This document shows positions 1 through 64,000 of a stretch of DNA of 64,000 nt, one piece after another. This stretch comes from Roseovarius sp. (GTDB lineage Bacteria; Pseudomonadota; Alphaproteobacteria; Rhodobacterales; Rhodobacteraceae), in assembly GCA_021775255.1 (NCBI GenBank), contig JAJFIA010000004.1:1-64000 (forward strand), given 5' to 3'. Under the pieces are notes generated by a model. The model had not been told where the DNA came from. It saw nothing but the letters and a program-made list of their open reading frames with translations, and made no database searches. Within the stretch, counting starts at the first letter, position 1, and each line of letters starts with the position of its first letter. The translations under genes were made by a program, and so were the position numbers.

Positions 1-77
1 TGGCGCGGTTGACGGGGCTCGAACCCGCGACCTCCGGCGTGACAGGCCGGCACTCTAACCAACTGAGCTACAACCGC
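1..77 (-). tRNA. tRNA-Asp (anticodon GTC)
   Basis: Read on the minus strand, this is a full cloverleaf: acceptor arms GCGGTTG and CAACCGC, a D arm containing GTAGCTCAGTTGG, an anticodon stem CCGGC/GCCGG around loop CTGTCAC (anticodon GTC, aspartate), a T arm with GGTTCGAGCC, and an encoded CCA at positions 1-3. The gene begins at 77 and runs out exactly at the window edge. It reads aspartate codons GAC and GAT. No base-pairing anomaly is visible. Confidence 0.97.
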
Positions 78-112
78 CCGCTGCCCGCCTGATCCCTCAG
101 ACGTAAGCCCGG

Positions 113-141
113 GTTCTATGCCGCGCCATCCGCCCCGTCAA
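113..141 (-). promoter_or_regulatory. Putative sigma-70 promoter of tRNA-Asp
   Basis: On the minus strand TTGACG (136-141) is followed after exactly 17 bases by TAGAAC (113-118). The -10 ends 36 bases before the mature 5' end of the tRNA. Position and spacing fit a housekeeping promoter for the tRNA. The -10 is a weak match, so this is a candidate. Confidence 0.5.
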
Positions 142-322
142 GCGCTGCATTTGCGATTTTCGGGGCTTTCTTTGCCACCCCGAAATAATCCGTCCCAAAA
201 GCCCATATCCGGCGCATCAGATCAAAGCAGCCCTGCCTTTTCGCGCGCCCCTGCCCCCGCGCCCCTGCCATTTTCCTGCCAGGTGAATTGATCAGGCGCC
301 CGGCAGCCGGAAAATCAATAAT

Positions 323-335
323 TGACCTGAGGTCA
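323..335. promoter_or_regulatory. Palindromic operator-like site upstream of XRE regulator
   Basis: TGACCTGAGGTCA is a perfect inverted repeat, TGACCT and AGGTCA around a single central G. It lies about 60 bases before the chosen start of the helix-turn-helix gene at 396. XRE-type regulators commonly bind such short dyads and control themselves, so autoregulation is a reasonable inference. No binding evidence exists here. Confidence 0.4.
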
Positions 336-395
336 GTAATACAACTATAAGTGATTCAGCGTCCCTTATTAAGGATCAATCGCAAAGCCAAGCCC

Positions 396-1124
396 ATGTC
401 AGATTTTCACGACCGTCTCAAAAAGCTCATTCGGGCCTCTGAATATGATTACAAAAGCCTCTCGCTGCTGATCGGACAGGGCGAGCGTTATATCTCCAAC
501 CTTCTCACCAGTCAAAGCGATCCGGGCTTTTCCAGCGTGATCCGCATCTGCTCGGCTCTGGGGCTCACCCCCAATCAGATTGCCGGGCTGACCGATCAGA
601 TCACCCTCTCGGGCGAGGAAACCGACAGCCGTGTCGTCTCGATCTATGCCGAGCGAATCCTCACATCCGTCACCCGCGAGGCAAGGCGCAAACTGGCCAA
701 ACGCGGCACCGGGCCGCTTCTGGACGACGTGCTCACATGGTGGCACCAGCAGGGCGGGCTTTTGTCAAATTTCGACGGACTTTCCGAGCATGTCGATCTC
801 TATCACGCGCCCGGCCATAACGCCCCGCTGCCCGAGCCCTACAGGATCGGCGCCAAAAGCCTGGCCACCGTATCGTTCGGCATTGAGACCACCGAACATC
901 TGCGCCATCTTTTCACAACCTTCGACAAGGCCCTCAGCGAAAGCGTGAAACTGGCGCTGGTGGAAACCACCAAAGGCGATCCACAGCTTTCGGTTCAGGA
1001 AATTGACGTGCTCCTGCCCGGTCACAGCTTTCCCATGCGGTTCAGCTATAAACGTCTGCTTTTGCCGGTGCATGACATGGACGGCAATCAATACATCCTG
1101 AACTATTCACAGGCTCTCGAGTGA
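396..1124 (+). CDS. XRE/Cro-type helix-turn-helix regulator
   Basis: A 242-residue protein. The first 65 or so residues form a lambda-repressor-like helix-turn-helix (region SLSLLIGQGERYISNLLTS followed by GFSSVIRICSALGLTPNQI). The remaining 170 residues form a larger domain I do not recognise; it resembles the non-DNA-binding part of alphaproteobacterial regulators and may sense a ligand. I start at ATG 396 because the frame upstream (GTG 351) adds basic residues unlike the family. Its 3' end overlaps the opposing gene by 18 bases. A palindrome at 323-335 may be its operator. The target genes are unknown. Confidence 0.75.
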   Translation: MSDFHDRLKKLIRASEYDYKSLSLLIGQGERYISNLLTSQSDPGFSSVIRICSALGLTPNQIAGLTDQITLSGEETDSRVVSIYAERILTSVTREARRKLAKRGTGPLLDDVLTWWHQQGGLLSNFDGLSEHVDLYHAPGHNAPLPEPYRIGAKSLATVSFGIETTEHLRHLFTTFDKALSESVKLALVETTKGDPQLSVQEIDVLLPGHSFPMRFSYKRLLLPVHDMDGNQYILNYSQALE

Positions 1125-1805
1125 TCCCGCATAATGCTTCATCATATGCGCCAGATGATCCGACGGTAGCGCCACCAGCCATTCCGCATTGCCGCGCCCT
1201 TCCGGCACCGGGCTGGCCCAGCGCGCCACGCCGGGAAGCTGCATGGAAAACCCGTAATTGGCGGCAAAGCCGCGTTTGACATCGCGGTCGCGCATCATCG
1301 CATAAACCCAATCCACCTTCCATTTGGTGGCGATGCAGCTTTGCAATAAAATCATGAAATACCGCAGCCGCCTCAGCGATCCGCGCTTTTCGGGGTGCAC
1401 GTATAATTCCCCGATATAGGCCATATGTCCGTAAAACCGCGGCGGCAGCGCGCCGGTGAAATCCAGCAATGTCCGGCCGCTTTCATTCGGGTAATGCCGT
1501 CGCATGGTGCGGATCATGTAATCGCCCATCGATTCGCGCCCCACATCATCGAACCGCGTCGCCACCCCCGTCACATATTCCCCCTGCTTCTTCATGAACA
1601 GCCAAAAGCCGCTTTCTTCGGTGAAATCATTATACTGCCCCGACAGTTTCGCCGTCAGGCTGGTTTTGCCCATTTGCCGCACCATTGCCTCGGCCTGAAC
1701 AAAATCGCTGACGATCTCAACCTCGCAGCCCTCCTTCGTCAAAGCACTGAGGCACGCCCCCCCCACTTTGATCAAGTCCAGTGAATTCCTCATCGTCCCC
1801 CGCAT
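1107..1805 (-). CDS. GNAT-like protein of unknown function
   Basis: A 232-residue soluble protein. The segment around residues 128-150, reading IGELYVHPEKRG then SLRRLRYFMILLQ, resembles the acetyl-CoA-binding motif A of the GNAT fold, and the next stretch has the usual 'crowded helix then beta' pattern. The N-terminal 100 residues are not recognisable. I infer an acyltransferase-like fold with low certainty and cannot name the substrate. It is transcribed towards the XRE gene and the two coding regions overlap tail to tail by 18 bases. An ATG at 1793 is an alternative start, four codons downstream. Confidence 0.55.
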   Translation of the reverse strand: MRGTMRNSLDLIKVGGACLSALTKEGCEVEIVSDFVQAEAMVRQMGKTSLTAKLSGQYNDFTEESGFWLFMKKQGEYVTGVATRFDDVGRESMGDYMIRTMRRHYPNESGRTLLDFTGALPPRFYGHMAYIGELYVHPEKRGSLRRLRYFMILLQSCIATKWKVDWVYAMMRDRDVKRGFAANYGFSMQLPGVARWASPVPEGRGNAEWLVALPSDHLAHMMKHYAGSLESL

Positions 1806-1990
1806 TGCTTCCCCGCAACGTCTCTAACCGCAAAATTGAATAAAATTTTACAGTTCCTACCAGACCTAACCGAGAAGCACCGCTCAGGGAAAGCCCGCAC
1901 AGCATAGAAACCGTATATTTACACGAAAAACCCCTGGGAAAGAGAAAAACAAGGAAGGGTTGAGTCATTTTTACCCCACCCAACCTTAAA

Positions 1991-2031
1991 GCGGTTCGCC
2001 TTAAACCGGAGGCAAGGTCAAGGTGAAACGC
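1991..2031. repeat. Imperfect inverted repeat of the GCGTTTCGC type
   Basis: GCGGTTCGCCTT (1991-2002) pairs with AAGGTGAAACGC (2020-2031) at 10 of 12 positions, leaving a 17-base loop. The arms are degenerate versions of those at 2055-2097 and 42132-42174, which suggests one family of small palindromic elements. Confidence 0.5.
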
Positions 2032-2054
2032 CATGCAACATATCAGTGTTTCGC

Positions 2055-2097
2055 GCGTTTCGCGACAAATCCGTTATTCAGGTTTATCGCGAAACGC
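2055..2097. repeat. Perfect inverted repeat of the GCGTTTCGC type
   Basis: GCGTTTCGCGA (2055-2065) is the exact reverse complement of TCGCGAAACGC (2087-2097), with a 21-base loop and a short T run after the right arm. It could act as a terminator. The same arm core appears at 42132-42174, which points to a dispersed repeat. Confidence 0.6.
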
Positions 2098-2139
2098 TTT
2101 ATGCATAAGGGCACAACAAACCCCGGCAAAGCATTGCCA

Positions 2140-2445
2140 TCAATACCCGGCCCAGTTCACAATCATATCCACATAGCGTTTCACATGCGCCTCGCGCATA
2201 TCCGGCAGCGGCTCCAGCAGCGCCTTTTGCAATCCCGCCACCAGCATCGGCCCTTTTTCAACCTCGCGGTACACATAGCCAAGCGCGTCTGCCAGCGCCG
2301 CATCGCGCACGTCTTTCTCGCCGCATTCCGCCGCCGCGCGGCTCAGCACCTCCAGCACCGCCTGCACCTCTTCGCGCGCGGAAATTTCCTCACTCCAGGC
2401 ACCGCCAAAGGCCACATTGGATAAATGTTTCTTGCGTTCAACCAT
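2140..2445 (-). CDS. Small conserved-looking protein of unknown function
   Basis: A 101-residue acidic, mainly helical protein with no signal peptide or membrane segment. The body (ARGEEVQ-like helices, then LPDMREAHVKRYVDMIVNW) has the composition of a real soluble protein, and codon use matches neighbouring genes. I do not recognise the family. It is divergent from the Y-family polymerase gene, with 50 bases between the two starts, so the two may share a control region. No cysteine pair or catalytic motif stands out. Confidence 0.6.
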   Translation of the reverse strand: MVERKKHLSNVAFGGAWSEEISAREEVQAVLEVLSRAAAECGEKDVRDAALADALGYVYREVEKGPMLVAGLQKALLEPLPDMREAHVKRYVDMIVNWAGY

Positions 2446-2495
2446 GAGAACAAAATAGGAACATATCTAACAATAGACAAGATGGTTTTTGCCCG

Positions 2496-3695
2496 ATGAC
2501 GCCTTTTCGCACCCTCTACATTGATATGAACAGCTTTTTTGCCAGTGTCGAACAGCAGGTTGATCCGTCTTTGCGTGGCCGCCCTCTGGCCATCACCGCC
2601 GTCTCGGCTGATTCAGGCGCGGTGGTCGCTGCCAGCTATGAGGCCAAGGCCTTTGGCATCGGCGTCGGCACCCGCATCTATGACGCCCGCCGCAAATGCC
2701 CCGGCATCATATTCCGCCCCAGCCGCCACCGGCTTTATGTGCGCATCAACCAGAAAATCGCCGCCGTGCTCGATGAAATGGCCGAGCTGGAACGCATCCG
2801 CTCGGTCGATGAATTTCAGGTGGCTCTGGGCGGGCGCACAGCCACGCTTGAGGGGGCCACGGCGCTGGCCCGGCAAATGAAAGCGGCCATTCGCGCACGG
2901 GTCGGCGCGCAACTGCGCTGCTCCATCGGGCTTGGCCCAAATCAACTGCTAGCCAAGATTGCCGGCAAGCTGGAAAAGCCCGACGGGCTGCAATGGCTCG
3001 CCCCTGAAAACATGCCCGAGCGCATCGCGCATCTCAAACTCGACGATCTGCCGGGCATCTCGAAAGGCATCCGGCGGCGGCTGCATCACGCGATGATCTG
3101 GGATATGCGTGCGCTTTACGGGCTTGACCCGCGCCACGCCCGCCTGATCTGGCGCTCGGTCGAGGGCGAGCGTTTCATCCGCGCCCTGCAGGGCGAAAAC
3201 ATCCCCCTGATTGAAACCGAACGCGGCGGTTACGGCAATTCCAAGGTTCTGGCCCCCGAATACCGCCGCCCGGCGCAGGCGCATCTGGTGGGCCGCTGGC
3301 TGATTGAAAAAGCCGCCGAGCGGATGCGCCGCGACGGCTTTTGCGCCCGCCGCTTTTCCCTGCACGCCCGGTTCTTGCCCCATGGCGGCTGGGCCGGGTC
3401 GAAAACGCTGATGCACAGCCAGGACACCCGCGCCTTCCTTGGCCTTTATGAAAAGCTTTGGCATGAATTGTTAAAACGCCACCCGCGCATTATCGGCTCG
3501 CTCAGCGTGCACCTTGGCAATGTCATCCCCCTGTCCCAGCGCCCAGGCGAATTGTTCCTGCCGCTGGCCCCGGCCCGCCAAAGCCGCAATGAAAAACTGG
3601 CCAGCGTGGTCGATCACATCAACCACCGCTACAAACGCCGCATCATCACTTATGGGCTGCAACAGGATCATCCGGGATTTTTCGAGAAGGGATAA
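2496..3695 (+). CDS. Y-family DNA polymerase (DinB/UmuC-like)
   Basis: A 399-residue translesion polymerase. The N-terminus carries YIDMNSFFASVEQ with the first metal-binding aspartate at D10. The second acidic pair is at D105-E106 in SVDEFQ, where classical DinB has S-I/V-DE followed by a small residue. A helix-hairpin-helix thumb region (LPGISKGIRRRL) follows near residue 185 and a little-finger domain ends the protein. Metal ligands are kept, so it should be active. It is not next to imuA or dnaE2, so it is not an ImuB in the usual cassette. The length is slightly above that of Pol IV. I leave the symbol blank because its subfamily is uncertain. Confidence 0.85.
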   Translation: MTPFRTLYIDMNSFFASVEQQVDPSLRGRPLAITAVSADSGAVVAASYEAKAFGIGVGTRIYDARRKCPGIIFRPSRHRLYVRINQKIAAVLDEMAELERIRSVDEFQVALGGRTATLEGATALARQMKAAIRARVGAQLRCSIGLGPNQLLAKIAGKLEKPDGLQWLAPENMPERIAHLKLDDLPGISKGIRRRLHHAMIWDMRALYGLDPRHARLIWRSVEGERFIRALQGENIPLIETERGGYGNSKVLAPEYRRPAQAHLVGRWLIEKAAERMRRDGFCARRFSLHARFLPHGGWAGSKTLMHSQDTRAFLGLYEKLWHELLKRHPRIIGSLSVHLGNVIPLSQRPGELFLPLAPARQSRNEKLASVVDHINHRYKRRIITYGLQQDHPGFFEKG

Positions 3696-3903
3696 CCGGA
3701 TGGGAACAGCCCGAGCCCCAAGGCAGGTCAGAGCATCATAAAAACGTGATGAATAGTGTTTGCGCAATCCTTTACGCCGAAAGCCCGATATGCCAAGTGC
3801 AAAACTCATATACCGTTTAGTGGAAATTCCCGGCCCGGTTTTGATCCATTTGCAAATTCTCATTGAAATGCCGCGATCCGGCCGCCGCAACAGAAAGCCT
3901 GAA

Positions 3904-4650
3904 ATGACCCCCGAACAGATCAGTGCGCTCAGCGCCATGCCCCCGTCCAATCCAAGTTACCCAAAAGGGCCGTATCGGTTTGTTGACCGCGAATATCTGG
4001 TGATTACCTATCTCAGCGACCCGGAGGCAATCCGCGCGATGGTGCCGGAACCGCTCATCCCGGACGGCAGCAATCAGGTGCATTACGAATGGATCAACAT
4101 GCCCGACAGCAGTGGTTTCGGCAGCTATCAGGAAACCGGCGTGGTCATTCCCTGCCTGCTCGACGATGAGCCGGTGAATTATACCGCGATGATGTTTCTC
4201 AATGATGAGCCGCCAATCTCGGCCGGGCGCGAGATCTGGGGCTTTCCCAAACGCTGGGGTGAGCCAAAACTGGACGTACGCACCGATACGTTGACCGGCA
4301 CTTTGCATTATGCGGGCGAGCGCGTGGCGATGGGCACCATGGCCTATAAATATCTCGACCGGATGGCGCCCGATCCGGCAAATCGCGGCGCGCATCTGCG
4401 CAAGACCTCGGTCAATCTCAAGATCATTCCCTGCGCCACCGGCCATCAGCGGGTGGCCGAGCTGATCGCCTACAACCTGACCGACATCAAAATGCATTTT
4501 CACTATTCCGGCCCGGCGCGGCTGCACCTGATCCCGCATATCAACGCGCCTGTCGCCGATCTGCCGGTTCTGAGCGTGGTCGAGGGGCGGCATTTCAAGG
4601 CCGATCTGACATTGCCCTACGGCCGTATCGTTCACGACTATTTAGCCTGA
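3904..4650 (+). CDS. adc: Acetoacetate decarboxylase
   Basis: A 248-residue protein matching the usual length of acetoacetate decarboxylase, which turns acetoacetate into acetone and CO2 through a lysine Schiff base. The segment EIWGFPKRWGEPK carries the lysine that aligns with the catalytic one of the family, next to a second basic residue that lowers its pKa. I chose ATG 3904; the longer frame from 3760 adds 48 basic residues not expected in the family. The gene lies 19 bases upstream of 3-hydroxybutyrate dehydrogenase and is followed by a patatin-like lipase, so it likely belongs to an operon for ketone-body and polyhydroxybutyrate breakdown. Some family members act on other keto acids. 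Confidence 0.85.
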   Translation: MTPEQISALSAMPPSNPSYPKGPYRFVDREYLVITYLSDPEAIRAMVPEPLIPDGSNQVHYEWINMPDSSGFGSYQETGVVIPCLLDDEPVNYTAMMFLNDEPPISAGREIWGFPKRWGEPKLDVRTDTLTGTLHYAGERVAMGTMAYKYLDRMAPDPANRGAHLRKTSVNLKIIPCATGHQRVAELIAYNLTDIKMHFHYSGPARLHLIPHINAPVADLPVLSVVEGRHFKADLTLPYGRIVHDYLA

Positions 4651-4669
4651 TTTCCTGAAAGGACACCCC

Positions 4670-5452
4670 ATGACCACCGCCAAAACCGCCGTCATCACCG
4701 GCTCCTCCAGTGGCATTGGCCACGGCATCGCCGAAGGGCTTGCCGCCAATGGCTACAACATTGTGCTGAACGGGATCGAGCCTGCCGAAAAGATCGAACC
4801 GGCGCGCAAGGCGCTGGAGCAGGTGCATGGCATCAAGGCGATCTATTCGCCCGCCAACATGATGAAGCCCGAGGGCGTGCGCAGCCTGATCACCGCCGCC
4901 GAGGCCGCCTTTGGTCAGGTTGATGTGCTGGTCAATAACGCCGGCATTCAGTTTGTTTCCCCCATCGAGGATTTCCCCGATGAGAAATGGGAGGCAATCC
5001 AGTCGCTGAACCTGTCGGCATCGTTTTATGCCATCAAAGCGGTGGTCGCCGGCATGAAAGCCCGCAAATGGGGCCGGATCATCAACATCGCCTCGGCGCA
5101 TGGGCTGGTCGCCTCACCGTTCAAATCGGCCTATGTGGCGGCCAAACATGGCCTCGTCGGGCTGACCAAAACCGTCGCACTCGAGGTGGCGGAACATGGG
5201 GTAACGGTGAATGCCATCTGCCCCGGTTATGTCTGGACGCCTTTGGTTGAAAAGCAAATCCCCGATACTGCAAAGGCGCGCGGCCTGACCGAAGAACAGG
5301 TGATCCGCGACGTTCTGCTTTCCGCGCAGCCAACCAAAAAATTCGCCACCGTCGAAGAACTGGCCGCCCTCGCGGTGTTCCTGTGCAGCGATGGCGCGGC
5401 ATCAATCACCGGCACCGCCTTGCCGGTTGATGGCGGATGGACGGCCCATTGA
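4670..5452 (+). CDS. bdhA: 3-hydroxybutyrate dehydrogenase (SDR family)
   Basis: A 260-residue short-chain dehydrogenase that interconverts 3-hydroxybutyrate and acetoacetate with NAD. The cofactor motif TGSSSGIG is at residues 10-17, NNAG at 89-92, and the catalytic Ser142, Tyr155 and Lys159 (YVAAK) are present. The acidic/hydrophobic end GTALPVDGGWTAH is typical. A Shine-Dalgarno-like AAAGGA lies just before the start. Position between acetoacetate decarboxylase and the patatin-like gene supports a role in polyhydroxybutyrate or ketone-body use rather than fatty acid synthesis (FabG). Confidence 0.92.
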   Translation: MTTAKTAVITGSSSGIGHGIAEGLAANGYNIVLNGIEPAEKIEPARKALEQVHGIKAIYSPANMMKPEGVRSLITAAEAAFGQVDVLVNNAGIQFVSPIEDFPDEKWEAIQSLNLSASFYAIKAVVAGMKARKWGRIINIASAHGLVASPFKSAYVAAKHGLVGLTKTVALEVAEHGVTVNAICPGYVWTPLVEKQIPDTAKARGLTEEQVIRDVLLSAQPTKKFATVEELAALAVFLCSDGAASITGTALPVDGGWTAH

Positions 5453-5463
5453 CGGAGAAAACC

Positions 5464-6543
5464 ATGAAAGTTGTCAGCAAAAGCACAAAGCCGCGCAAAC
5501 CCGGCCATAACCGCAAACGCATCAACCTCGCCTTGCAGGGCGGCGGCGCGCACGGGGCCTTTACCTGGGGCGTACTGGACCGCATTCTCGAAGACGGGCG
5601 GCTTGAGATTGACGCAATTTCCGGCACCTCGGCAGGCGCGATGAATGCGGTGGCCCTAGCCGATGGCTATACCGCGGGTGGTGCCGATGGCGCGCGCGAA
5701 AAGCTCGAAGGCTTCTGGAGTGCCATGTCGGATGCGGCCAGGCTCAGCCCGATCAAGCGCGCCCCGATTGACGTGATGATGGGCAACTGGAGCCTTGACC
5801 AATCCTGGGGCTATCACGCGATGGACGCGATGACGCGGATGTTCTCGCCCTATCAGATCAACCCGCTGAACATGAATCCTTTGCGCGATGTGCTGGAGGG
5901 TTGCGTTGATTTTTCCTGCGTTCAAAGCTGCAACACCATCAAGCTCTATATTTCCGCCACAAACGTCGAGACCGGCAAGGTCAAGGTCTTTGACAGTCAT
6001 TATCTGACATCCGATATGGTCATGGCCTCGGCCTGCCTGCCCAATGTCTATCAGGCGGTGGTGATTGACGGCGTGCCGTATTGGGATGGCGGTTATATGG
6101 GCAACCCGGCACTGTTTCCGTTCCATACCGGCAGCGATTGCTCTGATATCGCGGTCATCCAGATCAACCCTGTTGAGCGTAAGGGCATCCCCAAAACCCC
6201 ACAGGAAATCCAGAACCGGCTCAACGAGATCGCTTTCAATTCCAGCCTGCTGAAAGAGCTGCGGGCGATTGATTTCGTGGATCGTCTGATCCAGGAGGGC
6301 AAGCTGGATGAAACCAAATATCGCCGTGAGCGCATCCATATCATCGAAAACCAGAATGCGCTTATTCCAATGGGGGCGTCGTCCAAGATGAACGCGGAAT
6401 GGGCGTTTCTGACCCATCTGCGCGACCTCGGGCGCGAAACGGCAACCGCATGGCTCGAAGCCCATTTCAAGGATGTCGGAGAGCGCTCGACAGTCGATTT
6501 GCGCGCGATGTTCATGGACATCGGCCCGCAACATCAAGGGTGA
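5464..6543 (+). CDS. Patatin-like phospholipase/acyl hydrolase
   Basis: A 359-residue patatin-fold hydrolase with a Ser-Asp dyad. The oxyanion motif GGGAHG is at residues 26-31, the nucleophile elbow GTSAG at 54-58 puts the serine at 56, and the aspartate is D208 in DGG. A basic N-terminus (first 20 residues) lacks a signal peptide, so it is probably cytoplasmic or peripheral. The start at 5464 follows GGAG by 6 bases and lies 11 bases after bdhA, so the genes are likely co-transcribed. The substrate is unknown; with bdhA and the decarboxylase upstream, an esterase acting on stored polyester or membrane lipid is plausible. Confidence 0.88.
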   Translation: MKVVSKSTKPRKPGHNRKRINLALQGGGAHGAFTWGVLDRILEDGRLEIDAISGTSAGAMNAVALADGYTAGGADGAREKLEGFWSAMSDAARLSPIKRAPIDVMMGNWSLDQSWGYHAMDAMTRMFSPYQINPLNMNPLRDVLEGCVDFSCVQSCNTIKLYISATNVETGKVKVFDSHYLTSDMVMASACLPNVYQAVVIDGVPYWDGGYMGNPALFPFHTGSDCSDIAVIQINPVERKGIPKTPQEIQNRLNEIAFNSSLLKELRAIDFVDRLIQEGKLDETKYRRERIHIIENQNALIPMGASSKMNAEWAFLTHLRDLGRETATAWLEAHFKDVGERSTVDLRAMFMDIGPQHQG

Positions 6544-6617
6544 GCCGAAATCGTAATGACAGGGCCCCCTGACGGGATCGGTTTGGCTTTATGGGGCGAT
6601 AGATTGTGCAGAGTTTA

Positions 6618-6693
<76 letters not shown>

Positions 6694-6702
6694 GTGAGGC
6701 GC

Positions 6703-6731
6703 GATTTACCTACTCAAAGCGCCGCGCGCAA
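6703..6731 (-). promoter_or_regulatory. Putative promoter of tRNA-Val
   Basis: On the minus strand TTGCGC (6726-6731) is separated by 17 bases from TAAATC (6703-6708), which lies 10 bases before the tRNA 5' end. It sits just after the stop codon of the phosphatase gene, so the tRNA can be transcribed on its own. Confidence 0.45.
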
Positions 6732-6735
6732 GGCC

Positions 6736-7332
6736 TTATTCGCAACTTTCAGTGAACGATGGCTTCAAAACCCGCTCGGTGCCGTTTTCCAGCACATAAA
6801 CACAGCCCTGATCATTGCTCAAATGCCCCATCTGCGCCAGATCCAGCCCGCGAATGATCCCGCGCAGCACCTGCCCCAACAGCCCGTGCGAGACAATCAC
6901 GCTTGGCCCCGTCAGGCTGTGCAGAAAGCCGTTGATCCTTGCGGTAAGGCGCTCATATCCCTCGCCGCCGGGGGCAGCCAGAAAAATATCCAGCGCCGAA
7001 ACCTCAGGCCGGTCCAGCTCGGGATGATCCCGCCGCACATCCGCGTGCAGCCGCCCCTGCCATTTCCCGGCATGGGCCTCGGCCAGCCGGATATCGGTGA
7101 TGAATTCGGCCCCGCCCAAGGCAATTTTCGCCGTCTTCTGCGCCCGCTCCAGCGGCGAAGCATAGCACAAAGGCCCCTGCGCCAAAACAGGCCCCATCAG
7201 CCCCGCCTGTGCCCGCGCATCCGCCAGCCCCTGCTCGGTCAATCCCGAACAAAGCTGCCCCTGAATGCGCTTTTCCACATTCCAATGGGTCTGCCCATGG
7301 CGCAAAAACCAGATTTTGGGAAATTCCGTCAT
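6736..7332 (-). CDS. Histidine phosphatase family protein (phosphoglycerate mutase-like)
   Basis: A 198-residue protein of the histidine phosphatase superfamily. The phosphohistidine motif is RHGQT with R11, H12 and G13; the second catalytic histidine is in VIVSHGLLG near residue 148. Such proteins act as phosphatases on small sugar phosphates, or on alpha-ribazole phosphate, rather than as true mutases. Nothing nearby points to cobalamin synthesis, so the substrate stays open. It lies 6 bases after the HU-like gene and ahead of tRNA-Val, on the same strand. Confidence 0.85.
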   Translation of the reverse strand: MTEFPKIWFLRHGQTHWNVEKRIQGQLCSGLTEQGLADARAQAGLMGPVLAQGPLCYASPLERAQKTAKIALGGAEFITDIRLAEAHAGKWQGRLHADVRRDHPELDRPEVSALDIFLAAPGGEGYERLTARINGFLHSLTGPSVIVSHGLLGQVLRGIIRGLDLAQMGHLSNDQGCVYVLENGTERVLKPSFTESCE

Positions 7333-7338
7333 TCTTTT

Positions 7339-7731
7339 TTATTCACCCGGGCCAGCATCCGTGTCTTTCGCCGCCGCTGCCACCACCTTGTTTTGCCGCA
7401 GCTTGAGAATCACGATCCGGGCGTTATCCGCCTCTTTGACACGGTTATATTTCACCTTGCCCAAAGGCTGCAAATTCATCTCACGGCCCTTGGCAACGGT
7501 CTCGCCCAGCACCTCCAGCATTGCCTCAATCACCGGCTTGGCATGATTTTTCTGAACCGCGGATTTCTCCACCACCAGATCAATCAGCTCCTTTTTCTTC
7601 AACTCCGCCCCCGAAAGCTGAGGCTTGGCCCTGCTCACAACTGCCGCCGATTTTACAGCCGCATTCACAGCGCGCTTCGCAGGGGCGGGTTTCTTTTTCG
7701 TTTTGCCGGTCTTCGCTGTGGTCATGTTCAA
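7339..7731 (-). CDS. HU-family DNA-binding protein with basic N-terminal tail
   Basis: A 130-residue protein. Residues 45-120 match the HU/IHF fold (ELIDLVVEKSAVQKNHAKPVIEAM, then GREMNLQPLGKVKYNRV). The first 40 residues are rich in Lys, Ala and Pro, unlike the 90-residue housekeeping HU. The flexible arm is also atypical: the usual R-N-P-x-T tip is not visible. It probably coats or bends DNA, the tail adding non-specific contact. It lies 52 bases downstream of lon, a common alphaproteobacterial order. An ATG at 7725 is an equally possible start. Confidence 0.8.
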   Translation of the reverse strand: MNMTTAKTGKTKKKPAPAKRAVNAAVKSAAVVSRAKPQLSGAELKKKELIDLVVEKSAVQKNHAKPVIEAMLEVLGETVAKGREMNLQPLGKVKYNRVKEADNARIVILKLRQNKVVAAAAKDTDAGPGE

Positions 7732-7783
7732 GCCTTGAATTTAGCGGAAAAATCATCAGGGGAATGCCCCCTGACAAAGCTGT

Positions 7784-10195
7784 TCAATGCGCCACAGCGC
7801 CCGGCGCCTGAGGGCCGGCCTTGAGCGCGGCCTCTGCCGCCGCCGCCTCTTCGGCCACCTCATCCCACTCCACCGGCTCAGGCTCCTTAACCAGCGCCAG
7901 CTTCAGCACCTCACTCACATGGCTCACCGGGATGATCTCAAGCCCCTCCTTCACATTATCGGGGATCTCAACCAGATCCTTTTCATTCTCCGCCGGGATC
8001 AGCACCCGCCTGATGCCGCCCCTGAGTGCTGCCAGCAGCTTCTCCTTGAGGCCGCCGATGGGCAAGGCATTGCCGCGCAGCGTGACCTCGCCTGTCATGG
8101 CAATATCCTTGCGTACCGGAATGCCCGTCAGCACCGACACAATCGAGGTGACCATCGCCAGCCCCGCACTTGGCCCGTCTTTCGGCGTCGCCCCTTCGGG
8201 CACATGCACATGAATATCCCATTTCTCAAACCGGGGCGGCTTGATCCCGATCTGCGGCCCGATCGAACGCACATAGCTCGCTGCCGCCTCGATTGATTCC
8301 TTCATCACATCGCCGAGCTTGCCGGTGGTCTTCATCCGGCCCTTGCCCGGCAGGCGCAGCGCCTCGATGTTAAGCAGCTCCCCGCCCACGCTGGTATAGG
8401 CCAGCCCGGTCACAACCCCCACATGATCGCGCTCTTCCGCCAGACCGTATTTAAACTTCTTGACGCCCAGATAATCACCCAGATTATCCGGCGTGATCTT
8501 GATATGGTCGGTCTCGCCCTTGATGATCTTGGTCACGGCTTTGCGCGCCAGCTTGGCAATCTCACGCTCAAGGTTACGCACCCCCGCCTCGCGGGTATAG
8601 GTGCGGATGATCTCGGTCAACGCCGCATCACTCAACTCAAATTCGCCCTTCTTGAGTCCGTGATTTTTGATCTGCTTTTCCAGCAGATGCTGCCTGGCAA
8701 TCTCGCGCTTTTCATCCTCGGTATAACCCGCCAGCGGGATGATCTCCATCCGGTCGAGCAAAGGCGACGGCATGTTATATGTGTTCGCCGTGGTCAGGAA
8801 CATCACATTCGACAGGTCATATTCCACCTCAAGATAGTGATCAATAAAGGTGCTGTTCTGCTCGGGGTCCAGCACCTCAAGCATGGCCGAGGCCGGATCC
8901 CCACGAAAATCCTGCCCCATCTTGTCGATCTCATCCAAAAGGATCAGCGGATTGGTGGTTTTCGCCTTCTTCAGCGCCTGAATGATCTTGCCAGGCATCG
9001 AGCCGATATAAGTCCGCCGGTGGCCACGAATTTCACTTTCGTCGCGCACCCCGCCCAGACTGATGCGGATAAATTCGCGCCCCGTGGCCCGCGCCACCGA
9101 TTTGCCAAGGCTGGTCTTGCCCACGCCGGGCGGGCCGACCAGACACATGATCGGGCCTTTGAGTTTCTTGCTGCGCTGCTGCACCGCCAGATATTCAACG
9201 ATCCGTTCCTTGACCTTCTCCAGTCCGTAATGATCCTCGTCCAATATTGTCTCGGCCCGGCCCAGATCCTTCTTGATCCGCGATTTCTTGCCCCATGGAA
9301 TGCTCAATATCCAATCCAGATAATTCCGCACCACCGTGGCCTCGGCGCTCATCGGGCTCATGTTTTTCAGCTTCTTGAGCTCACCCGCCACCTTTTCACC
9401 GGCTTCCTTGCTCAGCTTGGTCGCGGCAATTTTCGCCTCCAGCTCGGCCATTTCGCCTTCGCCTTCCTCGCCGTCGCCCAATTCCTTCTGAATCGCCTTC
9501 ATCTGCTCATTGAGGTAATATTCCCGCTGAGTGCGCTCCATCTGGCTCTTGACCCGGGTCTTGATCTTTTTCTCAACCTGCAAAACGCTCATCTCGCCCT
9601 GCATCAGGCCATAAACCTTCTCCAGCCGCTCGCTCACGCTCAGCGTCTCCAGCAATTCCTGCTTTTGCTCTACTTCAATGCCCAGATGCCCCGCCACCAG
9701 ATCGGCAAGCTTGGCCGGCTCTGCGGAATCCGATACCGCACTCATCGCCTCTTCGGGGATGTTTTTCTTGGCCTTGGCATAGCGCTCAAACTCGTTCGTG
9801 ACGGTGCGCAGCAGCGCCTCAATCGTGGTCGCATCGCCGGGCATTTCCGCCAGATATTCGGCCCGCGCCTCAAAGAAATCCTCATTCTCAAGGTAATCGG
9901 TGATCCGCACCCGTGAGATGCCCTCAACCAGCACCTTCACCGTACCATCAGGCAGCTTTAGCAGTTGCAGCACATTGGCCAGCACACCCACCCGGAAAAT
10001 CCCGTCCACATCCGGATCATCCACGCCCGGGTCAATCTGACTGCTCAGCAGAATCTGCTTGTCATCCTGCATCACCTCTTCCAGGGCGCGCACCGATTTT
10101 TCCCGGCCCACAAACAGCGGCACAACCATATGCGGAAACACCACAATATCGCGCAGCGGCAGCACCGGGTATGAGGCGTTCAGAGGCTCTTGCAT
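7784..10195 (-). CDS. lon: ATP-dependent protease Lon (LonA)
   Basis: An 803-residue LonA protease that degrades damaged and regulatory proteins in the cytoplasm. Order of parts: N-terminal substrate domain to about residue 210, a coiled region, AAA+ module with Walker A GPPGVGKT at 354-361 and Walker B LLDEID at 419-424, then the protease domain with Ser676 in PKDGPSAG and Lys719 in GGLKEK. Length is normal for the family. The C-terminus ends in an Ala/Glu-rich tail. The start ATG follows an AAGGAT ribosome site. A sigma-32-like promoter sits about 85-110 bases upstream. HU follows downstream. Confidence 0.97.
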
Positions 10196-10499
10196 ATTTT
10201 ATCCTTCATTTATCCTGACAAGACGGCACCGGCCCTGATTCTCAGCAGCCCCGGCCCTCTTTCATCAACGAATTATTATCTGGGGCGCTGAAGCCCGGAT
10301 TTCAACCCGTGATATCGTCGTTACAATGCCCTGTGCCCAGGGCAGGGGCAAGCACCAATTCCGGCACAATCAACGCAATAAATTACCCTCAGACAATAAA
10401 ACCGCGGCGATCAACACCGCCCCCCGTGGGATGGCGGGTGGGGCGTCCTCGTATCTGCAAGATGCGAGCAGCGACACCGCCATCCTCAAACCGGCATCC
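10196..10499. other. Intergenic stretch with lon promoter region
   Basis: This 304-base stretch lies between the start of lon and the stop of tgt, both on the minus strand. It holds the heat-shock-like promoter at 10278-10306 and a short imperfect hairpin at 10448-10468 downstream of tgt, which lacks a T run. I see no further gene. Confidence 0.55.
10278..10306 (-). promoter_or_regulatory. Sigma-32-like heat-shock promoter of lon
   Basis: On the minus strand GTTGAAA (10300-10306) is followed after 14 bases by CCCCAGAT (10278-10285). The E. coli-type sigma-32 consensus is CTTGAAA, 11-16 bases, CCCCATNT, so 13 of 15 fixed positions or more agree. It lies about 85 bases upstream of the lon start. 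Lon is a classical heat-shock gene, so RpoH control fits. Confidence 0.7.
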
Positions 10500-11630
10500 T
10501 CAATAAGGCTCAATATCCCCCTCGGCCCTTGTCGCATGAAATCCCGCTTCAAATGCGGCAAATTCGCCCTGCGCAATCGCCGCCCGCATCATGGCCATCA
10601 GATCCTGATAATAGTGCAGGTTATGCCAGCTCAGCAGCATCGGCCCGATCATCTCGCGCGCCCGCTCCACATGATGCAGATAGGCGCGCGAATAGTTGCG
10701 GCACGCCGGACAGGTACACTCCTCATCCAAAGGCCTAGGATCCTCCGCATGGCGCGCATTGCGGATATTGACCACGCCGCGGCGGGTAAACGCCTGCCCC
10801 GTCCGGCCCGAGCGCGTCGGCAGCACACAATCCATCATATCAATGCCGCGTTTCACCGCGCCCACAATATCATCAGGCTTGCCCACCCCCATCAGATAGC
10901 GCGGGCGATCCTCGGGCAGCATATCCGGCGCATAGTCCAGCACCTCAAACATCGCATCCTGCCCCTCGCCCACGGCAAGGCCGCCCACCGCATAGCCATC
11001 AAAGCCGATCTCGCGCAGTTTTTCCGCGCTCTCGGCGCGTTGTTCCCTGAATACGCTGCCCTGCTGAATTCCGAACAAGGCATGCCCCGGCCGTTCGCCA
11101 AACGCCTCGCGTGACCGCGCCGCCCACCGCATTGAAAGCCGCATGCTTTCCAGCGCCTGCGCCTCCGTTGCCGGATGCGGCGTGCATTCGTCAAAACACA
11201 TCACGATATCACTGCCCAGCAGCTTCTGAATCTCCATCGACCGCTCCGGCGTCAATTCATGCTTTGAGCCATCAATATGGCTCTTGAACGTGACACCCTG
11301 CTCGGTCAACTTGCGCAATCCGGCAAGGCTCATCACCTGAAACCCCCCCGAATCCGTCAGGATCGGCTTTTGCCAGTTCATGAACTCATGCAAGCCCCCC
11401 AGCCGGTCAATCCTCTCGGCCGTAGGGCGCAGCATCAGATGATAGGTATTGCCCAGCAAAATATCCGCGCCAGTTTCCGCCACGCTTTCCGGTAGCATCG
11501 CCTTCACCGTCGCCGCCGTGCCCACCGGCATGAAGGCGGGCGTTGTTATATCGCCCCTCGGGGTGCGGATCACCCCCAAACGCGCCTTGCCATCCTGCGC
11601 CAATCGTTCAAAACGTATCATTTGGGTCAT
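10500..11630 (-). CDS. tgt: Queuine/preQ1 tRNA-guanine transglycosylase
   Basis: A 376-residue enzyme that swaps guanine 34 for preQ1 in tRNAs with GUN anticodons (Tyr, His, Asn, Asp). The base-binding segment DSGGFQVMS is near residue 92, the nucleophile aspartate lies in MDCVLPTR near 266, and the zinc site is CTCPAC with a later histidine (YLHH..., then SWHNLHYY). Full length. The gene reads away from the SPFH gene and towards lon. The base modification also touches tRNA-Asp, whose gene is at the left edge of this window. Confidence 0.95.
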
Positions 11631-11742
11631 TTTTCTCGCTCACTTCCCCTTTCCCATCCCCTTAATGCGGTTTACGTTGCCTTGTAAATTGCCCAAAGCA
11701 TACCCGTATGTTTACGAATGCATTCAACAGAAAGGTTATTTT

Positions 11743-12633
11743 ATGACCGAAGAAATATTACTGCAGTATTTATCCTCCAACATGACCTATCTTCTGCTCG
11801 CCGCCCTGCTTATCATCGTGGTCTACAAGGCGGTCAAAATCGTGCCGCAATCGGAAAAGCACGTGGTCGAACGCTTTGGCCGCCTGCATTCGGTGATGGG
11901 GCCGGGCATCAACATGCTGATCCCGTTTCTTGATCGCATCGCCCATAAAATCTCGATCCTCGAGCGCCAGCTTCCCACCGCCACCCAGGACGCCATCACC
12001 AAGGATAACGTCCTGCTCCAGGTCGATACCTCGGTGTTCTACCGCATCACCGAGCCGGAAAAAACCGTCTACCGTATCCGCGATGTCGATGCCGCCATCG
12101 CCACCACCGTCGCCGGCATCGTGCGCGCCGAGATTGGCAAGATGGATCTGGACGAGGTGCAATCCAATCGCGACAGCCTGATCGCAACCATCAAAACCTC
12201 GGTCGAAGACGCGGTCGATGACTGGGGCATCGAAGTGACCCGCGCCGAAATCCTTGACGTCAACCTAGATCAGGCCACCCGCGACGCCATGCTGCAACAA
12301 TTGAACGCCGAACGGGCGCGGCGCGCGCAGGTGACCGAGGCCGAAGGCACCAAACGCGCGGTCGAGCTCAACGCCGACGCCGAGCTTTACGCCGCCGAAC
12401 AAACCGCAAAGGCCCGCCGCATTCAGGCCGACGCCGAGGCCTATGCCACAAGTGTTGTCGCCGTTGCCATCCGCGAAAACGGCCTTGAAGCCGCGCAATA
12501 TCAGGTGGCTTTGAAACAGGTCGAGGCGCTCAATGCCCTGGGTAGCAGCCCGTCCTCGTCCACCGTCCTGATCCCGGCGCAGGCGCTCGAGGCCTTCGGC
12601 AATGCCTTCAACATGCTGAAAGGAAAAACCTGA
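11743..12633 (+). CDS. SPFH/band-7 membrane protein (QmcA/paraslipin-like)
   Basis: A 296-residue stomatin-like protein. A single membrane segment lies at about residues 14-32 (MTYLLLAALLIIVVYKAV), followed by the band-7 domain (VPQSEKHVVERFGRL through VTRAEILDVNLDQATRDAM) and a coiled-coil rich in Ala and Glu. It should form membrane-attached rings that organise microdomains or chaperone membrane proteases. ATG 11743 has AAAGG upstream; a longer frame from 11449 has no support. Its stop overlaps the NfeD start by one base, a pairing seen across bacteria, which strongly suggests they act together. Confidence 0.9.
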   Translation: MTEEILLQYLSSNMTYLLLAALLIIVVYKAVKIVPQSEKHVVERFGRLHSVMGPGINMLIPFLDRIAHKISILERQLPTATQDAITKDNVLLQVDTSVFYRITEPEKTVYRIRDVDAAIATTVAGIVRAEIGKMDLDEVQSNRDSLIATIKTSVEDAVDDWGIEVTRAEILDVNLDQATRDAMLQQLNAERARRAQVTEAEGTKRAVELNADAELYAAEQTAKARRIQADAEAYATSVVAVAIRENGLEAAQYQVALKQVEALNALGSSPSSSTVLIPAQALEAFGNAFNMLKGKT

Positions 12634-12911
12634 TGGCCGAACTGATGCTCTGGTCTTTGTGGTGGGCTTGGCTGTCTGCTGCCCTCGTCCTTGCCATCTT
12701 TGAGGTGCTGATCCCCGGCTTCATCTTCCTCGGCTTTGCCTGCGGGGCCTTCCTCGTCGGCCTTCTCCTGCTGACCCCGCTCAGCCCCTCAATGCCTGTG
12801 CTCCTCACCCTCTTTGCCGGGCTTTCCCTGCTTTCATGGCTCGCCCTGCGCCGCTATTTCCGCGCCCCCGGCGGCAATACCCGGCTGGTCCATAAAGACA
12901 TCAACGATTAG
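12633..12911 (+). CDS. NfeD-like membrane protein
   Basis: A 92-residue protein with two or three membrane helices (SLWWAWLSAALVLAIF, then FLGFACGAFLVGLLLL and LLTLFAGLSLLSWLAL). It has the short NfeD form: the C-terminal OB-fold usual in longer members is nearly absent, ending after PGGNTRLVHKDIND. It is translationally coupled to the SPFH gene (A of TGATG shared). NfeD proteins partner SPFH proteins in the membrane; the exact role is unclear. Confidence 0.85.
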   Translation: MAELMLWSLWWAWLSAALVLAIFEVLIPGFIFLGFACGAFLVGLLLLTPLSPSMPVLLTLFAGLSLLSWLALRRYFRAPGGNTRLVHKDIND

Positions 12912-12922
12912 AGCTTCCCGCG

Positions 12923-12954
12923 CCCCGGCCACAGAGAATACCCTTGCGCCGGGG
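12923..12954. terminator. Possible hairpin after NfeD gene
   Basis: CCCCGGC (12923-12929) pairs with GCCGGGG (12948-12954) across an 18-base loop, starting 12 bases after the stop. There is no T run, so intrinsic termination is uncertain. Confidence 0.3.
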
Positions 12955-13020
12955 CCTCAGCAGCACCCCTGCCCTTGAACCATCGCGCAATATCCCGATG
13001 ATGGAGATCAGCAGAACCGC

Positions 13021-14439
13021 ATGAAAGACAGCCCCATGACATCCACCCCCCCGCCACACTCCCTGCAATTCGGCTGGGAGGAATGGGTCTCCCTGCCCGA
13101 CATCGGCGTGCCCGCGATCCGTGCCAAGGTCGATACCGGCGCGCGCACCTCTGCCCTGCATGCCTTTGACATCGAAACCTTCGGCACTGCCAGCAAACCC
13201 AAGGTCCGCTTCACGCTGCACCCCATTCCGGGCCGCGATGACCTGATCATCCCCTGCTCCGCCCCGATCATCGACCGGCGTGAGATCTCCTCGTCGAATG
13301 GTGAAAAAGAGCTGCGCTATGTCATCTCCAGCACCCTGCGGGTTGATAATGATGAATGGCCGATCGAGATCACCCTCACCAACCGCGCCACCATGGCAAG
13401 CCGCATGCTTCTGGGCCGCACCGCGCTCAAGGATCACATTTCGATCGTCGCCACCGACCGGTTTTTGCAACCCGAGCTTAGCTACGACGTCTACCACACC
13501 GCCAAAATGCGCAGCACTGCCCCCAAACGCGCCTTGCGTATCGCCGTGCTTTCCCGCGAAGACAATTATTCCACCCGCCGCCTTGTGGAAGAAGGCGAGG
13601 CCCGCGGCCACAGCGTTGAAGTCATTAACACCACCCGCTGCTATATCGCCATCAACAGCCTCGCCCCCGAGGTGCATTATGACGGCAAGCGCCTGCCCCG
13701 GTTTGATGCGGTGATCCCGCGCATCGGTGCCTCGATCACGCCCTACGGCACCGCCATTATCCGCCAGTTTGAAACCATCGGCACCTATTGCGTCAACGGC
13801 TCCACCGGCATCACCGCCAGCCGCGACAAGCTTTTCGCCCATCAGATCATGGCCCGCGCCAAGATCGGCATGCCCAACACCGCCTTCGCCGCCTCGCCGA
13901 TGGATACCGGCAATCTCATCGGCCTTGTCGGCACCGCGCCGCTGATTGTGAAGCTGCTGGAATCAACCCAGGGCAAAGGCGTGGTTCTGGCCGAAACTAA
14001 AAAAGCCGCCGAATCGGTGATTGATGCCTTTCGCGGCCTCAAGGCCAATTTTCTGGTACAGGATTTCGTCAAGGAAGCGGCCGGCGAAGACATCCGTTGC
14101 CTGGTGATCGGCGGCAAGGTCGTGGCCGCGATGAAACGCACCGGTGCCGAGGGCGATTTTCGCTCCAACCTGCATCGCGGCGGATCCGCTGCCGCGATCC
14201 GCATCACCAAACTTGAACGCCAGACCGCCCTGCGCGCTGCCAAGGCGTTTGATCTCAATATGGCTGGGGTTGATCTCCTGCGCTCCGAATCCGGCCCCAA
14301 GGTGCTCGAAGTCAATTCCTCCCCCGGATTTGAGGGGATCGAGAAATCCACCGGCAAAAATATCGTCGGTACACTCTATGATCAGATCGAAAGTCACGTC
14401 CGTCCGGCCCCGATCCGCCGCCGGAAATCCGCCAGCTAG
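13021..14439 (+). CDS. RimB-RimK fusion: retropepsin-like domain plus ATP-grasp ligase
   Basis: A 472-residue two-part protein. Residues 15-160 match the RimB/retropepsin-like family, with the aspartic-protease-type signature [12 protein letters not shown] (D38-T-G). Residues 165-460 match RimK, an ATP-grasp ligase that adds glutamates to ribosomal protein S6: AVLSRE at the start of the N-lobe, [19 protein letters not shown], the ATP-binding [20 protein letters not shown], and metal-binding [13 protein letters not shown]. In pseudomonads these activities are separate gene products of rimABK. Whether the substrate here is S6 is not shown. Two starts are possible (13021 and 13036). The gene stands alone between NfeD and sufT. 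Confidence 0.85.
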
Positions 14440-14440
14440 C

Positions 14441-14483
14441 GGGTTTTGTACAAAACCCCTGTCTGAACTGTACAGATTGTACA
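14441..14483. promoter_or_regulatory. TGTACA-repeat cluster before the suf genes
   Basis: Directly after the RimBK stop is the 18-base perfect palindrome GGGTTTTGTACAAAACCC (14441-14458). Two more TGTACA hexamers follow at 14469-14474 and 14478-14483, the last within TTGTACAAAA, which repeats the core of the first. Such clustered dyads suggest binding of a dimeric regulator upstream of sufT-sufA. The regulator is unknown; it is not the IRO box or the Rhodobacterales iron box as I know them. Confidence 0.4.
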
Positions 14484-14556
14484 AAATTTCCGGCTCTGGA
14501 CGCAGGCATATTTAATCCCTATATGTTTACTCAGAATTGACTGTCAGGACCAGAAT

Positions 14557-14919
14557 ATGACGCACACCACCGCCCCCCTCGAAGGCACCCCACTGATTGC
14601 GCCGTCCAGCACTGACCACCCGCTATATGATCAGGTGGTCGCCGCCTGCCGCACCGTTTATGACCCGGAAATTCCGGTCAATATATATGATCTTGGCCTG
14701 ATCTATACCATTGAAATTGATGGTGAAAATGCCGTTCTTGTGTTGATGAGCCTGACCGCGCCGGGCTGCCCCGTGGCGGGCGAGATGCCCGGCTGGGTGG
14801 CCGAAGCGATCGAGCCTCTGGCCGGCGTCAAACAGGTCGATGTCGAACTGGTATGGGAGCCCCCCTGGGGCATGGACATGATGAGCGATGAAGCCCGCCT
14901 TGAACTGGGCTTCATGTAA
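14557..14919 (+). CDS. sufT: SufT-like Fe-S assembly factor (MIP18/DUF59)
   Basis: A 120-residue protein of the MIP18 family, which helps mature iron-sulfur proteins. The core motif YDPEIPVNIYDLGLIYTIEI is at residues 32-51 and the conserved cysteine lies in LTAPGCPVAGEMP near residue 71; the C-terminal PPWGMDMMSDEARLELGFM is typical of SufT. It stands 29 bases upstream of a SufA-type carrier, so the two probably act together, although the main sufBCD genes are not in the window. Confidence 0.88.
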   Translation: MTHTTAPLEGTPLIAPSSTDHPLYDQVVAACRTVYDPEIPVNIYDLGLIYTIEIDGENAVLVLMSLTAPGCPVAGEMPGWVAEAIEPLAGVKQVDVELVWEPPWGMDMMSDEARLELGFM

Positions 14920-14948
14920 TATAATCAATAGCTTGTAAGGCAAATCTA

Positions 14949-15299
14949 ATGTTTGGAATTCCCGGAAAACAAGCCGTTACCATGACACCGGCTGCGGCAA
15001 CGCAGATTGCAAAGCTCATGTCCAAAGACGGCCATAAGGGGTTGCGCATTGGCGTCAAAAAAGGCGGCTGCGCCGGCATGGAATACACCATGGAGTATGT
15101 CACCGACATTGACCCCCATGATGAAGTGGTCGAACAGGAGGGCGCGCGGGTAATGATCGCCCCGATGGCGCAGATGTTTTTATTTGGCACCGAGATTGAT
15201 TATCAGGTGTCCTTGCTGGAATCGGGGTTCCACTTCAAAAACCCCAACGTGACCGAGGCCTGCGGCTGCGGCGAGTCGATCAAATTCGCCGATATGTAA
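14949..15299 (+). CDS. sufA: A-type Fe-S cluster carrier (SufA/ErpA-like)
   Basis: A 116-residue A-type carrier protein. The three cluster-binding cysteines are present: one in KKGGCAGMEY and two in the C-terminal ACGCGESIKF. Length is typical (105-125). It accepts a cluster from the SUF scaffold and passes it to apoproteins. It follows sufT closely and precedes tpiA by 30 bases, so the three may be read from one promoter. SufA and ErpA cannot be told apart with confidence from this sequence. Confidence 0.9.
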   Translation: MFGIPGKQAVTMTPAAATQIAKLMSKDGHKGLRIGVKKGGCAGMEYTMEYVTDIDPHDEVVEQEGARVMIAPMAQMFLFGTEIDYQVSLLESGFHFKNPNVTEACGCGESIKFADM

Positions 15300-15329
15300 C
15301 ATACTGACATTTAACGGGAATACCAAAAT

Positions 15330-16082
15330 ATGCGCCGCAAACTCGCCGCCGGTAACTGGAAAATGAACGGCACATCCGCCGCCCTTTCTGAGCTTGAAAC
15401 ACTGATAAATGCCCACCCGACAGCGGATGTTGACATCCTCATCTGCCCCCCCGCCACACTGATTGCGCAGGCTGCCAAAACTGCCTTAAAAAGCCCGGTT
15501 CAAATCGGTGGTCAGGATTGCCACAGCGCAGAATCCGGTGCCCATACCGGTGATATTTCCGCCCCCATGCTCACCGATGCCGGGGCCAGCCATGTCATCC
15601 TCGGCCATTCCGAGCGCCGCGAAAACCACAATGAAAGCAGTATGTTAATCCATGATAAAGCCCGCACAGCCCATCAATCCGGCCTGATCACGCTCATCTG
15701 CCTGGGCGAATCCCTCGCCCAACGCGAGGCCGGAAGCACCCTTGATATCATCGCCGATCAACTGGCAAATTCCACCCCCGACGGTGCTACCGCCACCAAC
15801 ACCGTCATCGCCTACGAGCCGATCTGGGCCATCGGCACCGGCCTCATTCCTACCCTGGATCAAATCGCCGAGGTGCATGATTTCATCCGCAGCAAACTTG
15901 AAACCCGTTTCGGCGATCAAACCGCCAGCGGAATCCGCCTTCTCTACGGCGGCTCGGTCAAGCCCGGCAACGCCGATGAAATATTTGCTGTCTCAAATGT
16001 TGACGGTGCCCTTGTCGGCGGCGCAAGCCTGAAAGAAGCGGATTTCTCCCCGATTATCAATGCCCTGGAACACGCAGTTTAA
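15330..16082 (+). CDS. tpiA: Triosephosphate isomerase
   Basis: A 250-residue TIM-barrel enzyme interconverting dihydroxyacetone phosphate and glyceraldehyde 3-phosphate. Active site residues are all visible: K11 in GNWKMNG, H93 in ILGHSERR, and E163 in [11 protein letters not shown]; the phosphate loop [10 protein letters not shown] lies near residue 208. The start is preceded by AACGGGAA. It is slightly more divergent in mid-regions than typical TpiA, which fits a second isozyme, but nothing is missing. Confidence 0.95.
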
Positions 16083-16083
16083 G

Positions 16084-16106
16084 CTTTCATTTTTCCAGAA
16101 ATACTC
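16084..16106 (-). repeat. Dispersed 3'-end element, copy 1
   Basis: Read on the minus strand this begins GAGTATTT and ends GAAAAATGAAAG. It lies between the convergent stops of dctM and tpiA, in the downstream sense of dctM. It differs at a single base from the copy at 38176-38201, and a third copy is at 56440-56465. Confidence 0.65.
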
Positions 16107-16141
16107 AAAATCCGCCGCCCGCAACAGCCACCAACCCTGGG

Positions 16142-17560
16142 TTAATTCGTCACGATCTCCGGCCCCATGACCATATTCGGCAGGAAGGTGGACAGGAACG
16201 GCATATACGTTACCATGATCAGGAAAATGAACAACACCCCCAGAAACGGCAGAGCCGCCCGCACCACCCGCATCATCGGCATACCCGCCACGCCCGAGGT
16301 GACAAACAGGTTCAGCCCCACCGGCGGCGTGATCATCCCGATCTCCATATTCACCACCATGATGATGCCCAGATGGATCGGGTCAATCCCAAGCTGAAGT
16401 GCAATCGGAAACACCAAAGGCGCCACGATGACCAACAGCCCCGATGGCTCCATGAACTGCCCGCCAATGAGCAGGATCACATTGACCACGATCAAAAACA
16501 TCACCGGCCCGAAACCGGCCGAAAGCATTGTACTCGCCACCTGCTGGGGTACCTGCTCATCCGTTAAAACATGCTTTAATATCAATGCATTGGCGATGAC
16601 AAACATCAATGTTACCGTCAGCTTACCCGCCTCAAACAAGGTGCGCCGCGTGTCATGGTGAAACAGCGCCGTCACCAGCGCATGGGGTTTCCTGAGCAGG
16701 CTTGATTTGCCCCGCCCCTCATGCGCCGCCAACGGTCCCATATCACGGTAGACAAAGCTCGCGATCAGGAAGGCATAGACCGATGCCACGGCGGCCGCCT
16801 CGGTCGGGGTAAAGATGGCATTGGTCTTGAAAAATCCCAGTTCGGGCGAATACCACAACACGCCGTAAATCCCGGCCATGATGATCACGATCAGCATCAG
16901 GCCCCAGAACGCATCGCCAAAAGATTGGCCTATTTCGCGCCATCCGGCCCATTCCCCCGCAGGCATGTTTTTTACCCGCGCCATCGCATAAATCGCAATC
17001 ATCAGCATGAAACCGGCCATAAGCCCCGGGATCACACCGGCCAGAAACATCCGCCCCACGGAAACCTCAACAGCGGCGGCATAAACCACCATCACGATCG
17101 AGGGCGGGATCAGAATGCCCAGCGTGCCCGCATTACAGATCACCCCGGCGGCAAAATCCTTGGTATATCCGGCCTTGGTCATCGCCGCGATCACGATCGT
17201 GCCGATGGCCACCACCGTCGCCGGGCTTGAGCCTGATAAAGCCGCGAATATCATGCAGGCAAAAACCCCCGCAATCGCCAGCCCGCCGCGCAGATGCCCG
17301 ACACAGGCGATGGAAAACCGGATGATCCGCGCTGCCACGCCGCCCGTGGACATGAACGATGAGGCCAGAATGAAAAACGGAATCGCCAGCAGGGTGGAAT
17401 GGCCCTCAAAGGCCGCGAACAACGTCTGCGCCACCGAGGCCAGCGTGCTGTCTGAGAAGATCAGCAGAAACAGGATCGAGCTCATGCCAAGCGATACGGC
17501 GATGGGCACGCCGATCATCATCAGGCCGATCACCATCAGGAATAACAGGACAACTGTCAT
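16142..17560 (-). CDS. dctM: TRAP transporter large permease (DctM)
   Basis: A 472-residue inner-membrane protein with about 12-14 hydrophobic helices, the ion-coupled translocation subunit of a TRAP transporter. Typical signatures include FAALSGSSPATVVAIGTI and the C-terminal MITPPVGLNLFVTSGVAG. A charged loop around residues 255-300 (YRDMGPLAAHEGRGKSSLLRK) makes it longer than the usual 425-440; dicarboxylate DctM proteins often have this. It overlaps dctQ by 4 bases (ATGA). With dctP it should import C4-dicarboxylates such as succinate, malate and fumarate, driven by a sodium or proton gradient. Confidence 0.92.
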   Translation of the reverse strand: MTVVLLFLMVIGLMMIGVPIAVSLGMSSILFLLIFSDSTLASVAQTLFAAFEGHSTLLAIPFFILASSFMSTGGVAARIIRFSIACVGHLRGGLAIAGVFACMIFAALSGSSPATVVAIGTIVIAAMTKAGYTKDFAAGVICNAGTLGILIPPSIVMVVYAAAVEVSVGRMFLAGVIPGLMAGFMLMIAIYAMARVKNMPAGEWAGWREIGQSFGDAFWGLMLIVIIMAGIYGVLWYSPELGFFKTNAIFTPTEAAAVASVYAFLIASFVYRDMGPLAAHEGRGKSSLLRKPHALVTALFHHDTRRTLFEAGKLTVTLMFVIANALILKHVLTDEQVPQQVASTMLSAGFGPVMFLIVVNVILLIGGQFMEPSGLLVIVAPLVFPIALQLGIDPIHLGIIMVVNMEIGMITPPVGLNLFVTSGVAGMPMMRVVRAALPFLGVLFIFLIMVTYMPFLSTFLPNMVMGPEIVTN

Positions 17561-18264
17561 TGGGCCTGCTCCTCATGTTGGGCACGCATCTGATCAAGCT
17601 CATCCTCAACCTCATGGCTGGCAATCAGCCGGTCGATTTTGCCTTTCCAGATGGTAATCGCGGCCTGAATGAAGCGAAACAAAAGCAGGGCCATCGACAG
17701 GGGCAGCACGAAATACGGCACCAGCCGGGGCAGTTTTTCATAAGCCACCCCGTCATTGAAAACCCATGCAAGCCAGCGCAGCGACCCCGGCATCGAGACA
17801 CTTTCAACCTCGTACCAGCCCTGTCCGCGGAAATTTTCCTCAAATCCGGTGGGAAACCAGCGCCCGGTCGTCTGGGGCAGGTTGGCAAAATTGGCCCAGT
17901 AATCCCACGAACCTTTCAATAGCAAAAACGAAAATATGATGCAGATCGTCACCGAAATCAGCGCCAAAATCCGCCGCCCCTTCGACTCCAGCAGATTGAT
18001 CACAGCATCCACCCCCAGATGCGCATGTTTCTTGACCGCATAAGACGCGCCCAGCAGGCAGAGCCAGCCAAACATGAAAACCGTCAGCTCATTGCCCCAA
18101 AGGCCGATATTTTCAAGTTTGATGAATTTGATGAACGCCGGAGGATCATTGGCATAGGCCTTGCGCACAACCACGTTGATAAAAGTGATCAGCGTCATCA
18201 GCCCAAGCAGCACAGCGATGATCGTTTCTTCGATACGGTCGCTCATGGATGATTTCTTATGCAT
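17557..18264 (-). CDS. dctQ: TRAP transporter small permease (DctQ)
   Basis: A 235-residue membrane protein with four predicted helices (IIAVLLGLMTLITFINVV; FMFGWLCLLGASYAV; ALISVTICIIFSFLLL; VPYFVLPLSMALLLF). A long insert between helices 3 and 4, rich in Gly, Trp and Pro, is as in the dicarboxylate DctQ of Rhodobacter. It supports DctM in the membrane complex. It is coupled to dctM by a 4-base overlap and lies 90 bases after dctP. Confidence 0.9.
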   Translation of the reverse strand: MHKKSSMSDRIEETIIAVLLGLMTLITFINVVVRKAYANDPPAFIKFIKLENIGLWGNELTVFMFGWLCLLGASYAVKKHAHLGVDAVINLLESKGRRILALISVTICIIFSFLLLKGSWDYWANFANLPQTTGRWFPTGFEENFRGQGWYEVESVSMPGSLRWLAWVFNDGVAYEKLPRLVPYFVLPLSMALLLFRFIQAAITIWKGKIDRLIASHEVEDELDQMRAQHEEQAQ

Positions 18265-18354
18265 TTTCCCCTCCCGCAGCTTTCAAAAAAGGCGGGCCAT
18301 TTCATCAATAGCCCGCCAGGGGGGTGCACATTCAGGGCGCACCTCATGTTTGTC

Positions 18355-19356
18355 TCACATGCTGGCGTTTATCGCCTGGGCCGCGTCGATATTTTCCTGG
18401 CCCACATCGCCTTTGAACTTGTCCCAGACCGGCATCATCGTCTCAACCCAGACCTGACGCTGCTCGGGTGTCAAAATGCGCACTTCACTACCGGCTGCAA
18501 TCACGGCCTGCTTGGCCTGCTCGTTCACGGTGGTGGATTCCTTGTTGCGGGTCGCGGTAACCTCGGCCAGAATCGTCAGGAACTGATCACGCACATCGGC
18601 ATCAAGCCCGTTGAGCCAATCGACATTAGTCACAACCAGATAATCAATGATGCCGTGGTTGGTTTCCGTTATACCGTCCTGCACCTCAAAGAATTTCTTG
18701 CCGTAAATGTTCGACCAGGTGTTTTCCTGCCCGTCCACAACGCCCTGTTGCAGCGCGCCGTAAACTTCGGCAAAGGCCATTTTTTGCGGGCTGCCACCGA
18801 TGGCTTCCATCTGGGCCACCAGAACATCCGAGCTTTGCACCCGGAATTTCAGACCATTGGCATCGCTTGGTGCCACCAGCGGCACATTGGCCGACATCTG
18901 TTTCATGCCGTTATGCCAGTAGGCCAGCCCCTGAAGGCCGCGGTTTTGCATGCTGTCCAGCAGGCCCTGACCGGCATCCGACGCCTGAAACGCATCCACA
19001 GCATCGACGTTCTTGAACATGAAAGGCAGATCAAAAATCCGAAATTGCTTGGTGAATTTCTCGAATTTCGACAGGCTCGGCGCGGCCAGTTGCACATCGC
19101 CTTGCAGTATGGCTTCGAGCACCTTGTTATCGTCATAAAGCGTCGAGTTGGGATATACTTCCATGCAGGCCTTGCCCTGCATCTCGTCATTCACCCGTTG
19201 TTCAAGCAGTGACGCGGCAATCCCCTTGGGGTGCTTGTCGGTGTTGGTGACGTGGCTGAACTTGATGACAACTTCGCCCTCTTCACAACTTGCCACAGCG
19301 GCAGTTGCAGTCACGCTCAGAGCCAATGCCGTTGCGGCAGCGGTCAGGAATTTCAT
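18355..19356 (-). CDS. dctP: TRAP periplasmic C4-dicarboxylate-binding protein (DctP)
   Basis: A 333-residue periplasmic binding protein. Residues 1-23 are a Sec signal peptide (KFLTAAATALALSVTATAA). The mature start EGEVVIKFSHVTNTDKHPKG matches dicarboxylate DctP proteins, and the ligand arginine region FRVQSSDVLVAQMEAIGG is present. It delivers substrate to DctQM. It is the first gene of dctPQM, with a sigma-70-like promoter and two palindromes upstream, followed further out by the two-component genes on the same strand. Succinate, malate or fumarate are the likely ligands. Confidence 0.92.
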   Translation of the reverse strand: MKFLTAAATALALSVTATAAVASCEEGEVVIKFSHVTNTDKHPKGIAASLLEQRVNDEMQGKACMEVYPNSTLYDDNKVLEAILQGDVQLAAPSLSKFEKFTKQFRIFDLPFMFKNVDAVDAFQASDAGQGLLDSMQNRGLQGLAYWHNGMKQMSANVPLVAPSDANGLKFRVQSSDVLVAQMEAIGGSPQKMAFAEVYGALQQGVVDGQENTWSNIYGKKFFEVQDGITETNHGIIDYLVVTNVDWLNGLDADVRDQFLTILAEVTATRNKESTTVNEQAKQAVIAAGSEVRILTPEQRQVWVETMMPVWDKFKGDVGQENIDAAQAINASM

Positions 19357-19475
19357 CTCGTGTCTCCTCCCATTTTATTGAGACATTACAGTTGACGCCC
19401 GCCTAATCGCGCGCGTGCTGCTGTCATGGTCGGGCATCGGAGAATTTAGCTCAAGCTTTTGTTGTGGCCCATCAG

Positions 19476-19503
19476 ATTATCTATATTAAGGTTTGTTTAT
19501 CAA
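19476..19503 (-). promoter_or_regulatory. Putative sigma-70-type promoter of dctPQM
   Basis: On the minus strand TTGATA (19498-19503) is followed after 16 bases by GATAAT (19476-19481), about 120 bases upstream of the dctP start. I looked for a sigma-54 element (TGGCAC, 5 bases, TTGC) in 19357-19600 on this strand and found none. The lack of one fits the missing GAFTGA loop of the neighbouring regulator. Confidence 0.5.
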
Positions 19504-19552
19504 GCCCTTACGATAATTTCTTAAACATGAATTTCTATGTAATTTTCAAATT

Positions 19553-19570
19553 TGTGCGAAAAACCGCACA
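19553..19570. promoter_or_regulatory. Palindromic regulator site 1 upstream of dctP
   Basis: TGTGCG, six bases, CGCACA: a perfect 6+6 dyad centred near 19561. A near-identical site lies 31 bases away (about three helical turns). It is about 92 bases upstream of the inferred dctP transcription start, a normal place for an NtrC/DctD-type enhancer. Confidence 0.65.
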
Positions 19571-19583
19571 GATAACTACCCAT

Positions 19584-19601
19584 CATGCGAAAAACCGCAC
19601 A
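19584..19601. promoter_or_regulatory. Palindromic regulator site 2 upstream of dctP
   Basis: CATGCG, six bases, CGCACA. The spacer (AAAAAC) and right arm are identical to site 1; only the first two bases of the left arm differ. It ends two bases before the stop codon of the response regulator gene. The pair on one face of the helix suggests cooperative binding of dimers. Confidence 0.6.
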
Positions 19602-19603
19602 GC

Positions 19604-20860
19604 CTAGCGGCGATAATCCTCAGGCCGAATCCCATAGCGGGCCAGCTTGTCATAGAACGTTTTTCGCGGCAGTTTCAGCGCCTCAGCCGCGGCTGCCGCG
19701 CGGCCGTTTTGCCGCCCCAGAGCGGCAATCAGCAATGTGCGCTCCACCCGCGCCATCTGCTCCGAGAGGCCCAGCCCCTGCGCGTCAGGTGCCCCTTCGG
19801 GCATCCCCAGAACAAACCGCATCGCCGCAGACATCACCGCGCGCGCATTGCCGGGCCAGTCCTGCGCCATCAGCGCCGCCAGATGATCGGGGGGAATATC
19901 CGGCGCGGCTATGCCTGATTGCTCGGCGGCCTGCGCCACATACTGGCGAAACAACACCGGAATATCTTCGGGCCGCTCGGCCAAGGACGGGATTCGCACC
20001 GGCATGACATCCAGCCGGTAATACAGTTCGGCATGAAAGCCCTTCGCCACCTCAGACTCAAGATCCATGGTTGATCCGGTCAAAATCCGGGTGCCTGCAC
20101 CAGAATCTGTACCGTCTTCTATGCACGCCAGCAGCGCATATTGCGTCTCGGACGGCAGCGCACTGATTTCATCAAGAAACAGGCTGCCTCCGGCGGCATC
20201 GGCCCACGCAGAATTAAGGCCTTCGGGGCCAAGTGCCACTGCCGTTTTCTTGACGAACGGCCCAGCGGCCATGGGTGACATTAGATGGATCACCTCGGCC
20301 ACCTTGGAAACCCCGGCCCCCGGCGGCCCCTTGATCAGAACCACAGCCCCGGTGCGCGCCACCGCCCGCACCCTTGCGCGCAATTCCCCGGCCAGTTTCG
20401 AGGTGCCGAACAACATCCGCGCCGCCGGATCGCCGGTTTCCAGTTGCAGCTTCAGCGCCCGGTTTTCCAGCACCATCGCCCGCGCCGCCAGCGCCCGGCG
20501 CAACACCGCCACCAGATCGGCGGGCGCACAGGGTTTTTCCAGAAATCCAAACGCCCCCCTGGCCATGGCATCCACCGCCATCGGAATATCGCCCTCACCG
20601 GTCAACAACACCACCGGCAGATCAGCATCGGCCTCATGGGCATAGTGCAACAGGTGAAACCCATCGCGCCCCGGCATCCGGATATCCGATAGGATCACAC
20701 CCTCGAACGCCGCCGTGATATGATCCTTGGCGGCAATGAAAGACCCGGCCGAGATTGAAATAAGATCAGCCAGTTCAAGGGTTTGCACCAATGCTTCACG
20801 CACAGCGGCATCATCATCCACCACCAGAACCCTGTAAAGTGCCGCCTCAGGCCTGCTCAT
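19604..20860 (-). CDS. DctD-like response regulator lacking GAFTGA
   Basis: A 418-residue NtrC/DctD-type regulator. The receiver domain (1-125) has acidic DDD at 15-17, phospho-acceptor D59 in SDIRMPG and K109. The central AAA+ domain is degenerate: the Walker A site reads GPPGAGVS (178-185) with valine where lysine is needed, and about 20 residues including the sigma-54-contacting GAFTGA loop are missing between KKTAVAL and AAGGSLFLDE. Walker B (LFLDE) and the arginine-rich ELYYRLDVMPVRIP remain. A Fis-type helix-turn-helix ends the protein. It likely works with sigma-70, as NtrC of Rhodobacter capsulatus does. It overlaps the kinase gene by 4 bases and precedes dctPQM. Confidence 0.85.
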   Translation of the reverse strand: MSRPEAALYRVLVVDDDAAVREALVQTLELADLISISAGSFIAAKDHITAAFEGVILSDIRMPGRDGFHLLHYAHEADADLPVVLLTGEGDIPMAVDAMARGAFGFLEKPCAPADLVAVLRRALAARAMVLENRALKLQLETGDPAARMLFGTSKLAGELRARVRAVARTGAVVLIKGPPGAGVSKVAEVIHLMSPMAAGPFVKKTAVALGPEGLNSAWADAAGGSLFLDEISALPSETQYALLACIEDGTDSGAGTRILTGSTMDLESEVAKGFHAELYYRLDVMPVRIPSLAERPEDIPVLFRQYVAQAAEQSGIAAPDIPPDHLAALMAQDWPGNARAVMSAAMRFVLGMPEGAPDAQGLGLSEQMARVERTLLIAALGRQNGRAAAAAEALKLPRKTFYDKLARYGIRPEDYRR

Positions 20861-22563
20861 GCCGCCGCCTCTTCACTGCAATATTCCAGCTCAACCGTAA
20901 ACATCGCCCCGCCCGCTACATTGGCCCCGCGAATATTGCCGCCAAAGCTTTGTACCAGCCCGTATGAGATCGAAAGGCCCAGCCCCATGCCCTCATCATC
21001 ACTGACTTCCTTGGTGGAATAAAACGGCTCAAATATCCGGTCCGGATCGGCAATGCCCGGCCCTGTATCGCGAATGGTGACGCTCAGCCTGCGTTTGGCA
21101 TTCAGCGCAATCTCAATGCGCTTTTCGCCCTCCTGTCCGGCCATGGCATCTGCGGCATTGTTGATCAGATTGACAAACACCTGCCCCAGCCGGACCTCCC
21201 CGCCCCAGGCAAAAACCGGTTGATTGTCGGGCGCCCAGTTCAACGTGATATTTTCTGCGCGCAGTCTTGCATCGGTCAGTTCCACCGCCGTATTGATCAC
21301 CTGCACCAGATCAACCTTGCCCATCGGCTCGTTTTCATTGCGTGAAAACGCCCGCAAATTCTTGATGATCCGCGCCGCCCGCGTCGCCAGTTGCGAGATG
21401 CGCAACAGATTTTTCCCCACCGCACCTGGTTTGCCTTTTTTCAGAAATGCAGCCCCATTATCGGCATATTGCCGGATCGCCATCAATGGCTGATTAAGCT
21501 CATGGCTGATCCCGGCGCTCATCTGCCCTAAAGCGCTGAGCTTACCCGCCTGCACCAGATCGGCCTGCGCCTGTTTCAGCGCCCGGTTGGTGCCGGATAA
21601 TTCTGCTGTGCGCTCGGCCACGCGCTCTTCAAGCATCATGTTGGCGCGTGCCAATGTGCGCCGCCGTTCAGCCGTCAGGAATAAAAATGCACCAAATATC
21701 AAACAGATAAGGGCAAAAACCAAGGCCTGCAAACCGGCCAGGCGCAGGGCGGGATTGACATTGATCACCGCGTGTCCTGTCATTCCTATCACCGGGATCG
21801 GCTGTTTCAGATGCAAGGCGCGGCGCGGCAGATACGCCCCCCAGTTCATCTGCCAAATCTCATACCGGCCCAAATGCGAGGCGTGGAAATCCGGCGCAGG
21901 CCCCTTGCCCGGTTGCAACCCGATGCCCCCGGCCCCGCTTTGCCAGAACAACAGCTCGGAGCGGTTGGATAAAAAAACATCCCCCTCCGATGTGGTGAAA
22001 AACACCGCCGGGTGCCCGCCGATCCAATCCCATTCCAGCTCGGCCACATCAACCATGACGATCAGCACCCCGGTCACATCCCCCGCCTTGCCAAAACCCG
22101 GCGCCGCATAGACATAGGCCCGGTCGTTTTGTGCGCCATAAAGGCCATGCTCCACCCCAAGCGCACCGGTCATGGCCCGGCGAAAATAGCCGCTTTGCCG
22201 CAGGTTTTCCGGCACATCCCCCGCCCGCGCCAGCACAGCACCTTTGGCATTGGTATAGATCAGGCCAAGTGCGCCGGTTTTATCAGCCGCCTCAAGCAAC
22301 AGCCGGTTGGCCGCCGCCGCATCGCCGCCCGTGTTCAGGCTTGCCAGCGCCGGATGCTCGGCCATCAGAACCGCCAGTTCCTGATAGCGCCGCAACTGCC
22401 CGGTAAAGCGGTCTGTTGCCAGTGCCAGATCGGCGCGGCCCTGCTTTTCAAGCTGTCCCAGCGCTTGTGCATAGCCATAACGCCAGATGCCCGCAGCACA
22501 CAGCGCAACGATCAGCAAAAACACTGTCACAATCAGCAATCTTGATCGGGTTACACCTGTCAT
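20857..22563 (-). CDS. DctB-like membrane sensor histidine kinase
   Basis: A 568-residue sensor kinase. Helix 1 is at residues 9-27 and helix 2 at 278-298; between them lies a periplasmic region of 250 residues that fits the Cache/PAS-like dicarboxylate sensor fold of DctB. A coiled linker (310-340) leads to the dimerisation domain with His354 in SHELNQPLMAI, then an ATPase domain with N box (VNLINNAADA), G1 (DTGPGI) and G2 (GMGLGLS). It should phosphorylate the regulator encoded immediately downstream in response to external dicarboxylate. Length and layout are normal for DctB. Confidence 0.9.
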   Translation of the reverse strand: MTGVTRSRLLIVTVFLLIVALCAAGIWRYGYAQALGQLEKQGRADLALATDRFTGQLRRYQELAVLMAEHPALASLNTGGDAAAANRLLLEAADKTGALGLIYTNAKGAVLARAGDVPENLRQSGYFRRAMTGALGVEHGLYGAQNDRAYVYAAPGFGKAGDVTGVLIVMVDVAELEWDWIGGHPAVFFTTSEGDVFLSNRSELLFWQSGAGGIGLQPGKGPAPDFHASHLGRYEIWQMNWGAYLPRRALHLKQPIPVIGMTGHAVINVNPALRLAGLQALVFALICLIFGAFLFLTAERRRTLARANMMLEERVAERTAELSGTNRALKQAQADLVQAGKLSALGQMSAGISHELNQPLMAIRQYADNGAAFLKKGKPGAVGKNLLRISQLATRAARIIKNLRAFSRNENEPMGKVDLVQVINTAVELTDARLRAENITLNWAPDNQPVFAWGGEVRLGQVFVNLINNAADAMAGQEGEKRIEIALNAKRRLSVTIRDTGPGIADPDRIFEPFYSTKEVSDDEGMGLGLSISYGLVQSFGGNIRGANVAGGAMFTVELEYCSEEAAA

Positions 22564-22576
22564 GAGCCGCAGCTTA

Positions 22577-23038
22577 TCAAAGCGGCAGCATGGTTGTCGA
22601 TTTGATCTCTTCCATCGACAAAAGTGCGGTCACGTTATGCACCTTCACCTCGGATATAAGCGCTTGATAAAACACATCATAAGCGCGGGCATTTTCCACC
22701 CGGACCTTGAGAATATAATCAATATCGCCCGCCAGCCGGTGCGCCTCCTGCACCTCGGGCCGGTCCTGCAGGGCCTTGAGGAATTTCGCCTGCCAGCCCG
22801 CATCATGCTCGGAGGTGCGAATAAGCACGAAAAAACACGCCTCAAATCCCAGCGCCTCGGCGTCAAGCACATAGGTCTGTTGCCGGATCACCCCGGCTTC
22901 GCGCAGCTTGCGAATCCGGTTCCATACGGGCGTCTTGGAACTGCCCACAATACGGGCAATATCATCCAGTGATTGCCCCGCGTCCTGCTGCAACTGCACA
23001 AGGATTTTTCGATCAAGTTCATCAATGCGAACAGTCAT
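22577..23038 (-). CDS. Lrp/AsnC-family regulator
   Basis: A 153-residue regulator: a helix-turn-helix (ELDRKILVQLQQDAGQSLDD, then IVGSSKTPVWNRIRKLREAG) followed by the RAM ligand-binding domain. I start at ATG 23038; the upstream 19 residues from 23095 look like untranslated leader. It is divergent from the CysG-like gene of the sulfite reduction cluster with 143 bases between, so it probably controls that cluster. In other Rhodobacteraceae an Lrp-type gene holds the same place. The ligand, perhaps cysteine or another amino acid, is not known. Confidence 0.85.
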   Translation of the reverse strand: MTVRIDELDRKILVQLQQDAGQSLDDIARIVGSSKTPVWNRIRKLREAGVIRQQTYVLDAEALGFEACFFVLIRTSEHDAGWQAKFLKALQDRPEVQEAHRLAGDIDYILKVRVENARAYDVFYQALISEVKVHNVTALLSMEEIKSTTMLPL

Positions 23039-23181
23039 TTTGATTTCTTCTCTTTCATGGAACATCCCGCGCCAATACGTTAACAACCAAAACAAATGTT
23101 CTTATTCACCGCAAGCTATGGCGCAATATCGGGAATATTTCCTATATTGAGGGAAGTCAACCAGATCAAAGGCCGCCCCTG

Positions 23182-24168
23182 ATGAAACATTTCCCGATCT
23201 TTCTTGCCCTTGATGCCCGCCCCGTTGCCCTTTCGGGCGGCGGCGAGGCGGCACTGGCAAAGCTGCGGTTGCTCATGAAAACCGATGCCAGGCTGACGGT
23301 TTACAGCCCCACCCCCGCGCCCGAGATCGTGAATTGGGCCAATCAGGCCCGCCTGACCCTGATCCGCCGCCCTTTGACCACCGGTGACACATCGGGCTGC
23401 ACGCTTTTTTACGCCGCCGATGAGGACACCACCGAGGACACCCGCACAAGCGCGATTGCCCATGCGGATGGCGCATTGGTCAATATCGTCGATGATCTGG
23501 CGGGCAGCGATTTCATCACCCCCGCGATTGTTGACCGCGCCCCGGTTACCGTGGCCATCGGCACCGAGGGCACCGCCCCGGTGCTGGCCCGCGCGATCAA
23601 GGCTGATCTTGAGGCGCGCCTGCCCGCTTCTTTGGGCCTTCTGGCGCACGCGGCAAAGAAATTCCGCCATATGGCCGACCGCCTGCCGAAAGGCCGGGCG
23701 CGGCGCGCGTTCTGGTCTGAGTTTTTCTTCAAGTCCGGGCCGCATGCGCTGGATCACGATCCCGGGGCCGATCTGAGCGCCACACTGAAAACCCGGCTCA
23801 TGGCGCAAATGGCCGCCCGCCCCGGCACAGGCCGCATCACATTCGCCGTGGTGGCCGCGGCCGATCCTGAACTGTTGCCGCTCAAGACCCGCACCATCCT
23901 GCATGAGGCTGATCTGGTTTTGCATGGGGCGGATATCGCCCCTGAAATCCTTGAGCTGGCCCGGCGCGAAGCCAAATTTGGCCCCCTGCCCAAAACAGCC
24001 CGGCCCCTGACCGAAGCCGCAACCAACGGCCTGCATACAATCTGCCTGACCGCCTCAGCGCCGCATTCGCACCTGCTGGCCGCCGCCCGCGCGGCTGGCA
24101 TTCAAACCCATATCATTCCGGGGATCGCCCCGTTGCCCCTGCTGACCGACATGAAGGAGACCGCATGA
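23182..24168 (+). CDS. CysG-like siroheme synthase with degenerate methyltransferase tail
   Basis: A 328-residue protein. Residues 1-215 match the CysG N-terminal part (precorrin-2 dehydrogenase/sirohydrochlorin ferrochelatase): FLALDARPVALSGGGEAALAK is the NAD-binding loop, followed by DDLAGSDFITPAIVDRAPV and the helical domain. Residues 216-328 look like a truncated, decayed uroporphyrinogen-III methyltransferase: the family's glycine-rich GAGPGDPDLLT is replaced by VVAAADPELLP and the rest of the domain is missing. It should make siroheme for the reductase downstream, with methylation supplied by another enzyme. It overlaps DUF2849 by 4 bases. Confidence 0.8.
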   Translation: MKHFPIFLALDARPVALSGGGEAALAKLRLLMKTDARLTVYSPTPAPEIVNWANQARLTLIRRPLTTGDTSGCTLFYAADEDTTEDTRTSAIAHADGALVNIVDDLAGSDFITPAIVDRAPVTVAIGTEGTAPVLARAIKADLEARLPASLGLLAHAAKKFRHMADRLPKGRARRAFWSEFFFKSGPHALDHDPGADLSATLKTRLMAQMAARPGTGRITFAVVAAADPELLPLKTRTILHEADLVLHGADIAPEILELARREAKFGPLPKTARPLTEAATNGLHTICLTASAPHSHLLAAARAAGIQTHIIPGIAPLPLLTDMKETA

Positions 24169-24479
24169 TGCCCCGCAATTTTACCCCCAAAGTGATCACT
24201 GCCAATGCCCTGATCGAGGGCGATGTGGTATATCTGACCGCCGATGACAGTTGGACGCGGCAGTTATCCCAGGCTGACCTCATCACCGATGAGGCCGACG
24301 CGCAACTGCGTCTGCTACAGGCCGAAGCGCAGTCTGATCTGGTGGTTGGCGTCTACCTCAGCGATGCCATCCCCGGCCCGGATGGCCCCGAGCCCACGCA
24401 TTTCCGCGAGGAATTTCGCCGCACCGGACCGTCAAACTACAACCATGGCAAACAGGCCGAAGCCTTGTCCCGGGCCTGA
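24165..24479 (+). CDS. DUF2849 protein of the sulfite reduction operon
   Basis: A 104-residue small protein of the DUF2849 family, found almost always between cysG and the sulfite reductase gene in alphaproteobacteria. It has no signal, membrane segment or known motif; its role may be assembly or siroheme delivery, which is inference from position. ATG overlaps the CysG stop. Its last codons (Ser-Arg-Ala-stop) fall inside a palindromic repeat (24469-24525), so the C-terminal end may have been set by repeat insertion. Confidence 0.85.
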   Translation: MMPRNFTPKVITANALIEGDVVYLTADDSWTRQLSQADLITDEADAQLRLLQAEAQSDLVVGVYLSDAIPGPDGPEPTHFREEFRRTGPSNYNHGKQAEALSRA

Positions 24480-24525
24480 CCCGGGATCTCTTAGCCAATC
24501 AAGAGACCCCGGATCAAGTCCGGGG
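24469..24525. repeat. CCGGG-type palindromic repeat across DUF2849 stop codon
   Basis: Two arms, 24469-24490 and 24503-24525, pair at 18 of 22 positions around a 12-base loop; each arm is itself nearly palindromic (left CCCGGG and CCCGGG; right CCCCGGA and TCCGGGG). It contains the DUF2849 stop and ends 17 bases before cysI. A half copy lies within ftsY at 50601-50623. Repeats of this type recur widely in proteobacterial genomes. Confidence 0.7.
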
Positions 24526-24541
24526 TGTGAAGGAGCAAAGA

Positions 24542-26209
24542 ATGTACACCCATTCCGAATTCGACGCCGCTTTTGTGGCCGAGCGCAACCGCCAATTTCG
24601 CGCCCAGGTCGAGCGCCGCATCAATGGCCATCTGACCGAGGATGAGTTCAAACCCCTGCGCCTGATGAACGGGCTTTATCTGCAACTGCACGCTTATATG
24701 CTCAGGGTGGCGATCCCCTATGGCACATTGAACAGCCGCCAGATGCATAAACTGGCGGATATTGCCGACAGGTGGGATAAGGGCTACGGCCATTTCACCA
24801 CAAGGCAGAATATTCAGTATAACTGGCCCGATCTGCGCGATGTGCCGGATATGCTGGATGCTTTGGCTGAGGTCGGCATGCACGCCATTCAGACCTCGGG
24901 CAACACCATCCGCAACGTCACCGCCGACCATTTTGCAGGGGCCGCGGCGGATGAGATTGCCGATCCGCGCCCGGTGGCTGAATTGATCCGGCAATGGTCC
25001 ACCGATCACCCGGAATTTCAGTTCCTGCCGCGCAAATTCAAGGTCGCCGTCACCGGCAGCCCCAATGACCGCGCCGTCACCCGCGCCCATGACATTGGCC
25101 TGCGCATGGTCACGCAAAACGGCAGGCCCGGCTTTGAAGTGATCATCGGTGGCGGCCTCGGCCGTACTCCGATGATTGGCAAGGTGATCCGCGAGTTTCT
25201 GCCGCAGGAGGATCTGCTGCCCTATCTTGAGGCCGTGGTCAGCGTCTGGAACCTTCTGGGCCGGCGCGACAACAAGTTCAAGGCGCGCATCAAGATCACC
25301 GTGCACGAGCATGGGCTTGAGGATATCCGCACCCGTGTGGAGGAACGCTTTGCCCTGATCCGCCCGGATTTCACCGGTGTTGATCAAAAATTATTCAATG
25401 ATATCAAAGCGTCATTCGCGGCACCGGTGTTCCGTGAGGCCCCCACGGCCCAGTATGAGACCGCCTATAAGCATGATCCCATCTTCCGCTCCTGGGCCGA
25501 TACCAATCTGGCCGCTCACCGCGCGCCGGGCTATGCGATCGTGCAGATCAGCCTCAAGGCCCATGGTGCCACGCCGGGCGATGCCAGCTCGGATCAGATG
25601 CGGGTAATGGCCGATCTGGCGCAGGCTTACGGCCATGACGAGCTGCGCATTAGCCACGAGCAAAACGTGATCCTGCCGCATGTTCATAAATCCGACCTGC
25701 CCACACTGCACGCGATGCTGAAAAAGCATGGGCTGGCCACCGCCAATATCGGCCTGATCAGCGATATTATCGCTTGCCCCGGCATGGATTATTGTGCTCT
25801 GGCCACCGCCCGCTCGATCCCTGTCGCGCAGGAGATTGCCACCCGGTTTGACGAATTGAAGCTTGAGCATGACATTGGCCATCTCAAGATCAAGATCTCG
25901 GGCTGCATCAATGCCTGCGGCCATCATCATGTGGGCCATATCGGCATTCTCGGGCTGGACCGCGCAGGCGTGGAAAACTACCAGATCACCCTTGGCGGAG
26001 ATCATACCGAGACCGCACAACTGGGTGATCGTACCGGTCCGGGGTTTTCGGCCGATCGGATCATCCCCGCGATTGAACGGATTGTGTTCACCTATCTTGA
26101 CCTGCGCCAGGGTGCGGATGAGGATTTCCTGACGGCCTATCGCCGCCTTGGCCTCGCGCCGTTCAAAGCTGCCCTTTATGATGAGGCCCCGGCCTATGCC
26201 GCTCAGTGA
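24542..26209 (+). CDS. cysI: Assimilatory sulfite (nitrite/sulfite) reductase, hemoprotein
   Basis: A 555-residue siroheme and 4Fe-4S enzyme that reduces sulfite to sulfide with six electrons. The siroheme-binding HFTTRQNIQYNW lies near residue 78, and the cluster cysteines are C412 and C418 (CPGMDYC) and C455 and C459 (GCINACGHHHVG). The start at 24542 is preceded by GGAG. The related ferredoxin-nitrite reductases share these motifs, but the flanking cysH, CysG-like, DUF2849 and DUF934 genes point to sulfite. The ferredoxin-NADP reductase nearby may supply electrons, since no CysJ flavoprotein is seen. Confidence 0.93.
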   Translation: MYTHSEFDAAFVAERNRQFRAQVERRINGHLTEDEFKPLRLMNGLYLQLHAYMLRVAIPYGTLNSRQMHKLADIADRWDKGYGHFTTRQNIQYNWPDLRDVPDMLDALAEVGMHAIQTSGNTIRNVTADHFAGAAADEIADPRPVAELIRQWSTDHPEFQFLPRKFKVAVTGSPNDRAVTRAHDIGLRMVTQNGRPGFEVIIGGGLGRTPMIGKVIREFLPQEDLLPYLEAVVSVWNLLGRRDNKFKARIKITVHEHGLEDIRTRVEERFALIRPDFTGVDQKLFNDIKASFAAPVFREAPTAQYETAYKHDPIFRSWADTNLAAHRAPGYAIVQISLKAHGATPGDASSDQMRVMADLAQAYGHDELRISHEQNVILPHVHKSDLPTLHAMLKKHGLATANIGLISDIIACPGMDYCALATARSIPVAQEIATRFDELKLEHDIGHLKIKISGCINACGHHHVGHIGILGLDRAGVENYQITLGGDHTETAQLGDRTGPGFSADRIIPAIERIVFTYLDLRQGADEDFLTAYRRLGLAPFKAALYDEAPAYAAQ

Positions 26210-26921
26210 TAAAATTGCGGCGCTGAACGCCCGCTACCGCCATCATTCGGCAAATTCCGTCCTGCAACACGCGCTGCAGAGCCCGGATATTGGCCGCCTT
26301 GCGTTGGTCTCAAGCTTCGGGGCCGAATCGGTTGTGCTGTTGCATATGCTGTCGGTCACGCGGCGCGACACACCGGTGATTTTCATCGACACCGAAATGC
26401 TGTTCACCGAAACGCTGGTCTATCAGCAGGAACTGACCGAGCGCCTTGGCCTGAGCAATCTGCGCATCATCCGGGCCTCGGCCCTGGAGCAACTGATCAA
26501 GGATCCGGATCGGACATTGCACAAACGCGATACCGATGCCTGCTGTGCCCTGCGCAAAACCGCGCCGCTGACCCGGGCACTCAAGGGGTTTGACGGCTGG
26601 ATCACCGGGCGCAAACGCTTTCAGGGGGGCAGCCGCACGGCGCTGGAGTTTTTTGAGGCTGAGCCGGGCACGGGCCGGATCAAGGTCAATCCGCTGGCCC
26701 ATTGGGCCCCCGGTGACATCCGGACCTACATGGAAGAAAACCGCCTGCCGCGGCATCCAATGGTGGCGCGCGGCTATCCCTCATTGGGCTGCATACCCTG
26801 CACCTCACAGGTGGGATCGAATGAAGACCCCCGCGCAGGCCGTTGGCGTAACAGAGAAAAATCAGAATGCGGCATTCATTTTGCAGATGGCAAGATGCAG
26901 CGTAGAGGAGAAGATGCATGA
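26196..26921 (+). CDS. cysH: APS/PAPS reductase with Fe-S cysteines (CysH)
   Basis: A 241-residue thioredoxin-dependent reductase that turns activated sulfate into sulfite. The PP-loop SSFGAESVVLLH is near residue 42. Four cluster cysteines are present: CC in DACCALRK and CxxC in LGCIPCTSQ; this set marks the 4Fe-4S type that usually prefers adenylyl sulfate (APS) over PAPS. The catalytic cysteine is in the C-terminal ECGIH. It overlaps cysI by 14 bases and DUF934 by 4, which shows tight coupling. ATG 26196 is chosen over 26148, which would lie deep in cysI. Confidence 0.92.
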   Translation: MPLSDKIAALNARYRHHSANSVLQHALQSPDIGRLALVSSFGAESVVLLHMLSVTRRDTPVIFIDTEMLFTETLVYQQELTERLGLSNLRIIRASALEQLIKDPDRTLHKRDTDACCALRKTAPLTRALKGFDGWITGRKRFQGGSRTALEFFEAEPGTGRIKVNPLAHWAPGDIRTYMEENRLPRHPMVARGYPSLGCIPCTSQVGSNEDPRAGRWRNREKSECGIHFADGKMQRRGEDA

Positions 26922-27325
26922 GCGTGATTGTTACCGATACCGGCTTTGCCCCCGAGGATTGGAGCGGCGAAATTGTGCCATTGGCCGAGGCCACAGATGG
27001 CACTGAGGCGATTGATATAGCGTCAGATGCTGATCCGAAGGCGGTGGCGGGCAAAATGCCCGCCCTACGCCTGATCCGGATAGATTTTCCCAGTTTTGCC
27101 GATGGTCGCGGCTTTACCATTGCGCGGCAGTTGCGCCTGATGGGCTACACCGGCCGCCTGCGGGCGCGTGGCCATGTGATTGCCGATCAATACGCCATGG
27201 CCCGGCGCGCCGGTTTTGACGAGGTTGAGATCAGCAAGAACCTCGCCGCCCGTCAGCCTGAGGATCAGTGGCTGTTTCGCGCCAACTGGCAGGCCCATGA
27301 TTACCAATCGCGGTTGCGGGGCTGA
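26918..27325 (+). CDS. DUF934 protein of the sulfite reduction operon
   Basis: A 135-residue protein of the DUF934 family, nearly always next to cysI/cysH. The conserved central segment, LRLIRIDFPSFADGRGFTIA followed by RQLRLMGYTGRLRARGHVIA, is present at residues 46-85, and the end FRANWQAHDYQ is typical. It is annotated in some genomes as an oxidoreductase-like protein, but its biochemical role is not established. It shares ATGA with cysH. Confidence 0.88.
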   Translation: MSVIVTDTGFAPEDWSGEIVPLAEATDGTEAIDIASDADPKAVAGKMPALRLIRIDFPSFADGRGFTIARQLRLMGYTGRLRARGHVIADQYAMARRAGFDEVEISKNLAARQPEDQWLFRANWQAHDYQSRLRG

Positions 27326-27503
27326 TTGCCCTTTCCCTGACCTGAATCAAAGCTTACTTAAAGCGTTTTTCATTTAATCGAGATTATGAGATTGGATGTA
27401 AAACGCCCATAATGTATAAATGGAGTGGCCCTTTTCCATTTTCCCTGTTTCAGGTAAAACGCAAAAGGCTTTAAAGGTGTCGGTTTAACCCCGGCCAGGT
27501 GAA
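27326..27503. other. Intergenic region before ferredoxin-NADP reductase
   Basis: A 178-base AT-richer gap. It holds a GCGTTTTT/AAAACGC pair (about 27361-27405) and another CTTTAAA-type run near 27470 that recalls the GCGTTTCGC repeats elsewhere. A promoter for the next gene probably lies here, so the reductase may not be read only with the cys genes. No gene is seen. Confidence 0.4.
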
Positions 27504-28355
27504 ATGATGAATGAGATAACCCAAGTGACCGAAGCCAGCCCCGTCAAACTTCCCACCCTGCCCGATGCGCAGGTGGTCACAGCCGTGAAACACTGGACCG
27601 ACCGGTTGTTTTCCTTTCGCGTCACGCGGCCCGCCTCCTTGCGCTTTCGCTCGGGCGAGTTTGTGATGATCGGGCTGATGGGCGATCCTGATCCAAAGAC
27701 CGGTAAGCAAAAGCCGCTGCTGCGTGCCTATTCCATTGCCTCGCCAGCCTGGGATGAGGAGCTTGAGTTTTATTCCATCAAAGTGCCCGACGGGCCTTTG
27801 ACCAGCCGCTTGCAGCATATCCAGCCCGGCGATCAGATCATCCTGCGGCCCAAGCCCGTGGGCACGCTGGTGCATGACGCTTTGCTGCCCGGCAAGCGCA
27901 TCTGGTTTTTCGCCACCGGCACCGGTTTTGCGCCCTTTGCCTCGCTGCTGCGCGATCCGCAAACCTATGAAGATTATGACGAGGTGATCATCACCCATAC
28001 CTGCCGTGAAGCGGGCGAATTGCATTATGGTGCGGAACTGATTGAGAATATCCGCAAGGATGAGCTGTTGCAGGAGCTGATCGGCGCTGAAAATCTGGCG
28101 AAACTACGCTACTATCCCACCACCACCCGCGAACCAAGCGCCAAAATGGGCCGCATCACCGATCTCATGCGCTCGGGCGAGGCATTCACCGATCTGGGTG
28201 TGGATCCGATCAGCCCGGAAAATGACCGCGCGATGATATGCGGGAATCTGGCGTTCAATCTTGAGCTCAAGGAAATGCTCGAAGATTTCGGCCTGCGCGA
28301 AGGGGCCAATTCAGCCCCCCGCGAATATGTGGTAGAAAAAGCTTTCCTCGACTGA
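27504..28355 (+). CDS. fpr: Ferredoxin-NADP reductase
   Basis: A 283-residue FAD enzyme of the Fpr type. The FAD-binding motif RAYSIASP is near residue 77, the NADP region TGTGFAPFASLLRDP near 138, and the ending EYVVEKAFLD is the short bacterial (subclass II) form. It passes electrons between NADPH and ferredoxin or flavodoxin; following the sulfite reduction genes it may supply electrons to CysI, and it also takes part in redox stress responses. ATG 27507 is an alternative, one codon down. Confidence 0.93.
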   Translation: MMNEITQVTEASPVKLPTLPDAQVVTAVKHWTDRLFSFRVTRPASLRFRSGEFVMIGLMGDPDPKTGKQKPLLRAYSIASPAWDEELEFYSIKVPDGPLTSRLQHIQPGDQIILRPKPVGTLVHDALLPGKRIWFFATGTGFAPFASLLRDPQTYEDYDEVIITHTCREAGELHYGAELIENIRKDELLQELIGAENLAKLRYYPTTTREPSAKMGRITDLMRSGEAFTDLGVDPISPENDRAMICGNLAFNLELKEMLEDFGLREGANSAPREYVVEKAFLD

Positions 28356-28473
28356 TCCCGGGCAGGCAATCAAACGCTACCTCAGGGTATCGGATGAACG
28401 GTTGAATTCAGTTGGGTTGGAAACGATTGAGATAAAGTTCAATGCCCCGATCAGGGGTATTCAATTTTTCCGT

Positions 28474-29556
28474 TCAGCGAATTTTCAGCGTCGCAAGCCC
28501 GATCATCGCCAGAATAAGCGCGATGATCCAGAAACGGATCACGATCTGTGGCTCGGACCAACCCTTTTTCTCATAGTGGTGATGAATCGGTGCCATCAGG
28601 AATACGCGCTTGCCGGTGCGTTTGAAGTAAAACACCTGAATGATCACTGAAAGCGCCTCGACCACAAACAGCCCGCCGATGATGCCCAGCACGATCTCAT
28701 GCTTCGAGGCCACGGCAATGGCCCCCAAAGCGCCGCCAAGGGCCAATGATCCGGTATCGCCCATGAACACCGCCGCCGGCGGGGCATTATACCACAAAAA
28801 TCCAAGGCCGCCGCCGCAGAGGCTTGCCACAAAAACAATCATCTCGCCGGTGCCGGGCACGTAATGCACATCAAGATATTCGGTGAAATCCACCCGGCCC
28901 ACCGCATAGGCGATGATGCCCAGGGCGCCTGCTGCGATCATAACCGGCATGATCGCAAGCCCGTCCAGACCATCGGTCAGGTTCACGGAATTGGCCGCGC
29001 CGACAATGACAAACATCGCAAACGGGATGAAAAATACCCCCAGATTGATCAATGTGTTCTTGAAATACGGCAGCGCCAATTGATATTGCAGCGGCTCGGG
29101 GTGAAAAATCGTCGCCCAATAGGCGGCGATGGCGGCAATCAGAAATCCAAGCCCAAGCCGCACCCGGCCCGATACGCCATTGACATTCTGTTTCGATACC
29201 TTGGCATAATCATCGGCAAACCCGATCAGCCCGAAGGCGCAGGTCACGAACATCACCATCCAGACAAACGGATTATCCAGCCGCGCCCATAGCAGCGTTG
29301 AAAACAAACACGCCCCCACAATCAGCAGCCCGCCCATGGTGGGCGTGCCGGATTTGGCGAAATGGCTTTCGGGCCCGTCCTCGCGAATGGGCTGGCCCTT
29401 GCCCTGTTTGCGCCTGAGCACATTGATCAGCGGCCTGCCAAAGATAAAGCCAAAAATGAGCGCGGTCATGAATGCGCCGCCCGACCGGAAGGTGATATAA
29501 CGAAAGAGATTGAAGAAATCCCCGCCATCCGACCATGCACTTAACCAATAAAGCAT
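28474..29556 (-). CDS. mraY: Phospho-N-acetylmuramoyl-pentapeptide transferase
   Basis: A 360-residue integral membrane enzyme with ten predicted helices. It transfers phospho-MurNAc-pentapeptide from UDP to undecaprenyl phosphate to make lipid I. The aspartates of FADDYAKV and [10 protein letters not shown] and the final HHHYEKKGW motif are all present. It starts immediately after the murF stop with no spacer, so it is in the same transcript. It is the last dcw gene on this side; the ferredoxin-NADP reductase gene meets it tail to tail. Confidence 0.96.
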
Positions 29557-30969
29557 CTATTCCGTCCCTTCCAGATTTGGCGTCCCCTGACCCATTTTGC
29601 GCAGGGCGTCAACCACGCGCGCAAGGTTCATGCTCAAAGAGCCTTTGACCAGCACCACATCACCGGGCCTCAGATCATGGCGGATACCCTCGGCCATTTC
29701 ATCGGAACTCATACAACAGCGTCCGCGCTTTTCCTCTGGCAGGGCTTGCCACATCAGCCGCATCATCGGGCCAATGGCATGTACCCGGTCCACCGTTGCC
29801 ATCGCCGGATGTGTGGCCAGCGCGCGGTGCAGATCCGCCTCATCCGCGCCCAGCTCTTTCATATCCCCAAGATAGGCCACGCGCCGCCCTTCCGGCGAGG
29901 CCGCCAGCATCTCAAGCGCGGCCCCAAGGGATGTGGGGTTGGCATTATAGCTGTCATCATAAAGCCGCAGGCTCAGGCTTTCATCAGCGCCGTCCAGCCC
30001 GATCACTTCGCTCGCGCCGCGCCCCCGCCCCGGATGCCAGCGGCCTAGGGCAATCGCAGCAAGGGCACTATCGCCGCCAAGGGCCTCGACAGCGGCCAGA
30101 ACCGCAAGGCCGTTCATGGCAAAATGCGCGCCGGTGCTCAGGATCCGAAACAGCGCGGGCGTGCCCCGCAGACTGGCCTGAACAACCATAAGCCCCTCAC
30201 CCGGCACCACATCTTTCAGGGTATAATCCGCGCTTTGCCTGCCAAAACTCAGCACCTTTGCAGCATATTCACGGGCTTTTTCAAGCAATATGGGCGCGGT
30301 TTCAATATCCGCGTTAAGTATCGCCACACCGCCCGGCTCCAGCCCGTCAAAAATCGCGGCTTTCTCTCGGGCAATGCCCGCAACATTCTCAAACGCTTCC
30401 AGATGCGCCGCCGCCACCGTGGTAATCAGCGCCACATGCGGCCGCGCCATGCGGGCCAGTGGGGCAATCTCTCCGGGGTGGTTCATGCCGATCTCAATCA
30501 CCGCAAATTCGGTGTCTGCCGGCATCCGCGCCAGCGTCAGGGGCACGCCCCAATGGTTGTTGTAACTGGCCTCGGCCGCATGGGTCCGGCCCTGTTCCGC
30601 CAGCACATCGCGCAGCATTTCCTTGGTCGAGGTCTTGCCCACCGAGCCGGTGATTGCCACCACGCGGGCCTTTGTGCGCGCCCGCGCCGCCATGCCCAAA
30701 GCCTCCAGCGCCGCCAGCACATCGGGCACAATCAACAAGGGCGCATCCTTGGCCACGCCCTCAGGCCGGTGGCTTACCATCGCTGCCGCGGCGCCTTTTT
30801 CCAACGCCTGAGCCACAAACTCATGGCCATCGCGCACCGCCTTCAGCGCCACAAACAAATCCCCCGGCATAATCGTGCGGGTATCAATCGACACGCCGGA
30901 TGCGCCCCAGTTGCCCACGGCCTTGCCGCCGGTTGCCTGCACCGCCTCAGAGGCTGTCCAAAGCGTCAT
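29557..30969 (-). CDS. murF: UDP-MurNAc-tripeptide D-Ala-D-Ala ligase
   Basis: A 470-residue Mur ligase that adds D-Ala-D-Ala to UDP-MurNAc-tripeptide in the cytoplasm. The ATP-binding loop GSVGKTSTKEML lies near residue 107, with the central NNHWGVPLTLARMP and DSYNANPTS later in the chain. Three Mur ligase domains are complete. The gene overlaps murE by 4 bases and abuts mraY. Confidence 0.95.
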   Translation of the reverse strand: MTLWTASEAVQATGGKAVGNWGASGVSIDTRTIMPGDLFVALKAVRDGHEFVAQALEKGAAAAMVSHRPEGVAKDAPLLIVPDVLAALEALGMAARARTKARVVAITGSVGKTSTKEMLRDVLAEQGRTHAAEASYNNHWGVPLTLARMPADTEFAVIEIGMNHPGEIAPLARMARPHVALITTVAAAHLEAFENVAGIAREKAAIFDGLEPGGVAILNADIETAPILLEKAREYAAKVLSFGRQSADYTLKDVVPGEGLMVVQASLRGTPALFRILSTGAHFAMNGLAVLAAVEALGGDSALAAIALGRWHPGRGRGASEVIGLDGADESLSLRLYDDSYNANPTSLGAALEMLAASPEGRRVAYLGDMKELGADEADLHRALATHPAMATVDRVHAIGPMMRLMWQALPEEKRGRCCMSSDEMAEGIRHDLRPGDVVLVKGSLSMNLARVVDALRKMGQGTPNLEGTE

Positions 30970-32447
30970 GCCAGCCCCCCGTCCAGCGCCACAACGGCCA
31001 CGCTGGCCTGTTCGCTGTCATCAAACGGCAGCACATCATCGCCCACGATCTGCCCGCTTTCATGGCCCTTGCCGGTGATCAGCAACGCATCCCCCGCTTC
31101 AAGCATATCCACCCCGCGCAATATCGCCTCGGCCCGGTCGCCCACCTCTGTGGCCTCGGGGCAGCCCGCCATCACGGCCGCGCGAATCGCACCCGGGTCT
31201 TCGCTGCGCGGATTATCATCGCTCACGATCACCAGATCAGCATTTTGCGCCGCCGCCTGCCCCATCAGGGGCCTCTTGCCCGGATCCCGATCCCCGCCCG
31301 CGCCGATGATGGCAATCAGCCGCCCCATCACATGCGGCCGCATCGCCTTCAGGGCCGTGGCAATCGCATCCGGCGTATGGGCAAAATCAACGAATACCGC
31401 CGCGCCATTTTGGCGTGTTGCCGCCAGTTGCATCCGCCCGCGCACGGTTTTCAGGCCCGCCATGGCCTCAAACACCCGCTCGGGATCAGCGCCCGCCGCA
31501 ATGCACATTCCCGCCGCCAGCAGCACATTTTCCGCCTGAAACCCGCCAAGCAGATCAAGATGCATCTGGTGAATGCTGCCATTCCAATCCAGCCGGATTT
31601 CCTGCCCCAAAGCGGTAAATCTCTGGGCGATCAAACGCAAATCCGCCTGCGGCCCCCGGCCCACATGGATCACCTCCTGCCCGCGCGCTTGCGCAATCGC
31701 CGCCATATCCTTGCCGCGCGCATCATCCATGTTGATCACGGCAATGCCATCTTCGCTCAATACCCGTTCAAACAGCCCGGCCTTGGCGGCAAAATAATCT
31801 TCAAAATCAACGTGGTAATCCAGATGATCCTGCGAGAAATTGGTAAACCCCGCCACCGCCAGCCGCACCCCATCGAGCCGGCGCTGCGCCAGCCCGTGGC
31901 TTGAGGCTTCCATCGCCGCATGGGTCACGCCCGCATCGGCGACCTGCCTTAAAATCCTGTGCAACGTGATCGGATCAGGCGTGGTATGGGCCAAGGGTGC
32001 CTGCACCGCGCCTTCCACCCCGGTGGTGCCGATATTCACCGCCTCAAGCCCCAGCGCCTCCCAGATTTGCCGGGCAAAAACACTGACCGAGGTTTTGCCA
32101 TTGGTGCCGGTGACCGCCACGATCACCTCGGGCTGCGCGCCAAACCATAACGCACAGGTATAGGCCAGCGCCTGATGCGGGTCTTCGGCAATGATCAGCG
32201 CCGCGTCGTTTTGGCTCAGCTCTTCAAAGGCAATTGCCGCGCCGCGCGCATCGGTCAAAATCGCCGCCGCCCCCATGCGCAGGGCATATTTGATAAATTC
32301 ACCGCCATGCACATTGGTCCCCGGCAGGGCGGCAAACAGATTGCCCGGCTGGACCGCCCGGCTATCCACCGCCAGCCCAGTGATACTGGCCCGCCGCCCG
32401 GCTTGTGCTGTGAGACCCAGTTCAGCCAATGTCTTACTCTCAGTCAC
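30966..32447 (-). CDS. murE: UDP-MurNAc-dipeptide ligase (meso-diaminopimelate adding)
   Basis: A 493-residue Mur ligase adding the third peptide residue. The ATP loop GTNGKTSVSVFARQ is near residue 114. The DNPRSEDP motif, which binds meso-diaminopimelate and differs in lysine-adding enzymes, is present near residue 410, so the cell wall should be of the DAP type. It lies between ftsI (18 bases upstream) and murF (4-base overlap). Confidence 0.96.
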   Translation of the reverse strand: MTESKTLAELGLTAQAGRRASITGLAVDSRAVQPGNLFAALPGTNVHGGEFIKYALRMGAAAILTDARGAAIAFEELSQNDAALIIAEDPHQALAYTCALWFGAQPEVIVAVTGTNGKTSVSVFARQIWEALGLEAVNIGTTGVEGAVQAPLAHTTPDPITLHRILRQVADAGVTHAAMEASSHGLAQRRLDGVRLAVAGFTNFSQDHLDYHVDFEDYFAAKAGLFERVLSEDGIAVINMDDARGKDMAAIAQARGQEVIHVGRGPQADLRLIAQRFTALGQEIRLDWNGSIHQMHLDLLGGFQAENVLLAAGMCIAAGADPERVFEAMAGLKTVRGRMQLAATRQNGAAVFVDFAHTPDAIATALKAMRPHVMGRLIAIIGAGGDRDPGKRPLMGQAAAQNADLVIVSDDNPRSEDPGAIRAAVMAGCPEATEVGDRAEAILRGVDMLEAGDALLITGKGHESGQIVGDDVLPFDDSEQASVAVVALDGGLA

Positions 32448-32465
32448 CGCGCATATGCCCCTGCC

Positions 32466-34250
32466 TTAGTTTGATGTCTGCGTTATAACAGCCTCGCCTG
32501 CGGGTTCAATCTCGGGTCTGAGGCCCAGCAGGGGCGCCACCCTGCGGATGATTTCCGCCGCCACCGGCACCGCTGTCCAGCCCGCCGTACGGTGCGGAAT
32601 GGCCCCGGATGTTTCCACCGGTTCATCCAGCGTTACCACCAGTACAAACTGCGGATCATCTGCCGGGAACATGCTGGCAAAAGTGGCAATCACCTTATCC
32701 TCGTAATAGCCGCCGCCGCGTTCCTTGGCCTTGTCGGCCGTGCCGGTCTTGCCGCCCACATTATAGCCTTCAACCTCGCCAAAGCTGGCGGTGCCTTCGG
32801 TCACAACCCGGCGCAGCATCTGCCTGAGCTGGCCTGCCGTCTGCCGCGATATGACCCGCTCACCGGGCCGCCAGCCGGATTGTTTCAGCAATGTGGGCGT
32901 TACCCGCGTGCCGCCATTGGCAATCGCGGCATAGCTCGCCGCCAGATGCAGCGGGCTGGTGGAAAGGCCATGCCCATATGAGATTGTCATCGCCGACAAT
33001 TCCGACCAGTGATCCGGCAATATCGGCTTGCCGCTTCTGGCCTCGGCCATCTCAAGCGGAACCGGATCAAGCAGGCCAAGAGATTTCAAAAACCCCTTCT
33101 GCCGCGCCGCCCCGATTTCCTGCGCAATCCGGGCAATCCCCACATTCGAGGATTTCACGATCACCATCGCCGCGGTTAATTGCGCGCCGTAATCATGAAA
33201 ATCATTGATTGTAAACTTACCCCATTTCAGCGGCGTTTGGGTGTTCACCATACTGTCCGGTGTCACCAGCCCCAGATCAAGCGCCTGCGCCATGGCCAGG
33301 GTCTTGTACGTGCTGCCCAGCTCATAAACCCCCTGCACCGCCCGGTTGAATAGCGGGCTGTCAGACGGGTTTCCCTCGGTCGGCGGGCGCGGCCTGTCAT
33401 TGGGGTCAAAATCCGGCAAGGAGGCTATCGCAATTACCTCACCAGAATGCACATCCATCAACACCGCCGCCGCCCCTTTGGCATTCATCAGCTTCATGCC
33501 ACCGTAAAGCACCCGTTCAGTGGCCGCCTGCACCGACAGATCAAGCGAAAGCTGCAACGGCTCGTGCCCCATCGCCGGATCACGCAGGCGCGCATCAAAA
33601 AACTTTTCAACCCCGGCCACGCCGATCACTTCCGCCGCATAGACCTCCTCACGGCCAAACCCGGCCCCGCCCAGCACATGCGCGGCCAGCCTGCCATTGG
33701 GATAAAGCCGCATCTCACGCGGGCCAAAATTAAGCCCCGGCTCGCCAATGTCATGCACCATCTGCATCTGCTCGGGGCTGATCTTGCGCTTGATCCAGAC
33801 AAATCTGCGTTTGCCGGTAAAATCCTTCACCAGCCGCTCAAGGCTGAGATCAGGAAATACCGCAACCAGCTTTTCCGCCGCCGCTTGCGGATCAATCATC
33901 TGCTGTGGATGGGCATAAAGGCTGAAAGTATCAAAATTGGTGGCCAGAATCCGGCCCTTTCGGTCGACAATATCGGCGCGCTGCGCCAAAATCGCGGCCC
34001 CCGCCGCACTTGGCCCCGGCTCCATCGGCACGGAATTTGCCATCACCCCCATGCGCAGGCCGATCAGCGCAAAAGCCCCCAAAAACATCACCCCAAGCAC
34101 CAAAAGCCGCCCCTCGGCGCGGCGACGGGCACGGTCATGCATCTTGGCGTGGCGCTGGCGGATATTTTCCTTTTCAATAGCATCGGGGTTTTCCCCCCGG
34201 GTGCGCGCATCCAGAATATGGGCCAGCGGGCGCAGCGGTGTGCGGGTCAT
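32466..34250 (-). CDS. ftsI: Septal peptidoglycan transpeptidase (PBP3)
   Basis: A 594-residue division transpeptidase. A basic cytoplasmic tail precedes one membrane segment (LLVLGVMFLGAFALIGLRMG, about residues 49-68). The pedestal domain follows, then the penicillin-binding domain with the catalytic motifs ELGSTYKT (active serine), KSSN and GKTGT. It crosslinks peptidoglycan at the septum with FtsW, FtsL and others. It overlaps ftsL by 4 bases. Confidence 0.95.
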   Translation of the reverse strand: MTRTPLRPLAHILDARTRGENPDAIEKENIRQRHAKMHDRARRRAEGRLLVLGVMFLGAFALIGLRMGVMANSVPMEPGPSAAGAAILAQRADIVDRKGRILATNFDTFSLYAHPQQMIDPQAAAEKLVAVFPDLSLERLVKDFTGKRRFVWIKRKISPEQMQMVHDIGEPGLNFGPREMRLYPNGRLAAHVLGGAGFGREEVYAAEVIGVAGVEKFFDARLRDPAMGHEPLQLSLDLSVQAATERVLYGGMKLMNAKGAAAVLMDVHSGEVIAIASLPDFDPNDRPRPPTEGNPSDSPLFNRAVQGVYELGSTYKTLAMAQALDLGLVTPDSMVNTQTPLKWGKFTINDFHDYGAQLTAAMVIVKSSNVGIARIAQEIGAARQKGFLKSLGLLDPVPLEMAEARSGKPILPDHWSELSAMTISYGHGLSTSPLHLAASYAAIANGGTRVTPTLLKQSGWRPGERVISRQTAGQLRQMLRRVVTEGTASFGEVEGYNVGGKTGTADKAKERGGGYYEDKVIATFASMFPADDPQFVLVVTLDEPVETSGAIPHRTAGWTAVPVAAEIIRRVAPLLGLRPEIEPAGEAVITQTSN

Positions 34251-34591
34251 TCGCCTGCCTCCAGATTGATAATATCCACAGGGTTTACAATGACTTGCGC
34301 CTCATCAGGGGGGAATACCACCTGATCTATCCGGCCAAACTGATTGGGTTGCAGCGGCAAAAGGCCAAGGCTGTCAAAATTGATCTCGGCCAGATCGCGC
34401 AGCCGGTCAGGCCGGTTAAGATAGGCCCATTCGGCATTCAACACCCTGAGCCGCGCCCGCGTGCCGATGATCTGTTGTTGCAGGGATTTCGCGTGTTTCA
34501 CGGATTCCTGCGTCTGGTAATTTTCCTGATAAGCCCAGAATGCCAGCCCGATCACCGCCAGGGCCGACAGCACATATAAAATCCCGCGCAT
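34247..34591 (-). CDS. ftsL: FtsL-like division protein
   Basis: A 114-residue bitopic protein with a membrane helix at residues 3-21 (GILYVLSALAVIGLAFWAY) followed by a leucine-zipper-like coiled coil (ESVKHAKSLQQQIIGTRARL). Sequence identity to FtsL is always low, so the call rests on size, topology and its place between rsmH and ftsI. It overlaps both neighbours by 1-4 bases, which implies coupled translation. Confidence 0.85.
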   Translation of the reverse strand: MRGILYVLSALAVIGLAFWAYQENYQTQESVKHAKSLQQQIIGTRARLRVLNAEWAYLNRPDRLRDLAEINFDSLGLLPLQPNQFGRIDQVVFPPDEAQVIVNPVDIINLEAGE

Positions 34592-35574
34592 TACCTGCTC
34601 TCCCTCATTACCGGCATGCCCATGGCCTTTGGGTCTGCCCTTTCCCCCGGTGCCGCATCACTGCGCACCGCCACCCGAAGCCGCGCCGAACGCGCCCTTG
34701 GATTTTCCGCCAGCTCCTGCGCATCCGGCGCGATGGCCTTGCGGGTGTTCTGGATGAATTGCGGCTTGCCCTGTTGAATTTCCGGGGCATAGCGGCTGCC
34801 GCGCCCGCCGGTGCCGGAACGCGCCTGCATGAATCGCTTCACCATGCGATCCTCGATCGAATGAAACGTGACCACGGCCAGCTTGCCACCGGGGGCCAGC
34901 GCGCGCTCGGCCGCCTCCAGCCCGGCGATCAGCTCGCCGTATTCATCATTCACCGCAATCCGTATCGCCTGAAAACTGCGGGTCGCCGGATGCGCCTGCC
35001 CCGGCTTGCTGCGCGGCAGGCATTTCTCAATGATTTCCGTAAGTTGCGCGGTTGTTTCAATCGGTGCTACCTGCCGCGCCCGCACAATCGCCCGGGCAAT
35101 CCTGCGGCTGGCGCGCTCCTCACCGTAAAGATACAGGATATCCGCCAGCGCGCTTTCCTCGGCGCTGTTCACCAGATCCGCCGCCCTTGGCCCTTGCTGA
35201 CTCATGCGCATATCCAGCGGGCCCTCGCGCATGAATGAAAACCCGCGCTCGGCCTGATCAAGCTGCATCGAGCTGACGCCAAGATCAAGCACAACACCGT
35301 CCACATCGCTTGCAAATTCGTCCATGCGCGAAAACACGCCCTGCACCAGTTCCAGCCGCCCGGCATAATCCCCGGCCCATTCGCGCGCCATCTCAAGCGC
35401 CAGCGGATCACGGTCAATGCCAATCACCTTCCCGGCCCCGGCCTCAAGCAAGCCGCGCGCATAGCCGCCGGCGCCAAAGGTGCCGTCAATCCATGTGCCC
35501 CGCACCGGCACCACAGCGGCCAGCAACGGGCGCAACAAAACCGGAATATGGGGGGAGACAACAGAAGCGGCCAT
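34591..35574 (-). CDS. rsmH: 16S rRNA m4C1402 methyltransferase
   Basis: A 327-residue SAM-dependent enzyme that methylates N4 of C1402 in 16S rRNA. The SAM-binding start [20 protein letters not shown] and IGIDRDP are at residues 28-57; [20 protein letters not shown] and the final [11 protein letters not shown] are diagnostic. It follows mraZ by 3 bases and shares a base with ftsL. Confidence 0.95.
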
Positions 35575-35577
35575 AAT

Positions 35578-36084
35578 TTACCCCTCCCGGACATCATCCA
35601 ACAAGGAAAGCGGATCAAAGTCATCGGGCATTTCCGCCAGGAATTCCGCCATCTCAGCGCCATCCTCGGCCTCATATGTCGCGGCATTCCAGATCTCGAA
35701 ATAATCACCCATCGCCGACATGGTCGCCAGCCCTTCAAGGCCGATTTGCTCGCGCCGGGCCTTGGGCAGCACAATCCGCCCGTCCCGGTCCACTTCGGTT
35801 TCCCATGAGCGGCTCAGGATCAGCTTGCTGGCTTTTTTCTTTTTCGCCGAGCCGCGCGGCAAGGCTTTGATCGCCGCTTCGATCTCGTTCATGTCATCAA
35901 TCGTGTAGGCATGCAGGCAATGTTTCAGATGCTCACCATAAAGCACCACAACCCGGGCGTTCTGGCGGTTTTCAGGATAGTCGGGATCACCGGCCTCAAG
36001 CACACGGCGAAAATCGGCAGGGATCGACATGCGCCCCTTACCGTCGACCTTCTGGTCAAACTCGCCTCTGAAACTCAGACCCAC
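35578..36084 (-). CDS. mraZ: Transcriptional regulator/division protein MraZ
   Basis: A 168-residue protein with two AbrB-type swapped-hairpin repeats, each with its DxxGR signature: DGKGRMSIPADFRR (about residues 14-27) and DRDGRIVLPKARR (about 98-110). It starts with GTG at 36084. MraZ represses the dcw operon it heads, by binding short G-rich repeats near the promoter; I could not identify such repeats with confidence here. A strong hairpin lies 50-83 bases upstream of the start. Confidence 0.93.
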   Translation of the reverse strand: MGLSFRGEFDQKVDGKGRMSIPADFRRVLEAGDPDYPENRQNARVVVLYGEHLKHCLHAYTIDDMNEIEAAIKALPRGSAKKKKASKLILSRSWETEVDRDGRIVLPKARREQIGLEGLATMSAMGDYFEIWNAATYEAEDGAEMAEFLAEMPDDFDPLSLLDDVREG

Positions 36085-36133
36085 GTTTTGCCCGTCCCTT
36101 CGCTGCCCTCTTTCATACCCCAGGAAAGGAAAC

Positions 36134-36167
36134 GGCGGATTGAGCTGCTGCCACTGCTCAATCCACC
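36134..36167. promoter_or_regulatory. Hairpin in the mraZ leader
   Basis: GGCGGATTGAGC (36134-36145) pairs with GCTCAATCCACC (36156-36167) at 11 of 12 positions with a 10-base loop. It lies 50-83 bases upstream of mraZ. It lacks a T run on the minus strand, so a role in mRNA stability or protein binding is more likely than termination. Confidence 0.5.
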
Positions 36168-36405
36168 GCCCTCGTCCCGCTCTAGCGGGGATGTCCAGCA
36201 GCGCGCGCCATCTGGGGGGATGTCTGCTCGCCCGCGCGCCGGATCTTCAATTTCGATGAGGCGGGTGCCTGTATGAAACCTGACTTTGGAGTTTTTTAAG
36301 CGGGTTCTTTGTATCGACCCTTACTCCCGACCTCATCGTGTCTATAGTGATGGCATGAGTCTGAAGGCAAATCAAGGGAAAATTTGGTAAATCATGGAAC
36401 TTTGT

Positions 36406-36533
36406 ACCACATATCACACCAATACAATCGGTGCTCGTGCAATAAAGCACAGATATTGATCTTCATATGGTATATAGTTAAATAAAGCATACCACATATT
36501 GTGCCACCATCCCCAACAATGGAAACCACATAT
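36406..36533. repeat. Three ACCACATAT direct repeats in AT-rich segment
   Basis: Nine-base copies at 36406-36414, 36491-36499 and 36525-36533 in an otherwise repeat-poor, AT-rich stretch. Spacing is 85 and 34 bases. They may be binding sites for a regulator of the division cluster, or chance; the AT bias raises the chance level. Confidence 0.35.
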
Positions 36534-36662
36534 TTACAGATATTTTCTTGGATAAATTAGGCAAATTCAGGCAATATAGCCGCTGAAATGCTGGAACTCG
36601 GCACAAAATGCACCTGGTACCATACGCGCACCCGTTTGATTCGTGCCTGTCGCCCTACCGGC

Positions 36663-37172
36663 TCAGCTCCCGCTTTCCGGTGCCAGCCATTTATACATGA
36701 CGCGCGCATCAATCAGCCCCAGCCGGGGATGATCAAACACCTGTGGCAGCCTGCCAACGGTGTCATATCCCAACCTCTGCCACAGGCGGATTGCGCCATC
36801 ATTGCTTTCCAGCACGATATTGAATTGCATCGCCCGGTATCCCAGCGCCCGCGCCACATCTTGCGAATGCACGCACATCTTCGCGGCAATCCCCTGCCCG
36901 CGCGCGGCAGGGGCCACCATATAACCACAGTTGCACACATGCCCAGCCCCGCCGGCAAAATTGGGTTTGATGTAATAAGTACCCAGAATATCGCCGCCCG
37001 CTTCCGCCACATAGATGGCATGGGGCGCCTTCATCCATAAATCAAACGCCGCCTCACGCGATAAATCCCGATCAATCGCATAGGTCTCGCCCGCCCGTAT
37101 CACCGCACGCAGGATCGGCCAAATAGCCTCAAAATCCCCATCCTGCGCCAGCCGTATGCTGATCTCAGCCAT
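36663..37172 (-). CDS. GNAT-family N-acetyltransferase
   Basis: A 169-residue acetyltransferase. Motif A (GYMVAPAARGQGIAAKMC) and the following helix are clear near residues 93-110, and the asparagine-containing motif B IVLESNDGAIRLWQRLGY near 130-147. It resembles the phosphinothricin/amino acid acetyltransferase branch, but the substrate is unknown. Start ATG 37172 overlaps the end of acuI by 8 bases; an upstream start at 37187 is possible. The overlap suggests it belongs to the dmdA-acuI transcript. Confidence 0.85.
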   Translation of the reverse strand: MAEISIRLAQDGDFEAIWPILRAVIRAGETYAIDRDLSREAAFDLWMKAPHAIYVAEAGGDILGTYYIKPNFAGGAGHVCNCGYMVAPAARGQGIAAKMCVHSQDVARALGYRAMQFNIVLESNDGAIRLWQRLGYDTVGRLPQVFDHPRLGLIDARVMYKWLAPESGS

Positions 37173-38157
37173 TGACATCCACAACAACCCGGCCCCGGAC
37201 CTGCCCTTTCAGAATATCCCGGCCCAATCCGGGCAAATCCTCCAGCACCGCAGGCCGTATCATCGCCTCAAGCTTGTCCATCGGCAAATCGCCTGCAATC
37301 CGCTCCCAGGCCCGAACCCGGTTGTCAAAGGGCTGCATCACGCTATCAATGCCCAGCAGATTCACCCCGCGCAGCAAAAACGGAATCACCGTCGCAGGCA
37401 GGCCCGCACCCCCCGCCAGCCCCACGGCGGCAACGCTTGCGCCATATTTCATCTGCCCCAGCACCCGCGCCAGCATTGCACCTCCGACAGCATCAACACA
37501 TCCGGTCCAGGTTTCCGCCTCCAAGGGCCGCTTCACGGTCTCATTCAATTCTGCGCGGGCCACAATCTGCGTGGCCCCCAAAGATGTCAGATACTCCGCC
37601 GCCTCAGGCCGCCCGGTCACCGCGGCAACCTCATGCCCAAGACCCGCCAGAATGGCCGTGGCAACCGAGCCAACCCCGCCCGCAGCCCCGGTCACCAATA
37701 CCGGCCCATGCCCCGGCACCAGCCCATGATCCTCAAGCGCCATCACCGCCAGCATCGCAGTAAACCCGGCAGTGCCCACCGCCATTGCCTGCCGGGTGGT
37801 CATCCCGTCGGGCAGCGGCACCAGCCATTCGGCCTTCACCCGCGCCTTTTGCGCATAGCCGCCCCAATGGGCCTCACCCACGCGCCAGCCGGTCAGCACA
37901 ACCTTGTCGCCGGGCTTGTAGCGCGCATCGTCACTGGCCTCGACGGTGCCGGCAAAATCAATCCCCGGCACATGCGGATAATTGCGCACCAATCCGCCGC
38001 CCGGCCCGATGCACAGCCCGTCCTTGTAATTCACCGTCGAATATTCAACCGCCACGGTCACCTCGGCCTGCGGCAAATCCTCAAGCGCAAGCTCCTTCAC
38101 AGCCGCATGTGTCTTGCCGCTTTCCTCGTCCTTTTCCACAACCAGTGCCTTGAACAT
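37165..38157 (-). CDS. acuI: Acryloyl-CoA reductase (NADPH), AcuI
   Basis: A 330-residue medium-chain dehydrogenase/reductase without the structural zinc site, of the YhdH/AcuI branch. The NADPH motif VTGAAGGVGSVA is near residue 155, and the substrate segment YSTVNYKDGLCI near 40. AcuI reduces toxic acryloyl-CoA to propionyl-CoA during DMSP breakdown. It lies 98 bases after dmdA on the same strand, the classical marine roseobacter arrangement, which supports the call over a generic quinone reductase. Confidence 0.9.
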   Translation of the reverse strand: MFKALVVEKDEESGKTHAAVKELALEDLPQAEVTVAVEYSTVNYKDGLCIGPGGGLVRNYPHVPGIDFAGTVEASDDARYKPGDKVVLTGWRVGEAHWGGYAQKARVKAEWLVPLPDGMTTRQAMAVGTAGFTAMLAVMALEDHGLVPGHGPVLVTGAAGGVGSVATAILAGLGHEVAAVTGRPEAAEYLTSLGATQIVARAELNETVKRPLEAETWTGCVDAVGGAMLARVLGQMKYGASVAAVGLAGGAGLPATVIPFLLRGVNLLGIDSVMQPFDNRVRAWERIAGDLPMDKLEAMIRPAVLEDLPGLGRDILKGQVRGRVVVDVNG

Positions 38158-38175
38158 GCTAAATCTCCCTTATCT

Positions 38176-38201
38176 CTTTCATTTTTCCATAAATACTCCG
38201 G
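38176..38201 (-). repeat. Dispersed 3'-end element, copy 2
   Basis: On the minus strand CCGGAGTATTT is followed by a block ending GAAAAATGAAAG. It lies in the dmdA-acuI gap after two perfect palindromes. It matches the copy at 56440-56465 at 23 of 26 positions and that at 16084-16106 at 22 of 23. Confidence 0.65.
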
Positions 38202-38205
38202 GGGC

Positions 38206-38252
38206 TTGGGGGCTGGCCCCCAATTAACCTGAGTTTGGGGGCTAGCCCCCAA
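38206..38252. repeat. Pair of 18-base palindromes in dmdA-acuI gap
   Basis: TTGGGGGCTGGCCCCCAA (38206-38223) and TTGGGGGCTAGCCCCCAA (38235-38252) are near-identical; the second is a perfect palindrome and begins 3 bases after the dmdA stop. They could form GC-rich hairpins that end or process the message and so lower acuI expression relative to dmdA. Confidence 0.65.
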
Positions 38253-38255
38253 TTT

Positions 38256-39362
38256 TCACCCCCAGAATTCTTCCCTGACCACCGCCGCACGCCGGACCTG
38301 ATCCGGCGTCTCCACCTTCAGTTCCGTACCCGCATCCCAGTGATGACTATCCACCATGCCAATCGCCACATTGGTCTTGAAATCAGGCGACCACGCCGCA
38401 GATGTCACCTGCCCAACGCGCCTGCCACCGGCCATAACCGGCCAGGCGTGATCACACACCGGCACCGGCCCGCCGCCAATCTCAATCGCCCGGATCATCT
38501 GTTTGCTGCCCGCCTCAAGCTCCTCACGCATGGCGCGCCCGCCAAAACATTCCCCAAGCCGTTCGGCACTGACAAACTTGCCCAGCCCGCATTCCAGCAC
38601 CGTGTTTTCATTGGTCATGTCATTGCCATAAGACAGCAATCCGCCTTCGATCCGCTCAATCAGATTGGGGCACCCGGCGCGCACATCAAAGGGTTTTCCC
38701 GCCTCCATCAATATATGCCACAGACCCATGCCATGCACGCTACCCTCAAGATAAATCTCAAACCCGCCCTGTTTGGAATAGCCCGAGCGTGCAATCAGCA
38801 TCTCACGGCCCTGAACGTCAAACCGGCCACAGCCAAAGGGCCGCAACGCGCGCACGCCGTCGCCAAACACCGCCGCCATCAGATCATCCGATTTAGGCCC
38901 CTGAATACCAAGCGGCGATACATCCGGCTCACATACCTCGACGTTAAAATCATTGCAGGCCGCAATCGCCTTGACCCACATCAGAAGATCACTGTCGGCA
39001 ATGGATATCCAATAGGTATCCGCCGCCGCCTGCACCAGAACCGGATCGTTCAGCATGCCGCCATTCTGATCCGTTACCGGGATATAAAGGCAGCGGCTTT
39101 CACTGATCATACTCAGATCCCTCGGGGTCAACAGCCCGATCAGCCGCCGCGCATCGGGGCCTTTCACCTGCACCTGCCGCTCACAGGCCACATCCCAGAT
39201 CTGCACCGCTGATTTCAGATGGTGATAATCCTCTTCGATGCTGGCAAAAGTGGTTGGCAGCAACATGCGGTTATAAACCGTATAGGCTTTAACCCCCGCC
39301 GCCACGACGCCCTGAGTGAACGGCGTATGACGCACCCGGCGTGATGCAAATATTTCCGCCAT
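38256..39362 (-). CDS. dmdA: Dimethylsulfoniopropionate (DMSP) demethylase DmdA
   Basis: A 368-residue protein of the GcvT/aminomethyltransferase fold that moves a methyl group from DMSP to tetrahydrofolate, giving methylmercaptopropionate. The N-terminal segments KAYTVYNRMLLPTTFAS and EDYHHLKSAVQIWDVACERQ are characteristic of DmdA rather than GcvT. The start ATG 39362 gives the usual length of about 370; the longer frame to 39566 lies inside DUF1326. acuI downstream and a GntR gene nearby match known dmdA loci. It begins 13 bases after the DUF1326 stop, so it is probably read in the same message. Confidence 0.9.
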   Translation of the reverse strand: MAEIFASRRVRHTPFTQGVVAAGVKAYTVYNRMLLPTTFASIEEDYHHLKSAVQIWDVACERQVQVKGPDARRLIGLLTPRDLSMISESRCLYIPVTDQNGGMLNDPVLVQAAADTYWISIADSDLLMWVKAIAACNDFNVEVCEPDVSPLGIQGPKSDDLMAAVFGDGVRALRPFGCGRFDVQGREMLIARSGYSKQGGFEIYLEGSVHGMGLWHILMEAGKPFDVRAGCPNLIERIEGGLLSYGNDMTNENTVLECGLGKFVSAERLGECFGGRAMREELEAGSKQMIRAIEIGGGPVPVCDHAWPVMAGGRRVGQVTSAAWSPDFKTNVAIGMVDSHHWDAGTELKVETPDQVRRAAVVREEFWG

Positions 39363-39375
39363 CAGGCCGCCCTTT

Positions 39376-40059
39376 TCAATTTGGTCCGTGCCAGTCGATC
39401 TGGCAAATCTCGGCCGATTTCCCGTCAAAATCCCAGACCCGGCCAAAGGCGCGCACCTTGCCTTTGCCCGCCCTGGCCACAGTAATATCCGGCCCCATCC
39501 AGTATTCGGTATTGGTGACAACAATATCCTCGCCACCCTTGCCCGGCACCGGCGTAATCTCACCATTGATCTTGCGCCCCACCATCAGACGCCGGGTCTT
39601 GCCCTCGGTCTCATAGGAAATCGGCGCGCGCTCAGCCCCCAGAAATTCGCTGACCAGCACCTTGAAAAGCCCCGTCGTGCCGCGCGCCTTGCCGCTCATA
39701 ATGTCAATCAACCCAAGATAGGCCTCATTGCTGGCGCGCTCATCAATATAAGCGGCGGCTTTCCAGTTGCCCCGCCCCATCCGGCCGGGTATTTCCAGCA
39801 ACAGGCCCACATTCAGCCCCGACAGATCCGCGTCGCCGTAAAATCCTTTGTCAATCCGGATCCCGGCCCAGCCCATGCAGGTGCCTTCCGTCGGTGGATG
39901 ATCGCCAAGGCTGATCACGCAGGGGCAAAACACCGTGCAGTTACAGTTCAGGATCAACTCGCCTTTCATTTCCCACGGGATCGTCCCATGGCCCGATTTA
40001 GGCGCTCCCGGCATCCGGTTATCTATCGGTGCCGCCGTATCCAGTTTATCTCCCGCCAT
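39376..40059 (-). CDS. DUF1326 cysteine-motif protein
   Basis: A 227-residue soluble protein of the DUF1326 family. The hallmark cysteine cluster CNCTVFCPC is at residues 39-47, followed by a beta-rich domain. The cysteines suggest metal or thiol chemistry, but no activity is established. It nearly always pairs with a DUF2182 membrane protein, as here (27-base gap), and in this window sits directly ahead of dmdA. Confidence 0.88.
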   Translation of the reverse strand: MAGDKLDTAAPIDNRMPGAPKSGHGTIPWEMKGELILNCNCTVFCPCVISLGDHPPTEGTCMGWAGIRIDKGFYGDADLSGLNVGLLLEIPGRMGRGNWKAAAYIDERASNEAYLGLIDIMSGKARGTTGLFKVLVSEFLGAERAPISYETEGKTRRLMVGRKINGEITPVPGKGGEDIVVTNTEYWMGPDITVARAGKGKVRAFGRVWDFDGKSAEICQIDWHGPN

Positions 40060-40086
40060 CTTTGGCCTCCCTTTTTCAATATCTCA

Positions 40087-40848
40087 TCAAACCAGCGCAC
40101 CAAGCGCCATCCACGCCCCTGCCGCCAGCAATGCAAATCCCAAAGGCCGCGTCAGAACCCGGCCAACCTCAGGCAATTTCTCGGTCACCATGATCACCGT
40201 CGCCAGCCCCATGAAGGCAATATTCATCACCCCGCCGACAAACGCCAAAAGCATCAGCGCCCAGCAACAGCCCAAACAGACCAGCCCAAGACGCAGCCCA
40301 TTGCGCCACGGGCCCTCATTCCAATGGGCCATGAAAAACGTAAGTGGCGCGCGGCATTTTGCCAGGCAGGCTTCTTTCAGCGGGCTGAACTGATACACCC
40401 CCGCCAGCCCCAAAAGCCCGGCCGATAGCAGCGCTGAGCGGCTATCGCCAAACGCGCTTAGCAGATCAGCCCGGTAAAGCCCCATCTGCAGCCCCGCCGC
40501 CAATACCGAAAAGCCCAGCCATACCACCAGATAAGCAGATACCAACACGCCCATGCGCGTTTGCCCGCTATGGCTCAGATCGTCATAGGTGGCAAAAGCA
40601 GGCAGCGCCGTAGGGGCCATCATCGCCGCAGACATCAGTGCCCACATCGCAATAACGCGCAAAAATCCCGCCGCATCCGGCGTTACCCGACACAGGCTGG
40701 CAATGAAATCACCGCCATAAATCCGCCCGGCAGTGCGCAAATCCGCGGGCAAGGCCATGGCATATAACAGCCCCCACGCCAGAATAATCAGCGCAAACAG
40801 CAACAGCCAATGCATGCCTGTCATCATTCTGATCCGCGTGAAAATCAT
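40087..40848 (-). CDS. DUF2182 integral membrane protein, predicted metal-binding
   Basis: A 253-residue membrane protein with about seven hydrophobic helices (MHWLLLFALIILAWGLLYAM first). Conserved polar sites inside the membrane part include AMMAPTALPAF, the CLAKCRAPL pair and GLVCLGCCWALM. The family is described as predicted metal-binding. It forms a pair with DUF1326, probably a membrane anchor or transporter for it. It is the first gene of the leftward operon and diverges from the GntR gene with only 60 bases between. Confidence 0.85.
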   Translation of the reverse strand: MIFTRIRMMTGMHWLLLFALIILAWGLLYAMALPADLRTAGRIYGGDFIASLCRVTPDAAGFLRVIAMWALMSAAMMAPTALPAFATYDDLSHSGQTRMGVLVSAYLVVWLGFSVLAAGLQMGLYRADLLSAFGDSRSALLSAGLLGLAGVYQFSPLKEACLAKCRAPLTFFMAHWNEGPWRNGLRLGLVCLGCCWALMLLAFVGGVMNIAFMGLATVIMVTEKLPEVGRVLTRPLGFALLAAGAWMALGALV

Positions 40849-40871
40849 TTAACCCTCGTGTGAGTCGGTGC

Positions 40872-40900
40872 TTGCTTTTAAAATGTCAGACATTTAAATG
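40872..40900 (+). promoter_or_regulatory. Putative promoter of GntR gene (leaderless transcript)
   Basis: TTGCTT (40872-40877), 17 bases, TAAATG (40895-40900). The expected start of transcription, 7-9 bases on, falls at or next to the ATG at 40909. No Shine-Dalgarno sequence is present. A leaderless message is inferred. Confidence 0.45.
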
Positions 40901-40908
40901 TAAGACAA
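40883..40908. promoter_or_regulatory. Two FadR/GntR-type operators
   Basis: ATGTCAGACAT (40883-40893) and ATGTAAGACAA (40898-40908) each contain the FadR-subfamily operator core GTM-N-KAC (GTCAGAC and GTAAGAC). Centres are 15 bases apart. One lies in the spacer and one between -10 and the ATG of the GntR gene, so binding should block that promoter and probably the leftward one too. Confidence 0.65.
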
Positions 40909-41646
40909 ATGAAAATTGACCCGGATAATAAAACCGATCTTTCGGCGCAGATTGCGGCGGCCATCCGCGATGCCATCATCTCGGGCGCGCTGATCGTTGA
41001 TGAGCGCCTGCCCTCCGAGGCCGAGCTATCCGAGCAATTCAACGTCTCGCGCCCCACCGTGCGCGAGGCCTTGAAACGCCTCGCCGCGCAATCGCTGATC
41101 CGCACCCAGCGCGGCGCTTTTGGCGGCGCTTTCGTCAATCGCCTCAGCTACCCCGAGGCTTACGGCCAGCAGATCACCACCTCAACCCTGCTCCTGAGCA
41201 TGAATTCTGTCAGTTTCGATGTCGCCTGCGAGGCCCGATATGCGCTGGAACGTGCATGTGCGCCGCTCTCGGCCCAGCGCCGCACGCCGGATCATCTGGC
41301 CACCATGCGCGCCGAAATTCACCGCCAGTCGCAGCCCGGCCTCAGCGATGTCGCCTTCTGTGCCTCAGATGTCACTTTTCACCGCGCTTTGGTCGATGGC
41401 GCCGACAATCCGGTGCTCAGTTACCAGCTCGCAGGCGCGGTTGAAGCGATGCAGCCTTTGATGAACATGATCACCTTTACAGCGCGGTCGCGCGAAAAAA
41501 TCGTTGGCCTGCACAGCCGCATCACCGACGCGCTTGAGGCCCAGGATGCCGATGCGGCCGATGCCGCCTTGGTTGATCTGGAATCCTACACGCTGCATTT
41601 GGGCCGCGATGTCATGGCCGCGCGGGTAAAGGCCCACGCGAAATAG
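40909..41646 (+). CDS. GntR/FadR-type regulator, likely DMSP-responsive
   Basis: A 245-residue regulator: winged helix-turn-helix at residues 8-75 (DERLPSEAELSEQFNVSRPT, then REALKRLAAQSLI) and a helical FCD ligand domain with histidines in FHRAL and GLHSRI. It diverges from the DUF2182-DUF1326-dmdA-acuI genes. In roseobacters a GntR-type gene (DmdR) next to dmdA represses it until a DMSP breakdown product is present; the same role is likely here. Two operator sequences overlap its promoter, so autorepression is expected. Translation may be leaderless. Confidence 0.85.
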   Translation: MKIDPDNKTDLSAQIAAAIRDAIISGALIVDERLPSEAELSEQFNVSRPTVREALKRLAAQSLIRTQRGAFGGAFVNRLSYPEAYGQQITTSTLLLSMNSVSFDVACEARYALERACAPLSAQRRTPDHLATMRAEIHRQSQPGLSDVAFCASDVTFHRALVDGADNPVLSYQLAGAVEAMQPLMNMITFTARSREKIVGLHSRITDALEAQDADAADAALVDLESYTLHLGRDVMAARVKAHAK

Positions 41647-41669
41647 CAACCAAACAGGAAAGAAGGCAT

Positions 41670-42062
41670 ATGGGCGGTCAAACAAATTTGGATGCCTTAC
41701 TGCGCACCATGTCGGCAAATCTGATCGACGGATTATATGTGTTTGCAACCATTGCAGACGGGAAAATCCCCAAGGGCATCCGCCCGCGCATGTTGTTTCA
41801 GGAAGCTGAAGGCATGACGCTCATCCTTCTGAAAGATGAAGCCGAGGCTTGCGGCTTACCCTATGAATTCCCCAGCCGGATGATCACTTTGGAGGTGCAT
41901 TCCTCACTCGATGCTGTTGGCTTTCTGGCCCGCATAACAACCGCGCTTGCCAGGCATGAGATGGGGGTAAACCCGGTGTCGGGCTTTTTCCATGATCACC
42001 TGTTTGTACCAGACGGCCGCGAATCCGAGGCCCTCGCGGTGCTCAAGGAGCTTGCCAGCTAA
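41670..42062 (+). CDS. ACT-domain protein (DUF2241-like)
   Basis: A 130-residue protein in two small ACT-like halves: residues 1-60 (DGLYVFATIADGKIPKGIRP, typical of the DUF2241 N-terminus) and 65-130 (MITLEVHSSLDAVGFLARIT, an ACT fold with a final HDHLFVPDGRESEALAVL). ACT domains bind amino acids; this family has no known catalytic partner. It begins 23 bases after the GntR gene, so it may be co-transcribed, and a link to DMSP control cannot be excluded. Confidence 0.8.
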   Translation: MGGQTNLDALLRTMSANLIDGLYVFATIADGKIPKGIRPRMLFQEAEGMTLILLKDEAEACGLPYEFPSRMITLEVHSSLDAVGFLARITTALARHEMGVNPVSGFFHDHLFVPDGRESEALAVLKELAS

Positions 42063-42131
42063 AGTATCCGTCTTGATAAAGTTGTGATTCACACTTGATC
42101 CTGAAATGCCCACAACATCAACAGGTTCCGC

Positions 42132-42174
42132 GCGTTTCGCCTCATTGTTGTGATCCAGCAACAAGGCGAAACGC
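42132..42174. repeat. Inverted repeat of the GCGTTTCGC type
   Basis: GCGTTTCGCC (42132-42141) pairs with GGCGAAACGC (42165-42174), and TTGTTG (42145-42150) with CAACAA (42159-42164), giving a 16-bp stem with a 3-base bulge and an 8-base loop. It lies 70 bases after the ACT gene and could end its transcript. The arms match 2055-2097. Confidence 0.6.
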
Positions 42175-42323
42175 TTAAAAACCCTGCCCCTCTAACCGTT
42201 CAATCTTTGCCCGGCGCAGATAATTTGTTGCGGCGGCGGGCAACCCGGCCAATGGTTGCCGAACTGCCTGTTCCGGTCGATAGTCAGCCCTGCCTGCACC
42301 TCATGACAAAGCCTGCCCGCGCC

Positions 42324-42761
42324 TTAGCTTTCTGGCCCGTTTGTCATTCTCAAGGCGATAAGCGCCGATTTGATGCCTGCCACCATCCCGCCCGGTGCGA
42401 AAGGGCCATAGCTGTTGGGGCCAACAATGAACGTGACATCAATCTGCCGCCCCGGCTTATCCTCGAATTCAAAGTGATAGAAATCCGTCTGCTGCTCCAA
42501 CGTGGCGGCAAGCACCTGACGCAGCCTTGCCTGGGTCATCGTACCGGCCCAATCGCGCCCCCAGCCCACCTGCACATCAATTCTTGCAAAGTCTCTGCCA
42601 TTTCTTCCCATTTCGGCAGCGGCAAGATTTTCTTTGGTAAGCCCCAGAGGTTTCAAATACGGCACATCATAATAGCTGCTGAAAATACTTATCGACACCG
42701 CTGGCGTTGCCAGAACGAGGATGATCAGAACTGCCCTTATTATACCGCCTTTTTTGTCCAT
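42324..42761 (-). CDS. Membrane-anchored protein of unknown function
   Basis: A 145-residue protein from ATG 42761: basic start MDKKGG, one membrane helix (IIRAVLIILVLATPAVSISIF, residues 7-27), then an extracytoplasmic domain of about 115 residues with a beta-rich end (DFYHFEFEDKPGRQIDVTFIVGP written in two strands). I do not recognise the family. The topology suggests a periplasmic domain anchored by its N-terminus. A longer frame from 42803 adds 14 polar residues. Flanks give no functional hint. Confidence 0.55.
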   Translation of the reverse strand: MDKKGGIIRAVLIILVLATPAVSISIFSSYYDVPYLKPLGLTKENLAAAEMGRNGRDFARIDVQVGWGRDWAGTMTQARLRQVLAATLEQQTDFYHFEFEDKPGRQIDVTFIVGPNSYGPFAPGGMVAGIKSALIALRMTNGPES

Positions 42762-42925
42762 CTTTGCTTCATCACTTGCATCACCTGTCAACCTGTCTGG
42801 CATAGAAGGCCTGAAATTTGGTTAACAGGAAACCGCTTGTGCATTTCATCCCTATCCGCCTGAGATGGAAATCATGCCCGTCGCGCCAGATCGGCCGGAT
42901 GTGCAACCGGCTGTCTCACTGCCAT

Positions 42926-43273
42926 TCATTTGCCTGCAGGAAGCACGTATTCCTGCCCCCAACTGATCAGCTCATCAAGCACCGGCCCCAATGTGCGCCC
43001 CTTGTCCGTCAGGGAATATTCCACCCGCGGCGGCACCTCGGCATAGACCTCGCGGTGCACCAGCCCATCGGCTTCCAGCTCGCGCAACTGCCGGGTCAGA
43101 CTGCGCGGCGTGACCTGCTGCAACAGCCGGTGCAGCTCGTTAAAACGCCTGGTTCGCTCGCTGAGGCGAAACAGGATAACCCCCTTCCACTTGCCGCCAA
43201 TCAGATCAAGCGTCGCCTCCATCGGGCAATTATAAAGATGCGATGCGTCATGCCGTTGCTTGCGTCCTGCCAT
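42926..43273 (-). CDS. HxlR-family winged-helix regulator
   Basis: A 115-residue regulator. It has the HxlR hallmark: NCPMEATLDLIGGKWKGVIL near residues 14-33, FNELHRLLQQVTPRSLTRQL near 47-66 (recognition helix), and VPPRVEYSLTDKGRTL near 81-96. HxlR proteins often sense reactive small molecules through a single N-terminal cysteine, and C15 is present here. It diverges from a MAPEG gene, its likely target, with a palindrome between the two. Confidence 0.88.
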   Translation of the reverse strand: MAGRKQRHDASHLYNCPMEATLDLIGGKWKGVILFRLSERTRRFNELHRLLQQVTPRSLTRQLRELEADGLVHREVYAEVPPRVEYSLTDKGRTLGPVLDELISWGQEYVLPAGK

Positions 43274-43289
43274 TACTATCCCTTTTGTC

Positions 43290-43314
43290 AGTATGTGCTT
43301 AATTTGTGCATACT
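43290..43314. promoter_or_regulatory. Palindromic site between HxlR and MAPEG genes
   Basis: AGTATG (43290-43295) and CATACT (43309-43314) form a dyad with a 13-base centre (TGCTTAATTTGTG). It lies in the shared 96-base control region. A dimeric HxlR regulator is the obvious candidate to bind it. Confidence 0.5.
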
Positions 43315-43369
43315 AGCATGATTGTCAGGATTGTCCTATGGCTCACCCGTCAAAAACAGGAGATCAACC

Positions 43370-43780
43370 ATGACACTCGACCAAACCCCCGAACTTTTCT
43401 GGCTTGCCGCCGTTACCGCCCTCACCGGTGTCTTGTGGATGCCCCATATCCTGCAACTGATTGTGCAGATGGGCCTGTTCAAAGCCATGCAGGAGCCAAC
43501 AGGCATTCATCCGCATGATGCTGAATGGCCACACCGCGCCACCCGTGCGCAATATAATGCCATTGAAAACCTTGCGGTGTTTGCGCCACTGGCCCTGCTG
43601 ATTGCCCTACAGGGCCTTGGGGATGGCCTCACGGCGCTTGCGGCCATGGTGTTTTTCTGGGCCCGGCTGGTGCATTTCATCGTCTATGTGCTGAAACTGT
43701 CCTATATCCGCACCACCGCGTTTCTGGTGGGCTTTGCCTGTCAGGCGGTGCTGGCGCTGCGGCTGTTTGGCCTGCTCTGA
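43370..43780 (+). CDS. MAPEG-family membrane protein
   Basis: A 136-residue protein with four membrane helices, of the MAPEG superfamily (glutathione-linked membrane enzymes of eicosanoid and detoxification type). Motifs: ATRAQYNAIENLAVFAPLAL near residues 60-79 and ARLVHFIVYVLKLSYIRTTA near 100-119. The start at 43370 has AGGAGA upstream. Bacterial members are poorly known; with an HxlR regulator opposite, a role against electrophiles is plausible but inferred. Confidence 0.85.
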   Translation: MTLDQTPELFWLAAVTALTGVLWMPHILQLIVQMGLFKAMQEPTGIHPHDAEWPHRATRAQYNAIENLAVFAPLALLIALQGLGDGLTALAAMVFFWARLVHFIVYVLKLSYIRTTAFLVGFACQAVLALRLFGLL

Positions 43781-43783
43781 GCC

Positions 43784-44011
43784 TCACTCATCTTCAGGGG
43801 CGTCCGGATCAGGCTGACCGATGCCCCTGAATACAAATCTGAACGGCACTATCCATAGAATTCCCAGCCCCACATAGACCAGCAATTCCGCCCAGAACGG
43901 CGGCCGCTCCAGCAGGTTGAGAATTGTCACCACCGCCACGATATAGGCGGGCATCCCAACCAGCAGGATGATCAGCGCCCAGCGGCGGCGGGCCTTGTAA
44001 CTCAAGCCCAT
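43784..44011 (-). CDS. DUF2842 small membrane protein
   Basis: A 75-residue protein with two helices (WALIILLVGMPAYIVAVVTIL and FWAELLVYVGLGILWIVPF), a basic start and an acidic end (PDPDAPEDE). It fits the alphaproteobacterial DUF2842 family, of unknown function. I take ATG 44011, which avoids overlap with purA; the frame opens at 44032. It is probably read after purA. Its stop is 3 bases from that of the MAPEG gene on the other strand. Confidence 0.8.
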   Translation of the reverse strand: MGLSYKARRRWALIILLVGMPAYIVAVVTILNLLERPPFWAELLVYVGLGILWIVPFRFVFRGIGQPDPDAPEDE

Positions 44012-44021
44012 CAATGCCCCC

Positions 44022-45314
44022 TCAATCGGCAAACGGGTCGGTCACCAGAATGGTATCCTCCCGCTCCGGCGAGGTAGAAACCATCGCCACCGGGCAGTTG
44101 ATCAATTCCTCGATCCGGCGCACGTATTTGATCGCTCCTGCCGGTAATTCGGCCCAGCTTCGCGCGCCCTCGGTGGTTTCATTCCAGCCCGGCATTTCCT
44201 CATAGACCGGCGTGCAGCGCGCCTGCTGATCGGCGGCGGTGGGCAGATAATCCAGTATCTCACCATCCAGCGTATATCCGGTGCAAATCTTCAAGGTCTC
44301 AAACCCGTCCAGCACATCAAGCTTGGTCAGTGCAATGCCGTTCACACCGCTGGTGGCACAGGTCTGGCGCACGAGGCACGCATCAAACCAGCCACAACGC
44401 CGCTTGCGGCCCGTGGTGGTGCCAAATTCATGGCCGCGCTCGCCCAGCATCTGCCCGTCGGCATCCTCCAATTCGGTCGGGAACGGCCCCTCGCCCACCC
44501 GCGTGGTATAGGCCTTGACGATCCCCAGTACGAAATCAATCGCGCCGGGGCCGATGCCGGTGCCGGTGGCGGCCTGCCCCGCGATCACATTCGACGAGGT
44601 CACAAACGGATAGGTGCCGAAATCAATATCCAAAAGCGCACCCTGCGCACCCTCAAACAATATCCGCTTGCCCGCCTTGCGCTGTTCATTCAGCACCTTC
44701 CAGACCGGGGCGGCATATGCCAGAACCTTCGGCGCAATCTCGCGCAGTTTCGCCAGCAATTCCCCCCGGTCCACCGGTGCAAGCCCCAGCCCCCGGCGCA
44801 GCGCATCATGATGCGCCAATGCCCGGTCCACCCGGGTCTCAAGCGTGGCCGCATCCGCAAGATCCGCCACCCTTATGGCGCGCCGCCCCACTTTATCCTC
44901 ATAAGCCGGGCCAATGCCGCGGCCCGTGGTGCCGATCTTCGCCACCGAATTCTGATTCTCCCGCGCATGATCCAACTCACTGTGAATCGGCAGGATAAGC
45001 GGCGTATTTTCCGCAATCATCAACGTTTCGGGTGTGATCTCAACACCCTGCGCCCGGATGGTCTCGATCTCTCCCAGCAGATGCCACGGATCCAGCACCA
45101 CGCCATTGCCAATGACGCTCAGCTTACCACCGCGCACAACCCCCGAGGGCAGCGCGTGCAGCTTGTAAACCTCGCCATCGATCACCAGCGTATGACCGGC
45201 ATTATGCCCGCCCTGAAACCGGGCAATCACATCCGCCCGCTCAGAAAGCCAGTCAACGATCTTGCCTTTACCCTCGTCGCCCCACTGCGCGCCGACAACA
45301 ACCACATTAGCCAT
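44022..45314 (-). CDS. purA: Adenylosuccinate synthase
   Basis: A 430-residue GTP-dependent enzyme that joins IMP and aspartate on the way to AMP. The N-terminal [16 protein letters not shown] (catalytic aspartate) and [10 protein letters not shown] (catalytic histidine) are intact, as are [14 protein letters not shown] and the GTP motif TKLDVLDG. Start ATG 45314 gives the standard length; the extra frame to 45404 is not supported. It lies divergent from secG across a 221-base gap. Confidence 0.96.
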
Positions 45315-45473
45315 GGATATACCTCTTGAATACGGGACAGACCCGCGCCCGTATAGCCATGCAGGCGGCGGGTTGAAACCACAAATTACGGTAATTGATT
45401 GCATCCCCCCTCATTGAGGCGGCCTGTCAGGGCCGATGAGTGCGCAATTTAACACAATACAGCCATTGCCGGG

Positions 45474-45502
45474 TTGCGGGCGGGCGGCAAATTGCATAGA
45501 TA
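45474..45502 (+). promoter_or_regulatory. Putative secG promoter
   Basis: TTGCGG (45474-45479), 17 bases, TAGATA (45497-45502), about 34 bases before the secG ATG. Good spacing and -10; a candidate only. Confidence 0.45.
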
Positions 45503-45535
45503 GCGGCGGGTATATTCCTCAGACAGGTCCCGATA

Positions 45536-45892
45536 ATGGAAAACGTCATCCTCACCATCCACCTTCTCATCGTATTGGCGCTGATTGGCGTGGTGCTTTT
45601 GCAGCGCTCCGAAGGCGGCGGGCTGGGCATGGGTGGCGGTGGCGGTGCGATGTCGGGCCGCGCGGCAGCAACTGCGCTGGGCAAAGTCACCTGGGTTTTG
45701 GGCATTGGCCTGTTTGCCACCTCAATCACCCTCACCATCATTGCCGCGCAAAACGCTGCCGGCAGTTCGGTTCTGGATCGCATCACCGATGCCCCCGCAC
45801 CGGTGGTTGCCCCTGAGGAAAACCTGCTGGGCGATACTCCCCTGCCTGAAACCGGTGATGACGCCACCCCGCAAACCCCGGCCGCCGACTAA
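45536..45892 (+). CDS. secG: SecG subunit of the Sec translocase
   Basis: A 118-residue membrane protein. Two helices (NVILTIHLLIVLALIGVVLL; LGKVTWVLGIGLFATSITLTII) flank the conserved cytoplasmic loop LLQRSEGGGLGMGGGG. The C-terminal 45 residues are Pro/Glu/Ala-rich, as usual in alphaproteobacteria. It assists SecYE in moving proteins across the inner membrane. pyrG lies 175 bases downstream. Confidence 0.93.
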   Translation: MENVILTIHLLIVLALIGVVLLQRSEGGGLGMGGGGGAMSGRAAATALGKVTWVLGIGLFATSITLTIIAAQNAAGSSVLDRITDAPAPVVAPEENLLGDTPLPETGDDATPQTPAAD

Positions 45893-45897
45893 CCCCT

Positions 45898-45928
45898 TAT
45901 CCCACCCCCTAAAACTTGAGGTGGGATA
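45898..45928 (+). terminator. Hairpin after secG
   Basis: TATCCCACC (45898-45906) pairs perfectly with GGTGGGATA (45920-45928) over a 13-base loop, 5 bases after the secG stop, and is followed by GATTT. The stem is good but the T run is short. Confidence 0.5.
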
Positions 45929-45991
45929 GATTTCCACAACATCATCTTGCGATTGCCTTGCGCATTTGCCGCGAATCCTATATATGTCAAA

Positions 45992-46053
45992 TCCCGTGGT
46001 GCTGCGGTTTTTTGATGCCGCTTCTGCCCTCATAAAGGCCTAAAATCACGGGA
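45992..46053 (+). promoter_or_regulatory. Possible RBS-masking structure in pyrG leader
   Basis: TCCCGTG (45992-45998) pairs with CACGGGA (46047-46053), whose last bases are part of the ribosome binding region GGGAAGG just before the pyrG ATG. A nested GCGG/CCGC hairpin with a T-rich loop lies inside. This could lower translation; regulation by nucleotides is speculative. Confidence 0.35.
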
Positions 46054-46067
46054 AGGATGCCAGATAT

Positions 46068-47711
46068 ATGGCGCGTTATATTTTCATTACTGGTGGTGTT
46101 GTTTCCTCGTTGGGCAAGGGGCTGGCCTCGGCCGCTTTGGGGGCCTTGCTACAGGCGCGCGGCTTTTCCGTCAGGTTGCGCAAGCTTGATCCTTACCTCA
46201 ATGTCGATCCCGGCACGATGAGCCCGTTTGAACATGGCGAGGTGTTTGTCACCGATGACGGAGCCGAAACTGATCTTGATCTTGGCCATTACGAGCGCTT
46301 CACCGGCGTCCCCGCAAGGATGAGCGATTCCGTCAGCTCGGGCCGGATCTATTCCGATGTGCTGGAAAAGGAACGCCGTGGCGATTACCTGGGCAAAACC
46401 ATTCAGGTGGTGCCGCATGTGACCAATGAGATCAAGGAATTCCTGCTCGTAGGCGAGGATGAGGCCGATTTCATGCTCTGTGAGATCGGTGGCACCGTCG
46501 GCGATATCGAGGGCCTGCCGTTTTTCGAGGCCATCCGCCAGTTCACCCATGACAAACCGCGCGGTCAATGCATTTTCATGCACCTCACATTGCTGCCCTA
46601 TCTTGCCGCCTCGGGGGAATTAAAAACCAAACCGACACAGCATTCCGTCAAGGAATTGCAATCCATCGGCATTGCGCCCGATATCCTTGTCTGCCGGTCC
46701 GAGCATCCCATCCCCGACAAGGAACGCGAGAAAATCGCGCTGTTTTGCAATGTCCGCAAAGAGGCGGTGATTGCCGCATATGACCTCAAATCCATCTACG
46801 AGGCGCCTTTGGCCTATCACCATGAGGGGCTTGATCAGGCGGTGCTGGATGCGTTTTCCATCTCGCCCGCGCCCAAGCCTGACCTGACGGTCTGGAAGGA
46901 TGTGGTCGACCGCATCCACCACACCGACGGCGAGGTGAATATCGCCATCGTTGGCAAATATGTGCAACTGGAAGACGCCTATAAATCCATCAAGGAGGCG
47001 CTTACCCATGGCGGCATGGCCAATCGTGTCCGGGTCAATGTCGAATGGGTCGATGCCGAGGTGTTTGATTCTGAAGATCCCGCACCGCATCTTGAGGGCT
47101 TTCACGCCATCCTTGTGCCCGGCGGCTTCGGCGAGCGCGGCACCGAGGGCAAGATCAAGGCGGCGGAATTCGCCCGCACCCGCAAAATCCCCTATCTTGG
47201 CATTTGCCTTGGGATGCAGATGGCGGTGATCGAAGCGGCGCGCAATCTGGCCGATCTGCCCGATGCGGGGTCTGAGGAATTTGATCATGAATCCGGCAAA
47301 AAGCGTTTTACCCCCGTGGTTTACCACCTCAAGGAATGGGTGCAGGGCAATGAGAAGGTCAAGCGCAAACCGGGCGATGACAAGGGCGGCACCATGCGGC
47401 TCGGGGCTTATAATGCCACTTTGACAGAGGGCTCGAAAGTGGCCGGGATCTATGGCAGCACCGCGATTGATGAGCGCCATAGGCATCGCTATGAGGTGGA
47501 TACAAAATACCGCAAGGCGCTTGAGGACAAAGGGCTCAAATTCTCCGGCATGTCGCCCGATGGCCGCCTGCCCGAGATCGTGGAATGGGCGGATCACCCG
47601 TGGTTCATCGGGGTGCAGTTCCACCCCGAGCTGAAATCCAAACCCTTCGCGCCGCATCCGCTTTTCGCCGATTTCGTCCGCGCCGCCGTAGAAAATTCGC
47701 GGCTGGTCTGA
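46068..47711 (+). CDS. pyrG: CTP synthase
   Basis: A 547-residue enzyme that aminates UTP to CTP. The synthetase half starts with [20 protein letters not shown]; the glutaminase half has [11 protein letters not shown], the nucleophile in ICLGMQMAV and the histidine-glutamate pair in [10 protein letters not shown]. Complete and of normal length. Candidate promoter TTGCGC/TATATG lies about 90 bases upstream. In many alphaproteobacteria secG and pyrG are adjacent, as here. Confidence 0.97.
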
Positions 47712-48048
47712 TCATTGAACCCACCAGACAAACATCACTTCATACCCAAATTTTAGCTGTGACAATGGGGCAGTAATGATGGAAATCGGGGCAATTTTCA
47801 GAGCAAAGGGCCGCGCCTGACCCTGGGTGGGCGCAGCTCCCGCACTTCTTGGCAATGCGGTTCTACCGCTTGAAACCATTGTTATATTTGCGCCGTTGCA
47901 GACGCGCCCTCCCATGGGGAGGGTCAGGCGCGGCCCGACGTTTCCGTCGGGCGGGACGGTATTTTTCAGGATATGCGGACAATACCGCGAGATGGGCAAT
48001 TCATCCATGCGGCTTTAGTAAACTCACGGCTGGTCTGAGTGCCAGCCC
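47712..48048. other. Structured intergenic stretch after pyrG
   Basis: This 337-base gap between the pyrG stop and the yciB stop (genes convergent) is dominated by a long inverted repeat (47808-47952). Reading frames in it are produced by the repeat and I do not regard them as genes. Confidence 0.6.
47808..47952. repeat. Long inverted repeat element with nested hairpins
   Basis: GGGCCGCGCCTGACCCT (47808-47824) is the exact reverse complement of 47920-47936. Inside the right side are CCCTCCC/GGGGAGGG, and immediately outside GCCCGACG-TTTC-CGTCGGGC (47933-47952). The 95 bases between the arms contain a proline-poor, non-coding-looking sequence. It has the look of a small non-autonomous mobile repeat and may also act as a bidirectional terminator. 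Confidence 0.55.
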
Positions 48049-48675
48049 CTATTCAGAATCCTTTTCATCGGTGCTGTATTTGCTGAACAATTTGCCCTGG
48101 GTCATGAAAAATATGAATATCGCGGCCGTCAGGCCGAAGGTTTTGAAATAAACCCAGGTTTCCTCGGATTGGGTGCGCCAGATCAGTTCATTCAGCACCG
48201 CAAGCGCAAGGAAAAACAGCGTGATGCGCCGGGTCAGGATCATCCAGCCTTTGTCGCTGAGCGGCATGGCCCCGTCCATCATCGCCTGCAGATAGGATTT
48301 GCCGCGCAAAAGGCCAAAGCCAAGGGCGCCGCCAAACAGAAGATAGATCATCGTCGGCTTCATCTTGAAAAACCTCGGGTCGTTGAACCAGATGCTCATG
48401 CCGCCGAATATCACGATCAGCACAGCGGTCATCACCTGCATTTTCGACAGATGCCCGGTGAGCCGCCAAAGCACTGCCATGGACAAGAGAAATACCGGGA
48501 TGAACCCCGCCGTAACCACAATAAACCCCTCATAATTGGTGCCGCCAATGGTAAACACCCGGTCCTTGAGCCACATATAGGCAATGAAAAAGGCGATGAT
48601 CGGGCCCAGTTCCAGCCCGGTTTTCAACATCGGATTAATTTTTGTCTCAGCCATGTCAGCGTTTTCCTTGCTCAT
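48049..48675 (-). CDS. yciB: YciB/IspZ inner membrane protein
   Basis: A 208-residue protein with five to six helices and the family motifs ELGPIIAFFIAY at the start and SKMQVMTAVLIVIFGGMSIW and NDPRFFKMKPTMIYLLFGG in mid-chain. YciB is linked to septation and envelope integrity; its biochemical activity is not settled. It overlaps the preceding DMT gene by 4 bases (ATGA), which supports the start at 48675. Confidence 0.93.
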   Translation of the reverse strand: MSKENADMAETKINPMLKTGLELGPIIAFFIAYMWLKDRVFTIGGTNYEGFIVVTAGFIPVFLLSMAVLWRLTGHLSKMQVMTAVLIVIFGGMSIWFNDPRFFKMKPTMIYLLFGGALGFGLLRGKSYLQAMMDGAMPLSDKGWMILTRRITLFFLALAVLNELIWRTQSEETWVYFKTFGLTAAIFIFFMTQGKLFSKYSTDEKDSE

Positions 48676-49574
48676 CCGCCCATCTCAACTATCACAGCGC
48701 CCACCGCAATCAATGCCATCAATGCAATTCTTCGCGGCCCCACGGTTTCGCGCAGCGCCAGCCAGCCGATGAGGGCGGCAAAAACCGTGGATGTCTCGCG
48801 CAGGACCGCCGCCTCGCCGACCTTGTCCAGCCGCGTGGCCAGCATGATCGCACCAAATGACATGAAGGCAATCACCCCGCCGATAACCCCGCGCAGCGCC
48901 AGCGGGGCCAGCGCCGGGGGATTGGGCAGGTTGCGCCAGCGCAGCCCGGCGAAAAGCGGCATGGCCATGCCATCAATAAAGAAAAACCACGCCAGAAAGG
49001 TAAACGGGTCTGCCGTGGCGCGGATGCCGTAGGCGTCATAGGTGGTGTAAAGCGCCACGAAAAGCCCGGTTATAATGGCCAGTGCCAGCGCGGTTTTGAG
49101 GGTCTCGCGCGCCGTTTCAAGATAGCGCAGATTATAGATGGCAAGGCCAAAGATGCCGGAAAGCAGCACGCCAACACCCAGCCATTGAACAGGCGTGAAA
49201 ACCTCATCAAAAATCAGATAGGCGCCGATCACGGCAAACAAAGGCCCGGTGCCGCGCACCACCGGATAAACCACCGTATAGGCCCCTTTGGTATAGGCCT
49301 GAGCCTGCAAGAGTTTATAGGCCAGATGGATGACAAATACCGTGGCAAAGATCGGCCACATATGCGGCTCGGGCCAGGGCACAACAAAAAGCGCAAAAGG
49401 GGCGGCCATGGCGGCATAGCTGAAATCAATCGCCCCCCGCGTGAGCCATGGATCATGCCGGCCTTTTTGTAACGCGCCAAAGACGGCATGCAGAAAGGCG
49501 GCCATCACCGCCAGCCCAAGCGCCAGATCATGCCCGGCCTCGGTGCCTTCCAATGAGATCAGCCAGTCACTCAT
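48672..49574 (-). CDS. EamA/DMT-superfamily transporter
   Basis: A 300-residue membrane protein with ten helices in two EamA repeats, the drug/metabolite transporter superfamily. The motif YPVVRGTGPLFAVIGAYLIF ends repeat one and RETSTVFAALIGWLALRETV marks repeat two. Substrates of such carriers range from amino acids to metabolites, and nothing here narrows it. It is coupled to yciB by overlap and lies 52 bases after ftsY, so ftsY-DMT-yciB may form one operon, interrupted by a hairpin at 49584-49601. Confidence 0.88.
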   Translation of the reverse strand: MSDWLISLEGTEAGHDLALGLAVMAAFLHAVFGALQKGRHDPWLTRGAIDFSYAAMAAPFALFVVPWPEPHMWPIFATVFVIHLAYKLLQAQAYTKGAYTVVYPVVRGTGPLFAVIGAYLIFDEVFTPVQWLGVGVLLSGIFGLAIYNLRYLETARETLKTALALAIITGLFVALYTTYDAYGIRATADPFTFLAWFFFIDGMAMPLFAGLRWRNLPNPPALAPLALRGVIGGVIAFMSFGAIMLATRLDKVGEAAVLRETSTVFAALIGWLALRETVGPRRIALMALIAVGAVIVEMGG

Positions 49575-49583
49575 TCAAAGGGG

Positions 49584-49601
49584 GGCGGGCTGAAGCCCGC
49601 C
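49584..49601. terminator. GGCGGGC hairpin between ftsY and DMT gene
   Basis: GGCGGGC (49584-49590), TGAA loop, GCCCGCC (49595-49601), followed on the plus strand by TTACATC. A common bacterial interspersed hairpin type. It lacks a T run on the minus strand, so attenuation rather than full termination is likely. Confidence 0.45.
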
Positions 49602-49626
49602 TTACATCTGACGGTTGGGGATGCGC

Positions 49627-51024
<1,398 letters not shown>

Positions 51025-51159
51025 GCGCCCTCCGGATCGGTTCAATGTTACCCCCTAATCCGGATCGTGAGGATTTGCAAAGCACTTGGAGCATGAAATT
51101 CTGATCCAGCCCTTTACATCATACTGGTCAGTCACCTGGAGTTCTGGCACAATGGCTTC

Positions 51160-51558
51160 ATGCAAAAAACCCTCCTGATCCTGGGATTTATCCTGCCCTC
51201 CCTGCCCGCCCTCGCCGATCCCCTGATGACGGCGGCGGAATTTGACAGCTACACCCGCGGCAAAACCTTTTATTATGCCAATCAGGGGCAGCCCTATGGC
51301 GGCGAGGAATATCTTGATGATCGCCGCGTCCGGTGGTCTTATCTGGATGGTAAATGTCAGGAAGGCGTGTGGTATCCGCAGGATGGCATGATCTGTTTTG
51401 AGTATGAAGAACAACCCGATCCACAATGCTGGGGCTTTACCCGCTCCGAGGGCGGGCTTGTGGCACAATATCAGAATGACCCCAGCCAGACGCAGCTTTA
51501 CGAGGTGGAAAAAAGCGCCGAGCCGTTGCTTTGTCTCGGGCCGGAGGTCGGGGCGTAA
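51160..51558 (+). CDS. Small secreted protein of unknown function
   Basis: A 132-residue protein with a signal peptide (residues 1-19, KTLLILGFILPSLPALA, cut before DPLMTAAEFD). The mature part has tyrosine- and tryptophan-rich segments (TFYYANQGQPYGGEEYLDD, RVRWSYLDGKCQEGVWYPQ, QDGMICFEYE) and four cysteines, likely two disulfides. It looks like a conserved periplasmic protein of Rhodobacteraceae, function unknown. It is divergent from ftsY and converges with the TPR gene, 11 bases apart. Confidence 0.7.
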   Translation: MQKTLLILGFILPSLPALADPLMTAAEFDSYTRGKTFYYANQGQPYGGEEYLDDRRVRWSYLDGKCQEGVWYPQDGMICFEYEEQPDPQCWGFTRSEGGLVAQYQNDPSQTQLYEVEKSAEPLLCLGPEVGA

Positions 51559-51569
51559 AGCCGCCTTTA

Positions 51570-52991
51570 TCACCCGGCAATCAGCGCCTGCGCCCGGGCC
51601 GTGGCCTGATCGGCTTTGTTGTGATTGCCAAGGCCATGATACGCCCGCGCCACCGCCCGCCAGTTTTGCGCCGAGGTTGATTTCAACGCCGCACGCTCAT
51701 TCGCCAGCCCCAGCGCCAGATCAAAGCGCTTGGCCCGCAAGGCCGCCTCAAGCAAGGTCCAGCCGATGATGTCACGCTGGGCAAAACTGCCACCCAGTTT
51801 TTGCGTCATGTAGCGCACCGGCAAAAGCCGGTCGACGCAGGCCGAATAATTCCCGGATTTGAAATCCTGAATCGCCAGGCAAAACGGCAGGCCAATTTCG
51901 CGGCTCATCGAGGCATTGGCGTCTGATGCATTCTCAATATGGCGCTCATTGGCGCTCAGCAGTGCGGCCTGCGCCTCCACCCGGTCGTCGGCCACAAATG
52001 TCATCATCGCATGCACATCATTGAAGGCATAAAGCGTATCCTGCGCCGAGGTGGCCCATTTATCCGCCAGATGTGCCCAGCGATCCCCCACATCAATCCC
52101 AACCAGATTAAGCCGCCAAAGCAGCGCGGCGGCATCCAGCTCTTCATACCGGTCGCCCTCTTTGCCGACCGAATTGAGATGACTGTCAAAAATATCCATC
52201 ACCATGTCATTCTGTTCCAGATCCAGATGATAAAGCGAGGTGTGCCACCACAGGTGATTGGCAAAATTGGATGTCCCCCAATAAGCCAGATTATCCTGCA
52301 TGAAACGAATGCCGCCCACCTGTCGGCCCTGCATTTCCATTACATGGCTGACCGCATGCACCGAATAGGGATTGTCAGGCCGGATGGCGAGCGCCCGGCG
52401 GCCCATTTCCTCGGCCTCGGCAAAATCGCGATTTTCCTCAAGGCCAAAAGCGTAAAACCCCAGCACAAATTCAAAGCCCGGCACGTTTTCATCCCATAGG
52501 TTGAAAACCCGCGCCACCACATCGCGCTGCCCCACCACATCGCCGAGCAACACATCGGTATAATGGATCAAGGCGAGGGCGAACAAATCCATCGGATAGG
52601 CTGTCAGCACCGCCTCCCATTTTTGCACCGCGCCGTAAAAATCGCCATGCATCCAGGCCTCAACAGCGGCATAATGGCCGCGCTCGCGCGCGTTGGCAGT
52701 TGCAAGCAGCTTTTCCGCCTGCGTCACCGCCGCAACCATATCAGGGTAAATCCGGGTTTCCATGGATTGCGTCAGCCAGCCGGCCTTGAACAGCCATCCC
52801 ATGATGAAATCAGGATAGTCGCGCAGCACCTGATCAATTTGTGCAATCGCATCACCGCGAAACGCCAGCGCCATCTCAAGGGCTTTTTCCAACCCCTCGA
52901 TCGCGCCCGGCTCGGCACAGGATACCGGCACGCCGCGCGGGTCAAACCCGGTTCTGACTGCCATTTTTTTATGCTGCGCTACCATCGGCAC
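51570..52991 (-). CDS. TTC38-like tetratricopeptide protein
   Basis: A 473-residue soluble protein rich in helix pairs of the TPR type, matching the TTC38 family found in bacteria and animals. Characteristic segments are HAVSHVMEMQGRQVGGIRFM and NHLWWHTSLYHLDLEQNDMV with conserved histidines, and a YALEHQ-like repeat pattern elsewhere. The function of TTC38 is not established. It diverges from an Lrp regulator with 104 bases between, so that regulator may control it. Confidence 0.8.
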   Translation of the reverse strand: MPMVAQHKKMAVRTGFDPRGVPVSCAEPGAIEGLEKALEMALAFRGDAIAQIDQVLRDYPDFIMGWLFKAGWLTQSMETRIYPDMVAAVTQAEKLLATANARERGHYAAVEAWMHGDFYGAVQKWEAVLTAYPMDLFALALIHYTDVLLGDVVGQRDVVARVFNLWDENVPGFEFVLGFYAFGLEENRDFAEAEEMGRRALAIRPDNPYSVHAVSHVMEMQGRQVGGIRFMQDNLAYWGTSNFANHLWWHTSLYHLDLEQNDMVMDIFDSHLNSVGKEGDRYEELDAAALLWRLNLVGIDVGDRWAHLADKWATSAQDTLYAFNDVHAMMTFVADDRVEAQAALLSANERHIENASDANASMSREIGLPFCLAIQDFKSGNYSACVDRLLPVRYMTQKLGGSFAQRDIIGWTLLEAALRAKRFDLALGLANERAALKSTSAQNWRAVARAYHGLGNHNKADQATARAQALIAG

Positions 52992-53058
52992 ACCCCTGAT
53001 TTATGATTTATCAAATGCCAGCATAAACCAATGATCCGGCAATATCTCACCAAATCCT

Positions 53059-53088
53059 TTGACGTAATGTAAAATTAAAGTGAATAAT
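53059..53088 (+). promoter_or_regulatory. Putative promoter of the second Lrp gene
   Basis: TTGACG (53059-53064), 18 bases, AATAAT (53083-53088). The ATG is at 53096, so transcription should begin at or within a base or two of the start codon, and no Shine-Dalgarno is visible: a second leaderless candidate. Confidence 0.45.
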
Positions 53089-53095
53089 ATCTACG

Positions 53096-53557
53096 ATGCT
53101 TGATAAAACAGATAAAAAAATTCTCAATGCTCTGGCAGGCAATGGCCGCGCCAGCATCGAAGCTATTGCCGAATCCGCCGGCCTTTCGCCCACCCCCACG
53201 CGCAGGCGTGTCAAACAGCTTGAAGAGGCCGGGGTGATCAAAGGCTACCGCGCGGATATCGACCCGGAGAAATGCGGGCTTGAGATGGCGATTTACGTAT
53301 TTGTCAAACTGCAAAGCCGGGATCGCAGATCAATCGCCAAATTCGAGCAGCGGATCATGGAACTGGATGAGGTGCAGCGCTGTGATCTGATTACCGGCGT
53401 GCATGATTATATCCTGACACTGCGCCTGCCCGATATGAAGGATTATAACCGCTACCTGCGCCAAACCCTGGCCGAGCTGCCCGGCGTATTTGGCATTGAA
53501 ACCAGCGTTGTGATCGGCAATGTCAAGAATTCGCATCAGATTCTGACCGGGGTGTGA
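53096..53557 (+). CDS. Lrp/AsnC-family regulator
   Basis: A 153-residue regulator: helix-turn-helix at residues 2-55 (LDKTDKKILNALAGNGRASI then AGLSPTPTRRRVKQLEEAGV) and a C-terminal RAM domain ending EIETSVVIGNVKNSHQ-like residues. The start Met-Leu-Asp fits the family's usual N-terminus closely. It is divergent from the TTC38-like gene and meets xseA tail to tail. The effector is unknown. Confidence 0.88.
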   Translation: MLDKTDKKILNALAGNGRASIEAIAESAGLSPTPTRRRVKQLEEAGVIKGYRADIDPEKCGLEMAIYVFVKLQSRDRRSIAKFEQRIMELDEVQRCDLITGVHDYILTLRLPDMKDYNRYLRQTLAELPGVFGIETSVVIGNVKNSHQILTGV

Positions 53558-53580
53558 CGGGCGGGTCTGACCAAAACGGG

Positions 53581-53599
53581 GGGTGGGTTTCACCCACCC
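53581..53599. terminator. GGGTGGGT hairpin between Lrp and xseA genes
   Basis: GGGTGGGTTTCACCCACCC forms an 8-bp stem with a 3-base loop and continues into CTACG. It lies between two convergent genes. A partial copy (CGTAGGGTGGGTGAAACCC) is at 63271-63291 after the second TRAP operon. This sequence recurs in many bacterial genomes. Confidence 0.6.
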
Positions 53600-53618
53600 T
53601 ACGTGGAAACCGAAAAAG

Positions 53619-55052
53619 TCAGAACAGGCTGCCCTGATCCGGTGGGGCAGGCTTTGCCCTGGCGGGCTTTGGGGGCGGTTTATCGGTGCCATCCAATGCC
53701 AGCCTCCCGTCAGAAAACTCAATCTCCAATGCCGCCGCCTTTTGGGCAGCGGATTTGCTGGTAACCACCGCGCCATCGCCCCGCACCACCGCATAACCAC
53801 GCTTTAGCGTTGCCTTGTAGCCAAGGGTTTCGCGCAACCGATCCGTGGCGGAAAGGCGATCACGCCACAAGCCTGTCTGGCGGGTACTGGCATCGCGCAG
53901 ACGGCGGCTCAGATCTGTCATGCGCTCGGTTTTCCGCCCGATTTCGGCCTCAAGCCTTTGACGAACAAGGCCCGGGCGCAGCGCGCCGGATATTTCCGAC
54001 AATTTCACGCGACGGGTTTGCACCCCACTGATCAGGGCCGCAGATAATTGCCCCGTGCAGCTATCAAGCCGCTGACGCGGGGTGTCCAGCAGAGCCTCAA
54101 TCCGCGGCAGTGCCCGCGCCAGATCCCGCAGGCGCTGACCGCGCGTGGTGATGCCCGAGGTGAGCGCATGGGAGAGCCGCGCCTCCTGCCCGTCCAGCCA
54201 AGCCATCAGTTCAAGCCGCACCGGCACCGCCAGTTCCGCCGCCGCTGTTGGCGTGGGCGCGCGCCTGTCCGAGGCGTAATCAATCAGTGTGGTATCGGTT
54301 TCATGGCCCACCGCCGAGATCAGCGGAATATCCGAGGCCGCCGCCGCGCGCACCACCGCTTCTTCGTTGAAACCCCACAGATCCTCGATCGAGCCGCCGC
54401 CACGCGCCACGATCAGCAAATCAGGCCGCGGCAAAGCACCGCCCTCGGTGAAGGCGTTGAACCCCGCAATCGCGCGGGCCACTTCGCATGCGCATTTATC
54501 CCCCTGCACCGCCACCGGCCAGATCAGCACCTTGCGCGGAAACCGGTCGCGCAGCCGGTGCAGAATATCGCGGATCACCGCGCCCGAGGGCGAGGTGATA
54601 ACGCCAATTACCTCCGGCAGATAGGGGATTTCCTTTTTACGCTCCGGCGCGAAAAGCCCCTCGGCGCCTAGTGCCGCCTTGCGTTTTTCCAGCATCGCCA
54701 TCAGCGCACCCATGCCCGCCGGTTTGATGTCTTCTATGACAATCTGATAGCGCGATTGCCCGGCAAAGGTGGTCAGCCGCCCGGTGGCCACCACCTCCAT
54801 GCCCTCTTCGGGCTGCACCGCAAGCCGCGCGCTTACCCCTTTCCAGATCACCCCCGCCAGCACCGCGCGGTCATCCTTGAGATCAAGGTAAATATGCCCC
54901 GAGCGCGGCCGTGATACCCGGCCAACCTCACCCTTGACGCGGACATGCGAAAACTCGCCCTCGATCATGCGTTTGATCGCCGAGGAAAGCTCGGAGATGG
55001 AAAATTCAGGGGCGTTTTCGCCGCTGTCGGGATCGTCAATCAAATCGGACAT
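53619..55052 (-). CDS. xseA: Exodeoxyribonuclease VII large subunit
   Basis: A 477-residue nuclease subunit. The N-terminal OB-fold (FSHVRVKGEVGRVSRPRSGH) binds single-stranded DNA; the catalytic core holds GVITSPSGAVIRDILHRLRD, VARGGGSIEDLWGFN and SAVGHETDTTLIDYASD; a coiled coil follows to the C-terminus, where XseB would bind. Start ATG 55052 gives the usual length. The frame reaching 55448 runs into purD and is not coding. Divergent from purD by 70 bases. Confidence 0.95.
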   Translation of the reverse strand: MSDLIDDPDSGENAPEFSISELSSAIKRMIEGEFSHVRVKGEVGRVSRPRSGHIYLDLKDDRAVLAGVIWKGVSARLAVQPEEGMEVVATGRLTTFAGQSRYQIVIEDIKPAGMGALMAMLEKRKAALGAEGLFAPERKKEIPYLPEVIGVITSPSGAVIRDILHRLRDRFPRKVLIWPVAVQGDKCACEVARAIAGFNAFTEGGALPRPDLLIVARGGGSIEDLWGFNEEAVVRAAAASDIPLISAVGHETDTTLIDYASDRRAPTPTAAAELAVPVRLELMAWLDGQEARLSHALTSGITTRGQRLRDLARALPRIEALLDTPRQRLDSCTGQLSAALISGVQTRRVKLSEISGALRPGLVRQRLEAEIGRKTERMTDLSRRLRDASTRQTGLWRDRLSATDRLRETLGYKATLKRGYAVVRGDGAVVTSKSAAQKAAALEIEFSDGRLALDGTDKPPPKPARAKPAPPDQGSLF

Positions 55053-55122
55053 GTGCCCCGCCTTGTGTCTGGCTTTGGCGCAGCTTAGAAGGCGGGCATT
55101 GTCTGGGCAAGAGGGGGCGCAT

Positions 55123-56385
55123 ATGAATATTCTGATCCTTGGCGGCGGCGGGCGGGAACATGCGCTGGCCTGGGCGGTGATGCAGAACCCAAAATGCGAC
55201 CGGCTGATCGTTGCGCCGGGAAATGCCGGCATTGCGGCGATTGCCGATTGTGCCGATCTCGATATCATGAACGGCGCGGCAGTGGTGGCATTCTCGGAAG
55301 AAAACGCCATTGATTTTGTCATTATCGGCCCCGAGGCGCCTTTGGTGGCCGGTGTGGCCGACCGCCTGCGCGAGGCCGGTATTCTGGTGTTTGGCCCCGG
55401 CGCGGCAGTGGCGCGGCTGGAAGCGTCAAAAAGCTTTACCAAGGACATATGCGATGCGGCGGGCGCGCCGACGGCGGCCTATGGCCATTTCACCGATACT
55501 GAGGCGGCAAAGGATTATGTGCGCGCGCAAGGCGCTCCGATTGTGGTCAAGGCCGATGGTCTGGCCGCTGGCAAAGGTGTGGTTGTGGCCATGACCGGGG
55601 ACGAGGCGCTGACAGCGATTGACGACATGTTTGGCGGTGCATTTGGCGGTGCCGGGGCCGAGGTGGTGATCGAGGAGTTCATGGCAGGCGAAGAGGCCTC
55701 GTATTTCGTGCTTTGTGATGGTGAAACCGCTCTGCCAATGGGAACCGCCCAGGACCACAAGCGCGTGGGCGAAGGCGATACCGGCCCCAATACCGGCGGC
55801 ATGGGGGCCTATTCCCCGGCCCCGGTTCTGACAGATGCGGTTGCCACAAAGGCCCTGGAAGAGATCGTGAAGCCGATACTGGCCGAGATGGCGAAGCGCG
55901 GCACGCCCTATCAGGGGGTGCTTTATGCCGGACTGATGATCAAAGATGGCCAGCCCCGGCTGGTGGAAATAAACGTGCGATTTGGCGATCCGGAATGCCA
56001 GGTGCTGATGCTGCGGCTTGGGGCGCAGGTGCTGGATCTGTTGCTGGCCTGCGCTGAAGGGCGGCTTGAGCGCGCGCAGGTGAACTGGGCGGATGATCAT
56101 GCGATGACGGTTGTGATGGCGGCCAATGGATACCCCGGAGATTACGGTAAAGGCAGCGTGATCAAGGGGTTGGATGCATTACCGGAAGACAGTTTCAATA
56201 TGGTATTCCATGCGGGCACCCGCGAGGTGGAGGGCCGGATCACCGCCTCCGGCGGGCGGGTTTTGAATGTGACGGCGCGGGGGGGGACGTTGCAGGAGGC
56301 CTCTATGCGGGCCTATGCGATGGTGGATCAGATTAATTGGCCTGAAGGGTTTTTTCGCCGGGATATTGGCTGGCGCGCGCTTTGA
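55123..56385 (+). CDS. purD: Phosphoribosylamine-glycine ligase
   Basis: A 420-residue ATP-grasp enzyme, second step of purine synthesis. The N-terminal ILGGGGREHALAWA, the ATP-binding VVKADGLAAGKGVVVA and the metal site RFGDPECQVLM are intact. Length is standard. The start follows GAGGGGGC. The dispersed 3'-end element lies right after its stop. Confidence 0.96.
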   Translation: MNILILGGGGREHALAWAVMQNPKCDRLIVAPGNAGIAAIADCADLDIMNGAAVVAFSEENAIDFVIIGPEAPLVAGVADRLREAGILVFGPGAAVARLEASKSFTKDICDAAGAPTAAYGHFTDTEAAKDYVRAQGAPIVVKADGLAAGKGVVVAMTGDEALTAIDDMFGGAFGGAGAEVVIEEFMAGEEASYFVLCDGETALPMGTAQDHKRVGEGDTGPNTGGMGAYSPAPVLTDAVATKALEEIVKPILAEMAKRGTPYQGVLYAGLMIKDGQPRLVEINVRFGDPECQVLMLRLGAQVLDLLLACAEGRLERAQVNWADDHAMTVVMAANGYPGDYGKGSVIKGLDALPEDSFNMVFHAGTREVEGRITASGGRVLNVTARGGTLQEASMRAYAMVDQINWPEGFFRRDIGWRAL

Positions 56386-56414
56386 TTTCGAATCGCTTCG
56401 CGATCCGACCGGAG

Positions 56415-56465
56415 CGGGGGGCGCTGCCCCCCGCACCCCCCGGAGTATTTGGAGAAAAATGAAAG
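56415..56465 (+). repeat. Dispersed 3'-end element, copy 3, with hairpin
   Basis: CGGGGGGC (56415-56422), loop, GCCCCCCG (56426-56433), then CCGGAGTATTT (56440-56450) and GAAAAATGAAAG (56454-56465). It starts about 30 bases after the purD stop. The stem may end purD transcription; the conserved block after it is shared with copies at 38176 and 16084. Confidence 0.65.
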
Positions 56466-56775
56466 CCAGGGGCAGGTAAGGGCTGCGTTCAGGCTGTCAA
56501 TGGCGCTAAAGGTGCCGATATCCGTTGTCAGGATTGATCGGTTTTTGAGCGTGGCTGCCATGATGCGGCTCCAATCGGCGCTGGCTGTTATTATCTCAAC
56601 TTTGGCCTGGCATCTGCGGATACCGCCGGGAGCTGGATTCACGCCTCAAGGTATCGAAGATACGGCAGAACGGATCACTTCGCGCCGGTCAAGCAGGTTC
56701 AAAGCTTTGCCAGTCGAACTGAGATTTGGGCAATCACTCAACACTAAACGGCTGTTGCTCGTCCGGCAAAGCGAG

Positions 56776-56803
56776 AGGAGCGCAGCACAACTGCCGCGCT
56801 CCT
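56776..56803 (-). terminator. Hairpin after NCS1 permease gene
   Basis: AGGAGCGC (56776-56783) and GCGCTCCT (56796-56803) form an 8-bp stem over 12 bases, 17 bases past the permease stop in the minus sense. The T run is weak (CTCGCTTT). Confidence 0.45.
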
Positions 56804-56819
56804 GGTGTTGTGGTTGTGC

Positions 56820-58196
56820 TCAGTCTGCGAACCGCTGTGCCGACGGTAGATATTTCATCAGCAACCAGTAAGTCACTCCGGCCGGGATCAGGCTGGCATA
56901 CCACGAAATCCCCGAGAAAATCAGCGCAACCACCACGCCGATCACCATCGCAACAATCGCGGCCCAGTTGATACCCTTGTAGGGGCCTTCGGGATCATAG
57001 AGCTTGTCCAGGTCGAGCGTCTGGCGACGCAGGACGAAGTAGTCCACCACAAGGATCGCGAAGATCGGACCGAGGAAGGCGGAGTAGGTCTGGATAAAGA
57101 CCCCCAGGCCGGCGGCGGATTCGTCTTTCACCAACTCCCAGGGGAAGGTGCAGAAGGCAAGCAGGCCGACAAGGATTGCAGATGTCTTGAACTTCAGTTT
57201 GAACACATCCATCAGCGCATAAGCAGGCGGTACCACATTATTCAGAATGTTTGTCGTGACCTGTGCGAAGGCGATAAACAGCAGGGTAACGACCAGCAGC
57301 ACCTTGTTGTCGACAGCGCTGGAGAACACCTTGATCGGATCAACCTCGCCCGTGGCACCCGACACCATCAGACCAATAAGGCCCATGAACAGGGTCGCCG
57401 GAAAGATCGAATTGGCATAGATCACCGCCTGGCGCACCGGACCGACCGTTTTTCGCAGTTCGCGCGAGTAGTCGGACACGTTCAACATCATGGTGCTGTA
57501 GATCCCGAGGAACAGCATCGTCGCGCCCCAGAATGGCGCGCCCCATGTGCCTTCGACATTGACCAGATTGGTCATGATTACGTCGCCATACTTGTTGATG
57601 ACGCTGAAGAACATGTAGATCAGCGACCCGATGATGAAGACCGAACCAATGTTTTCCAGCCACTTGATGCCGTGAAAGCCAAGAACAGAAAGGCCAATCT
57701 GCAGGAACTGGAAACCGATGAAGAAGACGACGATATTATCAAAGCCGAACATCGTTGCCGAGACCAGGTTCAGCGCCCCCGCACCGATCCAGCTTTGGAA
57801 GCCAAACCAGACGATCGCCGGAACCGAGCGAACCAGAGCGGGAATGCGTGTTCCGGTGAAACCGAAGGCAGAGCGCGCCTGGACCATGAACGGAATGCCG
57901 TATTTGTGCCCCGCCTGCCCGTTGATCATCAACGCGAGGCCAATCACGCTGCAGCCGATGGCGATAGCAATGAAGACCTGCAGCAGGTTCAGGGTGCCGA
58001 CAAGGCCGGAGCCGACAGTGAATGTGCCGATCGAAACGCATCCTCCCAGCCAGGCGAAGAGATAGGATATCGGATCCATGATTCTTGTTTTCTGGGGCGC
58101 AAGGCTTTCCTCGCCAATCGCCTTGTGATCAAGCGTCTCCACATGGGGCGTCTCATATTCCGGGCTCATTGTCATTTTCTGTCCTCCCTTTGTCAT
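56820..58196 (-). CDS. NCS1-family permease, probably for hydantoin or allantoin
   Basis: A 458-residue membrane protein with 12 helices of the nucleobase-cation-symporter-1 family (Mhp1, allantoin, cytosine carriers). Family motifs: NGQAGHKYGIPFMVQARSAF near residue 80 and the VDYFVLRR end of helix 10. Three in-frame starts exist (58196, 58175, 58169) because the Shine-Dalgarno plus ATG was copied in a 21-bp tandem repeat; the 58175 start gives MTMSPEYE and may be the original. A hydantoin-racemase-like gene lies 20 bases upstream on the same strand, so a hydantoin or related ureide is the likely cargo. Confidence 0.87.
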   Translation of the reverse strand: MTKGGQKMTMSPEYETPHVETLDHKAIGEESLAPQKTRIMDPISYLFAWLGGCVSIGTFTVGSGLVGTLNLLQVFIAIAIGCSVIGLALMINGQAGHKYGIPFMVQARSAFGFTGTRIPALVRSVPAIVWFGFQSWIGAGALNLVSATMFGFDNIVVFFIGFQFLQIGLSVLGFHGIKWLENIGSVFIIGSLIYMFFSVINKYGDVIMTNLVNVEGTWGAPFWGATMLFLGIYSTMMLNVSDYSRELRKTVGPVRQAVIYANSIFPATLFMGLIGLMVSGATGEVDPIKVFSSAVDNKVLLVVTLLFIAFAQVTTNILNNVVPPAYALMDVFKLKFKTSAILVGLLAFCTFPWELVKDESAAGLGVFIQTYSAFLGPIFAILVVDYFVLRRQTLDLDKLYDPEGPYKGINWAAIVAMVIGVVVALIFSGISWYASLIPAGVTYWLLMKYLPSAQRFAD

Positions 58197-58211
58197 TTTC
58201 TGTCCTCCCTT
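58170..58211. repeat. 21-bp tandem duplication of RBS and start codon
   Basis: Units 58170-58190 and 58191-58211 are identical. Each carries, on the minus strand, GGGAGG and an ATG 7 bases later. Being 21 bases long, the copy keeps the reading frame, so the permease has two equally equipped start sites. Confidence 0.92.
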
Positions 58212-58216
58212 TGAAA

Positions 58217-58915
58217 TCATGCAGCAATCGGTGCAGCGTAGGCGCACACCTTGCTGGTTCTCAGACCGCAGCCAATCAGGGCCTCGATCATTCGTGTTGC
58301 GACCGTCACGCCATCGATGACCGGCACGCCGGTTTCCTGTGTCAGCCATCCGGTCAGATCGGCCATGCCCGCACAGCCCAGCACCACCGCCTCGCAGTGA
58401 TCCTCACGGACGGCCTTCAAGATCTCATCGCGCACCTTCTCGCGCGCCCCGGATCCTTCCTGCTCCAGCGCCAGCACCGGGATCTCAGCCGAGCGGACCC
58501 GCCTGCACTGATGGCTCAAGCCGTAACCGTGAACGAGATGCTCGATCACCGGCACCGATCGCGGCAATGTCGTCACGACCGAGAACGATGTAGAAATCAT
58601 GCTGGCGGCCTTCACAGCGGCCTCGCAGATACCCAGCACCGGCCCTGAAAACACCTCGCGGCAGGCACCAATTCCGGGGTCGTCGAAACAGGCAACGACC
58701 ACTCCGTCCACACCTTCGGCTTCAGCCTGTTTCAACCGCACGATCAACCCCGGCACCGACAAGGCTTCGTCGTGATGTCCCTGAATGCTGGCGGGTGCAT
58801 CATGGCCGGTGGCTGCGATGATTGTCGTCCTTTCGCTGACGACCTGTTGCGCGCTTTTTACGATCTTGTCGGTCATTGACACCGTGGAATTCGGATTCAT
58901 TACAAGAATTTTCAT
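58217..58915 (-). CDS. Asp/Glu/hydantoin racemase family protein
   Basis: A 232-residue protein of the aspartate/glutamate/hydantoin racemase family. It begins MKILVMNPNSTVSMTDKIVK, typical of HyuE-like racemases, and has the two catalytic cysteines in VVACFDDPG (near residue 68) and VLGCAGMADLTG (near 180). It would interconvert D and L forms of 5-substituted hydantoins or allantoin. Start ATG 58915 excludes 12 leader residues. It precedes the NCS1 permease and diverges from a GntR regulator; no hydantoinase or carbamoylase gene is in the window. Confidence 0.85.
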   Translation of the reverse strand: MKILVMNPNSTVSMTDKIVKSAQQVVSERTTIIAATGHDAPASIQGHHDEALSVPGLIVRLKQAEAEGVDGVVVACFDDPGIGACREVFSGPVLGICEAAVKAASMISTSFSVVTTLPRSVPVIEHLVHGYGLSHQCRRVRSAEIPVLALEQEGSGAREKVRDEILKAVREDHCEAVVLGCAGMADLTGWLTQETGVPVIDGVTVATRMIEALIGCGLRTSKVCAYAAPIAA

Positions 58916-58927
58916 AGGACTCCCCAT

Positions 58928-58966
58928 ATTGTCATCAAGTATTGTTAACAATTATTGTTATCAAGT
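58928..58966. promoter_or_regulatory. Operator-like array between racemase and GntR genes
   Basis: ATTGTCATCAAGT (58928-58940) and ATTGTTATCAAGT (58954-58966) are direct repeats differing at one base, 26 bases apart. Between them is the perfect palindrome ATTGTTAACAAT (58941-58952). The neighbouring GntR protein is the natural candidate to bind. Confidence 0.55.
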
Positions 58967-59026
58967 CAACAAAAAATATGTTACCAATATATTGCGCATG
59001 AACCCGGCCTCGCCTAAAGTCGCGAC

Positions 59027-59734
59027 ATGAGTGATGTTTCCCATGAAAATCCGAAGGATAGCGCCGCTCGCGCACCTGAAGACGCGATAACACAGTCAAT
59101 ACTTACTGCTGTTTCCGAGCAGCGGCTGCCTGCAGGCAGCAAGTTGGGAGAACAGCAGTTAAGTGATCTGTTTAAATGCAATCGCGCCAATGTACGCCGC
59201 GCACTTACTGCATTAGCCGCACAGCATGTTGTCGAACTGCGCCCGAATCGCGGTGCATTCATCGTCACCCCTTCACCGGAAGAGGCGCGCGAGGTCTTTG
59301 AAGCTCGCCGCACTATCGAGCGTACGCTTGCCCGCAATGTCGTCGCGCGCGCCAGTGCCGAAGACATCGCCTATATGCGCAACAACATTGTCCAAGAGGC
59401 ACAAGCCCGCGCAGATAATGATAAGCCGCGGGAGCTGCGCCTGTCCCGCATGTTTCACATGCAGCTCGCCAAGATTTCCGGCAATCGGGTTCTGGAACGA
59501 TTCCTGGCCGAGCTGACATTGCGAACCACGCTCATTCTGGGACTCTACAACGCCGCTGGTACATCGGGCTGCGCCGAAGATGAACATGACCGTATTGTCG
59601 ACCAGATTGAATCAGGTGACTCTGACCGGCTGGTCAGCTTGATTGACGCACATCTAAGACATCTCGAAGCCGGACTCGATTTCCGACGCACCCGAAACCG
59701 CAATCTTACGCTGGCTGAACAACTGGCTATCTGA
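59027..59734 (+). CDS. GntR-family regulator (FCD type)
   Basis: A 235-residue regulator: winged helix-turn-helix at residues 18-85 (RLPAGSKLGEQQLSDLFKCN, then RRALTALAAQHVVELRPNRG) and an FCD domain with the usual metal-binding pattern (HMQLAKISGN, DEHDRIVDQIESGD and DAHLRHLE). It is divergent from the racemase/permease pair and should control uptake of their substrate. Codon choice looks less GC-biased than in most of the window, which fits transfer of the whole cassette. Confidence 0.87.
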   Translation: MSDVSHENPKDSAARAPEDAITQSILTAVSEQRLPAGSKLGEQQLSDLFKCNRANVRRALTALAAQHVVELRPNRGAFIVTPSPEEAREVFEARRTIERTLARNVVARASAEDIAYMRNNIVQEAQARADNDKPRELRLSRMFHMQLAKISGNRVLERFLAELTLRTTLILGLYNAAGTSGCAEDEHDRIVDQIESGDSDRLVSLIDAHLRHLEAGLDFRRTRNRNLTLAEQLAI

Positions 59735-59849
59735 GTCTTTGAGGATGCGGCGAAGATCGCCTGCTATAGCGCTTCGCGAAAAACCAGAATCACGGGTTTA
59801 TTGCAAATCGCGTCTATATCTTGCCGCCATTCGCCGTGCCAGCGAGGCA

Positions 59850-60206
<357 letters not shown>

Positions 60207-60366
60207 TTACTAGCCAAGCCACGTCAGCGATGCCAGCACGTTTTACGGGGGGATAGGGAAAAAGATGGGCCCTGTTATTGCCCAAACCTGCCCAGATAAA
60301 TTAACTGGAACCTGCCCGCGCAGAATGCAACTATAGCCAGATAATAAATCTGGGAGGATATGAACC

Positions 60367-61341
60367 ATGAACAAGTTAACCGGAATACTGGCCACAGCGG
60401 CGATTTCCATTGGTCTGACGACAAGCGTTCAGGCTGAAAACTGGGATATGCCGACGCCCTATTCGGATGCGGTGTTCCACACAGCCAATATCATCGAATT
60501 TGCGTCCGACGTAAAAGCCACCACCGGTGGCGCGCTCGAAATTACCGTGCATTCCGCCGGGTCTTTGTTCAAACACGGGGATATCAAGAACGCCGTGCGC
60601 AGCCGTCAGGTGCCGATTGGCGAGTTTTTCCTCTCTCGACTGTCAAACGAGGATGCCGCCTTTGGCCTTGACAGCCAGCCGTTTCTGGCCACCTCCTATG
60701 AAGATGCCGCGCGGCTCTGGGAGGCGCAAAAACCGGTGATAACCGAGCTTCTGGCGGCGCAAAACCTGATGCCATTATTTGCCGTGCCGTGGCCGACACA
60801 GGGGCTTTATACCAAGAAGGAAATCAAAACGGTTGACGATCTTTCCGGGCTGAAATTCCGCGCCTATAACGCCGCCCTGGAATCCTTTGCCACCCTGGCC
60901 GGGGCCGCGCCGACGCAGGTGGAGGCACCTGATATTCCACAGGCATTTGCCACCGGGCAGGTTGAGGCGATGATCACCTCGCCCTCCACCGGTGCCAGTT
61001 CAAAGGCCTGGGATTTCCTCAGCCACTACACCCCGATCAATGCCTGGGTGCCGAAAAACATCGTGGTGGTGAACAAACAGATGTTTGACGCGCTGGACCC
61101 CGAAGTTCAGGCCGGCATTCTTGCCTCAGCGGCCATAGCAGAGCAACGCGGCTGGGAGATGAGCAAAGCCGAAGCCGAGGCCAAGACCAAGGTGATGCAG
61201 GACAATGGCATCACAGTGGTTGAACCAAGCGCCGAGCTACTGGCCGGGCTCAAGGCCATTGGTGATAAGATGCTCGCCGATCTGCAAGCCACCGCCAGCC
61301 TTGAGACCAAGGCGATCATCGACGATTACAACGCCAATTAA
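60367..61341 (+). CDS. TRAP transporter substrate-binding protein
   Basis: A 324-residue periplasmic binding protein with a signal peptide (residues 1-23, NKLTGILATAAISIGLTTSV). The ligand-arginine region GLKFRAYNAALESFATLAGA is present near residue 160. It differs strongly from the DctP at 18355, so the ligand is probably another organic acid, such as a 2-oxo or sugar acid. The start is preceded by GGGAGG. It leads a TRAP operon with both permeases downstream. Confidence 0.92.
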   Translation: MNKLTGILATAAISIGLTTSVQAENWDMPTPYSDAVFHTANIIEFASDVKATTGGALEITVHSAGSLFKHGDIKNAVRSRQVPIGEFFLSRLSNEDAAFGLDSQPFLATSYEDAARLWEAQKPVITELLAAQNLMPLFAVPWPTQGLYTKKEIKTVDDLSGLKFRAYNAALESFATLAGAAPTQVEAPDIPQAFATGQVEAMITSPSTGASSKAWDFLSHYTPINAWVPKNIVVVNKQMFDALDPEVQAGILASAAIAEQRGWEMSKAEAEAKTKVMQDNGITVVEPSAELLAGLKAIGDKMLADLQATASLETKAIIDDYNAN

Positions 61342-61400
61342 GCCGCAAAACAGGCAGGTCGGGGGAAACCCGGCCCGCCACCTTATTGGGGGCCCTCCAT

Positions 61401-61925
61401 ATGCGTATTTTCCTCGACAGGTTGTACACATTGAGCGGTGCGGTTGCCGCCGGGTTTATCGTGCTGATCTGCGTGGTCACGTCGGCGCAGGTTCTGCTTA
61501 ATCTGATCGCCAAGGTTTTCGGCGCGAATTACAGCTATACCATCCCGTCCTACGCCGATTTCGCCGGGTTTTTCCTCGCCTCCGCCTCATTTCTGGCACT
61601 GGCTTATACGCTGACACGCGGCGGGCATATCCGGGTGACACTGTTGTTACAGGCATTCAATCCAAAACTTAGGCTGGCCTCCGAGCTTTTCAGCCTGATA
61701 TTTGCAGCCCTTATTTGCGGTTTTGCCACCTATTACATGATCCGGCTCAATATCGAATCCTATGGCTTTGGCGATAAATCCTTCGGGATCATTGCCATCC
61801 CGTTATGGATCCCCCAACTGGCGCTTTGCACCGGGCTTGGCATCCTGACCATCGCCCTGGTTGATCTCATCTGGCAAACCGCGCACGCGGGGGGCCCGGT
61901 GCTGAAAAATTCCGAAAGTGAATAG
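61401..61925 (+). CDS. TRAP transporter small permease
   Basis: A 174-residue protein with four membrane helices (LSGAVAAGFIVLICVVTSAQ; FAGFFLASASFLALAY; LFSLIFAALICGFATYYMI; LALCTGLGILTIALVDLI), the compact form of the DctQ family. I use ATG 61401; a TTG at 61386 opens the frame but is less likely. It abuts the large permease gene without spacing (TAG then ATG). Confidence 0.9.
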   Translation: MRIFLDRLYTLSGAVAAGFIVLICVVTSAQVLLNLIAKVFGANYSYTIPSYADFAGFFLASASFLALAYTLTRGGHIRVTLLLQAFNPKLRLASELFSLIFAALICGFATYYMIRLNIESYGFGDKSFGIIAIPLWIPQLALCTGLGILTIALVDLIWQTAHAGGPVLKNSESE

Positions 61926-63227
61926 ATGTCTGATCCGGTAATAATGCTCAGCCTTCTGCTGGTCCTTCTGGGGCTTCTGAGCCTCGGCGTCTGGGTCGCG
62001 GTTGCGCTGATGTCGGTGGGCATTTTTGCCATGACATTCTTTTCCTCCGCCCCCGTCGGCCAAGTGCTGGCCACAACCATCTGGGGCCAAAGCCATTCCT
62101 GGGCGCTGGCGGCGTTGCCTTTGTTTATCCTGATGGGCGAGATTCTTCTGCGCAGCCGGTTGTCCGAGGACATGTTCAAAGGCCTCAGCCCCTGGCTGGG
62201 CCGTTTGCCCGGCCGGTTGCTGCATGTCAACATTCTGGGCTGTGCGATCTTTGCCGCCGTCTCAGGCTCTTCCGCGGCCACCGCCGCCACCATCGGCAAG
62301 ATGTCGGTGCCCGAACTGAATGAGCGCGGATACCCTGAGCGACTGGTGATCGGCACCCTTGCGGGTTCGGCCACGCTTGGCCTGCTGATCCCGCCGTCGA
62401 TCATTTTGATCGTCTACGGCGTGGCCACGGATCAATCCATCGCCCGGCTGTTCATCGCCGGGGTTTTGCCGGGGCTGATGCTGGTGGGGATGTTTGGCGG
62501 CTATGTCATACTGCGCGCGCTGATGAACCCCGCCCTGATCCCGCATGAGGACGCGCAGTTTACCCTGTTGCAAAAAATCAAAGCCTCGCGGCGTCTGATC
62601 CCGATCATCGCCCTGATTGCCGCGGTCATCGGCTCGATCTATACCGGCATCGCCTCGCCCACCGATGCCGCTGCATTGGGCGTGGTCTTTTCGATGATCC
62701 TCGCGTGGCTTTCCGGCACGTTCAGCCGCAAAATGCTGATTGAGGCCATCATGGGGGCCACCGTCACCTCGGCGATGATCGCCTTCATCCTAGCGGGGGC
62801 GGCATTTCTGACCGTCTCCATGGGCTTCACCGGCCTGCCGCGCAATCTGGCGGCATGGATCGGCTCGCTGGGCCTCACGCCTTTGGCCCTGCTCGCGGCC
62901 CTCACGGTGTTTTTCATCCTGCTGGGGTGCTTTCTCGATGGCATATCGGTGGTGGTGCTGACCACCTCGATCATCATGCCGATGATCACAAGTGCGGGCA
63001 TTGATCCCTTGTGGTTCGGCATCTATCTGGTGATCGTGGTCGAGATGTCGCAGATCACCCCGCCGGTGGGCTTCAACCTTTTTGTCATTCAGGGGCTTAC
63101 CGGCATCAACATCCTGTCAATCGCGCGTGCCGCCCTGCCGTTCTTTCTGTTGCTGCTTATAGCCGTGGGCCTGATCATTGCCTGGCCACAGATCGTAACC
63201 TACCTGCCGGGCCTGATGAACCGCTAG
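61926..63227 (+). CDS. TRAP transporter large permease
   Basis: A 433-residue membrane protein of the DctM family with about 12 helices. Signatures include FAAVSGSSAATAATIGKMSV, GTLAGSATLGLLIPPSIILI and the C-terminal MSQITPPVGFNLFVIQGLTG. It couples ion flow to uptake of the ligand brought by the binding protein at 60367. Length is standard, without the loop seen in dctM at 16142. Confidence 0.93.
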   Translation: MSDPVIMLSLLLVLLGLLSLGVWVAVALMSVGIFAMTFFSSAPVGQVLATTIWGQSHSWALAALPLFILMGEILLRSRLSEDMFKGLSPWLGRLPGRLLHVNILGCAIFAAVSGSSAATAATIGKMSVPELNERGYPERLVIGTLAGSATLGLLIPPSIILIVYGVATDQSIARLFIAGVLPGLMLVGMFGGYVILRALMNPALIPHEDAQFTLLQKIKASRRLIPIIALIAAVIGSIYTGIASPTDAAALGVVFSMILAWLSGTFSRKMLIEAIMGATVTSAMIAFILAGAAFLTVSMGFTGLPRNLAAWIGSLGLTPLALLAALTVFFILLGCFLDGISVVVLTTSIIMPMITSAGIDPLWFGIYLVIVVEMSQITPPVGFNLFVIQGLTGINILSIARAALPFFLLLLIAVGLIIAWPQIVTYLPGLMNR

Positions 63228-63270
63228 GCAGACCGCCGCAACATCCCAGATCCTGACGCATCATTCAGAA

Positions 63271-63291
63271 CGTAGGGTGGGTGAAACCCAC
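63271..63291. repeat. Copy of the GTAGGGTGGGT repeat
   Basis: CGTAGGGTGGGTGAAACCC(AC) repeats, in inverse orientation, the hairpin at 53581-53604. It lies 44 bases after the TRAP large permease. Together these are two copies of a common interspersed bacterial hairpin. Confidence 0.55.
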
Positions 63292-63393
63292 GCGCTGCTA
63301 GACTTTGCCGGGACAGAATTTACCGGACTGCTCCAAAAATAGGTCAGTTTCCCTTATGCATTTGCTGCATAGCGGCATTGCCCAAACTGCGTG

Positions 63394-63419
63394 TTGTGCA
63401 GGCACGCCACAGGTATATC
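63394..63419 (+). promoter_or_regulatory. Possible stress promoter of the DUF1127/sRNA unit
   Basis: TTGTGC (63394-63399), 14 bases, TATATC (63414-63419), about 72 bases before the DUF1127 start. In Rhodobacter sphaeroides the equivalent unit is read by RpoHI/RpoHII, which use short spacers and a TTG -35. Assignment to a given sigma factor is a guess. Confidence 0.35.
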
Positions 63420-63490
63420 TAAGGCTCAAGAAACGAGACAATTTTAACCACTGACAAAATGCCAGTGCCCAACTGAAAAAGGAGCCGATC

Positions 63491-63706
63491 ATGGCATTCG
63501 CAACCAAAACACTTCCCGCCACATCCGGCTTGGCCGTTGATTTCAGCGCCGCAATCTTTCACGCATTTCAACGCCTGCAAGACCGCCGCGCTTACCGTCA
63601 GACAGTCCGTGAACTGGCTAATCTGTCGCAGCATGAGCTGAATGATCTGGGCATGAACCGCACAACCATCCGGTCCGAAGCCCGCAAAGCCGTTTACGGC
63701 AACTAA
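63491..63706 (+). CDS. DUF1127 small protein (CcaF1-like)
   Basis: A 71-residue protein whose C-terminal half is a DUF1127 domain: RRAYRQTVRELANLSQHELNDLGMNRTTI, written here in two parts around residue 48, an arginine-rich helix pair. The start has AAGGAG 6 bases upstream. In Rhodobacter sphaeroides a DUF1127 protein (CcaF1) is encoded just ahead of the CcsR1-4 small RNAs and acts as an RNA-binding factor in their maturation. Here too hairpins with CTCCTCCC loops follow, which supports the same role. Confidence 0.85.
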   Translation: MAFATKTLPATSGLAVDFSAAIFHAFQRLQDRRAYRQTVRELANLSQHELNDLGMNRTTIRSEARKAVYGN

Positions 63707-63717
63707 ACCAAAGAAAT

Positions 63718-63829
63718 GCCGGGGCCGTCAAAGCCCCGACGGACAGCGATCGGCCCACTCCTCCCCCCCTGGGGCCGAACGCTTTTGAGAAACGGTGATG
63801 CCCACCTCCCTGGCATCACCGTTTTTTTA
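63718..63829 (+). ncRNA. Cuckoo/CcsR-type small RNA region downstream of DUF1127
   Basis: Three hairpins follow the DUF1127 stop. A: CGGGGC (63720-63725)/GCCCCG (63733-63738). B: TCGGCCC (63750-63756)/GGGCCGA (63772-63778) with a 15-base loop holding CTCCTCCC at 63758-63765. C: a terminator with stem ACGGTGATGCC/GGCATCACCGT (63792-63822) and loop CACCTCCCT. Loops with CUCCUCCC are the defining trait of cuckoo RNAs (CcsR in Rhodobacter sphaeroides), which are processed from the DUF1127 message and may mimic anti-Shine-Dalgarno sequence. Only one or two units are present, fewer than the four in R. sphaeroides. 5' processing sites are unknown. Confidence 0.75.
63791..63829 (+). terminator. Intrinsic terminator of DUF1127/sRNA unit
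   Basis: AACGGTGATGCC (63791-63802) pairs perfectly with GGCATCACCGTT (63812-63823) over a 9-base loop, followed by a run of T. A textbook rho-independent terminator. It overlaps the last codons of the opposing EamA gene. Confidence 0.92.
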
Positions 63830-64000
63830 TGCGCCGCAGTAATCGCCCGTCGGTGATCACAAGGCCCATGGAAATAAGGGCAAAGCCGATAATGGCCCCC
63901 GGCCCGAGGGCCTCGTTCAGGAAAACCACGCCAATCCCCACGGCAAAGGGCGGGATAAGCAGTGTGACCAGCATCAGGTTGGCCGCCCCGGCGCGGGCAA
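63816..64000 (-). CDS. EamA/DMT transporter, 3' end only
   Basis: Partial gene entering from the right edge. The 61 visible C-terminal residues contain NLMLVTLLIPPFAVGIGVVF, LNEALGPGAIIGFALISMG and LVITDGRLLRRIKKR, the last two helices of an EamA repeat and a basic tail. The stop (TGA, plus-strand TCA at 63816-63818) lies inside the terminator of the converging sRNA unit, so the last codons are the complement of that stem and its T run. The start is outside the window. Confidence 0.85.
   Translation of the reverse strand, partial: ARAGAANLMLVTLLIPPFAVGIGVVFLNEALGPGAIIGFALISMGLVITDGRLLRRIKKR

Follow-up and report, generated by a model that had tools for sequence, protein, structure and literature searches.

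The window, which is the whole stretch of 64,000 nucleotides of Roseovarius sp. DNA that was analysed, contains a cuckoo/CcsR-type (CIN1) operon that scores below the cut-offs of the Rfam families. The joint reading, to which we assign a probability of roughly 0.8, is that of a reduced-array DUF1127–cuckoo operon of a Rhodobacteraceae-type bacterium, transcribed from a class of promoter that carries a double PhaR-type operator, partly eroded here. The gene, the hairpins, the homology to arrays of relatives, the best fit to units 3 and 4 of these arrays and the conservation of the operator were established directly. The features of the locus are:

63365–63375, plus strand: box 1, CTGCATAGCGG, a PhaR-type palindrome with one deviation from CTGCNNNGCAG (sequence)
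63394–63399, plus strand: probable −35 element TTGTGC, also the left half of box 2, which in the window lacks its right half GCAG (sequence)
63416–63421, plus strand: probable −10 element TATCTA, with a spacer of 16 nt to the −35 element (placed by eye from a spacing alignment with TATCTT-like elements of relatives)
63480–63484, plus strand: ribosome-binding site AGGAG (sequence)
63491–63706, plus strand: DUF1127 gene, CcaF1-like, 71 amino acids (PF06568, 41.7 bits, cut-off 23.3)
63720–63738, plus strand: motif-less hairpin (fold; its position is that between units 2 and 3 of four-unit arrays, 3′ regions compared by eye)
63745–63783, plus strand: cuckoo unit A, with CTCCTCCC in its loop at 63758–63765 (fold; best fit to unit 3 of relatives; model R2)
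63787–63828, plus strand: cuckoo unit B and intrinsic terminator, with CACCTCCC in its loop at 63803–63810 (fold; fits unit 4; covarying stem)

The short DUF1127 gene lies directly 5′ of the RNA array and in the same orientation, the first hairpin starting 13 nt past the stop codon. Both array loops are anti-Shine–Dalgarno, with CUCCUCCC and CACCUCCC as the loop motifs of the RNA, and the 126 nt from 63704 to 63829 fold at −56.1 kcal/mol, as compared to −35.2 ± 3.8 kcal/mol for shuffled sequences (n = 200; z −5.5; none of the 200 as stable). The original prediction of a DUF1127 gene with a ribosome site, followed by hairpins with motif-bearing loops of which the last is a terminator, is borne out by the PF06568 match and the AGGAG element, by the position of each motif within a loop, and by the stem of the hairpin at 63787–63827, with 16 pairs in the centroid structure and T7 directly after it. 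A terminator scan did not report this last hairpin, probably because its 9-base loop exceeds the limit of 8 of that tool, and a sigma-70 promoter scan of 62900–64000 predicted no promoter. The motif-less hairpin at 63720–63738 was absent from the original prediction. On the minus strand, a convergent frame at 63816–63974 of the window, with 52 amino acids from an inner ATG, overlaps the terminator tail and resembles the end of a DMT/EamA-type transporter (name by eye).

A search with Rfam models, by which the cuckoo assignment was to be checked, returned no family at its cut-off for the region 62000–64000. The best match was ar14, with 44.3 bits against a cut-off of 58.8 (RF02344); ar7 reached 37.4 bits against 60 and CcsR1 23.4 bits against 65.3 (RF02791). 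The exact 9-mer CCTCCTCCC (CCUCCUCCC) is absent from the locus, and its three sites in the genome all lie on the reverse strand and elsewhere. Rfam membership was also rejected as a definition of the group, since a scan of 20 sources, including 17 loci of this gene, gave a single one above a cut-off, namely L025 with ar14. As the locus stays below the Rfam cut-offs, homology was tested against relatives instead. A DUF1127 protein match was found in 70 of 84 same-genus genomes, its own included. Of 73 protein match rows, 70 were used, leaving out G053:C303 (the sole match in that genome) and the second matches in G025 and G059, so that the 70 same-genus loci, among them the window, represent 69 of the 70 matching genomes, with G055 present twice. 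Two loci of distant relatives (L018 and L019), the sole yield of a search of named metagenome-assembled genome (MAG) contigs, bring the set to 72; L019 has neither CTCC hairpins nor boxes and was retained in the counts.

The comparison with these relatives argues for homology. Covariance model R2, built on units 3 and 4 from 33 sequences with the window left out, matches 63743–63827 with a score of 63.8 bits and an E-value of 5.9e-14 for the 64-kb window (the E-values of the search tool are rough). At least two CTCC-loop hairpins occur within 520 nt 3′ of the gene in 71 of the 72 loci, the exception being L019, and since control hairpins with a GGAG loop numbered 0 in 64 loci, 1 in 5 and 2 in 3, the hairpin pattern is more than chance. 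In the terminator unit, both partners are changed in five of ten pairs (24 cells, as compared to a shuffle mean of 6.1; 31 sequences), and the loops retain CTCC while this stem covaries. RNAalifold recovered the terminator stem alone from the same number of sequences, since unit 3 was misaligned.

Arrays of this type usually consist, as judged by eye, of unit 1, unit 2, a motif-less hairpin, unit 3 and unit 4 with the terminator. An automatic count of units based on terminators misfired on unit 1 of several arrays, and loops were counted instead. Under the stricter loop rule, the 72 loci, window included, have four units in 47 cases, two in 14, three in 5, five in 3, six in 2 and none in 1, although L038 and L087 are under-counted in this way. 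With two units as compared to four in 47 of 72 loci, the array is indeed shorter than usual, as had been proposed. When profiles of the single units were made from the 47 four-unit loci, unit B scored 29.0 bits with unit 4 and at most 0.1 with the others, and unit A scored 7.3 bits with unit 3, followed by 3.9 with unit 2, 2.0 with unit 1 and 1.2 with unit 4, a modest margin that is weak in bits. This fit to units 3 and 4, together with the motif-less hairpin in front of them, suggests that the window holds a reduced four-unit array, most likely after loss of units 1 and 2. As far as can be judged by eye, it is alone among the 72 loci in having just the 3′ pair, and ten other two-unit loci (L060, L064, L065, L067, L070–L075) retain the opposite, 5′ pair.

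The additional suggestion that the array shows the minimal form of the family does not agree with these observations. An ancestral minimal cuckoo array, from which longer arrays arose by duplication, would explain why the window and 13 other loci are counted as having two units, but we consider such an origin very improbable. The units of the window match units 3 and 4 best and are still preceded by the motif-less hairpin. Among the other two-unit loci, ten hold the opposite pair, and two more (L038 and L087) are under-counted as mentioned above. Furthermore, of the 21 other genomes with a counted array in a tree of PhaP and PhaR, 15 have four units, two have more, three have three and one has two. 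This tree comprises 28 of 30 loci (L214 and L227 were dropped, having no readable PhaR) and places the window genome on a long branch beside G002, the deep order being not resolved. Thus, the original reading holds as a DUF1127–cuckoo locus of CcsR layout that is shorter than usual, but neither as a member of an Rfam family at cut-off nor as a minimal founding form.

Regarding the promoter, the relatives share a conserved double operator composed of CTGCATRGCAG and TTGTGCAnnnGCAG. Alignment of the starts of 45 loci by eye shows, in nearly all of them, a block TGCTGCATAGCAGCATTG, then ATTGTGCAnnTGCAGCAT and then a TATCTT-like −10 element; L040, L052, L056 and L068 are divergent (by eye). Among the 71 loci with upstream sequence (L075 has nothing before its start and was left out), box 1 as CTGCN3GCAG is present in strict form in 54 and in relaxed form in 66, with 0.4% and 1.0% in shuffles, respectively. 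Box 2, TTGTGCN2-4GCAG, occurs in 68 of them, the window not being included (shuffles 0.07%), and in 62 loci the two boxes start at a distance of 28 or 29 nt from each other, a spacing found in 0 of 21,300 shuffles. At 28 DUF1127 genes followed by fewer than two CTCC hairpins, strict box 1 was found in eight cases (L092, L097, L100, L101, L106, L108, L111 and L115) and box 2 in none, and two of the three DUF1127 genes with arrays in the same comparison set had box 2. Box 1 alone is therefore not specific. The explanation that the operator is a mere feature of DUF1127 promoters could be rejected with respect to box 2 only, and the link between DUF1127 genes and a box 1 operator may be wider.

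The window promoter shows the TTG and TAT elements that have been described as RpoHI/RpoHII elements for another DUF1127 gene (PMC10673084). The strict double operator pattern has no match in its own genome: box 1 of the window has one deviation and box 2 is without its right half. The same CTGC...GCGG deviation recurs in a box of the phasin promoter of this genome. The double operator is thus partly eroded in the window, and the putative control by PhaR would probably be weakened there.

The distribution of the operator was further examined in a survey of 198 genomes from 198 genera of the family. The strict double operator was found in 112 of these, with 117 matches in total (summed from the table) and 0 for a reversed-pattern control, and was absent from the other 86. 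When 30 of the 117 sites were examined, 29 had two or more CTCC hairpins in the 650 nt that follow, and at the thirtieth (L271) the sequence ends after 365 nt; two such hairpins were found in 0 of 30 cases on the upstream side as well as on the reverse complement. A crude DUF1127 motif was present at 10 of the 30 sites. The CcsR1 model gave matches at E ≤ 1e-6 in 134 of the 198 genomes, nine of them above cut-off, and these nine loci (L172–L180) all have a TGC-N4-GCAG dyad 5′ of the DUF1127 gene, with strict box 1 in four.

Arrays without a DUF1127 gene make it possible to tell the role of the RNA apart from that of the protein. The DUF1127 protein search gave no match in 14 of the 84 same-genus genomes, and in 11 of these (G003, G007, G012, G030, G031, G046, G047, G057, G066, G075, G078) an array was detected by model R1, which covers units 3–4 and was built with the window included. 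Of the other three, which are 65–85% complete, G040 and G041 gave no R1 match and G056 a weak one, unlike a cuckoo promoter. In 12 stand-alone loci (L233–L242, L246, L248), a similar promoter leads directly into the array, with no ATG-started ORF of more than 26 amino acids in between. Box 2 and a box 1-like palindrome are present in all 12, the latter starting 28–30 nt before box 2 in four and 20–21 nt before it in eight. A divergent gene resembling an Mrp ATPase (by eye) adjoins the stand-alone arrays that were looked at, as well as at least 35 of 70 DUF1127-linked loci according to a crude motif search, and a convergent cobalamin riboswitch lies some hundreds of bases past the array in several loci of either kind (L021, L022, L024, L027, L032, L038, L233, L239). 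Because of this common neighbourhood, the stand-alone arrays are probably the same locus minus the protein gene, and the comparison of genomes indicates that DUF1127 is optional for arrays. The window copy has a different location, next to TRAP transporter genes. Genome G047 has a second stand-alone array, L248 (G047:C4:80821-80903), with two units only and with PhaR-type boxes, and this one is a truly minimal cuckoo gene.

The stand-alone arrays also bear on the explanation that the hairpins merely structure and terminate the DUF1127 mRNA at its 3′ end, without giving rise to a trans-acting RNA. The last hairpin is a terminator, as such an explanation would have it, but arrays behind a similar promoter in 11 genomes without an ORF of the length mentioned, the retention of CTCC in loops next to a covarying stem, and the processing of the R. 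sphaeroides RNAs CcsR1–4 from this same position (PMC8625941) make it improbable.

The likeness of the double operator to the PhaR site of R. sphaeroides, CTGCNNNGCAG (PMC12542648), and to the PhaR-bound mmgR promoter of Sinorhizobium meliloti suggests that cuckoo promoters are controlled by polyhydroxybutyrate (PHB) status via PhaR. The mmgR promoter is shifted by PhaR in EMSA, with CAATTGTGCACCGCAGCATTA as the box (PMC12542648), which is nearly the same as box 2, and its control depends on a dyad between −35 and −10 (PMC8401924), which is the place that box 2 occupies. In the window genome, phaR (TIGR01848, 153.6 bits, cut-off 109.45) adjoins a phasin-like gene (24.8 bits with Pfam Phasin_2, narrowly missing the cut-off of 24.9) and also lies beside a PHA synthase gene (a partial match, below the full-length cut-off). 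A phasin match was obtained in all 84 genomes, and the promoters of the best 30 of these 84 invariably have two relaxed boxes, 26–29 nt apart. The core of box 1, CTGCATAGCAG (CTGCTATGCAG on the other strand), is found between phaC and its divergent neighbour in the window genome (names by eye). The exact 15-mer TGCTGCATAGCAGCA, of which this genome has none, occurs 33 times in 31 of the 84 genomes: 29 occurrences have a cuckoo DUF1127 gene no more than 250 nt away, one is at a stand-alone array (G075), and the others are located before phaC in G006 (by eye), at a matching distance from the phasin gene in G055, and elsewhere in G053.

It can also be envisaged that a regulator other than PhaR, with a similar palindrome as its site, recognises the double operator, in which case the PHB link would be wrong and the cuckoo reading would stand. 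The half-sites of box 2 are four bases apart, as compared to three in the published PhaR site, strict CTGCN3GCAG occurs at eight of 28 array-less DUF1127 genes, and of the 15 positions in the window genome within one mismatch of TGCTGCANNGCAGCA, nine are neither at pha genes nor at the window locus; the remaining six comprise 63363–63377 and positions in the region of the phasin gene, phaR or phaC, one of which falls within the phaC frame. Nevertheless, the core sequence beside phaC and the 15-mer before phaC in G006, the paired boxes at nearly the same distance in 30 of 30 phasin promoters, and the resemblance of box 2 to a box that is shifted by PhaR (PMC12542648) make the involvement of a different regulator rather unlikely.

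We lean, with slightly more confidence than doubt, to the view that the cuckoo arrays of Rhodobacteraceae form the RNA branch of the PhaR regulon. In this view, PhaR would sit on the double operator and be titrated off by PHB granules, upon which anti-Shine–Dalgarno RNAs would curb translation of uptake and central-carbon functions. The phasin mRNA would join through its own CTCC-loop 3′ hairpin, and DUF1127 would be an optional passenger or helper, because whole arrays persist without it. No link of PhaR to CcsR or DUF1127 was found in the literature consulted, although the original cuckoo, CcsR and CcaF1 papers may mention the operator; PhaR and DUF1127 both occur in PMC9230146, where they are treated apart, and papers with PhaR together with CcsR, CcsR1 or CcaF1 were, judged by their titles, from other fields only. 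Cuckoo RNAs are known as stress RNAs, and the controls named for them in the sources consulted are stress sigma factors, the sRNA StsR, the protein of their own operon and RNases. The double operator, present in 112 of 198 genera, located before cuckoo arrays in 29 of 30 cases examined and similar to the paired boxes of the phasin promoters of the genus, offers a concrete and cheap test that would tie these RNAs to carbon storage, and control by PhaR, if true, would generalise the MmgR case of S. meliloti.

Among described systems, the window locus resembles the ccaF1–CcsR1–4 operon (CIN1) of Rhodobacter sphaeroides, with a 71-amino-acid DUF1127 protein in both. The ccaF1 gene is co-transcribed with the CcsR RNAs from an RpoHI/RpoHII promoter, with a Rho-independent terminator at the 3′ end (PMC10253847). 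The window differs in having two units instead of four, variant loops and a CcsR1 model score far below the cut-off; PhaR is not named in the CcsR literature consulted. With the ar14 sRNA family (NfeR1 of S. meliloti; RF02344) it shares successive hairpins with anti-Shine–Dalgarno loops, but members of that family have three hairpins with identical CCUCCUCCC (PMC10746234), whereas the window has two, neither with the full 9-mer. MmgR of S. meliloti (ar8 family) is likewise a conserved-motif sRNA, and its promoter is repressed by PhaR/AniA (PMC8401924, PMC12542648). Box 2 as found in the relatives of the window is closely similar to the mmgR box. Unlike the window array, MmgR is a stand-alone single 77-nt Hfq-dependent sRNA (PMC8401924).

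Transcription, processing, targets, the loss event and PhaR binding, which we infer, can be combined into one scheme. A single promoter (TTGTGC/TATCTA) would give a transcript with the coding region of the small CcaF1-like protein and with the terminator hairpin as its end. For CcsR, RNase E processing, stress control and action in trans are known (PMC8625941, PMC10253847, PMC8307010), and by analogy the 3′ part of this transcript would be cleaved by RNase E to yield one or two short RNAs. Their exposed CUCCUCCC and CCUCCC loops may then pair with Shine–Dalgarno regions of target mRNAs and lower translation. The family would probably be repressed by PhaR until PHB accumulates, besides being activated in an RpoH-type manner, and the window array would be derived from an ancestor with four units, of which units 1 and 2 were lost.

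A CTCC-loop hairpin also occurs just 3′ of the phasin gene in all 30 cases examined (L202–L231), followed by a terminator-like hairpin (by eye). The phasin 3′ region of the window genome (G000:C21:101537-101619) is the second-best ar14 match of that genome, and the weak R1 match L251 is a phasin 3′ region as well. This hairpin region may represent a phasin-mRNA-derived, cuckoo-like RNA. Other weak R1 matches (L247, L252, L253, L254, L256, L257) were rejected as being unlike cuckoo promoters (by eye). In three of them (L247, L254, L256), a conserved stretch around TTCCGTGAGTGGTGGCTTT...GGGAACA is present on the matched strand, about 100–150 nt before position 1500. This stretch, which has no Rfam match at cut-off and stands behind a gene that looks LuxR-type (by eye), is possibly another structured RNA.
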